46,482 nucleotides of DNA from an uncultured Mucispirillum sp. (GTDB lineage Bacteria; Chrysiogenota; Deferribacteres; Deferribacterales; Mucispirillaceae), in contig CALVEY010000017.1 in NCBI GenBank assembly GCA_944326705.1, forward strand, positions 1 through 46,482. Reading direction: 5' to 3'. The position numbers were made by a program, and so were the translations under genes. Below the pieces are notes generated by a model. That model ran no database searches. It saw only the letters and a list, made by a program, of their open reading frames with translations, and was not told the origin of the DNA. Of this stretch, positions 1-46,482 are shown in pieces; within the stretch, counting starts at the first letter, position 1; the number at the start of each line of letters is the position of its first letter.

Positions 1-304
1 TCGCTTAAATTTATACTATATACTAAGAGGTATTTTTTTATTCTTATTTTTGTAACATATGTCTTATGAGATTACAATTCCATTAAAAAATGCCTTGCTG
101 TTCTTAACTAACAACACATATGTTACACTTTTAAAAAAAATGTTACTATTTTATATATTATATAATATTATAATAACATTTATTATAAATATATTATTCT
201 AACATATTGATATACTTTGATTTATATAAAATAAAAAATAATGATATGTCTTAAATAACCAGTAAATATTGATATAGAAAATTAATAGAATTTACAATAA
301 AAAA
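1..304. other. gene-free AT-rich stretch
   Basis: I see no convincing open reading frame here. It is extremely AT-rich. The only clear structure is a perfect 12-bp inverted repeat, TGTAACATATGT at 51-62 and ACATATGTTACA at 116-127, with 53 bases between the arms. Further TGTTAC/AATAACA-like half-motifs lie to its right. This could be a regulator-binding region for a gene left of the window, but nothing confirms that. Confidence 0.5.
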
Positions 305-331
305 ACTGCACTTATATAAAATAAGTGCAGT
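305..331 (-). terminator. terminator of the rpoE-degP operon
   Basis: An 11-bp perfect stem (ACTGCACTTAT / ATAAGTGCAGT) with a 5-base loop is followed on the minus strand by a run of seven T. It lies about 55 bases past the degP stop codon. A second, weaker 8-bp hairpin (359-381) sits between it and the stop and has no T tract. Confidence 0.8.
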
Positions 332-385
332 AAATTAAGTTTATATTAGTTCTAATAAATTACCTGCTAAAAACAGGTAATAAAA

Positions 386-1759
386 TTATTCTGATTTTGC
401 AAATGCAATAAAGTTTGAGCCGTTAGGTGATACAACTTTTACTGCCATTAAATCACCTTTTTTGATTTTATCATATATTCTGTAAAAATCGTTTGCATTA
501 TTTACAGCCTTATTATTTAAAAGCACTATCACATGGCCTTCTCTTAAGCCTTTTTTATAAGCTTGAGTATCTTCATTAAGGTTTGTAATAACTACACCAT
601 TTGAGATACCTAAATTTCTAGCCATTTGTGGCTCTATATCTTTTACAACAATATCACCAGTTCTTTGTTTTGGCTGACCGCCATAATAGTTTGATGTTAT
701 CTGATTATTACTTGGTCTTTCACCTAATTTAACTGTAATATTCTGCCTTTTACCATCACGAATAATTGTTAAAACAACTCTTTCATTTGGGCTTTTTGAA
801 CCAATAATGCTTGCAAGTTCTCTTGAAGTTTGTGCCTGTCTGCCGTCAACTGCAATAATAACATCACCAGCTTTAAGTCCTGCTTTATCTCCCGGCTCGC
901 CTTTTGTTACATCTGCTATTAACACCCCTTTAGTGTCTGATAAACCAAATGAAGCGGCAAGCTGTTCATCAAGGGGCTGCATAACTATACCTACCCAGCC
1001 TCTTGAAACTTTACCGTCTTTTTTCAGCTTTGGAAGGATATTTTTAAGCATATTTACAGGTACAGCAAAACCAAGCCCTTGAGCTGACTGGATAATCGCT
1101 GTATTAATACCTATAACTTCCCCGTCCATATTTATAAGTGGACCGCCAGAGTTACCTGGGTTAATAGAAACATCTGTCTGTATAAAGTTATCATAAGGGC
1201 CGTCACCTAATACCCTGCCTTTTGCTGATAAAATACCTGCTGTTACTGTGCCGCCAAGACCAAGCGGGTTACCAATAGCTACTACCCAGTCACCAATTTC
1301 TGCTTTATCAGAATCACCTAATAAAATAGGTGTGATATTAGCACCTTTTGTATCAATTTTTAAAAGTGCTAAATCTGTAAGCGGGTCTGTTCCGATAATC
1401 TCTGCTTTAAACTCCCTGTCATCTTGAAGTTTAATAACTATTTCATCTGCCCCTTCAATTACATGGTTATTTGTAACAATATAGCCATCTCTATCAATAA
1501 TAAACCCAGAGCCTAATGCTGTAGATTTATATTTCTGCGGACCGCCGCTGCCAAAACCAAATGGATGAGCTCCACCAAACATACCACCAAAGAAATCTTG
1601 AAAAAATGGGTCTATTTGACGAGTAACTGTTTTTGTTGTGCTTATATTTACAACACTAGGTGCTGCCTTTTTTACAACAGGTGAAAAACTTGTAGGTATT
1701 GCAAAAGCATTTACCGTAAAAGCTAAAACAAGCATTGCTGCTAAATATAATTTCTTCAT
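386..1759 (-). CDS. degP: DegP/HtrA family periplasmic serine protease
   Basis: Periplasmic Do-family protease and chaperone that degrades misfolded envelope proteins. From the chosen start (457 aa), residues 1-20 are a signal peptide ending in NAFA. A trypsin-like domain carries the full catalytic triad: His99 in TNNHVIEG, Asp129 in DPLTDLALL and Ser204 in NPGNSGGPL. Two PDZ domains follow, at roughly residues 245-335 and 360-455. A Gly/Phe-rich loop before the catalytic core resembles the LA loop. The ATG at 1759 is preferred over an in-frame one 30 bases upstream because AGGAGG lies just before it and the signal peptide then begins correctly with MKK. It is the last gene of rpoE-rseA-rseB-degP and ends at a terminator, so it is probably both a target and an effector of the sigma-E response. 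Confidence 0.95.
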   Translation of the reverse strand: MKKLYLAAMLVLAFTVNAFAIPTSFSPVVKKAAPSVVNISTTKTVTRQIDPFFQDFFGGMFGGAHPFGFGSGGPQKYKSTALGSGFIIDRDGYIVTNNHVIEGADEIVIKLQDDREFKAEIIGTDPLTDLALLKIDTKGANITPILLGDSDKAEIGDWVVAIGNPLGLGGTVTAGILSAKGRVLGDGPYDNFIQTDVSINPGNSGGPLINMDGEVIGINTAIIQSAQGLGFAVPVNMLKNILPKLKKDGKVSRGWVGIVMQPLDEQLAASFGLSDTKGVLIADVTKGEPGDKAGLKAGDVIIAVDGRQAQTSRELASIIGSKSPNERVVLTIIRDGKRQNITVKLGERPSNNQITSNYYGGQPKQRTGDIVVKDIEPQMARNLGISNGVVITNLNEDTQAYKKGLREGHVIVLLNNKAVNNANDFYRIYDKIKKGDLMAVKVVSPNGSNFIAFAKSE

Positions 1760-1785
1760 TAATGAAAATTCCTCCTTGAAAGGTA

Positions 1786-2670
1786 TCATTTTTTATTATA
1801 AATTTCAGATGTTAAAATACCGCCGGCAGAAGCTGTATCTATTACCTTTTTTATATTTCCATGGATAATATTTACTATATCCTCCATAAATCCAAAAGAT
1901 ACAGTGCCATACACTGTGTATTCTACATCATCAATTATTCTACTGAATAAATAATTACCATATACTATTGTGCTTACAGGCTCTACCTGCCTGTTTGCTG
2001 GTTTTATAAATACAGAAAATCTGTTTATTCCATCTTCAAATGATAAATCAAAAACATATTTATTAAAAACAGTTGTATGGAAATGCCTGAAACCATGATA
2101 AAATTCTGGCGTATCCCAAAACTTATATTTACCTTCTATATTTCCGCGGAAGTCATTAGGACCTTCTCTCATCTGCCCCATGCCGCGTCCCATGCCCATA
2201 CCTCTGCCTCTGCCCATACCACGCCCCATACCTTCATGGTGACGGCCATGGAGTGCTCCATTTACATAATCAAAGCCGCTGAAAGCAAACATTAATGTAT
2301 TTACATGGTCATACACTTCTAATTTTACTATATGCTCATTATTATCAAGCCATAAAATCTGCTTAAATCTGTCATCATCTTTTGGGATAACTGTATACTG
2401 AGCTATATCAAAGCCAAAAAAAGAAATATTATCCATTTTTTCAACATTATAATATTTTGCAGGTATTCTATCTATTGAAAAATACCCCCTTAAAAGCTGG
2501 CGTGAAATAGAACCAAGCAAAGAAGTATCTGCAAAATAATCATCATGCATATTTAAATAAACTTCATACCTGTCCTTATTTAAGCATTTAAAGATAACTG
2601 CCTTATCAGCAGCAAAAACATTTCCAGCTGCTGATAACAGCAATATTATGGAGAGAATAAGTCGAATCAT
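1786..2670 (-). CDS. rseB: RseB/MucB-like periplasmic sigma-E regulator
   Basis: Exported protein of 294 aa with a signal peptide (residues 1-20, ending NVFA), lying between the anti-sigma factor gene and degP. The body fits the two-domain RseB/MucB plan: an N-terminal lipoprotein-like beta domain and a C-terminal domain ending near residue 280. RseB binds the periplasmic part of RseA, protects it from cleavage and senses mislocalised lipoprotein or LPS. The gene order gives most of the confidence, because sequence identity in this family is low. The start overlaps the end of the anti-sigma gene by 4 bases, so they are translationally coupled. Unusual feature: around residues 145-170 the linker is a low-complexity run of Gly, Met and Arg with repeats such as GRGMGRG, flanked by His residues. 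I do not know this from other RseB proteins. Confidence 0.75.
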   Translation of the reverse strand: MIRLILSIILLLSAAGNVFAADKAVIFKCLNKDRYEVYLNMHDDYFADTSLLGSISRQLLRGYFSIDRIPAKYYNVEKMDNISFFGFDIAQYTVIPKDDDRFKQILWLDNNEHIVKLEVYDHVNTLMFAFSGFDYVNGALHGRHHEGMGRGMGRGRGMGMGRGMGQMREGPNDFRGNIEGKYKFWDTPEFYHGFRHFHTTVFNKYVFDLSFEDGINRFSVFIKPANRQVEPVSTIVYGNYLFSRIIDDVEYTVYGTVSFGFMEDIVNIIHGNIKKVIDTASAGGILTSEIYNKK

Positions 2671-3236
2671 TTTTCAAAGTTTACCGAAATCACCGATGCC
2701 TGAGCTGATGGTCCTGCATAAGAATTTGTATAATGCTCTAAAACATAATCTTCAAATTTATCATAAGTTTGGTTTGCCATTTCAACAGACACTGGGTTAG
2801 ATTTTTCAAAATATGTAACAGTTGCACCAATAGCAAATACTATGGCAGCCGCTGCTACTGCAATATATAACACTTTACCTGCAACTATTTTTGGCAAAGA
2901 CTGTTTCGCTTTTTCATTTGTATTTACTGTTTTTGCTTCAACAGCTTTTTCTGCAGTATCTTCTTTTATTTGAGCAGGCTGCTTTTTAGCGTATTTATTA
3001 TTAAATTTAATATTTGCCATAATTTTTTTAGATAAATCTATTTCTTCTTTAGGTGCATAAACCGATTTTACCATATCACGCACTCTATACATTGCAGCAA
3101 GCTGAGCTTTACAGCTTTCGCACTCAGAAATATGGCTTGTAACAATACTACTTTGCTCACTTGTCAGCTCATTATCAATATAAGCATATAAAAGAGGTTT
3201 AATATCCACACATTCTTGTTTCATATTACGCTCCAT
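2667..3236 (-). CDS. zinc-finger anti-sigma factor (RseA-like role)
   Basis: Single-pass membrane protein of 189 aa that holds the adjacent ECF sigma factor inactive. The N-terminal cytoplasmic part has the zinc-binding anti-sigma signature, with H-x3-C-x2-C in SHISECESC near residue 40. A Lys/Glu-rich linker follows, then one transmembrane helix near residues 125-145 (VLYIAVAAAAIVFAIGATV), then a short periplasmic tail that RseB would contact. I place the start at the ATG at 3236, one base after the sigma factor stop and 9 bases after GGAGG. An ATG at 3224 is also possible. Longer in-frame upstream codons would overlap the sigma gene and have no domain support. Signal-dependent proteolysis of this protein is inferred from family behaviour. 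Confidence 0.85.
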   Translation of the reverse strand: MERNMKQECVDIKPLLYAYIDNELTSEQSSIVTSHISECESCKAQLAAMYRVRDMVKSVYAPKEEIDLSKKIMANIKFNNKYAKKQPAQIKEDTAEKAVEAKTVNTNEKAKQSLPKIVAGKVLYIAVAAAAIVFAIGATVTYFEKSNPVSVEMANQTYDKFEDYVLEHYTNSYAGPSAQASVISVNFEK

Positions 3237-3237
3237 A

Positions 3238-3816
3238 TTATTTAGCCTCCGCAAAAGCTTCATCTGTAAGGCCTTGTTTAATAAGTCTTTCTTTAATAAT
3301 CTGCCTTGCATTAAAAAGCCTGCTTCGGACAGTGCCCAAAGGTATATTTAACATTTCTGCTATTTCTTCATAACTTAAATCTTCTACTTCTCGAAGAATA
3401 ATAACATTGCGAAGCCTGTCAGGCAGCGCATCTACAAAAAACTTAACATACTTTTTAAGCTCATCTTTAATGATGTAATCTTCAGGACATTCCCCAGTGG
3501 TTAATCTTTCAAAATAATCAACATCGCTTTCTTCATCTTCCATATCCACTATTCTTTTATCTCTTTCATAATGGTTAAGTGAAAGATTAACAGCTATGCG
3601 TTTTAACCATGGGTAAAAATGCTCTTTGTCTTGTAAAGTATCAAGTTTTTCATATGCTTTTAAAAAAGCATCCTGACAAATATCTTCCGCATATTCTTTA
3701 TTTTTTACTATATTCATAGCAGAATAAAATATCTGCGACTGATATTTTAATATCAAAATTTCAAAGGCGCCAGTATCGCCCTCTAAAACTTGTTCAATAA
3801 CCTGTGCATCACTCAT
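3238..3816 (-). CDS. rpoE: ECF RNA polymerase sigma factor, RpoE type
   Basis: Sigma-70 family ECF factor of 192 aa. Region 2 spans about residues 10-90 (YSAMNIVKNKEYAEDICQDAFLKAY and the WLKRIAVN helix). Region 4 spans about residues 130-180 with the helix-turn-helix LSYEEIAEMLNIPLGTVRSR, which binds the -35 element. It directs RNA polymerase to envelope-stress promoters. It heads a compact operon with its zinc anti-sigma factor, RseB and DegP, the classical sigma-E arrangement. GAGGGAT lies 4-5 bases before the ATG. An ECF-type promoter just upstream suggests autoregulation. Confidence 0.92.
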   Translation of the reverse strand: MSDAQVIEQVLEGDTGAFEILILKYQSQIFYSAMNIVKNKEYAEDICQDAFLKAYEKLDTLQDKEHFYPWLKRIAVNLSLNHYERDKRIVDMEDEESDVDYFERLTTGECPEDYIIKDELKKYVKFFVDALPDRLRNVIILREVEDLSYEEIAEMLNIPLGTVRSRLFNARQIIKERLIKQGLTDEAFAEAK

Positions 3817-3838
3817 TTTATCCCTCTTATATAGTGAA

Positions 3839-3863
3839 TGACATAGATAATCATATTTAGTTC
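3839..3863 (-). promoter_or_regulatory. possible autoregulated ECF promoter of rpoE
   Basis: On the minus strand GAACT and GTCA are separated by exactly 16 bases. This resembles ECF promoters, whose -35 element contains AAC and whose -10 element contains GTC. The position, about 25-45 bases before the rpoE ATG, suits autoregulation. The motif is short, so chance occurrence in AT-rich DNA cannot be excluded. Confidence 0.4.
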
Positions 3864-3877
3864 AAAAAAAATTTTTA

Positions 3878-4789
3878 TTAATTTTCTTTTTTATCTCTTA
3901 TTACAAAGAATACAGAAATTATTATAAAAACACAAGCAAATATAGTTATGCGGTTAATAGGCTCGCCGCCAAATAAAGCTCCCACAATAACTGCAACAAC
4001 AGGCTCTGCATAAGCATAAGATATTGCAATATGGGTAGGGGTATTATATAAAAGCCATACATAGCAGGTATAACCTACAATTGAACCAAAAAATATTAAA
4101 TGCAGAGTGCTTAAAAAAGCTTTTAATGTAACTTCTGATAAATAAAAATCTACCCACTCCCCTATTAAAAAGGATATAACAAACATCACTAAACCGCCTG
4201 TTACCATTTGATATCCCAGACTTTTAATCATATTCATATCAGAATGTCTTCGTTTTAAAAATATAGAGCCTGCCACCCAGCCTGCCATAGATATAAAGAT
4301 AGTTATAATACCTAATACAGCATTTGAGCCGCCAGTAATACCAGTTGATACAGCAAGCACACCAACCCCAATAAAACCGCCTATTAATCCAACAAATACT
4401 GATGCTGATGGCTTTTTATCATAACCTATAAGCCAGCTTACAATAACCATCCATAAAGGAATAGAGCCCATAATAAGTGCAATAGTGCCAGAATTAATAT
4501 AAAGACCTGATATATTTAAAAAAGCACCACCTATCACTATCATCATACAAGAAGCAAAGAAAATAGTAATAAACTGAGATTTTGTAGGCAGAACCCTATC
4601 TTTTTTTATAAAAAATGACCAAAGCAGAAATATAGAGCCAGCTGAAATATATCTGATACTTGAAAGTAAAACTGGGGGAAAAGATTCAAGGGCAAATTTA
4701 ATACTAAGATATACAACACCCCAAGTGGAATATAAGGCAACTATACAAAATAATGTTAATGCAAATTTTCTATTTTTAACAAGTGCCAT
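3878..4789 (-). CDS. EamA/DMT family inner-membrane transporter
   Basis: Hydrophobic protein of 303 aa with about ten transmembrane helices arranged as two EamA repeats (roughly residues 10-145 and 155-298). The N-terminal WGVVYLSIKFALESFPP and the Gly-rich, Pro-containing ends of each repeat are typical of the drug/metabolite transporter superfamily, which exports amino acids or small metabolites. The substrate cannot be told from sequence. It ends with a short Lys/Arg-rich cytoplasmic tail. It lies just upstream of rpoE on the same strand with a 61-base gap and no visible terminator, so some read-through into the stress operon is possible. Confidence 0.88.
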   Translation of the reverse strand: MALVKNRKFALTLFCIVALYSTWGVVYLSIKFALESFPPVLLSSIRYISAGSIFLLWSFFIKKDRVLPTKSQFITIFFASCMMIVIGGAFLNISGLYINSGTIALIMGSIPLWMVIVSWLIGYDKKPSASVFVGLIGGFIGVGVLAVSTGITGGSNAVLGIITIFISMAGWVAGSIFLKRRHSDMNMIKSLGYQMVTGGLVMFVISFLIGEWVDFYLSEVTLKAFLSTLHLIFFGSIVGYTCYVWLLYNTPTHIAISYAYAEPVVAVIVGALFGGEPINRITIFACVFIIISVFFVIRDKKEN

Positions 4790-4883
4790 AAAACACCATA
4801 GATTTTTATACTGTATTTAATTATTATTTTTCAAATTTCTACTACTAAATATGAAAAAAAGCAATTATTTTTTATAAAATTTA

Positions 4884-4912
4884 ATGACATTTATATTCTC
4901 TTATGTTATATA
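4884..4912 (+). promoter_or_regulatory. sigma-70 type promoter of purF
   Basis: ATGACA (5 of 6 bases matching TTGACA) is separated by 17 bases from TATATA, ending about 30 bases before the purF start codon. I see no palindromic PurR-type operator or purine riboswitch around it. Confidence 0.45.
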
Positions 4913-4942
4913 GGTAAATTAAATAATTATAAAGGTGTTATA

Positions 4943-6328
4943 ATGACTGAAGGTAGTGATAAATTTTATGATGAATGTGCAATAGCCGGCGTATATGGCA
5001 ACCATGAGGCTGCTAAGTTAGTTTACTTATGTTTATATGCTCTGCAGCACAGAGGTCAACAGGGCACAGGTATTGCTGCCTATGACGGCGACCATATTCA
5101 TTCAGAAAAAAGAGAAGGCTTAGTTGCTGATGTTTATACAAAAAAACGTCTTAAAAAATTGCCAGGCAAAATAGCTATTGGTCATAACAGATACCCTACT
5201 GACGGTATCTTTTCAGCAAGAAATCTTCAGCCAGTTATAGCAGAACTGCCAATAGGTGACTGCGCTCTTGCTTATAACGGCAACTTAGTTAATGCTTTTA
5301 AAATCCGTAAACAGCTTATACAAGACGGTGCAATATTCTCTACTGGAACAGATTCTGAAACTATTATGCATCTGCTTGCTAAAAGATTAAAAAATGAAGA
5401 TTTAATTACAGCCCTTTCCAATGTTATGACTCAAATAACAGGCTCATATTCTATGGTATTTATGGCTGATAACAAACTTATTGCTATGCGTGACCCACAC
5501 GGCGTCCGCCCACTTGCTATGGGTATGATGAAAGACGGCTATGTTTTTGTAAGTGAAACTGTTGCGCTTGACTTAATTGATGCCCACTTTGTCAGGGAAG
5601 TAGAACCAGGGGAAATGGTTGTTGTTGATGCAAGCGGTGTAAAATCATATTTTCCTAACGGCAAATTAGAACACCCTGCACCATGTGTTTTTGAACATGT
5701 ATATTTTGCAAGGCCTGATTCTTTTATGTTTGGCCAGTCTGTTTATGAAGTGCGTAAAGGGTTTGGAAGAATGCTTGCAAAAGAATGCCCAGTAGATGCT
5801 GATATTGTTATTCCTGTGCCAGATTCTGGTATTACAGCAACTATCGGTTATTCTGAAGAAAGTAAAATACCTTTTGAACTTGGTATTATTAGAAACCACT
5901 ATGTAGGCAGAACTTTTATTGAACCATCACAAAATATACGCGACTTCGGTGTTAGAATAAAACTTAACCCTGTTAAAAACCTTATCAGTGGAAAAAGAAT
6001 AGTTGTTGTTGATGATTCTATTGTCCGCGGAACTACAAGTAAAAAAATAGTGAAACTTTTAAGAGATGCTGGTGCAAAAGAAATACACATGAGAATATCT
6101 GCACCACCTACAAGCTACCCATGCTATTATGGAATAGATACTCCAACTAAAAAAGAGCTTATATCTAATACCCATACAGAAGAAGAAATAAGAAAATTTA
6201 TAGGGGCAGACTCACTTGGATATATTTCCCTTGAAGGTATGAAACAAGTGCTTATTGATAATAACTTCTGCTTTGCATGCTTTACAGGACAGTATCCAAT
6301 AGACCCAACAGATTTAATTGAGGACTAA
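4943..6328 (+). CDS. purF: amidophosphoribosyltransferase
   Basis: First committed enzyme of purine synthesis; it makes 5-phosphoribosylamine from PRPP and glutamine (461 aa). The N-terminal Ntn glutaminase domain starts at Cys12 (ECAIAGVYG) after an 11-residue propeptide, exactly as in the Bacillus subtilis type, so autocatalytic removal of the leader is expected. The PRPP loop VVVDDSIVRGTT is intact. Cysteines in PCVFEHVYF, SYPCYYG and FCFACFTG match the four [4Fe-4S] ligands of the Bacillus-type enzyme, so this should be the oxygen-sensitive iron-sulfur form, fitting an anaerobe. AAGGTG precedes the ATG. The next two genes follow within 10 bases each and are probably cotranscribed. Confidence 0.96.
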   Translation: MTEGSDKFYDECAIAGVYGNHEAAKLVYLCLYALQHRGQQGTGIAAYDGDHIHSEKREGLVADVYTKKRLKKLPGKIAIGHNRYPTDGIFSARNLQPVIAELPIGDCALAYNGNLVNAFKIRKQLIQDGAIFSTGTDSETIMHLLAKRLKNEDLITALSNVMTQITGSYSMVFMADNKLIAMRDPHGVRPLAMGMMKDGYVFVSETVALDLIDAHFVREVEPGEMVVVDASGVKSYFPNGKLEHPAPCVFEHVYFARPDSFMFGQSVYEVRKGFGRMLAKECPVDADIVIPVPDSGITATIGYSEESKIPFELGIIRNHYVGRTFIEPSQNIRDFGVRIKLNPVKNLISGKRIVVVDDSIVRGTTSKKIVKLLRDAGAKEIHMRISAPPTSYPCYYGIDTPTKKELISNTHTEEEIRKFIGADSLGYISLEGMKQVLIDNNFCFACFTGQYPIDPTDLIED

Positions 6329-6336
6329 ACATATAA

Positions 6337-6993
6337 ATGAAAAAAATATTGTTAGTAATTATTATTTTATCATTTGCCAGCAGCATATCCTTTGCTGATG
6401 ATAGAACTGGTAAACCATATAACTATGGCTATGCAAAAAGGCATGGTATGGTAGCCATTACTGGTAATTTAACAGACAGAATCTCTAACGCATGGGGTGA
6501 GTTAGCTCCAGGCGGCGGTGGTTTTGTATATTATAATATATTAAATGATTTCTGGGGTAATTTCTCCATAGGTTTAAGTGCAGACTATATTGGCGGCGAT
6601 TTTACCACAAAAAACCAAAATATAAAAGGTAAAGCCCATATGGCACCTGTTGCATTAAACCTTGCATATATGACATCATCAAACATTGTTAATGCATGGA
6701 TAGGTGTTGGTGTATCATATAACTTTGCTACATTTAATATTTCAGGCGGCACAAATAACGGCGTTAGTTATGGTGATTTTACACAAAACAGCCAGTTACT
6801 GGGGTTTGATGCCTTTGCCGGAGTAGAATATCTTTTTACTAAAGACGGCAGATGGGGCGCATTTTTTGAGTTTAGATATACTTATGCTCAAAACCCTAAA
6901 TTTAACTTAGATTTAACAGGTATTGGCAGTGTATCAGATTCTCTTGATATGCAGCAGCTTAAATATACCATTGGGTTTTCATACCACTTTTAA
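6337..6993 (+). CDS. small outer-membrane beta-barrel protein
   Basis: A signal peptide (residues 1-20, ending SISFA) is followed by about 195 residues of alternating hydrophobic and polar, Gly/Tyr/Asn-rich strands. The chain ends in YTIGFSYHF, with the terminal Phe recognised by the BAM machinery. The size (218 aa) fits an eight-stranded barrel of the OmpA-domain/OmpW-like porin class. I cannot assign a substrate. It lies 8 bases after purF, an unexpected partner, and is probably cotranscribed with it. Confidence 0.75.
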   Translation: MKKILLVIIILSFASSISFADDRTGKPYNYGYAKRHGMVAITGNLTDRISNAWGELAPGGGGFVYYNILNDFWGNFSIGLSADYIGGDFTTKNQNIKGKAHMAPVALNLAYMTSSNIVNAWIGVGVSYNFATFNISGGTNNGVSYGDFTQNSQLLGFDAFAGVEYLFTKDGRWGAFFEFRYTYAQNPKFNLDLTGIGSVSDSLDMQQLKYTIGFSYHF

Positions 6994-7002
6994 GGAGATA
7001 TT

Positions 7003-7527
7003 ATGTCTAGTTCAAGTTATTTAGCAAGCATTATATTTTCAGTGCTTCTTATAATATTTGGCGTAATTATTATAATGAACCCTGCAGGCACTATGACAGC
7101 ATTTGCTCTTATTATAAGCATTGTAATGATTATTACAGGGCTTACAAATATATTCTTGTTTATGAGCCTGCGTGATTTTAAAGGCTCTATATATTATTTA
7201 ATAGAAGGCGGTATTTCTATTATACTTGGTATTATGCTTTTAAGCAGCCAGTCTGCTCTTGAAAACCTGCTGCCATTATTAGTAGGGTTTTGGATAGCTT
7301 TAAAAAGTGTTACTGCAGTTGTTACAGCTATTGAATGGAAAAAAAGAACTTACCCTGCATGGAAGTCTTTAATGACTGGCGGTATTATTGGTATCCTTTT
7401 GGCACTTTTAATTGCTGCAGTTCCTAAAATTGTTTCTGTATATATCAGCCTTGTGCTTGGTATCGCTATGATAATTGTAGGGGTTGTAATTATTTTATTT
7501 GTAATAAATTTAAGAAGAATAAGTTAA
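7003..7527 (+). CDS. DUF308/HdeD-like membrane protein
   Basis: Integral membrane protein of 174 aa with six predicted helices in three pairs, the pattern of the DUF308 (HdeD) family. The phrases LIIFGVIIIMNPAGTMTAF and GGISIILGIMLL are typical repeats of that fold. E. coli HdeD is acid-stress associated, but no function is established here. GGAG lies 5-6 bases before the ATG. The gene ends just before a bidirectional terminator. Confidence 0.8.
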   Translation: MSSSSYLASIIFSVLLIIFGVIIIMNPAGTMTAFALIISIVMIITGLTNIFLFMSLRDFKGSIYYLIEGGISIILGIMLLSSQSALENLLPLLVGFWIALKSVTAVVTAIEWKKRTYPAWKSLMTGGIIGILLALLIAAVPKIVSVYISLVLGIAMIIVGVVIILFVINLRRIS

Positions 7528-7536
7528 ATAGATACT

Positions 7537-7565
7537 AAAAAAGGGCTTTTTAAAAGCCCTTTTTT
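7537..7565. terminator. bidirectional terminator
   Basis: A-run, AGGGCTTTT, one unpaired T, AAAAGCCC, T-run: a nearly perfect stem with A/T tracts on both sides. It lies between the converging DUF308 gene and metF and can stop transcription from either side. Confidence 0.9.
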
Positions 7566-7568
7566 CTA

Positions 7569-8420
7569 TTATAAAAAATGAAGTTTATCTAATATGCGTT
7601 TTGTAGCATGTGACCTGTTTAATGTATAAAAATGCAGACCTGCCACCTGATTTTTCACTAAATCTTCGCACTGATTAACAGCATAATCTATACCAATAGA
7701 TGCAATATCTTCTTCACTTTTGCCTTCCATTGATTTTATTAAGCTTTCTGGTATATGGCTTGAGCACATTACCTTAAACCTTTCTATCTGAGAAAAATTA
7801 ACAATAGGCATTATCCCCGCCACAATAGGCACTTTTATGCCTGCTTTTTCTGCACGGTCTCTAAACCTGTAAAAATATTCATTATCAAAAAATAACTGTG
7901 TAATAATGAATGATGCTCCCATATCTACTTTATATTTCAGCATCTCTATATCTTTTTCAAAATCTGGTGATTCTGGGTGTTTTTCTGGATATCCTGCCAC
8001 ACCTATGCAGAATTTGCCACGACTTGCTATATAGCTTACTAAGTCAGAAGCATATTTAAAATCGCCCTGTTTTAAGTCGCTGCCCTTTGGTATATCGCCA
8101 CGCAGTGCAAGCACATTTTCTATACCTGCATTTTCAAGCTTTTCTAAAATATTATCAAGTGTCACTTTATCAAAACCAACACAAGTAATATGCATCATTG
8201 TTTCATATTTACATGTATCTTTAATATAATTTATCCAGTCAAAAGTTTTATCAGCAGTAGAGCCGCCTGCTCCAAAAGTAACTGATGAAAAATCAGCATT
8301 TTCAACTTGCAAAGAATCTATAGTATCAAAAAGCACTTTTTCTATAGCTAAAGTTTTAGGCGGAAAAAACTCAAAAGAAATAGACGGCTTTCTAGTATTT
8401 AATATATTTGAAATGCTCAT
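7569..8420 (-). CDS. metF: 5,10-methylenetetrahydrofolate reductase
   Basis: TIM-barrel flavoenzyme (283 aa) that reduces methylenetetrahydrofolate to methyltetrahydrofolate for methionine synthesis. Visible family features are the N-terminal PSISFEFFPPKT with the catalytic Glu, VTFGAGGS, the folate/FAD segments HITCVG and LALRGD, and FIITQLFFDNEYFYRF. The length is normal for the bacterial catalytic-domain-only form. It is transcribed alone, and the upstream 87 bases contain no visible SAM riboswitch. The methionine transporter metNIQ elsewhere in the window serves the same amino acid. Confidence 0.95.
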   Translation of the reverse strand: MSISNILNTRKPSISFEFFPPKTLAIEKVLFDTIDSLQVENADFSSVTFGAGGSTADKTFDWINYIKDTCKYETMMHITCVGFDKVTLDNILEKLENAGIENVLALRGDIPKGSDLKQGDFKYASDLVSYIASRGKFCIGVAGYPEKHPESPDFEKDIEMLKYKVDMGASFIITQLFFDNEYFYRFRDRAEKAGIKVPIVAGIMPIVNFSQIERFKVMCSSHIPESLIKSMEGKSEEDIASIGIDYAVNQCEDLVKNQVAGLHFYTLNRSHATKRILDKLHFL

Positions 8421-8507
8421 TAATCCTATACTCCATAAATTAAATTTTCAGTAAATATTGCACTAAAAATATAAATTTGTAAATAGTAAATCATATAAAT
8501 TTAAAAT

Positions 8508-8861
8508 TTATGGGCATAATTGCAGTTTTTGAGATAGGATAGTGTTATTATCTTTTATGATTTCTAAAAAATTATTTCTGTCTATTATATATTTTGTATC
8601 ATTATTAATAAATTCATAATACAAAAAGTTACTGTTTCTTTTAGATATTACAGCTTTTCCCTGTAATGTTATAAAATCCCCTGTTTTTTTATTTAACCCT
8701 ATATAAATTACTTTATCACAGACCAGCTCGCCTTCTGGGCATAGCTGCACTAACTTAATCCATAAATTATTGCTTTCAAAAGAGCATGGCTCTATTGGAA
8801 CATTTTGTGCAAAAGTTATTAATGGAAACATAAGAAATATATAGATAATTGTTTTTTTCAT
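8508..8861 (-). CDS. small exported protein of unknown function
   Basis: I do not recognise this protein (117 aa). It has a clear signal peptide (MKKTIIYIFLMFPLITFA) and a mature part of about 98 residues with four cysteines that could form two periplasmic disulfides. Short beta-like segments (LVCDKVIYIGL, DFITLQGKAVIS, FLYYEF) suggest a compact beta fold. The ATG at 8861 is preferred to an in-frame GTG four codons upstream because GGAG precedes it at good spacing. It follows the TPR gene by 26 bases on the same strand and is probably cotranscribed. Confidence 0.65.
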   Translation of the reverse strand: MKKTIIYIFLMFPLITFAQNVPIEPCSFESNNLWIKLVQLCPEGELVCDKVIYIGLNKKTGDFITLQGKAVISKRNSNFLYYEFINNDTKYIIDRNNFLEIIKDNNTILSQKLQLCP

Positions 8862-8887
8862 AATTTTCTCCACTCCTTTTATTTATA

Positions 8888-9982
8888 CTAAAAAAAAATA
8901 TCTATTAATACTTTTATTATTACAGCCGCCAGCAGTATTTTAAAAAATAATAAGAAATATTCCTTCTTTTTTAAAGTGGAAATATGCTTTCTGATTTCTG
9001 GCAAATCTTTAAAAGATAGTGCTTTTTTATAATAATCAAATGCTTCATCATATTTACCAAGTTTTTCATTACAAAGCCCTGTAAGTGTATAAAGCTCCGC
9101 TTTATCATCATATTCTGTTGCGTTATTTAAGCATTCTAAAGCCTTACCGAATTCTCTTTTATTAATATAATATACTCCAAAAACATAATTTAAATCTGCA
9201 TCATCAGGATATAATTTAACACCTTCTTCAAGATATTTTAACTGTTTCTCATTATCGTCTAAGCTATCAGCACACAAAGCAGCATAATAATAAAGCCAGT
9301 TATCATTCTTGCCTAAAGCAAGTGATTTTTCCAAGTAAACCATTGCTTTATTATACTGTTCTAATTCAAATAAGCATAAGCCAGCTTCAGAATATACCCA
9401 GCTGTCATTTCTGCCAAGTAACATTACTTTTTCTATATTTTCATAGGCTTTTCCACACTCATTCTGCAGCCTGTATAAATATGATAATTCACTTTCAAAA
9501 TTTATTAATTCCTCATTATTTTTTATTAATGGATGGCATTTATTTAAATATTCACATGCTTTACTAAATTTTTTTTCATCAAGTTTTTTGCGGAAAAGTT
9601 TAATATAAGTACAGTATAATAAAGAAGATGTATCATCAAAATCTGGATAAATTTCTAAAGCTTTTATAAGATATTTTTCGGCTTCTTTATATTTTTGCAG
9701 ATAATAGCAGGAAATGCCTGCATGATAATTCCATAAGGCACTATTCTCCCCTTCATCTTTTACCTGCATTAAAGCTGATAAACCTTTTTTGTATTCTTCA
9801 TTATTATTATATGCTGCTGCAAGTCTGCACACCATATCAAATGTTAACTGCTCTTTTGGAAGGTTTGTAATAATATCTATAATTTCTTTATGTTTAGAGG
9901 CTTTTTGCAGAGTTTCTAACTGTTCTTTTAAACTAGTTATATTTTGATTTTCAAGTTTCTCTTCATTTTTAATAATTAGCAT
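8888..9982 (-). CDS. TPR-repeat protein with C-terminal membrane anchor
   Basis: Protein of 364 aa built mostly of tetratricopeptide repeats (about residues 30-330). Consensus-like units such as NSALWNYHAGISCYYLQKYK and AELYTLTGLCNEKLGKYDEA can be read. Repeated W-[VL]-Y segments followed by YNKAM indicate related neighbouring repeats. The last 20 residues (YFLLFFKILLAAVIIKVLID) form one transmembrane helix, and there is no signal peptide, so the repeats probably face the cytoplasm on a tail anchor. A scaffold role is likely; the partner is unknown. The ATG at 9982 with an upstream GGGTGGGG is preferred to the GTG at 9994. Confidence 0.75.
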   Translation of the reverse strand: MLIIKNEEKLENQNITSLKEQLETLQKASKHKEIIDIITNLPKEQLTFDMVCRLAAAYNNNEEYKKGLSALMQVKDEGENSALWNYHAGISCYYLQKYKEAEKYLIKALEIYPDFDDTSSLLYCTYIKLFRKKLDEKKFSKACEYLNKCHPLIKNNEELINFESELSYLYRLQNECGKAYENIEKVMLLGRNDSWVYSEAGLCLFELEQYNKAMVYLEKSLALGKNDNWLYYYAALCADSLDDNEKQLKYLEEGVKLYPDDADLNYVFGVYYINKREFGKALECLNNATEYDDKAELYTLTGLCNEKLGKYDEAFDYYKKALSFKDLPEIRKHISTLKKKEYFLLFFKILLAAVIIKVLIDIFF

Positions 9983-10231
9983 GATTTTCCCCACCCATAA
10001 AGAAATTTTATTAAAATATCACTTGAAAAAAATTTAATAATTTTTTTTCTTATATTTGCTTAACCTATTGTATTTCATACTCTTTTCTTATATCTACATA
10101 AAAGATACTAGTCAAGAGCCAAAATAAATTTATAAACATTAAGAGTCCAACAAGAACAAAAATATAACTAATAAAACAACGCAAAAATATTTGAAAATTC
10201 TAAGATTAAATTTGAAAAAAATACCTGATTT

Positions 10232-10262
10232 GGGTAGTGTGAGTATATTCACAGCAATACCC
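10232..10262. promoter_or_regulatory. Crp-type palindrome inside a longer hairpin
   Basis: TGTGA-GTATAT-TCACA at 10238-10253 is a perfect match to the classical Crp half-sites at the classical spacing. It is enclosed by a second pair of arms, GGGTA (10232-10236) and TACCC (10258-10262). It lies 240 bases upstream of the structured RNA block and 256 bases upstream of the TPR start. No gene start is close, so its target is unclear. Confidence 0.5.
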
Positions 10263-10480
10263 CTTCCATTAATAAATAATGAAATAAATTATTAATATAT
10301 GATGTTTTATAAATACTATTAAATTATCTGCAGTGATTATATAATATATTTCTAAAAAATGCCAGCAAAAAAATTTCAGATACTTACATAGTAATAGAAA
10401 TTTATGGCGAATTGGGCTTATATAATAACATATGTGATTGCAATGGAATTTTTTTGATAATAAAAGGAAAGATTACATAA

Positions 10481-10631
10481 GAAATGAGGGGGTGAGCAGT
10501 ACATGCGCGTATACTCTCACACCCCAGCATTTCATATGCGAATCAAAGCCCCGACCCTGAGTTGTTTCTCTTTTGCGGAGTGCTTTGAAATCCCTAAGGA
10601 CTCACCGGAGCGAATGGCTTATCCTAAGGGA
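10481..10631. ncRNA. candidate structured RNA, family not recognised
   Basis: This 151-base block is clearly richer in G+C than its AT-rich surroundings and folds into three successive stems. First is a long hairpin, 10481-10533: GAAATG/CATTTC, then GGGG/CCCC, TGAG/CTCA and AGTA/TACT. Second is TCAAAGC (10543-10549) with GCTTTGA (10582-10588), enclosing a partly paired interior. Third is TCCCTAAGGA (10591-10600) with TCCTAAGGGA (10622-10631), one mismatch. A TATAAT at 10421-10426 could serve a plus-strand transcript. The block could equally be the 3' untranslated region of flgE on the minus strand, since flgE stops at 10654. I looked for tmRNA, SRP RNA, RNase P, 6S RNA and common riboswitch cores and found none of their conserved motifs. 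No long open reading frame runs through it. Confidence 0.6.
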
Positions 10632-10653
10632 AAATTTTAATCAACTATCTATC

Positions 10654-13600
10654 TTAACGTTTCATGTTAAGTAACTCTTGAATCATCTCATCGGAGGTAG
10701 AGATAACTTTAGAGTTTGATTGGTATGCCCTTTGAGTTGTAATCATATTTACAAGCTCTGTTGATAAATCAACATTTGAGTTTTCAAGCATAGATGCTGC
10801 GATTTCGCCTCTATCCCCAGTCATTGGCTCGCCTATTGTAGCCTGACCAGAAGCACCTGTTGCTTGGAACATTGTATCACCTACTTTTTCTAAACCTCTT
10901 TCATTTACGAAAGTTGCAAGTGCTATTTGAGCTAATACCCTTGTTTGACCATTTGAGTATGTACCTACAAGTTCACCAGCTGGGTTAAACATAGTTTGAG
11001 TTAAGTCACCAACAGTGTAACCATCTGTAGAAGCTCTTGTAATACCACCACCATTTGCAGCTATTGATAAGCCGTCATTTTCACCTGCTGTTCCTAAGTT
11101 TAATGCAATTGGGTCAATTGTATTTGTTCCATTTGCAGCAGCAAACCTAAGTGTAGGGTTAGATATTACTTTTGATGGAGTAGTAAACCTGTCATACATA
11201 TGGCTTAAAGTGCCATCTGCATTAAACCTTAAAATAAGTTCGTTTTGGCTTGCTCCATTAATAGCAACATCGTTTAATGGGTCATCAGTTTCTATTTCCA
11301 TTCTCCATTCATTTAATTCTTCATTCCATAAGCTGAATGTAAAGTTAATATTGTGTTTGTTACCCTGCTCATCATAGATTTCCATTGTTCTGTAAGCTAT
11401 ACCGCCTGTTGCAGCAGTAGTTGTTCCCTGCATAGAGTTGTTGAAAATCATATTTGATGTTTCAGAGCCGCCTGTTGCAGTAATAGTTAAGAAATCAATA
11501 TTATTTCTACCACCTTTTTCACCAGTTACTTTGATAACACCATTTTCTATTGTAACATTATCAAATGTATTGTGACCGCCATTTAAGTCTACAAATTTTT
11601 CAATAGCAAGCATATAATCTGCTACTGTGCTTGTAGCACCTATTGAGAAGTAACCATTGTTAGTAATTTGTTCATCATTAATGCTGCCTTTAATTTCCAG
11701 TGTAGATTGGTTTTCTACAAAGTTCATATAGTTACCGTTTTCATCAAACAGGTTCATCATTAATGTAGTATCATCTGCAGTAGTTAAGAACTGTTTAGAT
11801 GTAAATGATTTGCCTATACCTAATGTACCAGTAACATTTTCTTCAAACATATTTTCATTAAAGATTTCGCCTTTATTAGCTTTTGTAATATCAATACCAG
11901 TAATGTTATCTACTATGTTTGATTCACCATCTATTGTATATCCTGCAGTTGTAATAGTCTGACCTACTAAACCATTAGATAACATTTCTTTTAAGAATGG
12001 AGTTTTTGCAGTAGTTTCTATTCTTGAGAAAGAAATATCATTGCCGCCTGCTGTTACTGTAAAAGTATTATCACCTGCATTGTAAGCAACTGTAACACCT
12101 GCAAAATCACCGCCTGCTGCTCGAATTTGTGCTTGTAATTGTTGAGCAAGTGAATTTGCATCAGTAAATACTGCTTGAGCTGGAGCTGTAGGACCACCTG
12201 CTGTATTGTATTCTAATATAATAGGGTTTGCCATACCTGTTAATCTGAAAACAAGTGTTTCACCATTTTGCATGTGTAAGTCATTTGTAGACATATCAAC
12301 CAGTGTGTTTTCTTCTGTATCTTCAAAGTTATAAACAATTCTGCCTTTACCAGCAATTGGCTCTACATCAACAGTTGATACAACATCATTTAATTGTTTA
12401 GGTGTAACAATATCATTAGCACCATAAGTATTTAATGAGTTATCAAAAACCATTTTTAAGTATGTATTAGGTACAGCTGTGCTGCCTATAGCCTGATGCA
12501 GCGTACTTTCACCAAAAGATATTGCATGGCTTGCACCTGTTACAGAAAAACTTAACTGGTTACCATCAAGACCAAAAGATACCCTTGTAGTAACTGGAGT
12601 TCCTGCAACATTTCCTGCAGCAGTTAATTGTTCATTTAATGTATCTGTTATTAATCTGCCTAATTCCTGAATAGTGTGGAATTGGTTTCTAACTGTTGGG
12701 TTTACTGTTTCAGTATAAGTAAATGGTCCAATATTTAATGTAGCTGCAGCTGTTCCTGTATTTGGGTCATAGATTGTAATATCATCAAAAGATATACCTT
12801 CACCTTCATTTAAACCAAAGTCGTTATCAAGGAACTCTGCACTAAATCCGTTTGGAACAACACCACCATTTATTGAGTTACTGATTCTATCAGTTAACTG
12901 CTCAATAGATGTAAAATCATCTTTATATGTAACTTCTTTTTGGTAAGTTAATTCAGAAGAATATTCTGTTTTACCAGCTTTAAAAGTAGTAGCAAGTGGT
13001 GAAAGCAGTGCAGCTAATTGAGAAGAACCACTGATACCGTTAATTTCAAATTCATGACCATAGTTAGCTTCAATCGCAAATTTACCATCTTTAAAAGTCA
13101 TTGTTGCAATTGGAGTACCTGCTGTATTTGTAGCTGTATCAACATGCTCTTTTGTAGCTTGAGCAAATATATTGTTTACTTCCTGCAGGAAGTCTTCAAT
13201 TGTAGTATATTTACCATCATTTAAAGAGTTACCGCCAAGAGAGCTGTAGTTTAATGAATAAGATGAACCGTTAATTCTAAAAGTAACGTTACCATTAAGC
13301 TCACTGATACCTAATGCTGTGCCGTTTTTATCTGATAACTGGCTCATTGGAGTATAAAGTGATGGGTTAGCTGAAATTCTAACTTTTTCACCATCTGCTA
13401 AGTCCATAGCAACACCATTTGCACTAAGCATAGTGTTTACATCCTGTTTAGCAGAAGCTTGAGTTAAAAGTTTACCATAAGTAACTGTTGAAGCTGTAGC
13501 ATTAGTATCTAATGCACCAGACATATTAATTTCAGTAGATTCTTTTGGTTTCATAACTTGATAGTTAGTACCTAAAACGATATCACCAACACCTACTTGT

Positions 13601-14049
13601 TTATTCATTTCACCAGTATCTGGGTCAGCCATCCAGCCTTGAACTCTGTAACCTGATGGAGTAGTTAAAGTGTTTGTATTATCAAAGTTAAAGTCACCAG
13701 CACGAGTATAGTAGTTTTGGTTTACACCTTCACCACGAACCACAAAGAAACCAGTTCCTTGAATAGCTAAGTCTGTTGTACTTTGAGTAGATTTTAATAC
13801 ACCAGATGTAAAAATATTATCAACTGCTGCAAGATAAACACCGTTACCAACTTGACGTGGGTTAATACCACCTCTTGAGTCTGTTGGTGTTTTACCACCA
13901 ATTAATGTTTGGCTCATTAAGTCCTGAAATACAGCACGGCCCATTTTAAAACCAATAGTGTTTACGTTTGCAATATTGTTACCAAGAACATCCATAGATT
14001 TCTGGTTTACATCTAATCCACTTACTGCATTATATAATGACCTTAACAT
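10654..14049 (-). CDS. flgE: flagellar hook protein, very long form
   Basis: Structural subunit of the flagellar hook, secreted by the flagellar type III apparatus. The N-terminus (MLRSLYNAVSGLDVNQKSMD, then NNIANVNTIGFK) is the conserved flagellar rod/hook motif. The C-terminus (ANSNVDLSTELVNMITTQRAYQ) is the conserved D0 coiled-coil helix. The protein is 1131 aa against about 400 in E. coli. The extra mass lies between about residues 180 and 900, as Thr/Asn/Gly-rich beta segments likely to be surface-exposed hook domains. It is the third gene of fliK-flgD-flgE. GGAGG lies 7 bases before the ATG. No conventional terminator follows; the structured block at 10481-10631 comes next. Confidence 0.93.
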   Translation of the reverse strand: MLRSLYNAVSGLDVNQKSMDVLGNNIANVNTIGFKMGRAVFQDLMSQTLIGGKTPTDSRGGINPRQVGNGVYLAAVDNIFTSGVLKSTQSTTDLAIQGTGFFVVRGEGVNQNYYTRAGDFNFDNTNTLTTPSGYRVQGWMADPDTGEMNKQVGVGDIVLGTNYQVMKPKESTEINMSGALDTNATASTVTYGKLLTQASAKQDVNTMLSANGVAMDLADGEKVRISANPSLYTPMSQLSDKNGTALGISELNGNVTFRINGSSYSLNYSSLGGNSLNDGKYTTIEDFLQEVNNIFAQATKEHVDTATNTAGTPIATMTFKDGKFAIEANYGHEFEINGISGSSQLAALLSPLATTFKAGKTEYSSELTYQKEVTYKDDFTSIEQLTDRISNSINGGVVPNGFSAEFLDNDFGLNEGEGISFDDITIYDPNTGTAAATLNIGPFTYTETVNPTVRNQFHTIQELGRLITDTLNEQLTAAGNVAGTPVTTRVSFGLDGNQLSFSVTGASHAISFGESTLHQAIGSTAVPNTYLKMVFDNSLNTYGANDIVTPKQLNDVVSTVDVEPIAGKGRIVYNFEDTEENTLVDMSTNDLHMQNGETLVFRLTGMANPIILEYNTAGGPTAPAQAVFTDANSLAQQLQAQIRAAGGDFAGVTVAYNAGDNTFTVTAGGNDISFSRIETTAKTPFLKEMLSNGLVGQTITTAGYTIDGESNIVDNITGIDITKANKGEIFNENMFEENVTGTLGIGKSFTSKQFLTTADDTTLMMNLFDENGNYMNFVENQSTLEIKGSINDEQITNNGYFSIGATSTVADYMLAIEKFVDLNGGHNTFDNVTIENGVIKVTGEKGGRNNIDFLTITATGGSETSNMIFNNSMQGTTTAATGGIAYRTMEIYDEQGNKHNINFTFSLWNEELNEWRMEIETDDPLNDVAINGASQNELILRFNADGTLSHMYDRFTTPSKVISNPTLRFAAANGTNTIDPIALNLGTAGENDGLSIAANGGGITRASTDGYTVGDLTQTMFNPAGELVGTYSNGQTRVLAQIALATFVNERGLEKVGDTMFQATGASGQATIGEPMTGDRGEIAASMLENSNVDLSTELVNMITTQRAYQSNSKVISTSDEMIQELLNMKR

Positions 14050-14073
14050 GAAAGCACCTCCGAATGCTTGCTC

Positions 14074-14105
14074 AGATAAATTTGACGCTCCTTCAAAATT
14101 TATCT
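14074..14105 (-). other. hairpin in the flgD-flgE intergenic region
   Basis: AGATAAATTT (14074-14083) and AAATTTATCT (14096-14105) are exact complements around a 12-base loop, ending about 25 bases before the flgE start. With no T tract after it, this is more likely an mRNA processing, stability or translational-control element than a terminator. Confidence 0.45.
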
Positions 14106-14146
14106 AAATACTTACTTTATTTATTTTTATTTTTTTTATTCTTTAA

Positions 14147-14935
14147 TTAAATTGTTTTTTTCTCTGCATCATCTTCTGTAGAACCGCTGCCGCTTCCACT
14201 TTCATCACCCTCGTTATCGCCGCCGGATAAATTCGGGTCTCTAACAGAGTATACATATTCACTTGATACAACACCTTCGCCAATATCAAAGTATAAAACT
14301 CCATTTGACATTTTAACACCTTGAACAATACCTGTGCCGTATTCTTGAACACCAACCTGCTCACCTGCAGAGTTAAATGCCTGCACTTCAAAGTAGTAAG
14401 TGCCATCAGGAACTTCTACTCCACCAACACCTGTTCCGTCCCAGTGGATAACATTTTGTCCTGATGTTAAGTCTTTATCAGGTTTAACTATAGCAACACA
14501 TGCACCCTCTTCATTATAAATATTGATTTGGGATTTTTCTGCTAATGCATCGCCATCAAGATAGAAGGAAATATTTTTCAAGCTGTCGCCGCCAACTGTT
14601 ACAGTGTTAGTTTGGTATTCAATTTCTTTACCAATAAAACCAGCACCAGCTGTTAATGAGCTGTTGTTGTAAGCCTGCATACTTAATAACTCAAGCATTT
14701 GCTCTAAACTTGAATTCATTGTTGTCATCTCATTTAATTGAGAAAACGCAGTTGTCTGGCTCATAAACTCAGCATTATCTGTTGGGTTTAATGGGTCTTG
14801 GTTTTGCAGCTGAGTAACAAGCAGATTTAAAAAATCCTGTTGGTCCAGGTTTGCATCCCCTACACCTTCTTTATTTTTGTTCTGCTGCTGTGTAATTGTT
14901 GTAGGCTCTAATTGTCCTAATAAATTAGTTTGCAT
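14147..14935 (-). CDS. flgD: flagellar hook-capping protein
   Basis: FlgD sits at the tip of the growing hook and guides FlgE assembly, then is discarded. The N-terminal secretion/cap segment (DQQDFLNLLVTQLQNQDPLN, then PTDNAEFMSQTTAFSQLNEM) is the FlgD hallmark, at residues 32-75. The central and C-terminal region (about residues 110-225) is the FlgD Ig-like/Tudor part, with the typical VIHWDGTGVGGVEVPDGTYYF. The last 25 residues are an acidic Gly/Ser tail. Length is 262 aa. It lies 15 bases after fliK, with AGAGGA before the ATG. Confidence 0.93.
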   Translation of the reverse strand: MQTNLLGQLEPTTITQQQNKNKEGVGDANLDQQDFLNLLVTQLQNQDPLNPTDNAEFMSQTTAFSQLNEMTTMNSSLEQMLELLSMQAYNNSSLTAGAGFIGKEIEYQTNTVTVGGDSLKNISFYLDGDALAEKSQINIYNEEGACVAIVKPDKDLTSGQNVIHWDGTGVGGVEVPDGTYYFEVQAFNSAGEQVGVQEYGTGIVQGVKMSNGVLYFDIGEGVVSSEYVYSVRDPNLSGGDNEGDESGSGSGSTEDDAEKKTI

Positions 14936-14950
14936 TTTTTTCCTCTTATC

Positions 14951-17275
14951 TTAGGCATATATGCCTGTTGCTTTTTTATTAGCAACTTCTGTGCCAACTT
15001 CTAAATCTTCTTCCTGACTTCTAAAACTTTTGCCTTTTTGTGTCTGTTTAGAAGTTCTTCTGCCCTGCTCATCATTATTCTGCTGTCTGTTCATTGCATC
15101 ATTATAAGCAAACTCCATATTATCAACTACTATGCCTTTTTCTGATAGCTGGTTTTTAAGTAAATCACTTTGAGCCATTATTAATTTATGGCTGCTTTCA
15201 TTATCAGATAAGAATTTGGCAGTTATTTTACCGCCGCTTTCACTTAAATGTATTTCCATTTTACCTAAATTTTCAGGTGTTAATACTACAGTTAATTTAG
15301 ATTCTCCTTTGCTGACAGATGACTGCATAGTGCGAACAAGTCTTTCAATATCTCTTGGCTCTTTCATATTATATGGTGCCTGAGCCTCTTTACTTTGTGC
15401 AGTATCATATTTTGCCTGAGCTTCTGCTGATGATTTTAAGAAATAGTTGAAATTATTTCCTTTATCACTTTGAGATGCAGAAAAATTTTCCCCTGCATTA
15501 CTTTGAGTCATCATCATTTCTTTCTGGTTTAAATTATTTTGTAAATTTTTACCTGTTTCTAATAAATTTACTGTATTTGCTTTTATTTCAGCTTTTGCAT
15601 TACTTTCGCCTCTTAAGCTTTCTGTAACTTCCACATTAGCTGTTTTAAACTCTTTCTGCACATCTTTTACAGATACAGTATCTGTCTGTTTAACTGTGTC
15701 TTTTACAATATCTTTTACACTTTCTTTAACAGTATCTTTTAATGTTTCTTTTGCTGTTTCCTGTGATAGTTTTTCATCAGATTGTTTGCTGTTAATATTT
15801 TCTTCTACTGCTGTATCTGCTAAATCTGCTAATTTCTGCATACTGTTATTATTTGATTTAACTATATCATCACCGCTTTCTGTTAAAACATCAGCTGATA
15901 ATACAGGCTGTTTATTTTCTGCATTATCTTCTAAAACTTGAGCTGTCTGCATTACTGCTTCATCAGAAATTTCTGTATTCATAACTAATGCTTCTTCTGC
16001 AGTAACAGTATTTTCTACTTTATTTTCAGATAAAATATCAGCCTGAGCTAAAATATTTTCCGCTGCAGTTTTCACTGTAGAAATAATATTTTTTGCAAGC
16101 TCTAGTTTTTCATTATTTGATGATAAATCAGCTTCTTTTACAGCCTCATCAATTAAAGCAGAAAGATTGTTTATTATTTCAGCATTATTTAAGCTATCGC
16201 TTTTTAAAGAAGTGATTATTTCTGAATTTTCTATGCTTTCAACAGTTTCTGCACTATCTTTATTATTTAAACTATCGCTTTTTAAAGAAGTAATTATTTC
16301 TGAATTTTCTATGCTTTCAACAGTTTCTGCACTATCTTTTGGCTGGTTTGTAAGCTCTGAAATTTTTTCCTGTATTGCATTATATGCTTCTTCTAATGAG
16401 CTGCTGTCTATTTCTGTGCCTAATATTTTTTCAGATATTTCTTCAAGAGAAATATTTTCCATATTAATATCTTCAGATAATGCTCCAATATATTCTACAA
16501 GCTGACCTAAATCAGACTTATCCATATTTTCAAATGTTGAAATAATATTCTGCAGCTGCATTTTTAAATCATCAGATATATTAAGTTCAGATATTGCTGT
16601 ATCTATATTTTCTATTAACGCATCAACATCTATATTAATATTTTCAAGTGCTGCATCTTCGTCATTTGCTGCTTCTGTAACAGTATTATTTTTTGCAGCT
16701 GTTTGCAGTAATGCTAAAATATCTTTTATAGATATAGTTTCAGCCTGACTGTTTTCTGGCTGTGTATGTGTATTTTGGTTTGATTGTATTTCCTGATTAG
16801 CAGCAATATTTTTATTACTGCCTGTTTCTGCCTGACTATTCTGCATAGCTTTAACATCTCTTTTTTCAAATACATTCTGCTCTTTAATTGTATTTGTATT
16901 TTTCATATTTCTGCTTGCAGGACTGTCATCTCTATATACTTTTCTTTCTACTGCTTCATAATTTTCTTTGTCTTTATTATATCTATTATCATCATTTCTA
17001 TTATAATCATTATCATCTTTACTGTATTTATTTTCAGATACTCTGTCGCTGTATTTTTTTGTATCAGAATAAGATGAGTAAGAATTATTTTCCTGATATG
17101 ATGAGTAACTGTTTTCTTTTCTGCTGTATGGGCTTATAGAATTATCATAAGAATTATCTTTTATAGAATCAAAAATAGACTGAAAAGATTCTCCTGATAT
17201 ATCAGCAGTTTCTGAAAAAGATGGTAATAAAGACTGGGCAGTATTTGCTTTGTTTACAGTGTTGAAATTTATCAT
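14951..17275 (-). CDS. fliK: flagellar hook-length control protein
   Basis: FliK is the secreted ruler that switches export from hook to filament subunits. The conserved Flg_hook domain is at the C-terminus, about residues 650-740 (VSKGESKLTVVLTPENLGKM, EIHLSESGGKITAKF). The long N-terminal part is low-complexity and rich in Ser, Asn, Glu and Lys, as expected for the extended ruler. At 774 aa it is far longer than the roughly 400-residue enterobacterial protein, in step with the very long FlgE here. It contains an exact-style 26-residue tandem duplication. The ATG at 17275 with GGAGG 7 bases upstream replaces an in-frame start 30 bases earlier, which would lie inside the sigma-54 promoter region. 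It is the first gene of the hook operon. Confidence 0.88.
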   Translation of the reverse strand: MINFNTVNKANTAQSLLPSFSETADISGESFQSIFDSIKDNSYDNSISPYSRKENSYSSYQENNSYSSYSDTKKYSDRVSENKYSKDDNDYNRNDDNRYNKDKENYEAVERKVYRDDSPASRNMKNTNTIKEQNVFEKRDVKAMQNSQAETGSNKNIAANQEIQSNQNTHTQPENSQAETISIKDILALLQTAAKNNTVTEAANDEDAALENINIDVDALIENIDTAISELNISDDLKMQLQNIISTFENMDKSDLGQLVEYIGALSEDINMENISLEEISEKILGTEIDSSSLEEAYNAIQEKISELTNQPKDSAETVESIENSEIITSLKSDSLNNKDSAETVESIENSEIITSLKSDSLNNAEIINNLSALIDEAVKEADLSSNNEKLELAKNIISTVKTAAENILAQADILSENKVENTVTAEEALVMNTEISDEAVMQTAQVLEDNAENKQPVLSADVLTESGDDIVKSNNNSMQKLADLADTAVEENINSKQSDEKLSQETAKETLKDTVKESVKDIVKDTVKQTDTVSVKDVQKEFKTANVEVTESLRGESNAKAEIKANTVNLLETGKNLQNNLNQKEMMMTQSNAGENFSASQSDKGNNFNYFLKSSAEAQAKYDTAQSKEAQAPYNMKEPRDIERLVRTMQSSVSKGESKLTVVLTPENLGKMEIHLSESGGKITAKFLSDNESSHKLIMAQSDLLKNQLSEKGIVVDNMEFAYNDAMNRQQNNDEQGRRTSKQTQKGKSFRSQEEDLEVGTEVANKKATGIYA
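16185..16340 (-). repeat. 78-bp tandem duplication inside fliK
   Basis: Two adjacent copies with period 78 bases (16185-16262 and 16263-16340) differ at only a few positions. They encode two copies of a 26-residue unit containing SAETVESIENSEIITSLKSD. The in-frame unit changes ruler length without disrupting the gene and looks recent. Confidence 0.9.
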
Positions 17276-17300
17276 AATCAAACCTCCACGCTGTAAGACA

Positions 17301-17317
17301 AGCAAATATCAAGCCAA
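17301..17317 (-). promoter_or_regulatory. sigma-54 promoter of the fliK-flgD-flgE operon
   Basis: On the minus strand TTGGCTTGATATTTGCT matches the sigma-54 consensus: GG and GC are spaced exactly 12 bases apart, with TTGGC and TTGCT flanks. It lies 26 bases upstream of the fliK ATG, so the predicted 5' leader is only about 15 bases and just includes the GGAGG. Sigma-54 control of hook genes is known in several flagellated bacteria. Confidence 0.75.
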
Positions 17318-17358
17318 AATTTGAAAAATAAAAAAGAAAATTAAATTTATATGAAATT

Positions 17359-18444
17359 TTATTCAACTATTTCTAAGCCATAGCTGGCAAGAAGGTTTAA
17401 TGCTTTCGGGCTGTTGCCTAATAATTTAATTTTTTTAAGCCCTAACATTCTTAAGCACATTGCACCAAAACCAAAACCTTCTGCATTTGTTTCATTAGGG
17501 TTATGAGGGCTTAACATTCCTTCTGGAGAGCTTAAAAAACCAGTTTTTGATGTATCTTTATAAATATAAAGCACAACACCTCTGCCTTTTTCTTCTATTG
17601 TATGAAGTGCATTATGCAGTTTTGTGCCGCAGCCGCATACAGATGAAGCAAAAATATCACCAGTTAAACACTGAGAATGGACGCGCACATATACAGGCTC
17701 ATCACCAGAAATATCTCCTTTAATTATTGCAACAGCTTCCTTTTCATCGCTTGTGTTTAAAAAACCTTTTATGCTGAAACTGCCATAAGCTGAAGGCATA
17801 AGAGCCGTTTCTATTTCCTGCACAATAGGTTCATGCTCAAGCCTGTACTTAATTAAATCTGCAACAGTAACTATTTTAAGATTATGCTCTTTTGCAAACT
17901 CTACAAGTCTAGGCATTCTTGCCATAGAGCCGTCATCATCCATAATTTCACAGATTACACCGCTTGGATAAAGCCCTGCCATTCTTGCTAAATCATAAGA
18001 GCCTTCTGTCTGGCCTGCACGCACAAGGACGCCGCCTTTTTTTGCTCTTAATGGGAACATATGGCCTGGTGTAACTATATCTCTAAATGTGGCATTAGGG
18101 TTTATTAAAGTTTTTATAGTAACTGCTCTGTCATGAGCTGAAATACCTGTTGTTACCCCTTCCCTTGCTTCTACTGATACAGTAAAAGCTGTGCCAAACT
18201 TACATGTATTTTCCTGCACCATAGGGTATAGCTGCAGTTCATCACATCTTTCTGCAGGCAGGCTTACACAAATTAATCCTTTGCCATATTTTGCCATAAA
18301 ATTAATATGTTCAGCTGTGATAAACTCTGAAGCAACAACTAAATCGCCTTCATTTTCTCTTGTTTCATCATCGGTAAGTATAAGCATACCACCGTTTTTT
18401 ATAATCTGAACAGCATCTTCTGCTGAAACTCTAACGCTTTCCAT
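17359..18444 (-). CDS. ribBA: RibBA-like: DHBP synthase with degenerate GTP cyclohydrolase II domain
   Basis: Riboflavin-pathway protein of 361 aa. The N-terminal domain (about residues 1-205) is an intact 3,4-dihydroxy-2-butanone-4-phosphate synthase: TDDETRENEGDL, TGISAHDRA, VTPGHMFPLRA and GQTEGSYDLARMAG are all present. The C-terminal domain resembles GTP cyclohydrolase II and keeps the zinc ligands Cys259, Cys270 and Cys272 (CLTGDIFASSVCGC). The substrate motif normally reading close to RQEGRGIGL is replaced by YKDTSKTGF, the Arg of RCDCG is Val, and the stretch after it is shortened and altered. The second activity is therefore doubtful. The ATG at 18444 has GGAG upstream; a TTG five codons earlier is the alternative. 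It follows the histidine kinase gene by 18 bases. Confidence 0.85.
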   Translation of the reverse strand: MESVRVSAEDAVQIIKNGGMLILTDDETRENEGDLVVASEFITAEHINFMAKYGKGLICVSLPAERCDELQLYPMVQENTCKFGTAFTVSVEAREGVTTGISAHDRAVTIKTLINPNATFRDIVTPGHMFPLRAKKGGVLVRAGQTEGSYDLARMAGLYPSGVICEIMDDDGSMARMPRLVEFAKEHNLKIVTVADLIKYRLEHEPIVQEIETALMPSAYGSFSIKGFLNTSDEKEAVAIIKGDISGDEPVYVRVHSQCLTGDIFASSVCGCGTKLHNALHTIEEKGRGVVLYIYKDTSKTGFLSSPEGMLSPHNPNETNAEGFGFGAMCLRMLGLKKIKLLGNSPKALNLLASYGLEIVE

Positions 18445-18462
18445 TAAGTAATACTCCAAAAA

Positions 18463-20772
18463 CTAATCAAGATTATTAATCTTAGTCCATACCATTATTC
18501 TTTCGTTTGTATTTAACTGACTGTTTAATGCTTTTTTAACAGCTTCACTAAGTTTTGCAAAATTTATTGGTTTAGAAATAAACCCATTCATACCACATAA
18601 TAAAACTTTTTCTTCTGTTTCTTTAAAAGCATCAGCAGTAACCGCAATGATAGGAACTGTTAGTGCGTCCATTTTATCAGAACGCCTTATTTTTTCAGTG
18701 GCTTCATAGCCGTTCATATTTGGCATATGAATATCCATAAATATTATATTATAGTAGCCTACTGGTGAATGTATATATTTTTCAATAGCTTCTTCACCAC
18801 TTGCAGCTTCCTCCATTTTTATACCTGTTTTTTCTAAAAATGTATATAGAACTTTTCTGTTTAATAAAGCATCATCAACGATTAATGCTCTGTATTGAGA
18901 AAGCGAGCCCTCTTCTAATAATGCAGATTTGCTGTTATCTGTTGTATCTAAAACACCATAATCAAATGTTACATCAAACCAAAAGCAGCTGCCTTGTCCC
19001 AGTTTACTTTCCACATTAATTTTGCCGCCCATTAATTCTACTATACTTTTAGAAATGCTTAAACCTAAGCCTGTGCCGCCAAAACTTCTTGTTATACTTG
19101 TATCTGCCTGCTCAAAAGGGTTAAATATTTTATCAAGTTTTTCCTGACTCATACCTATCCCTTCATCTATTACCATAAAGCGAATAGAAATATTTTCATC
19201 TGTTTTATCAAGGACTTTTACTGATAATGTAACATGCTTGTTTTTCTCAGTAAATTTCATAGCATTAGATAATAAGTTTAATAATACCTGATTAAGCCTT
19301 AGTTTATCTCCATTAACTACAACATTTTCAATACCTTCTGATTCTACAAGCAGCTCTAATTCCTGTTCCTGTGCTTTTGCTGATATTAAAAGCTGTAAAT
19401 GAGCAATATCTTCTTCTATAGAAAATGGAGAGTTTGATAATTCTAACTTACCAGCATCAATTTTTGACATATCTAATATATCATTTAAAAGGCTTAATAA
19501 GTGAGTAGAGGCAACATTAATATCTGCAAAAGTATCCCGTTTTTTCTTATCATCAAAATTAGAGCGCATACCAAGCTGTGCCATACCAATAATAACATTT
19601 AATGGTGTTCTTATCTCATGGCTCATCATAGCTAAAAAGTCACCTTTTGCAGCAGCAAGAGATACTTTTTCCTGCACAAGCTGTTGTTCTGATAAAAGCA
19701 GATTCCGCAAACGGCTCACCATAGAGTTAATACTTTCTGAAAGAACAGAAAACTCTTCGCATGTATTTAATTCTACCTTAGTATCAAGATTATCTTTCGT
19801 TATAGAGTTTAAGCAGCTTATAATATATGAAATACCGCTTATAATATGCTGATTTACAACCTGCAGCATAAAAAGCTGCATAAATATTACCATTAATGTA
19901 ATAGATGCAATAATTATAAACACATATACATATACACTAAAATAAACATCTTTTTTAAATGCAATAGCAATAAATGAGTAATCGCCCCAGTCTCTCAGTA
20001 GTGCAAAAGCGTCCTGACCATCAACTTTTACTTTTGATACTTCCATAGATGAGCGGAGAGTATTAACATCTACACCTAAATCTGCAATATCTATACCTAA
20101 AAATTTATTGTCTTTATAGCTTATAATTGTGTGACTGTCTTTATCTATTACTGTAATAAAACCATTTTTATATATGGAATATATTGATGATAAATTATCT
20201 AAAATAGATGCTTTAATAATGCCTTTAATATTGCTGCTTTTCCTGCCTATCATTATTATGCCCGGCTTATCAATTCTTGAAACACCTGTAAACTGGATAA
20301 ACTCTTTATATCTGTCACAAAATGCAGGCTCTACATATTTTTGGAAGTTATTTTGGTATATACCTGAAACAAAATCATTAAGATGAACACAGCTGGACTG
20401 TATATTTTTTTCAGAAGATGACATCGCTACCATCTGCATATTTATATCAGTAATTAAAATTTCATCTAATTTTAGTGTTCTGCGAAGTTCATCAAGCTTA
20501 GTTTGATTAGTTAAATATGAGTTATCTGCTTTAATTAATAGAGCAATATTTGATGCTGTAGCCAATACTGATGATTTATATTCAGTAAGCATCATATTAT
20601 GCTGAGTTTTATCATATTCTATAATATTTATACTGCTCTGAAGATAACTTTCAAGTGTGCGTTCTAATGTTGCCATTGTTGAGCGTGAAAGAGATGCCCA
20701 CACAAGTGTGATAACACTTATACCAATAATAAAAGCATACTTGATAACTTCATTGATAAATATTTTTTTCAT
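18463..20772 (-). CDS. hybrid sensor histidine kinase with receiver domain
   Basis: Membrane sensor of 769 aa. A first transmembrane helix (about residues 12-28) and a second (about 278-302) enclose a periplasmic sensor of some 245 residues, probably of the double-Cache type. A HAMP-like linker follows, then the HisKA domain with phospho-acceptor His385 in MSHEIRTPLN, and a HATPase with N box, GIGMSQEKLD and GGTGLGLSIS. The C-terminal receiver carries Asp680 in IIFMDIHMPNMNG, and TADA and SKPI motifs are intact. There is no output domain, so phosphate probably passes to an Hpt protein or partner regulator elsewhere. The ligand is unknown. It lies between modC (72 bases upstream) and ribBA (18 bases downstream) on one strand. 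Confidence 0.9.
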   Translation of the reverse strand: MKKIFINEVIKYAFIIGISVITLVWASLSRSTMATLERTLESYLQSSINIIEYDKTQHNMMLTEYKSSVLATASNIALLIKADNSYLTNQTKLDELRRTLKLDEILITDINMQMVAMSSSEKNIQSSCVHLNDFVSGIYQNNFQKYVEPAFCDRYKEFIQFTGVSRIDKPGIIMIGRKSSNIKGIIKASILDNLSSIYSIYKNGFITVIDKDSHTIISYKDNKFLGIDIADLGVDVNTLRSSMEVSKVKVDGQDAFALLRDWGDYSFIAIAFKKDVYFSVYVYVFIIIASITLMVIFMQLFMLQVVNQHIISGISYIISCLNSITKDNLDTKVELNTCEEFSVLSESINSMVSRLRNLLLSEQQLVQEKVSLAAAKGDFLAMMSHEIRTPLNVIIGMAQLGMRSNFDDKKKRDTFADINVASTHLLSLLNDILDMSKIDAGKLELSNSPFSIEEDIAHLQLLISAKAQEQELELLVESEGIENVVVNGDKLRLNQVLLNLLSNAMKFTEKNKHVTLSVKVLDKTDENISIRFMVIDEGIGMSQEKLDKIFNPFEQADTSITRSFGGTGLGLSISKSIVELMGGKINVESKLGQGSCFWFDVTFDYGVLDTTDNSKSALLEEGSLSQYRALIVDDALLNRKVLYTFLEKTGIKMEEAASGEEAIEKYIHSPVGYYNIIFMDIHMPNMNGYEATEKIRRSDKMDALTVPIIAVTADAFKETEEKVLLCGMNGFISKPINFAKLSEAVKKALNSQLNTNERIMVWTKINNLD

Positions 20773-20843
20773 AAATTCATTCTAACACAGTTTTATGAAA
20801 TTGTTAATAAAAAATTTTACATTTGATAAAGATTGAAATTATA

Positions 20844-21929
20844 TTAATGAACTAATTTTAAAGTATCTGAAATAGCAGCACTTTTTATCATTACAAAAAG
20901 CATACAGTCTTTAGTTACAGCAAGCTCATTAAATGCGCCTTTTGATATTCTTGCCCATATATTATCGCCAATATCTATTAAAACATCATAAAAGTTATTA
21001 GGCTGTTTTATTATTTCAATAACTTTGCCTTTATATATATTGCGAATACTGATACCTTCTGGTTTTTTTATGCTTAATACTACATCGTGAATATTTACTG
21101 AAAATCTTATTTTCCTGCCCTTTTCCACCTTTTCGCATGATGATTCCACATATCCGCCGCCAAATTTGATTAATGCTGTGCTGCTTTCTTCATCATACTT
21201 TTCTATTTCCCCTTCAAAAATAGTGTTATAACTTGTATGACCGCTTATTTTTACAGCTGCTTTATTTAATACATCTACTGCTTTGCCAAAATATTTTGAT
21301 ACACCATGCTCCATATATAAAGCCATATCTGCAAGCTGCAGTATTTCATCTACAGAATGAGAAACATACAGTATAGGCAGTTTATAATGTTTTTGAATAA
21401 GGTTTATGTATGAAATTAACTCAGACCGCCTTGCTTCATCAAGAGATGCTAAAGGCTCATCCATTAATAATATTTCTGGGTTTGAAAGAAGAGCTCTGCC
21501 TATTGCAACACGCTGTTTTTCGCCGCCTGATAAATTCTGTGGATACCTGTCTAAAAGATGGGAAATACCAAGCAAAGAGCATACATCATCTAAGCTGCAG
21601 TTTAATGATGCAGGACTTTTCCTGTTTGAGCCGTAAAGCAGGTTCTTTTTTACTTTCATATTTGGAAAAAGCCTTGATTCTTGAAAAACATAGCCAGTAA
21701 ACCTTTTATCTGCAGATATATTTATCTTTTTTGCTGAATTATAAAATTCTCTGCCGTTATATGAAATAATACCTTTATCTGGTGTAATTAAGCCGGCAAT
21801 CATATTAATAATACTTGTTTTACCAGCACCAGAAAAGCCGCATATTGCAGTAATACCAGGATAGTCCATTTCAAAGCTGCATTTTATTAGTATATTTCCA
21901 AGCTGTTTTTCTACATCTATCTTAAACAT
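20844..21929 (-). CDS. modC: molybdate ABC transporter ATP-binding protein
   Basis: ATPase of the molybdate importer, 361 aa. It has Walker A GFSGAGKTS, signature LSGGEKQRVAIGRALLSNP, Walker B ILLMDEPLASLD and the H-loop VSHS. After the roughly 215-residue ATPase comes a C-terminal extension of TOBE/Mop type (about residues 290-355, starting SIRNIYKGKVIEI), which in ModC proteins binds oxyanion and modulates transport. Its start codon overlaps the modB stop by one base (TAATG), so translation is coupled. Molybdate supplied here is needed for the molybdopterin of NapA in the same window. Confidence 0.93.
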   Translation of the reverse strand: MFKIDVEKQLGNILIKCSFEMDYPGITAICGFSGAGKTSIINMIAGLITPDKGIISYNGREFYNSAKKINISADKRFTGYVFQESRLFPNMKVKKNLLYGSNRKSPASLNCSLDDVCSLLGISHLLDRYPQNLSGGEKQRVAIGRALLSNPEILLMDEPLASLDEARRSELISYINLIQKHYKLPILYVSHSVDEILQLADMALYMEHGVSKYFGKAVDVLNKAAVKISGHTSYNTIFEGEIEKYDEESSTALIKFGGGYVESSCEKVEKGRKIRFSVNIHDVVLSIKKPEGISIRNIYKGKVIEIIKQPNNFYDVLIDIGDNIWARISKGAFNELAVTKDCMLFVMIKSAAISDTLKLVH

Positions 21930-22642
21930 TACACCCTGCCAGACTGTTTATATTTTTTTGACCGGCGTGCAAAATATTCTGAAACTATTAATGAGCCAAA
22001 TGCAATAATTAATGAAATAACTGCAAGCCGTGCTGCATAAAATTCGCTGTCAGGCACCTGCAAAACAGCAGAAAGAGCAAGTGGCAGTGTCTGGGTTGCT
22101 CCTTGAGTATTTCCTACAAAAGTAACAGTTGCTCCAAATTCTCCAAGGCTGCGTGCAAAAGCAAGCACTATACCTGAAATAATACCAGGCAGAGCAAGGG
22201 GCAGCGTAATTGTAAAAAATATTTTTAACTGCCCTGCACCTAATGTTTTAGCTGCCTGCTCTAATCCTAAATCAATAGATTCAATAGAAAGCCTTATAGC
22301 TCTTACCATTAATGGAAATGCAACAACAGCACTGGCAAGAGCAGCACCTTTCCAGTTAAAAGCAAAAGAAATCCCAAAAGTATCATAAAGCCATGGACCA
22401 AACACACCATTTCTTCTGCCAAAAAGAATTAAAAGAATATAACCTGTTACAACAGGCGGCACTACAAGGGGCAGATGAAGAAATCCATCAAGTATAGATT
22501 TACCTAAAAAATCATAACGGGCTAAAAGCCAGCCAAAAAATATACCAAATGGAAGGCTTGCTGCAACTGACCAAAACCCAACAATCATACTTAATTTTAC
22601 AGCAGATAATTCTGCTTCGCTTAAAGTAAAAATCTCTAACAT
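21929..22642 (-). CDS. modB: molybdate ABC transporter permease
   Basis: Inner-membrane permease of 237 aa with five to six helices. The EAA loop (SIDLGLEQAAKTLGAGQLKI) contacts ModC, and the ModB-typical LPLVVPPVVTGY and ARSLGEFGATVTFVGN are present. It is the central gene of modABC, 20 bases after modA and overlapping modC by one base. Confidence 0.93.
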   Translation of the reverse strand: MLEIFTLSEAELSAVKLSMIVGFWSVAASLPFGIFFGWLLARYDFLGKSILDGFLHLPLVVPPVVTGYILLILFGRRNGVFGPWLYDTFGISFAFNWKGAALASAVVAFPLMVRAIRLSIESIDLGLEQAAKTLGAGQLKIFFTITLPLALPGIISGIVLAFARSLGEFGATVTFVGNTQGATQTLPLALSAVLQVPDSEFYAARLAVISLIIAFGSLIVSEYFARRSKKYKQSGRV

Positions 22643-22662
22643 TCTGCCCTTAATAATATATA

Positions 22663-23418
22663 TTAATAAACTTTAAATCCATATTTTTCATAGATTTTTT
22701 TTGCTTCATCACTTATTAAAAAGTTATAAAGCTTTTTAACTTCCTGATTGCTGTTATCTTTGATTACTGCAACAGGATAGCTTATATCATCATGAGTATT
22801 GCCAGGAAATTCTGCAACTACTGCAACATTTTTATCAGCAATTGCATCTGTGCCAAAAACAACACCTAATAATGCCTCACCTCTGGAAACAAATGAAAGA
22901 GCATCTCTAACATTTGCAGCTGTAACAATATTTTTCTGCAGACTATCCCAATATCCTAATTTTGTAAAGGATTGTTTTGCATACTGACCAGCTGGTACAC
23001 TTTCTGGAGCACCTATAACTAATTTTTCATTTTTTAAAATAGATGCAAAATCTATTTTTTTACTAAAATCTACTTTTATATTATTTTTTTTGTTAGTGAT
23101 TAAAACAAGCTTATTGCCAACAAGGTTTTGACGAGTGCCTTTTTCTAATGCACCTTCTTTTTCAAGCTTATCCATCCATTCCTGATTTGCAGATATAAAA
23201 ATACCTGCTGGAGCACCAGACTGTATCTGCTTAACTAATGCACCAGAAGAAGCATAACTGCCAGCTACATTACCACCCTTTTTATTATAAACAGATAAAA
23301 CTTCATCTATCATATTAGTAGTAGAAGCTGCTGCAAAAACAACAACTTTATCTGCAGCAAAAGAAACTGCAGGAATAAGTGTAAGCAGTGAAATTAAAAG
23401 TATTAATGACTTTCTCAT
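22663..23418 (-). CDS. modA: periplasmic molybdate-binding protein
   Basis: Substrate-binding protein of the molybdate importer, 251 aa. It has a signal peptide (MRKSLILLISLLTLIPAVSFA) and ModA family signatures: VVFAAASTTNMIDEV at the mature N-terminus, YASSGALVKQIQSGAPAGIF, and GVVFGTDAIA. The Ser/Ala backbone contacts that ligate the oxyanion are conserved in AAAS and SSGAL. The ATG at 23418 with GGGGG upstream is preferred to an in-frame ATG four codons earlier. It is first in the operon; a ModE-like palindrome lies 112 bases upstream. Confidence 0.93.
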   Translation of the reverse strand: MRKSLILLISLLTLIPAVSFAADKVVVFAAASTTNMIDEVLSVYNKKGGNVAGSYASSGALVKQIQSGAPAGIFISANQEWMDKLEKEGALEKGTRQNLVGNKLVLITNKKNNIKVDFSKKIDFASILKNEKLVIGAPESVPAGQYAKQSFTKLGYWDSLQKNIVTAANVRDALSFVSRGEALLGVVFGTDAIADKNVAVVAEFPGNTHDDISYPVAVIKDNSNQEVKKLYNFLISDEAKKIYEKYGFKVY

Positions 23419-23523
23419 AATTACCCCCATGCGTAATATTTTTTTACATATATCACTTCTTACTTATAAAATCAATATAAAGTATTGCATTTAAATTATT
23501 TTTATTATTTTTATATTTTTCTA

Positions 23524-23553
23524 TTGACACGCTATACATTTTAATATATAACG
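23524..23553 (+). promoter_or_regulatory. strong promoter with an embedded ModE-like operator
   Basis: TTGACA (23524-23529), a 17-base spacer and TATAAC (23547-23552) form a near-consensus sigma-70 promoter on the plus strand, pointing away from modA. The palindrome CGCTATA-N8-TATATAACG (23530-23553) fills the spacer and -10 element. It resembles the ModE operator half-site CGnTATATA with the inverted half. A bound regulator would block this promoter and could also affect modABC leaving to the left. No modE gene is in the window. Confidence 0.65.
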
Positions 23554-23558
23554 ATATT

Positions 23559-23640
23559 AAAGTTACTTTTCCCTATATAACTTCCAATTTTTTGCTTTCA
23601 CCCTCTGCCAGCCTCCCATTTTGGCAGAGGGTAAATTTTT
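23559..23640 (+). ncRNA. candidate small RNA ending at a terminator hairpin
   Basis: The predicted transcript from the promoter at 23524-23552 would start near 23559 and run about 80 bases into a strong hairpin. The hairpin is an 11-bp perfect stem (ACCCTCTGCCA / TGGCAGAGGGT, 23600-23632), followed by AAATTTTTAT. No start codon with a ribosome binding site lies between, so it is probably non-coding. The loop GCCTCCCATTT contains CCTCCC, complementary to Shine-Dalgarno sequences, a known design of mRNA-targeting small RNAs. The family is unknown to me. Confidence 0.5.
23600..23640 (+). terminator. rho-independent terminator
   Basis: An 11-bp perfect stem with an 11-base loop is followed, after three A, by TTTTTAT. 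On the other strand no U tract follows, so it works in the plus direction only. It ends the putative small RNA and separates it from the toxin-antitoxin locus. Confidence 0.7.
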
Positions 23641-23674
23641 ATAATCAAAATATATTCCTATTTTTTCATTTTTT

Positions 23675-23688
23675 TGGGAGTGATGCAG
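23675..23688 (+). repeat. left imperfect inverted repeat flanking the toxin locus
   Basis: TGGGAGTGATGCAG matches the reverse complement of 23997-24010 at 12 of 14 positions. The pair brackets the toxin-antitoxin locus in a 336-base interval. The right arm also recurs exactly near the end of the window. Confidence 0.45.
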
Positions 23689-23699
23689 ACAAATTTATC

Positions 23700-23729
23700 T
23701 TGTAATTTTATTATTTTTGGTGTTATAAA
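23700..23729 (+). promoter_or_regulatory. promoter of the toxin mRNA
   Basis: TTGTAA (23700-23705) and TATAAA (23724-23729) are separated by 18 bases. The predicted start near 23736 gives a structured leader of about 47 bases before the toxin ATG. Confidence 0.55.
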
Positions 23730-23759
23730 ATATAAGCATGGTTTGGCTGTGGCTGGTAG

Positions 23760-23776
23760 CCTCCTTAGAAAGGAGG
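23760..23776 (+). promoter_or_regulatory. hairpin sequestering the toxin ribosome binding site
   Basis: CCTCCTT-AGA-AAGGAGG is a perfect 7-bp hairpin that buries the toxin Shine-Dalgarno AAGGAGG. This is the anti-SD lock seen in type I toxin mRNAs. In addition GGTAGC at 23755-23760 is complementary to GCTACC at 23868-23873 in the 3' region, allowing long-range closure. Confidence 0.75.
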
Positions 23777-23782
23777 TGCTTT

Positions 23783-23860
23783 ATGGTAACAGAAGTATAT
23801 CATTTATACATAATCTTTATCATACTTGTAAGCATAATTTTATTTTATATAAAAAAATAA
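23783..23860 (+). CDS. type I toxin-like hydrophobic peptide, 25 aa
   Basis: The short open reading frame encodes Met-Val-Thr-Glu-Val-Tyr-His, then one hydrophobic helix (YIIFIILVSIILFYI) and a C-terminal Lys-Lys. This is the layout of small membrane-damaging toxins of the TxpA/BsrG 'holin-like' class known from Firmicutes, though shorter than most. A near-perfect AAGGAGG lies 6 bases before the ATG and is masked by a hairpin. A convergent antisense RNA overlaps the last codons and the 3' region. Peptide, lock and antisense RNA together make a type I toxin-antitoxin locus the best reading. A longer frame over the same bases (23674-23901) has no such support. Confidence 0.75.
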   Translation: MVTEVYHLYIIFIILVSIILFYIKK

Positions 23861-23930
23861 CCGCCCAGCTACCAAAGATGAACGGTTATTTAACCAGTTA
23901 ATCGGGGGCTGCCTAGTCCAGCCTTCCCGT
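23849..23930 (-). ncRNA. antisense antitoxin RNA
   Basis: From the promoter at 23937-23965 a transcript would start near 23930 and run into AAATAACCG...CGGTTATTT (23855-23891), a 9-bp perfect stem with a 19-base loop followed on this strand by seven U. This gives an RNA of about 80 bases, complementary to the toxin stop region and 3' untranslated region. It begins with its own hairpin (complement of 23903-23929: CGGG, GGCTG / CAGCC, CCCG). The 3'-overlap geometry is that of RatA on txpA mRNA. Confidence 0.7.
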
Positions 23931-23936
23931 GCTCCT

Positions 23937-23965
23937 AATATAATCAATATTTCATATAATTTCAA
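23937..23965 (-). promoter_or_regulatory. promoter of the antisense antitoxin RNA
   Basis: On the minus strand TTGAAA (23965-23960) is followed after exactly 17 bases by TATATT (23942-23937). It is a better promoter than that of the toxin mRNA, as expected if the antitoxin RNA must be in excess. Confidence 0.7.
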
Positions 23966-23996
23966 GTATTTTTTGCTCTGCACAGTAAATATTTTC

Positions 23997-24017
23997 CTGC
24001 TTCACCCCCATTTTTTT
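23997..24017 (+). repeat. 21-bp repeat, copy 1
   Basis: The sequence CTGCTTCACCCCCA followed by seven T is identical to 46406-46426 after napH. Here it lies inside a longer inverted repeat, GCACAGT (23980-23986) and ACTGTGC (24022-24028), upstream of metN. It is also the right arm matching 23675-23688. Confidence 0.8.
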
Positions 24018-24087
24018 ATTGACTGTGCTCTCAAGAATATATAAAGTAAATAGTTATTCTTTAAATTTGGAGCTTTTTTGCAGAAAG

Positions 24088-24828
24088 ATGATTAAAATTG
24101 AAAACCTATCAAAAAAATTTAATGGTAAAAACGGCAAAGTAACCGCCCTTGACAATATTAATGTAGAAATGCATGACGGTGATATTTTCGGTATTATTGG
24201 TATGAGTGGTGCTGGTAAATCTACACTGCTTAGGTGCATTACACTTTTAGAAAGACCTGACAGCGGCAGCATTTTTATTGATGGTAACGATATACTTACA
24301 CTTAACCATCAAGAACTTAGAAAAGCCAGAAGAAAAATGGGGGTTGTATTTCAGCACTATAACCTTTTAATGCAGGAAACTGTTGCTAAAAATGTTGCAT
24401 TTCCTATGGAAATAGCAGGAATGGATAAAAAACAGATTAAAGAAAGAGTGGAAGAACTATTAACTCTTGTAAAAATAGATGATAAAGCAGATTTTTATCC
24501 TGCTCAGCTTTCAGGTGGTCAAAGGCAGAGAGTGGCTATTGCAAGAGCTCTTGCTACAAACCCAGAAGCCTTATTGTGTGATGAGCCTACAAGTGCATTA
24601 GATGCTCTTACTACAAAACAAGTGCTTAATCTGTTAAAAGAAATTAATAAAAGTCTTAATACAACTATTATCATTATTACTCATGAAATGTCTGCAGTAA
24701 AAGCAATATGCAATAAAGTAGCTGTTATTAATGAAGGAAGATTTGTGGAAATGGGACTTACAAAAGATGTTTTTACTAACCCTTCCCATGATGTAACAAA
24801 AATGCTTTTAGGTATGGGGGATATGTAA
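24088..24828 (+). CDS. metN: methionine ABC transporter ATP-binding protein
   Basis: ATPase of the MetNIQ D/L-methionine importer, 246 aa. It shows Walker A GMSGAGKST, Q-loop VFQHYNLL, signature LSGGQRQRVAIARALATNP, Walker B ALLCDEPTSALD and H-loop ITHEM. E. coli MetN (343 aa) has a C-terminal methionine-sensing C2/ACT domain. This protein ends soon after GLTKDVFTNPSHDVTKMLL and lacks it, so transinhibition by internal methionine is not expected in that form. The ATG at 24088 (MIKIENLSKKF) is the family-typical start; a longer frame from 24019 has no homologous feel. It is first in metNIQ. Confidence 0.9.
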   Translation: MIKIENLSKKFNGKNGKVTALDNINVEMHDGDIFGIIGMSGAGKSTLLRCITLLERPDSGSIFIDGNDILTLNHQELRKARRKMGVVFQHYNLLMQETVAKNVAFPMEIAGMDKKQIKERVEELLTLVKIDDKADFYPAQLSGGQRQRVAIARALATNPEALLCDEPTSALDALTTKQVLNLLKEINKSLNTTIIIITHEMSAVKAICNKVAVINEGRFVEMGLTKDVFTNPSHDVTKMLLGMGDM

Positions 24829-24830
24829 TT

Positions 24831-25502
24831 ATGGAAGCTTTTATCGACCAGTATGGTGCTTTACTTATAAAAGCTACTTGGGAAACTATATATATGACAG
24901 TAGTATCTACTTTCTTTTCTTATCTTTTAGGAGTACCACTTGGCGTTGCTCTTTCTGTTACTAAAAAAGGCGGCATAGCTTCATCGCCTACTTTTAATTA
25001 TGTAGCAGGCTGGATAGTAAATATTTTAAGAAGTGTTCCTTTTGTTATACTTATGGTTTTTATAGTGCCTTTTACAAGACTGATTGCAGGCACATCTATT
25101 GGACCTAATGCTGCAAATATTCCACTTATTATTGCAGCTACTCCATTTGTAGCAAGGATTGTAGAACAAAGTATAGAAGAAGTAGACAGAGGACTTATTG
25201 AAGCAGCAAAATGTATGGGTGCTTCAAACATGCAGATTATTACAAAAGTTATGCTTGTAGAAAGCAAACCCTCTTTAATCAGAGGGCTTTCCATAAGCTC
25301 TATTACAATATTAAGCTATACTGCTATTACTGGCATTATAGGTGCAGGCGGACTTGGTAATATTGCCATTACTTACGGCTACCAAAGATATATAGAATCA
25401 ATGCGATACAGCACTGTGATTCTGCTTATTATACTTGTTGTACTTATTCAGTGGTTATGTAATATTTGGGCTTTTAAAGCTGATAAAAGAAATAGAAATT
25501 AA
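24831..25502 (+). CDS. metI: methionine ABC transporter permease
   Basis: Permease of 223 aa with five helices. It opens with LLIKATWETIYMTVVSTFFSY and carries the EAA loop EVDRGLIEAAKCMGASNMQI that docks on MetN. The C-terminal TGIIGAGGLGNIAITYGYQRY is a MetI hallmark. It begins 2 bases after the metN stop and is cotranscribed. Confidence 0.95.
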   Translation: MEAFIDQYGALLIKATWETIYMTVVSTFFSYLLGVPLGVALSVTKKGGIASSPTFNYVAGWIVNILRSVPFVILMVFIVPFTRLIAGTSIGPNAANIPLIIAATPFVARIVEQSIEEVDRGLIEAAKCMGASNMQIITKVMLVESKPSLIRGLSISSITILSYTAITGIIGAGGLGNIAITYGYQRYIESMRYSTVILLIILVVLIQWLCNIWAFKADKRNRN

Positions 25503-25524
25503 TAAATTATAAGGAGAGTTAATA

Positions 25525-26325
25525 ATGAAAAAAATATTATTAATCTTAACAATTGCAGTGCTTGCTGTAACTGCTGGGTGTAAAAAACAAGCAGCAAATG
25601 AATTAATTATAGGTGCTTCACCTACTCCACATGCTGAAATACTTTATTTTGCACAGCCTTATTTTGAAAAAGCTGGTATTAAAGTAAAAGTATTAGAAAT
25701 GAGCGACTATATCATTCCTAATACTGCATTAGACAGTAACGATATTCAAGCAAACTATATGCAGCATGAACCATACTTAATAGACTTTAATAACAAGAAT
25801 AAGTTAAAAAATCACCTTGTTTCTGCTGGAAAAATCCATTTTGAACCATTAGGAATATATGCAGATAAAAGTGAAAGTATTGAAAATATTAAAGAAGGTG
25901 CTGTAATAGGTATACCAAATGACCCAACAAATGGTGCAAGAGCTTTATGGCTGCTTGATGAACTTGGTATATTAAAAATCAATAAAAATAAAGGCTTTGA
26001 AGCAACAGAGTTAGATATTATTGATAACCCTAAAAAAATCACTATTAAAGCAATGGAAGCAGCTCAACTTCCTGTAAGCCTTCCTGATTTAGACTTTGCA
26101 GTTATTAACGGCAACTACGCTCTTGGTGCAGGTGTTCTTGATAAAGTAATCGTAGGAGAATCAAGCACATCTACTTCTGCTTCTACTTTTGGCAACATCA
26201 TTGCAGTAAGGGAGTCTGATTTAAATAACCCACAAATACAAAAAATTGTTGAAATCTTAAAAAGCGAACCTGTAAAACAGTATATTAAAGATACTTATAA
26301 AGGTGTTGTTATACCATTAGATTAA
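25525..26325 (+). CDS. metQ: methionine-binding lipoprotein
   Basis: Substrate-binding lipoprotein of MetNIQ, 266 aa, of the NLPA family. The signal peptide ends in a lipobox, VTAGC19, so the protein is anchored at the inner-membrane outer face. Family landmarks are IIGASPTPHAEIL, DIQANYMQHEPYL, the GIYADKSESIENIKEGAVIGIPNDPTN region and the ligand loop DFAVINGNYAL. GGAGAG lies 7-8 bases before the ATG. It is the last gene of the operon, before a terminator. Confidence 0.95.
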   Translation: MKKILLILTIAVLAVTAGCKKQAANELIIGASPTPHAEILYFAQPYFEKAGIKVKVLEMSDYIIPNTALDSNDIQANYMQHEPYLIDFNNKNKLKNHLVSAGKIHFEPLGIYADKSESIENIKEGAVIGIPNDPTNGARALWLLDELGILKINKNKGFEATELDIIDNPKKITIKAMEAAQLPVSLPDLDFAVINGNYALGAGVLDKVIVGESSTSTSASTFGNIIAVRESDLNNPQIQKIVEILKSEPVKQYIKDTYKGVVIPLD

Positions 26326-26331
26326 TAAAAT

Positions 26332-26366
26332 ACTGCCTTATATTTTACATATAGGGCAGTTTCTTT
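26332..26366 (+). terminator. terminator of metNIQ
   Basis: ACTGCC (26332-26337) pairs with GGCAGT (26355-26360), and the stem extends inward through TATAT/ATATA. TTTCTTTTT follows. It lies seven bases after the metQ stop. Confidence 0.75.
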
Positions 26367-26407
26367 TTCACTTCCTTTTCTATCAATTTTATAAGAGAGA
26401 GTTATTT

Positions 26408-27559
26408 ATGGCAAATATAGAAGATTATATTTTATGGCGCGGAGATTTAACTGTAGCGCAGGCACCTTTTAATAATGTTGATAATTTAATACTTTCAAAC
26501 CTTGTATATCTTATATTTAAAGATATTGTGCCAGAACTTTCCTATACAAAGCCATCTGTATTAAATAAATTTACAGGTTTCTTTAAACAAAATAATTCAT
26601 CAGAAAATCAATCTATTACAATACATGATGCTATTGCTGATATGAATATACAAACAGAAGGCAGCCACAGAGTGCGTGTATCAAAAGATGTGGAAATGGC
26701 AGTAAAACTTGCTAACTCAAAAAGATTTGGCAATATGAAATTAATGTATTATGTTGATAAATATGATGAAGATATAGAAACCCAGTTTGCTGCATTTACT
26801 GTTATAATGGAAGATAATACTGCCTATGTTGCCTTTCGCGGCACAGATACAAGCCTTGTAGGCTGGAAAGAAGATTTTAATATGAGCTTTATGGATAAAG
26901 TGCCAGCACAAGCAGAAGCATTAAAATATCTTCAAACTGTTTCTTCTCTTATAAATATACCTTTGCGTATTGGCGGACATTCAAAAGGCGGCAATCTGGC
27001 AGTTTATTCTGCACTGCATATTGATAAAAGTGTGCAGGAAAGGATTATAAAAGTATATAATAATGACGGTCCAGGCTTTAAATCAAGTATACTTGAAACT
27101 GCAGAATATAAGGCGTTAAAAGACAGAATAGATACTATTGTGCCGCAGACATCTATCATAGGTATGCTTTTAGAGCATGAAGAAGAATATATTGTTATAA
27201 AAAGCAACGAAACACTTATAATGCAGCATGACCCTTATTCATGGCAGGTAATGGGACCTGATTTTATAAAAATGGAAGGCACTACATCAAGCTCTCAGTT
27301 AATAGATACTACTCTCAGACAGTGGATTAATGATATGACTATTGAGCAGAGAGAACAGTTTATTGACTTAATATGGGAAGTAATGGGAGCAACAAAGGCA
27401 AAATCTTTTCCAGAAATGGCAGAAAGCCTTTTTGCAAATGCTGTAAAAATAGGAAAGAAAATCAATCAGCTTGATGATAAATCAAAAGATATACTTTCCA
27501 CTGCATTATCTATGCTTATAAAAAGTGCAAAAAATGCCCTTATGGAAGGCTTTAAATAA
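26408..27559 (+). CDS. DUF2974 (Mbeg1-like) alpha/beta hydrolase
   Basis: Protein of 383 aa that I recognise as the DUF2974 family, common in gut Firmicutes. The N-terminal ANIEDYILWRGDLTVAQAPF and NLILSNLVYLIF are characteristic. A lipase-like core has FAAFTVIMEDNTAYVAFRGTD and the nucleophile elbow IGGHSKGGNLAVYSA, whose Ser is the likely catalytic residue. There is no signal peptide, so it probably acts in the cytoplasm. The substrate is unknown. It is single, with GAGAGA before the ATG, between the metNIQ terminator and its own terminator. Its Firmicute-like character suggests transfer, which composition alone cannot prove because the host is also AT-rich. Confidence 0.8.
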   Translation: MANIEDYILWRGDLTVAQAPFNNVDNLILSNLVYLIFKDIVPELSYTKPSVLNKFTGFFKQNNSSENQSITIHDAIADMNIQTEGSHRVRVSKDVEMAVKLANSKRFGNMKLMYYVDKYDEDIETQFAAFTVIMEDNTAYVAFRGTDTSLVGWKEDFNMSFMDKVPAQAEALKYLQTVSSLINIPLRIGGHSKGGNLAVYSALHIDKSVQERIIKVYNNDGPGFKSSILETAEYKALKDRIDTIVPQTSIIGMLLEHEEEYIVIKSNETLIMQHDPYSWQVMGPDFIKMEGTTSSSQLIDTTLRQWINDMTIEQREQFIDLIWEVMGATKAKSFPEMAESLFANAVKIGKKINQLDDKSKDILSTALSMLIKSAKNALMEGFK

Positions 27560-27613
27560 AAATATATATAATTTATAAATAATATTAAATAGTTAAAACT
27601 TTTTAAAAAAGTC

Positions 27614-27643
27614 CCCTGCCCTTATTTTAAAGGCAGGGTTTTT
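27614..27643. terminator. terminator between converging genes
   Basis: CCCTGCC (27614-27620) and GGCAGGG (27632-27638) form a 7-bp GC stem with an 11-base loop followed by TTTTT on the plus strand. It lies between the DUF2974 gene and the WYL regulator, whose stop is 4 bases away. Confidence 0.85.
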
Positions 27644-27646
27644 ATA

Positions 27647-28573
27647 TTACTTATTTTTTTCATAAGCTTCTAAAAGCTGTTCTGCAAAATACTTTCTTGC
27701 TTCTGGAGTTATTATCTCAAAATGTGGAGCATAAGGCATCAGGTCCATATATAAAGACATATAATTATAAACAGTTACTTTTATTTTAAATGGCTTTTCT
27801 GAAAGTATCTGCATATTTTTAAAAATAGGTCTGTCTATAAAGTATTCTTTTATATCATCATCTAAAATTAATTCAACTTCCAGTTCTTCGGTACCAAACC
27901 ATATAGATGATGTATTTTCTATTATTTTTTTTGATTTTTCATCAAGCTCTACATATTTTGTATTATCAGATGATGGTTTAATATTTTCAATATAATCAAG
28001 CCTGTATGCTCTTATTTCTTTATTATCATTGCAGCCTATTAAATACCAAAAACCATTGTAATAAAGTATCTTATAAGGTGATGTTGTTTTATGTTTATTT
28101 TCTTTATTACCTTTCATATAATCAAACTGTATTTTCATAGGAGTTTTAATATAGTATGATAACTCTGCGACAACATACTGCACTTTATCAAAATCAATTG
28201 ATGATGATTCTAATACCTGTATAGCAGATTCCAGATTTTTTATATTAAATAAATTAAATAAGCGCTCTACTGCATCGTGACGGCTTTCTGGATACATTGA
28301 TTTTGCATACTGTAAAAGTGTAGCAGTAAGATAACTGTCATCTCTTTTAATATACTGGCTTAATTTATCTTTACTTATAAGTGTATAACTTTTATCATCA
28401 TTTTGCTTTATATCTAAAAACTCCATAGAATCTTTTAAATATCTCTGAGCACTTCGCATACTCATACCAGTTTCCTCTGTAATTAATTTTGTAGTAACTG
28501 ATTTATTGTATAAAAATAAATCCAGTATTTTAAAAACTTTTTCTACTACCCTGTCCTTCTGCTGTTGTCTCAT
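27647..28573 (-). CDS. WYL-domain transcriptional regulator
   Basis: Regulator of 308 aa. An N-terminal winged helix-turn-helix (about residues 1-65; SVTTKLITEETGMSMRSAQRYLKD) is followed by a WYL domain (about residues 125-195; PYKILYYNGFWYLIGCNDNKEIRAYRLDYI) and a C-terminal WCX-like part. WYL domains sense nucleic-acid ligands or nucleotides. The ATG at 28573 with GGGGG upstream fits the conserved domain start; a frame opening at 28627 would run through the operator. It is divergent from comEC, with a perfect palindrome between them, so autoregulation and comEC control are plausible. Confidence 0.88.
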   Translation of the reverse strand: MRQQQKDRVVEKVFKILDLFLYNKSVTTKLITEETGMSMRSAQRYLKDSMEFLDIKQNDDKSYTLISKDKLSQYIKRDDSYLTATLLQYAKSMYPESRHDAVERLFNLFNIKNLESAIQVLESSSIDFDKVQYVVAELSYYIKTPMKIQFDYMKGNKENKHKTTSPYKILYYNGFWYLIGCNDNKEIRAYRLDYIENIKPSSDNTKYVELDEKSKKIIENTSSIWFGTEELEVELILDDDIKEYFIDRPIFKNMQILSEKPFKIKVTVYNYMSLYMDLMPYAPHFEIITPEARKYFAEQLLEAYEKNK

Positions 28574-28613
28574 AATAAACCCCCATATATATTTTATTAT
28601 ATTATATAAATTC

Positions 28614-28634
28614 TGGCGACAATACAAGTCGCCA
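28614..28634. promoter_or_regulatory. operator-like palindrome between WYL regulator and comEC
   Basis: TGGCGAC-AATACAA-GTCGCCA is a perfect 7+7 palindrome, GC-rich in an AT-rich interval. It lies 40 bases upstream of the WYL start and 44 bases upstream of comEC. WYL and related DeoR-type regulators commonly bind such sites. Confidence 0.6.
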
Positions 28635-28678
28635 AAAAATAAACTTTTAAAATTTTTTATTATTTTATATAATAAAGT

Positions 28679-30367
28679 ATGGAAATATTTAAAAAGATAC
28701 CAAAAACTTATATATTTTTAATACTTGCTGTTACTGCCGCCATTATATATCCTTTTTCTAAGATATTTTTTATAATAACTGGCATATCAGCATTAATTTT
28801 TACAATTAAAAAACCATATAATTTACTTTTTGCATTAATTTTTATAATTATACATTTAACTATTAACTCATTTTTCATAGTTGTAGAGGTAAGAGAATAT
28901 GAAAAAATATATTCCGTTCAGTTTGGAAGCGGAAAATGCTATATTAATAAAAATATTAAAATATCACCTGGCGATATTTTATTTTGTAACTTCTATATAG
29001 ATAAAGAAAAATCAAAGCCATTTTTTAAGCCTGTATATACTTATAATGGTAAACTTTCTGTTTTTAAAGCCCCAGTTATTTCTAAAATACTGCAGTTTAG
29101 AAATAATATATCAAACTATATATTTTATTCATCTGGCGGCAAAATCACTGTTGCACAGGCTTTAATTTTAGGTGATAAACAGTTTATAAGCGATAATCTA
29201 AAAGATGCTTATACAATATCTGGTCTTTTCCATCTGCTTTCTATGAGCGGAAGCCATGTGGCAATAGTTACAGCTATCTTTTTATCTGTGCTTTTCTTCC
29301 TGCCATTGAAAATACGCTTTATTGCTGCGTCCCTTGGTGCACTATTTTTAATAATACTTGGCGGCTTTAATATTACAGTTATCAGAGCTTCTATCTTTGC
29401 TTCAATTATTATGACGGCTTATGTTTTTGATTTAAGGGTAAATTCTAAAAAATTTATTTTATTTATTGCAGGGTTATTTTTACTTACATCCCCTTCATCT
29501 ATTAATGATATTTCATTTTTAATGTCATTTGGTGCTGTTTTTGGTATTATTTATCTTATGAAATCAGGCTGTGGTATTATTAAAACTGCAATTTTTACAG
29601 GCACTGCTGCCACATTAATTACTGCACCACTTTCTATGTATGTTTTTGGCACAACTAACCATTTAAGTATATTATCTACAATGATTATTTCGCCAGTAAT
29701 CTATCTGCATATTCTTTTTGCAATATTTGCCTTAATTGCTCCAAATATTGCTGCAGCACCACTTTTAATAATAGAAAATATATCAAACAATATGGTATAT
29801 TTTCTTGCAGATATTACATATTTCAGCTTTATTTTTAAAACTATCCCTTTTTATATAATGGTGCTTATTATTCTCTACACTGTTTGGACTCTCTTTTTAA
29901 CTGGCAGGAAAAAATTATTATCACTATTAAGCCTTTTAATAATTTTCTACCCTGCAGAAAAACCGCCAAAGTATTTCTTTCCAGATATTTCTCCTAGAGA
30001 TAAAGGCTTTATTATTTTTGCAGATAATAAAAAAGAAATATTTTATCAGGGAAGTGAATCAGGCTTTAGATATACATTTATGCCGATAGTTGCAAAATAT
30101 GGCATAAATGTCTTTGATTACGGCTCTATTACTGTTTTTGGCGGCAAAAATAACTTTATAAAAATAAAAAACACAGGCAAAGATAACTTTACTAACCTGT
30201 GCTTAAATGAATATAATAAAAAATGCAGTTATTTTTACCATACACGCTCAAACTCTATAAAAAGTGATGATATTAATGATAACATCACCCATATTATATG
30301 GAAAAATAATATAAGTGATAAATCAATTATAGAAATAAGCAGACATGGCTCATACTATGTAAAATAG
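28679..30367 (+). CDS. comEC: ComEC/Rec2 family DNA-uptake channel protein
   Basis: Membrane protein of 562 aa. An N-terminal helical and OB-fold segment (about residues 1-130) precedes the Competence domain (about 150-420), with GLFHLLSMSGSHVAIVTAIF and the typical ISFLMSFGAVFGIIYLMKSG. ComEC forms the channel that carries single-stranded DNA into the cell. The C-terminal metallo-beta-lactamase nuclease domain found in many ComEC proteins is absent: after residue 430 there is only a short soluble tail without an HxHxDH motif. It is therefore the short form. The ribosome binding site is weak. No other competence gene is in the window, so uptake competence cannot be concluded. Confidence 0.85.
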   Translation: MEIFKKIPKTYIFLILAVTAAIIYPFSKIFFIITGISALIFTIKKPYNLLFALIFIIIHLTINSFFIVVEVREYEKIYSVQFGSGKCYINKNIKISPGDILFCNFYIDKEKSKPFFKPVYTYNGKLSVFKAPVISKILQFRNNISNYIFYSSGGKITVAQALILGDKQFISDNLKDAYTISGLFHLLSMSGSHVAIVTAIFLSVLFFLPLKIRFIAASLGALFLIILGGFNITVIRASIFASIIMTAYVFDLRVNSKKFILFIAGLFLLTSPSSINDISFLMSFGAVFGIIYLMKSGCGIIKTAIFTGTAATLITAPLSMYVFGTTNHLSILSTMIISPVIYLHILFAIFALIAPNIAAAPLLIIENISNNMVYFLADITYFSFIFKTIPFYIMVLIILYTVWTLFLTGRKKLLSLLSLLIIFYPAEKPPKYFFPDISPRDKGFIIFADNKKEIFYQGSESGFRYTFMPIVAKYGINVFDYGSITVFGGKNNFIKIKNTGKDNFTNLCLNEYNKKCSYFYHTRSNSIKSDDINDNITHIIWKNNISDKSIIEISRHGSYYVK

Positions 30368-30369
30368 TT

Positions 30370-31791
30370 TTAAGGAATACACCTGTATACATAAAATATT
30401 TTTTCAAAAGCATTATATGGTGTAATAGTTATCACTTCCAAAGGTATAACAGAGCTGTATTTTTCCTTTAAAAAATCAAAAGCATCTTCTTTGCCAAAAT
30501 ATACCCCTTCTTTATCATAATTGAATATGCCGTCTGTTTCGTCCCATATAGTATACTGGCTGAATCTTGAGGGAACATTAATATGGGTTAATGGATGGTC
30601 TGGCAGATAAAAAGTAAGCATAGATGCAGTAGTTAAATGGTCACTGAATATTAAATCATCATCTTTAATATATTTTTCAAACTGGACTATTGCCTCTTTA
30701 TAACCTATAAGCCTTTCTGCAATATTTAAATGTGCAGGAAATGGCAGCACTGGCGCAAGTTTTAATATTACAACTAAAACTATGGAAAAAATAATGCCGT
30801 ATTTAAATGTTTTTTTCATATTATATTTTGCTACAGCGTAACCTATTAATACAATACTTGAAATAAATGCAGGAATAATCCAGTTAAGCTCCATTTTTTT
30901 GAAAAAGCCTTTATAAAAGAAGAAAAGCATTGGAACAAGTGCTAAAAATACAAAAAACAGCACTTCTTTATTACGAAGATAATCTTTAAGCCATAAATAT
31001 TTTAAAAATACATACCCAAAAACTGGTGTAGGTATAACAAATAAGCTGCCTAAAATAAAAAGAATAAAATCCCAGCCTGCAAAAGTAAAACCTTTACTTG
31101 TACCATGCTCATACTGAAATTTTATACTTATCCAGTCATGCTGATAATTCCAATAAAATATAGGAAAAAGGCAGAGTATTGCAATAATAAGGGAAACCCA
31201 AAGCCTGTAATCTTTTAATACATCACGCCTGCACACTAATATATATAAAAATACAGCAGCAGGAAATAAAATACCTGCATATTTACTAAGCATCATAGCT
31301 CCCACAAGAAAGCCTGATATTATAAAATCTTTTGTTCTGCCATATTTTAAAGCCATAAATGTATAGTAAAGTCCAGCTGCCCAGAACATCATAAGGGGCG
31401 AATCTGGAGTAATGAAAACATACCCCATATGCACTGCAGGGTTTGCTATAAAAATAAAAAATACATACCATGCAGTGTTTTCTTCACCTTTATTTTGAAA
31501 TGCCTCTAAACTGACTTTTACAAGATACCATACTGTCACAGACATAGCAATTACAGTAGATAATCTAATAGTAAACTCATTATTTGCTATAAATGTAAAA
31601 GGATAGATTATCCAGGCTACCATACCAGGATGGTCATAATAGCTGAATTCTGGACGCAGAGCCCATACCCAGTAATATGCTTCATCAAGATAAATAGGCA
31701 GAAGTGCATTATATAAAGCCTGTAATATACTGAAAATAATTAATATACCTAAAACTGTCCTTTGGTTTAGTTGTATATTTATCTTATCCAT
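30370..31791 (-). CDS. GT39-like membrane glycosyltransferase
   Basis: Integral membrane protein of 473 aa with about eleven helices, of the PMT/ArnT-like GT-C superfamily that uses lipid-linked sugar donors. The first periplasmic loop has the family signature DEAYYWVWALRPEFSYYDHP, whose acidic residue is expected to be catalytic, followed by PGMVAWIIYPF. The C-terminal soluble part spans about residues 375-473. It probably modifies lipid A or LPS, given its neighbours. The ATG at 31791 (MDKINIQ) overlaps the upstream glycosyltransferase by 8 bases and has AAGGAAG before it. It converges on comEC with only 2 bases between the stop codons. Confidence 0.85.
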   Translation of the reverse strand: MDKINIQLNQRTVLGILIIFSILQALYNALLPIYLDEAYYWVWALRPEFSYYDHPGMVAWIIYPFTFIANNEFTIRLSTVIAMSVTVWYLVKVSLEAFQNKGEENTAWYVFFIFIANPAVHMGYVFITPDSPLMMFWAAGLYYTFMALKYGRTKDFIISGFLVGAMMLSKYAGILFPAAVFLYILVCRRDVLKDYRLWVSLIIAILCLFPIFYWNYQHDWISIKFQYEHGTSKGFTFAGWDFILFILGSLFVIPTPVFGYVFLKYLWLKDYLRNKEVLFFVFLALVPMLFFFYKGFFKKMELNWIIPAFISSIVLIGYAVAKYNMKKTFKYGIIFSIVLVVILKLAPVLPFPAHLNIAERLIGYKEAIVQFEKYIKDDDLIFSDHLTTASMLTFYLPDHPLTHINVPSRFSQYTIWDETDGIFNYDKEGVYFGKEDAFDFLKEKYSSVIPLEVITITPYNAFEKIFYVYRCIP

Positions 31792-32986
31792 TATATTCTT
31801 CCTTAAAAGTATTAAATACATCATCAACTGTAATCATCTGCAGGCATACATTATCTTTACATGGTGTTTTTCTGTGGTTTGCAGCACTAACACATGGAGA
31901 GCATGCAAGATGAGCATATACTGGCCTTGTTTTACCAAGTGAGCTGTATAGTGCTGGTGTTTCTGGTCCAAAAATAACTATTGTTGGCATACTTGTAACT
32001 GCTGCAAAATGAGCAGGACCAGAGTCATTTGTTATCATAATTTTAGATAATTCATATAAGCCGATAAGTTCAGAAAATTTTACTTCACCTGCAAAGCTGA
32101 AGCATCTGTCTCCGCATTTATCTGCTAACTGTTTTGCTTCTGTTCTTTCTCCAGGTGCACCAGTAATTAATATATATACATCTTTATATTCTTCTAAAAT
32201 TTTATTAATTAAGTCTTTATATTTATTTCTATCCCACCTTCTTTGCGGCAAAAGCTCACTAGCATTAGGGTTTATTAATACAATTTTATCTCCCCTTTTA
32301 TATTCTGGTATAATATTTTTAATTTTCTCAGCTACTTTTTCTTTTAATTCTTCACTGATTTCTGCTTTTCTAAGCACTGTTTCGCTGTCATCTATTTTTG
32401 TTTTAGAATAAGGCACTTCTTTTTTATCAGACATAAGGGCATTAACCATTGCGATAAAATTTTTAGATATATGCATGTGGCTGTTATACATCACTTTATG
32501 AGTAACCATATTGCCTTTATAAAGCCCTTCCCCATGAAAATTATTAAATGCAACTATATTATCAGCACCTGCAAAGCCTGCTAAAAGCCCTGAATAGCGT
32601 GAAAATAATTCTAAATCTATAACTGTATCAATATTTCTTTTTCTTGCCCATAACAAAAACTTCCATGTATCTTTAATAAGAGAAATGATACCGTCAGCAT
32701 TTATTGTAAAAATATTTTTATCTTCAACTGTATTTAAAAGCTGCAGAGATGGTTTATTTTTCTTAAAAATTAAGAAAAACAGTTCTGCATCAAAAGTTTT
32801 TTTAGCTTTCTGCATAGCAGGGTCCACAAGTATGGCACTGCCCATTTCTGAAAGTTCTATAAATAATATATTTTTAGGCTTGACATTTTTTTTAGGTCTT
32901 AAAAATATTTTGAAAACAGCAGTACCTATTAAACAAAGCGGCACTCCAAAATATTTATCTACAAATCGCATAGTATCAACTTTCAT
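31784..32986 (-). CDS. GT9 (heptosyltransferase-like) glycosyltransferase
   Basis: Cytoplasmic, membrane-associated GT-B enzyme of 400 aa, of the family of ADP-heptose:LPS heptosyltransferases. It has IVLINPNASELLPQRRWDRNK near the middle, the donor-site stretch IMITNDSGPAHFAAVTSMPTIVIFGPETPALY, and a late Cys-rich SPCVSAANHRKTPCKDNVC. Heptosyltransferases WaaC/WaaF build the inner core of LPS. This protein carries a short N-terminal hydrophobic patch (LCLIGTAVFKIFL) that may bind the membrane. The acceptor cannot be told. GGGG precedes the ATG. It lies within 2 bases of the flippase-like gene. Confidence 0.85.
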   Translation of the reverse strand: MKVDTMRFVDKYFGVPLCLIGTAVFKIFLRPKKNVKPKNILFIELSEMGSAILVDPAMQKAKKTFDAELFFLIFKKNKPSLQLLNTVEDKNIFTINADGIISLIKDTWKFLLWARKRNIDTVIDLELFSRYSGLLAGFAGADNIVAFNNFHGEGLYKGNMVTHKVMYNSHMHISKNFIAMVNALMSDKKEVPYSKTKIDDSETVLRKAEISEELKEKVAEKIKNIIPEYKRGDKIVLINPNASELLPQRRWDRNKYKDLINKILEEYKDVYILITGAPGERTEAKQLADKCGDRCFSFAGEVKFSELIGLYELSKIMITNDSGPAHFAAVTSMPTIVIFGPETPALYSSLGKTRPVYAHLACSPCVSAANHRKTPCKDNVCLQMITVDDVFNTFKEEYNG

Positions 32987-32987
32987 A

Positions 32988-33911
32988 TTAATTCCCCTTT
33001 TTACTGTTTATAAAAAAATATAATCCAAGCAGACCTTGTATTACATAAGTAAATCCAAAAATAATAGATATAGATAAAGCTGTTTCCTGAGCAATACCAG
33101 AATAGCTTAAAAGGCTTACCATACTAACTTCTCTAACTCCCCAGCCTGCAAGAGAAATAGGGATAATTGTAAGCAGTATAACAGGCGGCATTATAACCAT
33201 AAAAGCATATATTGGCAAATCTACACCAAAAGCCCTTGCTATCATATACACACCTGCAAAAGTAAGTATATGTATAGATAATGACAAAATAACCTGTAAA
33301 AAAGTTTTTTTAAAGCCAGCCATAACAGTGTATAAGGCTTTTGATGGAATACTTATAAGCTGATAAAATTTAAACCTGTTTAAATATTCTATTTTATGTA
33401 AAAACATAAATAAAATAAAGCCTGCTACTCCAGAAAAAGATATTATGTTTAATACATAATAACTTGATTTTGGAAGAAAACCTTGAGCAGTATTATTAAA
33501 AATAAGGTTTAAAAGTAAAATACCTGCAATACCAAGCCCTCTGTCTATTAAAACACCAACAAATGCTTCCCTTTTTTTACAGCCAAGCTGTTTAGCTGCA
33601 TCAATTACTTTTACAGCATCGCCGCCAATAGATGATGGAAGCAGCTGGTTAAAAAATATCCCTCTAAAATAACTTTTAAAATAAAATGAAAATGGAGTTT
33701 TAGGAAAATCAAGCTCATTCATTATTATATACCAGCGGTATACAGCAATAAAAGTACCAAATAATATTAAAAGAAACCCTGCAGCATTATAATCTATACG
33801 GCTGTTGATTAATTCGTTATATATTTGTGCAGGACCTGCAATATATATTAAAACAGCAAGCAAAAGAACACTGACTAAAAGACGCACTGCAAACTTTAAC
33901 TTTTGCCCCAT
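32988..33911 (-). CDS. YbhN/LPG-synthase-TM family membrane protein
   Basis: Membrane protein of 307 aa with seven to eight helices, of the UPF0104/lysylphosphatidylglycerol synthase TM family (AglD/YbhN-like). Visible motifs are YRWYIIMNELDFP, the conserved FKSYFRGIFFNQLLPSSIGGDAVKV near residues 80-105, and PISLAGWGVREVSMVSLL. Members act in lipid or glycolipid flipping. In this operon of two glycosyltransferases a role in moving a lipid-linked sugar or in LPS assembly is likely. It lacks the C-terminal aminoacyl-transfer domain, so it is not a true MprF. The next gene starts 2 bases beyond its stop. Confidence 0.85.
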   Translation of the reverse strand: MGQKLKFAVRLLVSVLLLAVLIYIAGPAQIYNELINSRIDYNAAGFLLILFGTFIAVYRWYIIMNELDFPKTPFSFYFKSYFRGIFFNQLLPSSIGGDAVKVIDAAKQLGCKKREAFVGVLIDRGLGIAGILLLNLIFNNTAQGFLPKSSYYVLNIISFSGVAGFILFMFLHKIEYLNRFKFYQLISIPSKALYTVMAGFKKTFLQVILSLSIHILTFAGVYMIARAFGVDLPIYAFMVIMPPVILLTIIPISLAGWGVREVSMVSLLSYSGIAQETALSISIIFGFTYVIQGLLGLYFFINSKKGN

Positions 33912-33986
33912 TCATTCCTCCATTTAATTACAGATATTATATACCATACTTTATTGATATATAAAAGAGTTTTCTAGTTTTAACAT

Positions 33987-35072
33987 TTATTTTGCAAGAC
34001 TTCTATAATATATCAGAAATATACCAATACATAAAAATACTACAATAGGCCCAAAAGTTGCAGCTATTGGTGGTAAAATACCGCTTGAGCCAAGGGAGCG
34101 GCTGCTGTGCTGCACTAATATAAATATAAGTGAAATAGAAAAAGTAATAGATGCATTTTTTACAATAGAATAATTTCTTGAAAAATTAATAGATATAGGA
34201 TAAAGCAAAATAATTAAAACAATTACAGATACAGCATACGCAAATTTGTAATATAAATTAAGCTCTAATGTATCAGTATTTATTCCCTTTTCACTAAAAA
34301 GCTGGATTAATGTATATAATTCTGTTGGAGTATATACACGAGTATCACCAGTTGATATAGATATAAGCCTGTCCCATGAATTATCATTTAATACATTTTT
34401 GTCAATATATTTAATCTCTGGCGGATTGCTTAATATACTCATCTGCTGAATATTATATGCAACCCATTTATCATCTTCTTTAACAAGCTTTTCCATTTTA
34501 TTAATATATGCTATTTTACCATTTTTATCTGGTATATATTCATCTACACCGTATATTGTTTTTTCTGAAATGGAAACAAGAGAAATATGAGTAATCACCT
34601 GATTTTTATCTAAAAACCATGTGTTATAAAAACCACTGGCCTTATTTGATACTGGCATATCGCGCATAGTATTTAACATATTTTCACGGACTACACGTAC
34701 TTCTGGAATAGCCTTATACTCCATAAAAATCATAAAAGAGCTTAACACAATACCAACTAAAATAAGTGGAATAGAAAGCCTGCCAAGAGAGCCGCCTATA
34801 ACCATATATGCAAGCAGCTCATTACTGCGCATAAGTATTATCATAGTAATAATAATGCTGACAGCTACTATCATAGGAACAAGCTGATTTATACCAAGAA
34901 CGATACCGTATGTTGCTACAACTATAAAATCAACAGCAGAATATTTATAACCTTCTAATATGTTAAGGTTGCCATAAGCAGAAGAAAGCCATTGAAGCAT
35001 TATAACAAATAAGGATACAATAGTTAAGTTTTTCAAAAATAATTTTAATAAGTACCAGCTAAATTTATTCAC
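33987..35072 (-). CDS. lptG: LptF/LptG family LPS export permease
   Basis: Inner-membrane component of the Lpt machine that lifts LPS out of the membrane, 361 aa. Three N-terminal and three C-terminal helices flank a periplasmic jellyroll (about residues 120-270). The conserved stretch near residues 85-135 (MRSNELLAYMVIGGS, then EYKAIPEVRVVRENML) matches the LptF/G coupling region that contacts LptB. N-terminal features (YSAVDFIVVATYGIVL) look closer to LptG than LptF, but this is a modest distinction. It precedes the flippase/glycosyltransferase genes by 75 bases on the same strand. Confidence 0.8.
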   Translation of the reverse strand: MNKFSWYLLKLFLKNLTIVSLFVIMLQWLSSAYGNLNILEGYKYSAVDFIVVATYGIVLGINQLVPMIVAVSIIITMIILMRSNELLAYMVIGGSLGRLSIPLILVGIVLSSFMIFMEYKAIPEVRVVRENMLNTMRDMPVSNKASGFYNTWFLDKNQVITHISLVSISEKTIYGVDEYIPDKNGKIAYINKMEKLVKEDDKWVAYNIQQMSILSNPPEIKYIDKNVLNDNSWDRLISISTGDTRVYTPTELYTLIQLFSEKGINTDTLELNLYYKFAYAVSVIVLIILLYPISINFSRNYSIVKNASITFSISLIFILVQHSSRSLGSSGILPPIAATFGPIVVFLCIGIFLIYYRSLAK

Positions 35073-35137
35073 AAATAACCTTGATAAATAGTGTATAAAT
35101 TTATACTACAAAAATCATAAGAATTCAATTAAAAAAA

Positions 35138-35167
35138 GCTGCTAAAACTATACAAGATTTTAGCAGC
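35138..35167 (-). terminator. terminator after the Pro/Gln-rich exported protein
   Basis: GCTGCTAAAA (35138-35147) and TTTTAGCAGC (35158-35167) form a perfect 10-bp stem with a 10-base loop, followed on the minus strand by a T run. It separates the gene at 35175 from lptG. Confidence 0.85.
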
Positions 35168-35174
35168 CTGACTA

Positions 35175-35612
35175 TTAATGCTGAGGGGTGTATGGCTCAG
35201 GCACTTTATTTCCTGCTGCCTGATTCGTGTTTTGAGTATTTACTGGAGCAGGTGTATTATTCTGCTGAACATTTGCCTGCATATTGTTTTGTACATTTCC
35301 TGCTTGAGCTGGTGGATTTTTTTGATAAAACCCATTCTTTTCTGCATAATTTCTCCAGTATCTGCAAGTCATACCTTTATACTCATAGCCTAATATACAT
35401 TTATAATAATCTTCTAAATAATCATCATAATCATCTCTAACATAAAAAGGCACAGAGCTCATTGGTGGTGGTGGTGGCAGGCTCATAACAGTATAACCAT
35501 TATATGGGTTATATGATGGCGAACCACTGTAATAAAAATCATCTGCTATTGCAAAATTAACTGCTGCAAGCAGAATGCTGAAAAGTAATAGTAAAAAAGA
35601 TACGCGCTTCAT
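35175..35612 (-). CDS. small exported Pro/Gln/Asn-rich protein
   Basis: I do not recognise this protein (145 aa). It has a signal peptide (MKRVSFLLLLFSILLAAVNFAIA). A Tyr/Pro-rich segment including a run of five prolines (SLPPPPPMSSV) follows. The central piece has two cysteines (DYYKCILGYEYKGMTCRYWR) that may form a disulfide. The C-terminal half is a disordered Gln/Asn/Pro tail. The small Cys-containing piece looks like a folded mini-domain on an unstructured tail, suggesting an envelope or surface protein. It has its own terminator. Confidence 0.6.
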   Translation of the reverse strand: MKRVSFLLLLFSILLAAVNFAIADDFYYSGSPSYNPYNGYTVMSLPPPPPMSSVPFYVRDDYDDYLEDYYKCILGYEYKGMTCRYWRNYAEKNGFYQKNPPAQAGNVQNNMQANVQQNNTPAPVNTQNTNQAAGNKVPEPYTPQH

Positions 35613-35692
35613 TTGTAACTCCTTAAATCATATATCTTACATCATAAGACGAAAGATATTGAATAAGGTTACAAACAAAGCTAAAAAAGAAA

Positions 35693-36148
35693 TTATACAT
35701 TACGAGTTAAATAGTTTGTATAATCAATTGTTACAGGCTCATAATCTTCTTCAAAAAGGTGGGAAGATATAACAAAGTCTGCAGTTGAACGAGTACATGC
35801 AATTACTACATTATAAACTGAGCATAAACGCTCTAAGGCTTTAATATCCACATCATGCGGCTGAGTAGTCATAGGGTCTATAAAGAATATTAAAATATCT
35901 ACATGACCGCTTGCTATTAATGAGCCCATTTGCTGGTCGCCGCCAAGTGGACCTGATTTTAATTTAATAATATCAGCTGCTTTATCTGGCTCTCTGCGTA
36001 AAAATACTTCTTCTACTAAACGGCCGGTTGTGCCTGTACATATTAATTTATGGGGCATTAATCTTTTATAATTAAACTCTACCCATTCCACCATATCTCT
36101 TTTTCTTGCATCATGCGCTACAAGACCAATAGATTTGATTTTTTTCAT
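35693..36148 (-). CDS. mgsA: methylglyoxal synthase
   Basis: Converts dihydroxyacetone phosphate to methylglyoxal and phosphate, a bypass that relieves phosphosugar stress. The protein has 151 aa. The phosphate-binding N-terminus (GLVAHDARKRDMVEWVEF) and the TGTTGRL loop are present. The catalytic Asp lies in KSGPLGGDQQMGSLIASG, and the FFIDPMTTQPHDVDIKALERL segment is diagnostic. The length is normal. It is transcribed alone. Confidence 0.95.
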   Translation of the reverse strand: MKKIKSIGLVAHDARKRDMVEWVEFNYKRLMPHKLICTGTTGRLVEEVFLRREPDKAADIIKLKSGPLGGDQQMGSLIASGHVDILIFFIDPMTTQPHDVDIKALERLCSVYNVVIACTRSTADFVISSHLFEEDYEPVTIDYTNYLTRNV

Positions 36149-36420
36149 ACCTAAAATAACTCCTTATAAATATATTATTTTTATTAAGCTAGAAGTTATA
36201 TACCTATTTTTATATTAATACAACAACTATTTTTATTAAGTTTATATGATTTTACTTAACTTATTTATAATTTAGGATATATATTTGCAAAATTTTTGTA
36301 AAAAGTCATAAAACAAGCCTTTTTATATATAAATTTTATTATATACTTTTTTTCTATGATTAATATGTTTCTTCCTTGAAAACTATTATTTTATAATATA
36401 ATATAGAAAATGGAGATGTT

Positions 36421-37086
36421 ATGACAAAAGAAAAAGCGCTTGAAATTTTTGCTTCCAAATTTATGGGCACATCAGATTTAAAAATTGTAGAAGCTGTTAA
36501 ACCAATAACAAAAGTAGTTATGCTTGAAAATAAAGATACTCTTTTTAATGAAAATGAAAAGGCAAACTATTTCTACTATGTAATAAGCGGCAATATTAAG
36601 CTTTCAAAAATAAATCTTGATGGTAAAGAGATGATTATTAGAATAGTTCATAGTAATGAAATATTTGCTGAAGCAATGCTTTATGGAAGAAATACCTACC
36701 CTGTAAATTCTACAGCTATTAATAAAACTTATCTTTTAGCAATAAATATATCTGGTTTTAAAGAGCTTTGTTATACTAATCAGGAATTTATATTAAAACT
36801 GTTTGTTATAATGAGCCACCAGCTGCGTTATTTTGTAGACAGGATAAATGACTTATCATCATCTGATACCACATCAAGACTTTTAAAATATCTGCATAAA
36901 TTAAAAGAAAAAACAGGCAGCAGCACTATCACTCTGCCTATTCCTAAGCGGGATTTAGCCATGCTTTTAGGTGCTGCACCAGAAACAATATCCCGCATAT
37001 TTGCAAAACTCCAAAATGATGGGTTTATATCTTTTAATAGTAAAGAAATAACTATATTAAAAGATATAAACGAATATACAAATTAA
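36421..37086 (+). CDS. Crp/Fnr family transcriptional regulator
   Basis: Regulator of 221 aa. It has a cyclic-nucleotide-binding-type beta roll (about residues 20-125), a dimer helix (about 125-150) and a winged helix-turn-helix (about 155-215). The recognition helix reads AAPETISRIFAKLQNDGF; the E-x-x-S-R pattern is Fnr/Dnr-like, not Crp-like. The N-terminal cysteine cluster of Fnr is missing (one Cys only), so it does not sense oxygen by a [4Fe-4S] cluster. The family includes Dnr/Nnr/HcpR proteins that sense nitric oxide. Its position next to ccsA, resB and the nitrite reductase makes nitrogen-oxide control plausible. A TTGAAA and overlapping TATAAT hexamers lie 15-45 bases upstream of the ATG. 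Confidence 0.88.
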   Translation: MTKEKALEIFASKFMGTSDLKIVEAVKPITKVVMLENKDTLFNENEKANYFYYVISGNIKLSKINLDGKEMIIRIVHSNEIFAEAMLYGRNTYPVNSTAINKTYLLAINISGFKELCYTNQEFILKLFVIMSHQLRYFVDRINDLSSSDTTSRLLKYLHKLKEKTGSSTITLPIPKRDLAMLLGAAPETISRIFAKLQNDGFISFNSKEITILKDINEYTN

Positions 37087-38129
37087 ATACTGCCGTAGCT
37101 GTGCAGCCCTGAGAATAACAGGTTAACACCTAAATATGTAAAAATAGTCACTAAAAAGCCGATTAATGCTATTGATGCTGCCATTTCTTTTGACCATTTT
37201 CCAGAGTATCTTCCATGTAAATATATGCCGTAAATTACCCATGTAATAAATGCCCATGTTTCTTTTGGGTCCCAGCTCCAGTATCTGCCCCAGGAAGTCT
37301 CTGCCCATACAGCTCCAAAAACTAAACCGCCTATTGTAAATATGGCAAACCCTGCTGTTATAAACTTATATATTATTCTTTCAAGCATATCTAAATCAAA
37401 ATCTATATTTTTAAACAGGTTTTTAATAGAAAGCCCATATATATAAAAAAGAATGCTGCATATTATCATTAAAAGTATATATAATATATCAATAAAGCTG
37501 CTTGAGCCAAAAACTTTTGTTAATATTAAAAATATTATAGTTGCAGAAGATACCCCTAAAACTAATGTCCATATAATATAATAGTAGCTTTTTCTTTTTT
37601 GTGATACTTTTATTAAATAAAGTAAAGCTGCAATAGCAGATACTGCAAAACATACATAAGCTATAAAACTTAATGATACATGGGCTAAAAGCCAGTTGCT
37701 TTGTAATGCAGGCACAAGTGGATTTAAATTAGATGATGCACCTATTGCATTTATAAAAAGCACTGTTGCGCCGCTTATTGCAAAAGCAAAAGCACCAAGA
37801 GATTTATTTTTTGTTTTAAACTCTAATACTACATAAAATAATGCAAGTAAAAGAGCAAAAAACATAAGAGATTCATACAGGTTTGTAATAGGCACAGCTC
37901 TTAATATACCGCCGCCTGCAAACTCATAAAACTCTATCCACCTCATAAAAAATGAAATAAGATGAATAGCTGTGCCAGTAACACCAGCAATAGTTGCTGC
38001 AAGAGAAGTATTTTTATTTTTAAAAATCAGGTAAAATGTATATAACACCATAGCTAAAATATATAATATACCTGCTATGCCAACCATTTTATCAGTTATT
38101 ACTGTAAGAGTTGATGCTGCATGTTCCAT
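37083..38129 (-). CDS. ccsA: cytochrome c biogenesis protein CcsA
   Basis: System II heme exporter/lyase subunit, 348 aa, with about eight helices. The tryptophan-rich heme-handling motif WGRYWSWDPKETWAF lies near residues 280-295, and conserved His residues flank it (HGRYSGKW, HVSLSF). CcsA with ResB passes heme to the periplasm and joins it to CXXCH cysteines. It follows resB by 5 bases. Its stop codon overlaps that of the convergent Crp/Fnr gene. Confidence 0.93.
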   Translation of the reverse strand: MEHAASTLTVITDKMVGIAGILYILAMVLYTFYLIFKNKNTSLAATIAGVTGTAIHLISFFMRWIEFYEFAGGGILRAVPITNLYESLMFFALLLALFYVVLEFKTKNKSLGAFAFAISGATVLFINAIGASSNLNPLVPALQSNWLLAHVSLSFIAYVCFAVSAIAALLYLIKVSQKRKSYYYIIWTLVLGVSSATIIFLILTKVFGSSSFIDILYILLMIICSILFYIYGLSIKNLFKNIDFDLDMLERIIYKFITAGFAIFTIGGLVFGAVWAETSWGRYWSWDPKETWAFITWVIYGIYLHGRYSGKWSKEMAASIALIGFLVTIFTYLGVNLLFSGLHSYGSI

Positions 38130-38134
38130 AAAGA

Positions 38135-39499
38135 CTATTTCTCCTTACTTATATTAAAATGTTTGTAAAATTTATCTGCAGGGTTTACAAGCGGGAATTT
38201 TCTGTGAGTAAAAATTTTATACTTTAATACCCCGTTAGATACTGTAAAAATAATGGCAGTATAGTTTAGAAGATAGATAAAAACTACACCAAAGCATAAA
38301 AGTATGCCGCCTAAATAAACAATAGAAATACCAGGGTTATACTTTACAGAAAAACCACTGTATACCACATCTTTTAATTCCTTAAACTGAAAAGACATTT
38401 TAAGAGGCTCTACATAAGCAGGCTCTTGAGAATAAAGGGGAAGCCAGCCGCCCATAAGCCCTTTACCCTCTTTATCATATACTGCCAAATATAAGGCAGG
38501 GTTTACAAGGTTGTATGATTTATTATAATATTCTCCAGTCTGGCTGTTATAAGCAATATCTGTATAAAAATCTCTGACTACTATTTTATAATCATCAAAA
38601 TCATAGGCTTTATTATATTTTAAGTCTACTCTTTCAGATTTATTATCTTTTGATATAAATACATTCATCAGCATATCATTATGGGCTGACTGACCATAAC
38701 TTGCCTGATAAAAAACTACATCTTTATATTTTAATGGATGGTTTACATTAATATCTGTATTTTTTACTTCGTTATTATTTTCTATTATACTTATATTACT
38801 TGTAAAAGCTTTTGCAGTTTTTGTTCCTTCATAAAATTCAATATTAAAATCATTTAATTTAACAGCAAAATTTAATGGCACTTTTTCACCATTTTGTTTT
38901 TCCACTTCATTTGATGTCTGGTTTTCAAAAACAAGCATAGAGCCGGAAAACCCCATATAATGACCAACAAAAGCACCTATCATAATAAAAATTATACCAA
39001 AGTGAGTAATTATTACACCATATCTGCCTGGTTTATGATGCTCTGCTTTTACTAAATTATTATTTTCAGGGCTGCGGCTGACATTCCAGCCTTCTTTATA
39101 AAAAAAGTCTGTAACTTCTGAAATGTCTTTACTAAACTCTATTTCATTTTTTAAGCTGTTTTCATCTATAAAAGGAAAGCCTTTTTTTGCAAATGGAAAA
39201 AGCTTAAAAGTGCATATAAGCAGGTTAATTGTAAAAAGAGAAAGTAATGTAATAAATAATGGGCTTGTATAAATATTTAAAAGTCCAAAGGTAGATGCAA
39301 ACTCTTTAAATGCGTCAGTTGAAGGGTTAAAAAATAAAGAAATTATAAAATTATATTTAATTTTATCAACAGAAGCATCTGAAATAATACTGCCGATTAT
39401 AGATAAAATAATAAGACATATAACTAAAAAAAATGCAAACTTTATTGAGCCTAATATTTTAAGAGCAGGTTTAATGTATAAATTGTAAAAATTTTTCAT
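38135..39499 (-). CDS. resB: cytochrome c biogenesis protein ResB/Ccs1
   Basis: Partner of CcsA in System II, 454 aa. Three N-terminal helices (KFAFFLVICLIILSIIGSII and following) and a fourth near residue 400 flank a large periplasmic domain. Family landmarks are HHKPGRYGVIITHFGIIFIMIGAF and the periplasmic VNHPLKYKDVVFYQASYG. It is thought to hold apocytochrome thiols for CcsA. ResB and CcsA are fused into one CcsBA protein in Epsilonproteobacteria such as Wolinella, but are separate here. They follow the octaheme reductase on the same strand, beyond a terminator. Confidence 0.93.
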   Translation of the reverse strand: MKNFYNLYIKPALKILGSIKFAFFLVICLIILSIIGSIISDASVDKIKYNFIISLFFNPSTDAFKEFASTFGLLNIYTSPLFITLLSLFTINLLICTFKLFPFAKKGFPFIDENSLKNEIEFSKDISEVTDFFYKEGWNVSRSPENNNLVKAEHHKPGRYGVIITHFGIIFIMIGAFVGHYMGFSGSMLVFENQTSNEVEKQNGEKVPLNFAVKLNDFNIEFYEGTKTAKAFTSNISIIENNNEVKNTDINVNHPLKYKDVVFYQASYGQSAHNDMLMNVFISKDNKSERVDLKYNKAYDFDDYKIVVRDFYTDIAYNSQTGEYYNKSYNLVNPALYLAVYDKEGKGLMGGWLPLYSQEPAYVEPLKMSFQFKELKDVVYSGFSVKYNPGISIVYLGGILLCFGVVFIYLLNYTAIIFTVSNGVLKYKIFTHRKFPLVNPADKFYKHFNISKEK

Positions 39500-39604
39500 C
39501 AGAACATTCCTTAGATATTTTATAAAGAACTTATATATAATAAATTATTTATAAAATGAATAAGAAATAATCAAGTGTCCAATTTTTCTACACAGTCAAA
39601 AAAA

Positions 39605-39634
39605 GGGCAGCAGACTTAATCTGCCACCCTGCAT
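39605..39634 (-). terminator. terminator of the octaheme reductase gene
   Basis: GGG-CA-GCAGA and TCTGC-CA-CCC pair around a CTTAA loop (39605-39629), with a small internal mismatch. A run of seven T follows on the minus strand. It lies about 16 bases after the stop codon, so resB-ccsA probably depend partly on their own promoter. Confidence 0.75.
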
Positions 39635-39645
39635 TTATATGGTTA

Positions 39646-41514
39646 CTATCTAGCAGCTAATTTTTTCATAGCAGCATCAAGCATATCATAACCTTTCATA
39701 GATTCATTAATTGATTGAGTTAATGATTCTCTAGCAAGTGCTGGGTTATGGAAGCCATCAGAGTTTTCTGCAGTCCAGTATTCCCAAAGGATATGAGCTT
39801 TTGTATGTTGAGTTCTTGCTGCATCTAATGTAGCTTTATCAACACCTAAGCGTTCTGCTAATGCTATTGTGTCTATTAATTGAGCAAGCCAGAATTCAGC
39901 TTTTCTCATTTTACCAGTAGTGTAAGTTTTGATAGAATCAATAGAGTATTTAGCATCTTCTGCTGTCCAGTTAGTAGATACTTTTACATAGTCAGCATCT
40001 TTACCCTGCCAGTTAGCATGTTTATCTGCACCTGTGCCGTGGCAGTCAGAAGTTAAGCATGTAGCATCAAGAATATATCTTGGAGATTGAACAAAGTGAG
40101 AAGTATATTCTAATTTGCCGCCTTTTTCAACTGTTTCCATGTGACATTGTACGCATGATACGCCAGCTTTATCGTGGATAGAGTTGTAGTATGTTTCAAA
40201 TTCTGGGTGCTGACCTTTCCAAAGCATTGCACCAGAGAATTTATTTTTAAAGTCAGCAAATTTTAAGTTTACAAAGTAGTGGTCATATAATGCAAGTGCA
40301 TTTTTAAGTGGGAAATGGTTAGTTCTTGGGTCATCAAAACCAATTTTCGCACCAGTAACAGTATCTGTTCCTGCAGCACAGTTATATTCTACGTGACATT
40401 GAGCACACTGTAAAGTTTGTCTTCTTGGGTCATCTTTTGGAAGAATAGCAATTTTTCTAATCATTTTTGGCTCAGTATCATCCATCATACTTCTTGTAGT
40501 AATAACACGAACTTCTGCTTTAACTTTATTAGGGTCTGATTGATACAGGTTGTTTTTAGCATAAGCAGCATCACTTGTCATTGCTTCAATTAAAGCATCA
40601 CGAACAATTCTTGGCTCTGCAGAGTGTGGGTCGTGGCAGAAGAAGCAGTTAAGAGCATGGTTCATATTTTTAGCCATTTCAACTGGGTTAGAAAGTCTAG
40701 ACCATTTAGCTTTTGGATTTGGCTCACCAAGGTATGCCCAGTCAAGCATATGGTCCATAGTTTTACAGTTCATACATACTGGGTTAACAGCTCTTGCAGT
40801 TTGTGGAAGGTCTTTAAAATTAGGGTCTTTTTCTTTTGCATCATATAATACATCCCAAACTGGACCTGATTCAAAAATATAATTCCACCCGTCTTTTGGC
40901 TGGAACTGACCGCCAAAAGCTCTGTCTACAACAAATTGGTCAATAAGCATTAATGAGTGAGAACGAGTTGCTGCATGTTCTTTTGTAAAACCATAAGGAG
41001 CCATCAGTTTATCCCATGCTGGGTTTGGAGAACGGCCGTTAAAGTTAGATTTTTCAAAACGAGCTGGTCTGTGTTTGCCCACATCTAAGAATGAGTGCAT
41101 TTGGCTGTCGTGGCATTGTCCGCATGCTTCCCAGTTCATATTAACTTTTGGTCTGTTTTCTGGTGTAGGATTTTCTGTATGTTCTGTAGTAATGTCAAAG
41201 TGACAGTTAGTACAGTCTAAATCTTTGTGTAAACCTCTTGTGTGAAGCTCACTTACACCTTCGTGACATGAAAAACAAGTTTCTTTATCTGTTTTTCCTG
41301 TTTGTGACTTTACTTTTTCTGCTGCAAGAGTAAAATCAGCTTTTGTTGCAGCTAATGCGCCTCTATCATAGCTTGCTTTAACTACAGCATTATCTGCAGC
41401 AGGTTGTGCAGAAGCAGTATTAGCAGCCCCATTATTATTTGTGCATGCAGATGCAACAACAAATAATAAAGCTGTGATAAAAGCCATTACTGAATATTTT
41501 AGCGTTTTCTTCAT
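39646..41514 (-). CDS. onr: octaheme cytochrome c nitrite reductase, lipoprotein
   Basis: Multiheme reductase of 622 aa expected to reduce nitrite to ammonium with six electrons. Eight heme sites can be read: CXXCH at 80, 101 and 131, the catalytic CXXCK at 247 (CMNCK), CXXCH at 290, 370 and 454, and an unusual CX4CH at 486-492 (CLTSDCH). The last five copy the pentaheme NrfA core, with Tyr377 (CHVEY) and His436 (KGQHPEFE) at active-site positions. Three extra hemes precede them, as in the Thioalkalivibrio octaheme enzyme. A lipobox (VVASAC24) predicts a membrane anchor. The ATG at 41514 has AGGAGG. It is divergent from napMADGH. The gene symbol follows enzyme use; nrfA-like is the alternative name. 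Confidence 0.9.
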   Translation of the reverse strand: MKKTLKYSVMAFITALLFVVASACTNNNGAANTASAQPAADNAVVKASYDRGALAATKADFTLAAEKVKSQTGKTDKETCFSCHEGVSELHTRGLHKDLDCTNCHFDITTEHTENPTPENRPKVNMNWEACGQCHDSQMHSFLDVGKHRPARFEKSNFNGRSPNPAWDKLMAPYGFTKEHAATRSHSLMLIDQFVVDRAFGGQFQPKDGWNYIFESGPVWDVLYDAKEKDPNFKDLPQTARAVNPVCMNCKTMDHMLDWAYLGEPNPKAKWSRLSNPVEMAKNMNHALNCFFCHDPHSAEPRIVRDALIEAMTSDAAYAKNNLYQSDPNKVKAEVRVITTRSMMDDTEPKMIRKIAILPKDDPRRQTLQCAQCHVEYNCAAGTDTVTGAKIGFDDPRTNHFPLKNALALYDHYFVNLKFADFKNKFSGAMLWKGQHPEFETYYNSIHDKAGVSCVQCHMETVEKGGKLEYTSHFVQSPRYILDATCLTSDCHGTGADKHANWQGKDADYVKVSTNWTAEDAKYSIDSIKTYTTGKMRKAEFWLAQLIDTIALAERLGVDKATLDAARTQHTKAHILWEYWTAENSDGFHNPALARESLTQSINESMKGYDMLDAAMKKLAAR

Positions 41515-41597
41515 AACATCCTCCTCATAAGATATTATTTTTATAACTATAGCATACATGCAATAAAGTAAATGTGTTGCAAAAGTGGTGCAAAAAT

Positions 41598-41617
41598 TGT
41601 AAAGATTTATCTTTACA
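41598..41617. promoter_or_regulatory. perfect 20-bp palindrome between the divergent nitrite and nitrate operons
   Basis: TGTAAAGATTTATCTTTACA has perfect 9-bp arms around TT. Its centre lies about 93 bases from the reductase ATG and 98 bases from the napM ATG, almost exactly midway. This is the size and symmetry of a Crp/Fnr-family or other homodimer operator. Confidence 0.7.
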
Positions 41618-41705
41618 TAATTTTTCTACATAATGACAAACTTAACAACATATTTTCATAATATATGATATAGTATTAATGTAAGCAAATCATTTGGAGG
41701 AATGT

Positions 41706-42113
41706 ATGAAACAATCTATCATATTTCTAACACTTTTATTTACACTTATTTTTTCTGTGTCTTTTGCTCAGACAGAAGCAGTGGAACACCCATTACCAAT
41801 GGATGGTAAAGACTGTGCAGTATGCCATGCACCAGGAAGCACTGAAGAAATACCTGCAGACCCAGCAGCTTATCAAGAATGGGCTGACTCTATGCACGGA
41901 TTAAACAGCGTAAAATGTGTAACATGCCACGGGGAAGAATCTACATTTAAAGCAGATTCTAATATTAATATATGTTTATCATGTCACCCAACAGAAACAA
42001 CAGTTATTAATAGAAAAGCAGATATTGGAGATAATGGTCTTATATGCTCTGCATGTCATAAAGTTCACAGTTTCACTGTAACAAAAGAAGCAAAACCTGT
42101 TCATACTAAATAA
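41706..42113 (+). CDS. napM: tetraheme cytochrome c, NapM-like
   Basis: Exported cytochrome of 135 aa. After the signal peptide (MKQSIIFLTLLFTLIFSVSFA) come four CXXCH sites at 37, 71, 90 and 114. Its place directly before napA and its size fit NapM, the tetraheme partner of NapA in Desulfovibrio-type nap clusters, where it relays electrons from the quinol dehydrogenase. It has no NapC/NirT-type membrane anchor helix, so it should be soluble in the periplasm. The ATG at 41706 with GGAGG five bases upstream is preferred to an in-frame TTG at 41694. NapA starts 14 bases after its stop. Confidence 0.8.
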   Translation: MKQSIIFLTLLFTLIFSVSFAQTEAVEHPLPMDGKDCAVCHAPGSTEEIPADPAAYQEWADSMHGLNSVKCVTCHGEESTFKADSNINICLSCHPTETTVINRKADIGDNGLICSACHKVHSFTVTKEAKPVHTK

Positions 42114-42127
42114 AGGGGGCTATTAAT

Positions 42128-44599
42128 ATGGATATTTCAAGAAGGAATTTAATAAAAACATCACTTGCTGCAAGTGCAGCTGCTGCAGCGGGCCTTACAT
42201 TAGGCTGTAAGAAAAAAGAACCAGCTCAAGCACCTGCTGTTGAAAAAGCACCTGCAGAAACAACAGCTCAGACAGTTGGTACTCAGGAAGTAGATAAATG
42301 GGTAAAAGGCGTATGCCGTATGTGTGGAACAGGCTGCAGTATATATGTAGGTGTTAAAAATGGAAAAATGGTTGCTATAAAAGGTAATGTGGATTCTAAA
42401 ACAAACACTAGAGGCTTTTTATGCATTAAAGGTATGAATATATGGAAAGTAGCATACCATCCAGATAGATTAACTACTCCTCTTATTAGAAAAAATGGTA
42501 AATTAGAACCAGCTTCATGGGATGAAGCACTTACATTAATAGAAACAAAATTTAAAGAATTCCATAAAAAATATGGCTATGATTCTGTTGCATACTATGG
42601 CTCTGGTCAATGTACAACTGAGGAAAGCTATACTTTTAATAAAATATGGAAAGGCGGATTTGGCTCTAATATGATGGATGGTAACCCTAGGTTATGTATG
42701 GCTTCTGCTGTTGCAGGATACCTTTCATCATTAGGTTCAGATGAGCCTGCTGGTGCTTATGAAGATATAGAAAAAGCTAAATGTATATTCTTAACCGGCT
42801 CTAATACTTCAGAAGCTCACCCTATTCTTTTTAGAAGGATTGCAAGATATAAAAAAGAAAATCCAGATGTAAAAATTATAGTATGTGAGCCTAGAAAAAC
42901 TCAAACATCAAATATTGCTGACTTATGGATGCCATCTCTTCCAGGAACAGACTTGGCAATATTTAATGGTATGGCTAGAGAAATTATTAAAAATAACTGG
43001 CATGATAAAGAATTTATTTCTAAACATGCAAGATTTACATCAGGTGACGGCTCTAAGGCTTCATCTTTTGATGAATATATTAAGTTTATAGATAAATACA
43101 CTCCAGAATATGTGGAAAAAGTTACAGGCTGCCCTGCTGCTTCTGTTAAACAGGCTGCAGAATGGTTTGCAAAAAGCGGCGCTACAATGTCACTTTGGTG
43201 CATGGGCTTAAACCAGCGTTCAAATGGTGTGTGGGCAAATAACCTTATCCACAATCTTCATGTAATTACTGGCAACTTTGGCAAACCAGGCGCAGACTCT
43301 TTCTCATTAACTGGTCAGCCTAATGCCTGCGGCGGTGTTAGAGAAACAGGTTCTCTTTCTCACCTTTTACCAGGGTGTAAACCAGTTGCAGTTGAGCCAT
43401 GGAGAAAACATGTAGAATCATACTGGAAAGTTGCAGAGCACTGCATTAACCCTACAAAAGCAATTAATCCAAAACCAGGATTTCCTGCTGTAAAACTTTT
43501 TTCAAGCCTTGGCGGTGAAAATGAAAAAGATAAACCAGTAAAAGCTGTTATTATTTCTACAACTAACCCAGCACAGTCACTGCCAAACTTAAATAAATTT
43601 ATACCTAATATGAAAAACGCTTTTACAGTTGTTATTGATATATTCCCAACTAGAACAGCTCAACTTGCAACAGTTGTGCTTCCTGCAGCATTTTTATATG
43701 AAAAAGGCGGCGTATACGGCTGTTCTGAAAGAAGAAGTTTCTTAACACAAAAAGCAGTAGAAGCTCCAGCTGGTGCAAAACCAGACCTTTGGATTGCATG
43801 CCAGATAGCTAAAAGAATGGGGCTTGAAAAATATATTGCATGGAGTAATGAAGAAGATATAGTTAAAATGGCAGAAATGGCTTGGAATGACTATACAGGC
43901 TGCACAGCAAACTCTGAAAAAACTCTTGCTGGTGCTACTTATAAAAGACTTAGAGAGTCTACAACTGGTGTTCAATGGCCATGCCCATCTGAAGACCACC
44001 CAGGCACATATAAAAGATATGTTAGAGGAATGGACCCTATTTTTGACAACCCTGAAAAATACGGCTTAAAAATACCTGCTGATGCTGATATGTATTTCTA
44101 TGGCAGACCAGATGGTAAAATTAATGTATTTATGAGAGATGCTGAGCCAAAAGCCAGCGAAAAAATCTCTAAAGAATATCCATTCTTAATGACAACAGGT
44201 CGTGTTATTGAGCAGTGGCACACAGGCACTATGACTATGCGTATACCAGAAACTGCATCAGCTCACCCTAACTCATACATTGAGATACATGTTCAAGATG
44301 CTAAAAAACTTGGACTGAGTCAAGGCGATATGGTAAAAGTAGAAAGTGTACGCGGTGTAAACATATTACCTGTAAAAATAGTAAATATGACTCTTGAAGG
44401 TGTATGCTTTATACCAATGCATGACCAAAAAGGAAACCGTATGGTTAACTTTATATGCAGCGATGTAGTTGATGCAACATCAGGTGAACCTGATTACAAA
44501 GTATCTGCTGTTAAAATAACAAAAGTCAGCGGACCAGAAAAAGTTGATGATAGATATGTAGTTACAAAAGAAGAGCTAGATAACCCTACATTCAGCTAA
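42128..44599 (+). CDS. napA: periplasmic nitrate reductase catalytic subunit
   Basis: Molybdenum bis-MGD enzyme of 823 aa that reduces nitrate to nitrite. The N-terminus has a twin-arginine signal (SRRNLIK, residues 4-10) followed by a lipobox-like TLGC27, so it may be a Tat-exported lipoprotein. The [4Fe-4S] ligands are Cys63, Cys66, Cys70 and Cys99 (CRMCGTGC and GFLCIKG). The Mo ligand is Cys190 in PRLCMASAVAGY. The molybdopterin-dinucleotide-binding domain closes the chain (about residues 690-815; LMTTGRVIEQWHTGTMTMR). The absence of NapB and the presence of NapM, NapG and NapH indicate the monomeric, Desulfovibrio-like electron route. Confidence 0.93.
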   Translation: MDISRRNLIKTSLAASAAAAAGLTLGCKKKEPAQAPAVEKAPAETTAQTVGTQEVDKWVKGVCRMCGTGCSIYVGVKNGKMVAIKGNVDSKTNTRGFLCIKGMNIWKVAYHPDRLTTPLIRKNGKLEPASWDEALTLIETKFKEFHKKYGYDSVAYYGSGQCTTEESYTFNKIWKGGFGSNMMDGNPRLCMASAVAGYLSSLGSDEPAGAYEDIEKAKCIFLTGSNTSEAHPILFRRIARYKKENPDVKIIVCEPRKTQTSNIADLWMPSLPGTDLAIFNGMAREIIKNNWHDKEFISKHARFTSGDGSKASSFDEYIKFIDKYTPEYVEKVTGCPAASVKQAAEWFAKSGATMSLWCMGLNQRSNGVWANNLIHNLHVITGNFGKPGADSFSLTGQPNACGGVRETGSLSHLLPGCKPVAVEPWRKHVESYWKVAEHCINPTKAINPKPGFPAVKLFSSLGGENEKDKPVKAVIISTTNPAQSLPNLNKFIPNMKNAFTVVIDIFPTRTAQLATVVLPAAFLYEKGGVYGCSERRSFLTQKAVEAPAGAKPDLWIACQIAKRMGLEKYIAWSNEEDIVKMAEMAWNDYTGCTANSEKTLAGATYKRLRESTTGVQWPCPSEDHPGTYKRYVRGMDPIFDNPEKYGLKIPADADMYFYGRPDGKINVFMRDAEPKASEKISKEYPFLMTTGRVIEQWHTGTMTMRIPETASAHPNSYIEIHVQDAKKLGLSQGDMVKVESVRGVNILPVKIVNMTLEGVCFIPMHDQKGNRMVNFICSDVVDATSGEPDYKVSAVKITKVSGPEKVDDRYVVTKEELDNPTFS

Positions 44600-44617
44600 A
44601 AAACCCATATTACAACA

Positions 44618-44651
44618 AACCCTGCTGAGCCTCCCCTCTATCAGCAGGGTT
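44618..44651 (+). terminator. hairpin between napA and napD
   Basis: AACCCTGCTGA (44618-44628) and TCAGCAGGGTT (44641-44651) make a perfect 11-bp stem with a 12-base loop. The following bases (ACTATTATAAC) lack a real T tract, so it is likely a partial terminator or a 3' stabiliser giving more napA than napDGH message. Confidence 0.6.
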
Positions 44652-44676
44652 ACTATTATAACACTTATGGTGATAT

Positions 44677-44988
44677 ATGATTATTGCAGCAAGCGTATTA
44701 TATTTTAATGAAAATAAATATGATGAAGTTTTAGAGTTATTAAAAAAATATAAGAATATAGAAACTCATCAGCAGGATATAGAAAATGGCAAAATGGTCA
44801 TTACTATTGAAGCTGAAAATAATAAAGAAATAGAAGATATAGAGCAGGATTTCAAAGAAAAAGATTTTATTGTTGATTTAGCTCACTTTGCTTTTCACTT
44901 TGGTGATGAAGTAGAAAAAGTCTTATCTGGCGGTGAAGTTCCTGATTTTGATATTAATAAACCATTTACCAGGAAAAGGCTGCAATGA
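44677..44988 (+). CDS. napD: NapD-type chaperone for NapA
   Basis: Small cytoplasmic protein of 103 aa with the ferredoxin-like beta-alpha-beta fold of NapD: IIAASVLYFNENKYDEVLELL, then MVITIEAENNKEIEDIEQDF, ending VDLAHFAFHFGDEVE. NapD binds the NapA Tat signal peptide and delays export until the cofactor is inserted. The start codon follows GGTGAT. Its end overlaps napG by 4 bases (ATGA), so they are coupled. Confidence 0.85.
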   Translation: MIIAASVLYFNENKYDEVLELLKKYKNIETHQQDIENGKMVITIEAENNKEIEDIEQDFKEKDFIVDLAHFAFHFGDEVEKVLSGGEVPDFDINKPFTRKRLQ

Positions 44989-45608
44989 GTATCTGGGAAA
45001 ATATAAAAAATACATTAAACAATTTTCCACTTAAAAGTTCATACCAAATAAACCGTATGCGTCCACCAGGCTCTTGCGATGAAGCAATGTTTATGAAACT
45101 GTGCGTTAGATGTGCAAGATGTGTGGAAGCATGCCCTTATAGAGTATTACGCCGTTCTTCTGCTACAAAAAATGGAGAAATTGGCACGCCTTATATTTAT
45201 GCAGAGATTGCAGGCTGCCAGTTATGTATGAAATGCACAAGTGTATGCCCAACTGGTGCAATAGACAGTTCTACTGTTGAAATGCAGCAGGTTGCAATAG
45301 GTGTTGCTAGAATTAATGAAGATACATGTATGAATTATCTTTATTCAAAAGTTGAATCTGGTGAAATAGAAGCAACAGGCAGTATGGCTTTATGTAATTC
45401 ATGCTTAAATTCCTGCCCATTACGAGAAGAAGCAATTTATTTAAAAGACGGTATAATACCTACAATTACAGAAAAATGTACAGGCTGCGGCTTATGTGTT
45501 GAAAGATGCCCTATTAAGCCTGTAAAAGCTATTGCTGTTATACCAAAAGGTATGCCTGATGCAGAAACTGCAGGATACTTCCATTATTTAAAAAGGATTG
45601 GTAGATAA
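44985..45608 (+). CDS. napG: NapG-like ferredoxin-type protein
   Basis: Protein of 207 aa with four [4Fe-4S] cluster motifs, as in NapG: CVRCARCVEACP near residue 38, CQLCMKCTSVCP, CNSCLNSCP, and CTGCGLCVERCP. NapG passes electrons from NapH towards the periplasmic reductase. Most NapG proteins carry a twin-arginine signal, but this one begins MSIWENIKNTLNNFPLKSS and has no RR motif, so its location (cytoplasm, as NapF, or membrane via NapH) is open. It overlaps napD by 4 bases and is followed immediately by napH. Confidence 0.87.
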   Translation: MSIWENIKNTLNNFPLKSSYQINRMRPPGSCDEAMFMKLCVRCARCVEACPYRVLRRSSATKNGEIGTPYIYAEIAGCQLCMKCTSVCPTGAIDSSTVEMQQVAIGVARINEDTCMNYLYSKVESGEIEATGSMALCNSCLNSCPLREEAIYLKDGIIPTITEKCTGCGLCVERCPIKPVKAIAVIPKGMPDAETAGYFHYLKRIGR

Positions 45609-45609
45609 T

Positions 45610-46404
45610 ATGCAGAAATTTAGAAAAATTATTCAGTTTGTTTTTTTAGCCCCATTATTTATTGTTCCTATACTTAATATGCTTGAAATATATTTTATTA
45701 AAGGCACATATATTTCTCTTGATATTGGCGGACTTTCTATTTCAGACCCTGTTGCTGTGCTGCAGGCTCTTTTTATATCTCACAGTGTCCGCCCTATTAT
45801 GCTTGCTTCTGTTGCAATCCCTGCATTAATAGTTATATTTTTTGGCAGAGTATGGTGCAGCTGGGCATGTCCTTATTACCTTATGCTTGACGGGTTTGAA
45901 AAGTTAAGAAAAAAATTAAAAATGAAACCATTAAAACCTAAATATAACCCAGAAATAAAAAGAAAAGCTAATATATCAAGACTTGGGATATTTATTGCAG
46001 GGCTTATTATTGTGGGAATATTAGGTATTCCATTAATGTATCTTATATCGCCGCCATCTATAATGAGCTCACAGGCTGTGCTTTTAATAAAATATGCTTA
46101 TATTACTGCAGAATTTATACTGCTCCCTGTGCTTGTTATTATAGAGTTTTTCTTTGGTTATAGAGTATGGTGCAGATATGTATGCCCTACTGGCACATGT
46201 TTAAGCCTTATGCAGTCAAAATTTTCAATGCATGTAGAATATTCTGGCGACTGCTCAAAATGCCAGAAATGTGTACAGGTTTGCCCTATGATATTAGACC
46301 CTAAAACAGATAACTTATCTTCTGCATGCAATAACTGCGGAGAATGTATTGCTGCATGCCCTGATAACAAGAAAAAACCAACTCTTTATTTTAAATCACA
46401 TTAA
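45610..46404 (+). CDS. napH: NapH quinol dehydrogenase membrane subunit
   Basis: Membrane iron-sulfur protein of 264 aa with four helices (about residues 10-27, 68-84, 118-140 and 155-175). It has the two CX3CP signatures of NapH/NosR-type proteins (CSWACPYYL and CRYVCPTGTC). At the C-terminus are two cytoplasmic-side [4Fe-4S] motifs (CSKCQKCVQVCP and CNNCGECIAACP). It oxidises menaquinol and passes electrons to NapG. The ATG lies one base after the napG stop and is preferred to an overlapping TTG four codons earlier. It is the last gene in the window. Confidence 0.92.
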   Translation: MQKFRKIIQFVFLAPLFIVPILNMLEIYFIKGTYISLDIGGLSISDPVAVLQALFISHSVRPIMLASVAIPALIVIFFGRVWCSWACPYYLMLDGFEKLRKKLKMKPLKPKYNPEIKRKANISRLGIFIAGLIIVGILGIPLMYLISPPSIMSSQAVLLIKYAYITAEFILLPVLVIIEFFFGYRVWCRYVCPTGTCLSLMQSKFSMHVEYSGDCSKCQKCVQVCPMILDPKTDNLSSACNNCGECIAACPDNKKKPTLYFKSH

Positions 46405-46405
46405 A

Positions 46406-46426
46406 CTGCTTCACCCCCATTTTTTT
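46406..46426 (+). repeat. 21-bp repeat, copy 2
   Basis: Exact second copy of 23997-24017, two bases after the napH stop codon. Here no flanking inverted repeat is visible, and a partner could lie beyond the window edge. Confidence 0.8.
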
Positions 46427-46482
46427 GAAACTATAATTAAAAATACTAATTTATAATAAACTTAGTAATTATTATTTATGTA

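Follow-up and report, generated by a model that had tools for sequence, protein, structure and literature searches.

FlmE (CJnc230), a small RNA of Campylobacter jejuni, directly follows flgE and shares its strand wherever it is present (PMC11187230). It is cut from the flgE mRNA by RNase III and represses flgM (at its ribosome binding site) and Cj1387c through a conserved anti-Shine-Dalgarno (anti-SD) sequence; at 98/88 nt, it comprises two stem-loops with a 12-nt single strand between them that contains CCUU (PMC11187230). The Escherichia coli RNAs FlgO and FliX are sigma-28-dependent flagellar small RNAs that are carved from the 3' untranslated regions (3'UTRs) of the flgL and fliC mRNAs (PMC10578931, as described in PMC11187230).

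For the phylum Deferribacterota, we found no described regulatory RNA. The window analyzed here is a stretch of 46,482 nucleotides from an uncultured Mucispirillum sp. (contig CALVEY010000017.1), and the new RNA family that we describe from it would sit exactly where Campylobacter keeps a flagellar small RNA. Likened to FlmE by place and principle, from published descriptions, the Mucispirillum RNA is most likely its functional counterpart. It too would be a noncoding RNA immediately downstream of flgE on the same strand, with an anti-SD in a conserved unpaired region (CUCC in a hairpin loop here and CCUU in the linker of FlmE). The hosts are also alike with respect to Hfq: to our knowledge Campylobacter lacks it, and no Hfq was found by Pfam model in the genome of the window (G000, ~97% complete). 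In contrast to FlmE, the Mucispirillum RNA is approximately 150 to 160 nt long, has three hairpins over 151 nt, and carries its CUCC inside a hairpin loop; it belongs to another phylum, and the FlmE target flgM is not supported in Mucispirillum. FlgO and FliX resemble it as small RNAs from the 3'UTRs of flagellar mRNAs, but as far as PMC11187230 describes them they have no similar position, and E. coli has Hfq and RNase E.

The locus and the predicted fold

The ORF list and Pfam place the element in a gene-free gap between flgE and a TPR gene, at 9995-10653, which agrees with the 659-base interval of the first-pass annotation. flgE is the last gene in a fliK-flgD-flgE run, and fliK and flgD were also identified with Pfam; the named relatives of this flgE belong to Mucispirillum. 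fliK (14951-17305, minus strand) contains an apparently exact tandem repeat of ~26 residues (KDSAETVESIENSEIITSLKSDSLNN). The features, in the order of transcription of flgE, are as follows.

10654..14049, minus strand: flgE, flagellar hook protein, 1131 aa (Pfam Flg_bb_rod, FlgE_D2, Flg_bbr_C)
10685-10704, minus strand: possible small hairpin AUCUC-UACCUCCGAU-GAGAU, read from the sequence, without variation
10657..10716, minus strand: final codons of flgE, showing excess constraint at synonymous sites
10591..10631, minus strand: SL1, with an outer stem, a small internal loop, a 3-bp inner stem and a 9-nt loop
10607..10615, minus strand: SL1 loop AUUCGCUCC, whose CUCC is the complement of the Shine-Dalgarno GGAG; proposed seed
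10544..10587, minus strand: SL2, stem CAAAGC/GCUUUG with conserved internal AAGAGAAACAACUCA
10530..10543, minus strand: linker AUUCGCAUAUGAAA, whose CAUAUGRAA recurs just 5' of SL3 in other genera
10481..10533, minus strand: SL3, long G+C-rich terminal hairpin, with loop region UACGCGCAUG at 10502-10511
8888-9994, minus strand: TPR gene (Pfam), on the far side of the 659-base gap from flgE

The interval 10481-10631, initially singled out as a G+C-rich block of three hairpins, has the limits of the element: read on the minus strand, it opens with SL1 and closes with SL3. Its G+C content of ~47% exceeds the 16-31% of the 500 bases to its left, but the contrast is one-sided, since the flgE coding end on its right has 33-47%. 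The three consecutive stems that had been claimed were predicted on both strands, with the stronger fold on the minus strand: there, 10470-10650 folded at -65.5 kcal/mol (z -5.78, with 0 of 200 shuffles as low), compared with a z score of -3.45 for the plus strand in the same shuffle test. SL3, which would correspond to the hairpin credited with more than 20 paired positions, has 18 consensus pairs, with 99.4% of alignment cells paired across the genus Mucispirillum, and a higher count in the single-sequence fold.

An Rfam scan had been named as one analysis that could refute a novel structured RNA, and it returned no match to a routine RNA: nothing in the whole window matched Rfam 15 at gathering thresholds, and nothing within 10300-10750 matched at E values up to 10. 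The elements of the other genera described below gave just weak matches to unrelated families, far under gathering scores. Conservation, fold and cross-genus homologues agree with the annotation of a structured RNA without an Rfam family; the element would be an RNA family not listed before, of the kind already known as 3'UTR-encoded flagellar RNAs.

Conservation within and between genera

We searched nine other Mucispirillum genomes in addition to that of the window (G000, 2.39 Mb, 97% complete), in which the island stretch is present once. The element was kept in eight of these and in the window's own genome, at 87-100% identity; the ninth, G004 (57% complete), is without the flgE 3' end, its contig stopping inside flgE. 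In the nine-genome alignment, identity was high from within flgE through the end of SL3 and then collapsed, and the gene next to the element varied from genome to genome, indicating that the element goes with flgE. A leader of the downstream gene was ruled out, as that gene differs in each genome.

Constraint is also evident inside the coding sequence. Among the last 20 conserved degenerate flgE codons, 17 were identical in the nine genomes (gene mean, 6.7 per 20), and the final codon window ties the gene's highest value of synonymous identity. Either the RNA starts inside the flgE coding sequence, or a signal lies there, for example a promoter or a cleavage site. We rejected a candidate sigma-28 promoter inside flgE (TAAAGTTA...CCGATGA, located at the conserved end), as its spacing is ~3 nt short of consensus. 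The genome has a single exact copy of the sigma-28 consensus, at another place and within or close to other coding sequence, and nothing resembling a sigma-70 promoter was found on the minus strand close to the end of flgE.

Within the genus, the SL1 loop was invariant in nine genomes, the SL2 stem was invariant, and the linker was invariant save for one A to G change. The genus alignment is too uniform for a strong test of covariation within Mucispirillum. Three pairs with double changes were counted in MAFFT columns, a number equaled in 146 of 500 column shuffles; the genus pair counts do exceed those of slid pairings. Thus, the proposal that the stems would covary found no signal above column shuffles within the genus, but between genera the differing SL1 stems all pair. 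It is this comparison between genera, and not covariation within the genus, that provides the firmer structural case.

The family has two other genera, one represented here by G011 and one by G010 and G013. By eye and with a covariance model, we observed the same plan after flgE in all three genomes, namely, SL1, SL2, CAUAUGRAA, and SL3. SL1 has the closing pairs [AG]CC/GG[UC] and a 9-nt loop [A/C]UUCGCUCC, and the SL2 stem of Mucispirillum is swapped for other stems in G011 and in G010/G013. The covariance model matched on the correct strand at E values of 9e-6 (L041), 7e-4 (L044), and 9e-4 (L043). However, the hairpins are near-palindromes, and for the genus elements the model gives hits on the opposite strand as well; the E values alone are therefore no proof, and the loop and the position provide independent support. 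SL1 folds in 12 of 12 family sequences with differing stem sequences, including a compensated G-C to A-U change between G010 and G013. When the loop was fixed and the flanks were shuffled, a stem as stable arose in 0-1 of 1,000 trials for Mucispirillum and in 5-18 of 1,000 for the other genera. Together with the results above, this gives us high confidence that the island is a real conserved structured RNA after flgE, a claim of structure and position.

We scanned 46 genomes of the order for the core motif CCNTTCGCTCCGG. It was detected once per genome in 12 of the 15 family genomes, each time after flgE; in the other three (G004, G012, and G014) the 3' side of flgE is unassembled or flgE is partial. 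Nine matches in one other family all lie within coding sequence and were ruled out as homologues. On present evidence, the element is restricted to one family of Deferribacterota. In one genus, a separate sequence, GGAGCAGATGTTAATG, is present in many closely spaced copies (G010:C15 and C22, G013:C37 and C117, and G014:C52) and is probably a repeated coding motif.

Proposed role and its alternatives

The element folds on the minus strand, is conserved, keeps its position by flgE, and carries an invariant anti-SD loop. Our main reading, to which we assign a probability of roughly 45%, is that this conserved structured RNA of the flgE 3'UTR is a trans-acting flagellar regulator. The RNA would be transcribed with flgE as the tail of its message and then either cut from it as a small RNA of ~160 nt or act while still attached, with SL3 ending or protecting it. 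The CUCC of the SL1 loop would pair with the Shine-Dalgarno regions of flagellar mRNAs, which would then be translated less as soon as hook gene expression is under way. Such pairing would be Hfq independent, since the genome yielded no Hfq gene.

It is possible, but in our view rather unlikely, that the element serves only in cis as a 3' end, with SL3 (together with SL1 and SL2) terminating transcription or blocking exonucleases and thereby setting the level of flgE mRNA. Its place at the end of an operon, beside a gene without conservation, fits such a function, and SL3 is a long, stable, G+C-rich hairpin like those of intrinsic terminators and 3' stabilizing elements; in G010 and G013, seven T in a row come after its counterpart. 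However, no such run follows SL3 in Mucispirillum or G011, and a terminator scan of the window found no G+C-rich hairpin followed directly by a U-run. A terminator or stabilizer would also have no need of a 9-nt loop and a linker that are both invariant, or of three hairpins maintained across genera, two of them in addition to the terminal one.

The same unpaired sequences could instead be read by a protein, the SL1 loop and CAUAUGRAA binding a regulator or ribosome-associated protein that either acts on the flgE mRNA or is itself sequestered. Consistent with this, the loop and linker are kept in sequence while the stems are kept in pairing only, and the genome, in which Hfq was not found, encodes CsrA near fliW, flgL, flgK, and flgM. 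Repeated GGA in hairpin loops is a trait of CsrA-sequestering RNAs, though, and alignment inspection revealed no conserved GGA in any loop; the element is therefore not like a CsrA sponge. With no candidate protein identified, we regard protein binding as improbable.

The strand was assigned from the substitutions themselves. Variable pairs read on the minus strand stay paired (C-G/U-G/U-A, G-U/G-C, and A-U/G-U), while the same sites read on the plus strand give A-C mismatches. For SL1, in a register set by hand that overstates compensatory changes, the sense reading gave pairs in 107 of 108 cells, 15 of them G-U and none A-C. The sense fold was better than the antisense fold in 11 of 12 family sequences, with G011 the exception. 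These data place the RNA on the flgE-sense (minus) strand, because only there do the substitutions keep pairing as G-U. The first-pass annotation had offered two origins, and these data support the one in which the flgE message ends in this element; a plus-strand RNA antisense to the flgE end is very unlikely, for although a TATAAT is present at 10421-10426 and the plus strand folds too, the A-C mismatches and the position of this putative promoter, on the wrong strand in sequence that is neither conserved nor alignable between species, remove it from consideration. A plus-strand ORF at 10503-10640 (45 aa) was ruled out by indels of 1-2 bases between species, which exclude a coding role on that strand.

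Candidate targets of the SL1 loop

For the proposed trans-acting regulator, we analyzed 97 translation starts drawn from four regions of G000, a non-random set that centered on flagellar loci and was classified manually. In this set, predicted pairing with the SL1 loop averaged -8.7 kcal/mol for 20 flagellar genes versus -6.5 kcal/mol for the 77 others (p 0.0006). Control seeds that kept CUCC were as good in 15 of 256 cases on the mean difference and in 8 of 256 on p (~3-6%). Near the top for loop pairing were fliF (GGAGCGA) and flgI (GGAGCG). The extended complement of flgI is present in Mucispirillum and in G011, whose flgI carries the full GGAGCGAA, but it is absent in G010 and G013, though the loop is conserved there. 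For flgM, the complement is the Shine-Dalgarno itself only, in Mucispirillum and G011, with none in G010 and G013, and flgM is not supported as a target. The evidence for flagellar targets is only suggestive, a lead from predicted pairing and not a demonstration.

If extended further, the trans-acting reading would have hook gene expression release a small RNA that acts without Hfq to reduce the output of early flagellar genes (for example, fliF and flgI), a post-transcriptional hook checkpoint that evolved separately in Deferribacterota and Campylobacterota; we consider this full scheme unlikely. Confirmation of the element itself would suggest that RNAs timing flagellar assembly arise preferentially where the hook gene ends, and the gut commensal Mucispirillum schaedleri would be a tractable test system.

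The linker GCAUAUGAAAUGC, taken as a seed, did not favor flagellar starts (p 0.37). The exact complement GGAGCGAA is not over-represented before ATG, the permuted control GGAGCAGA being several times commoner, and its conserved cases (a 102-aa protein, a ShlB-type transporter, and a YicC-like protein) include none common to the three genera. The 102-aa protein (MSIETIGLRA...) has no Pfam match and is encoded beside a chemotaxis-receptor-like gene, with its site at G000:C11:51806-51818 on the minus strand (L105); in seven Mucispirillum genomes, its Shine-Dalgarno is the full loop complement GGAGCGAA (L105, L218, L253, L225, L215, L233, and L209).
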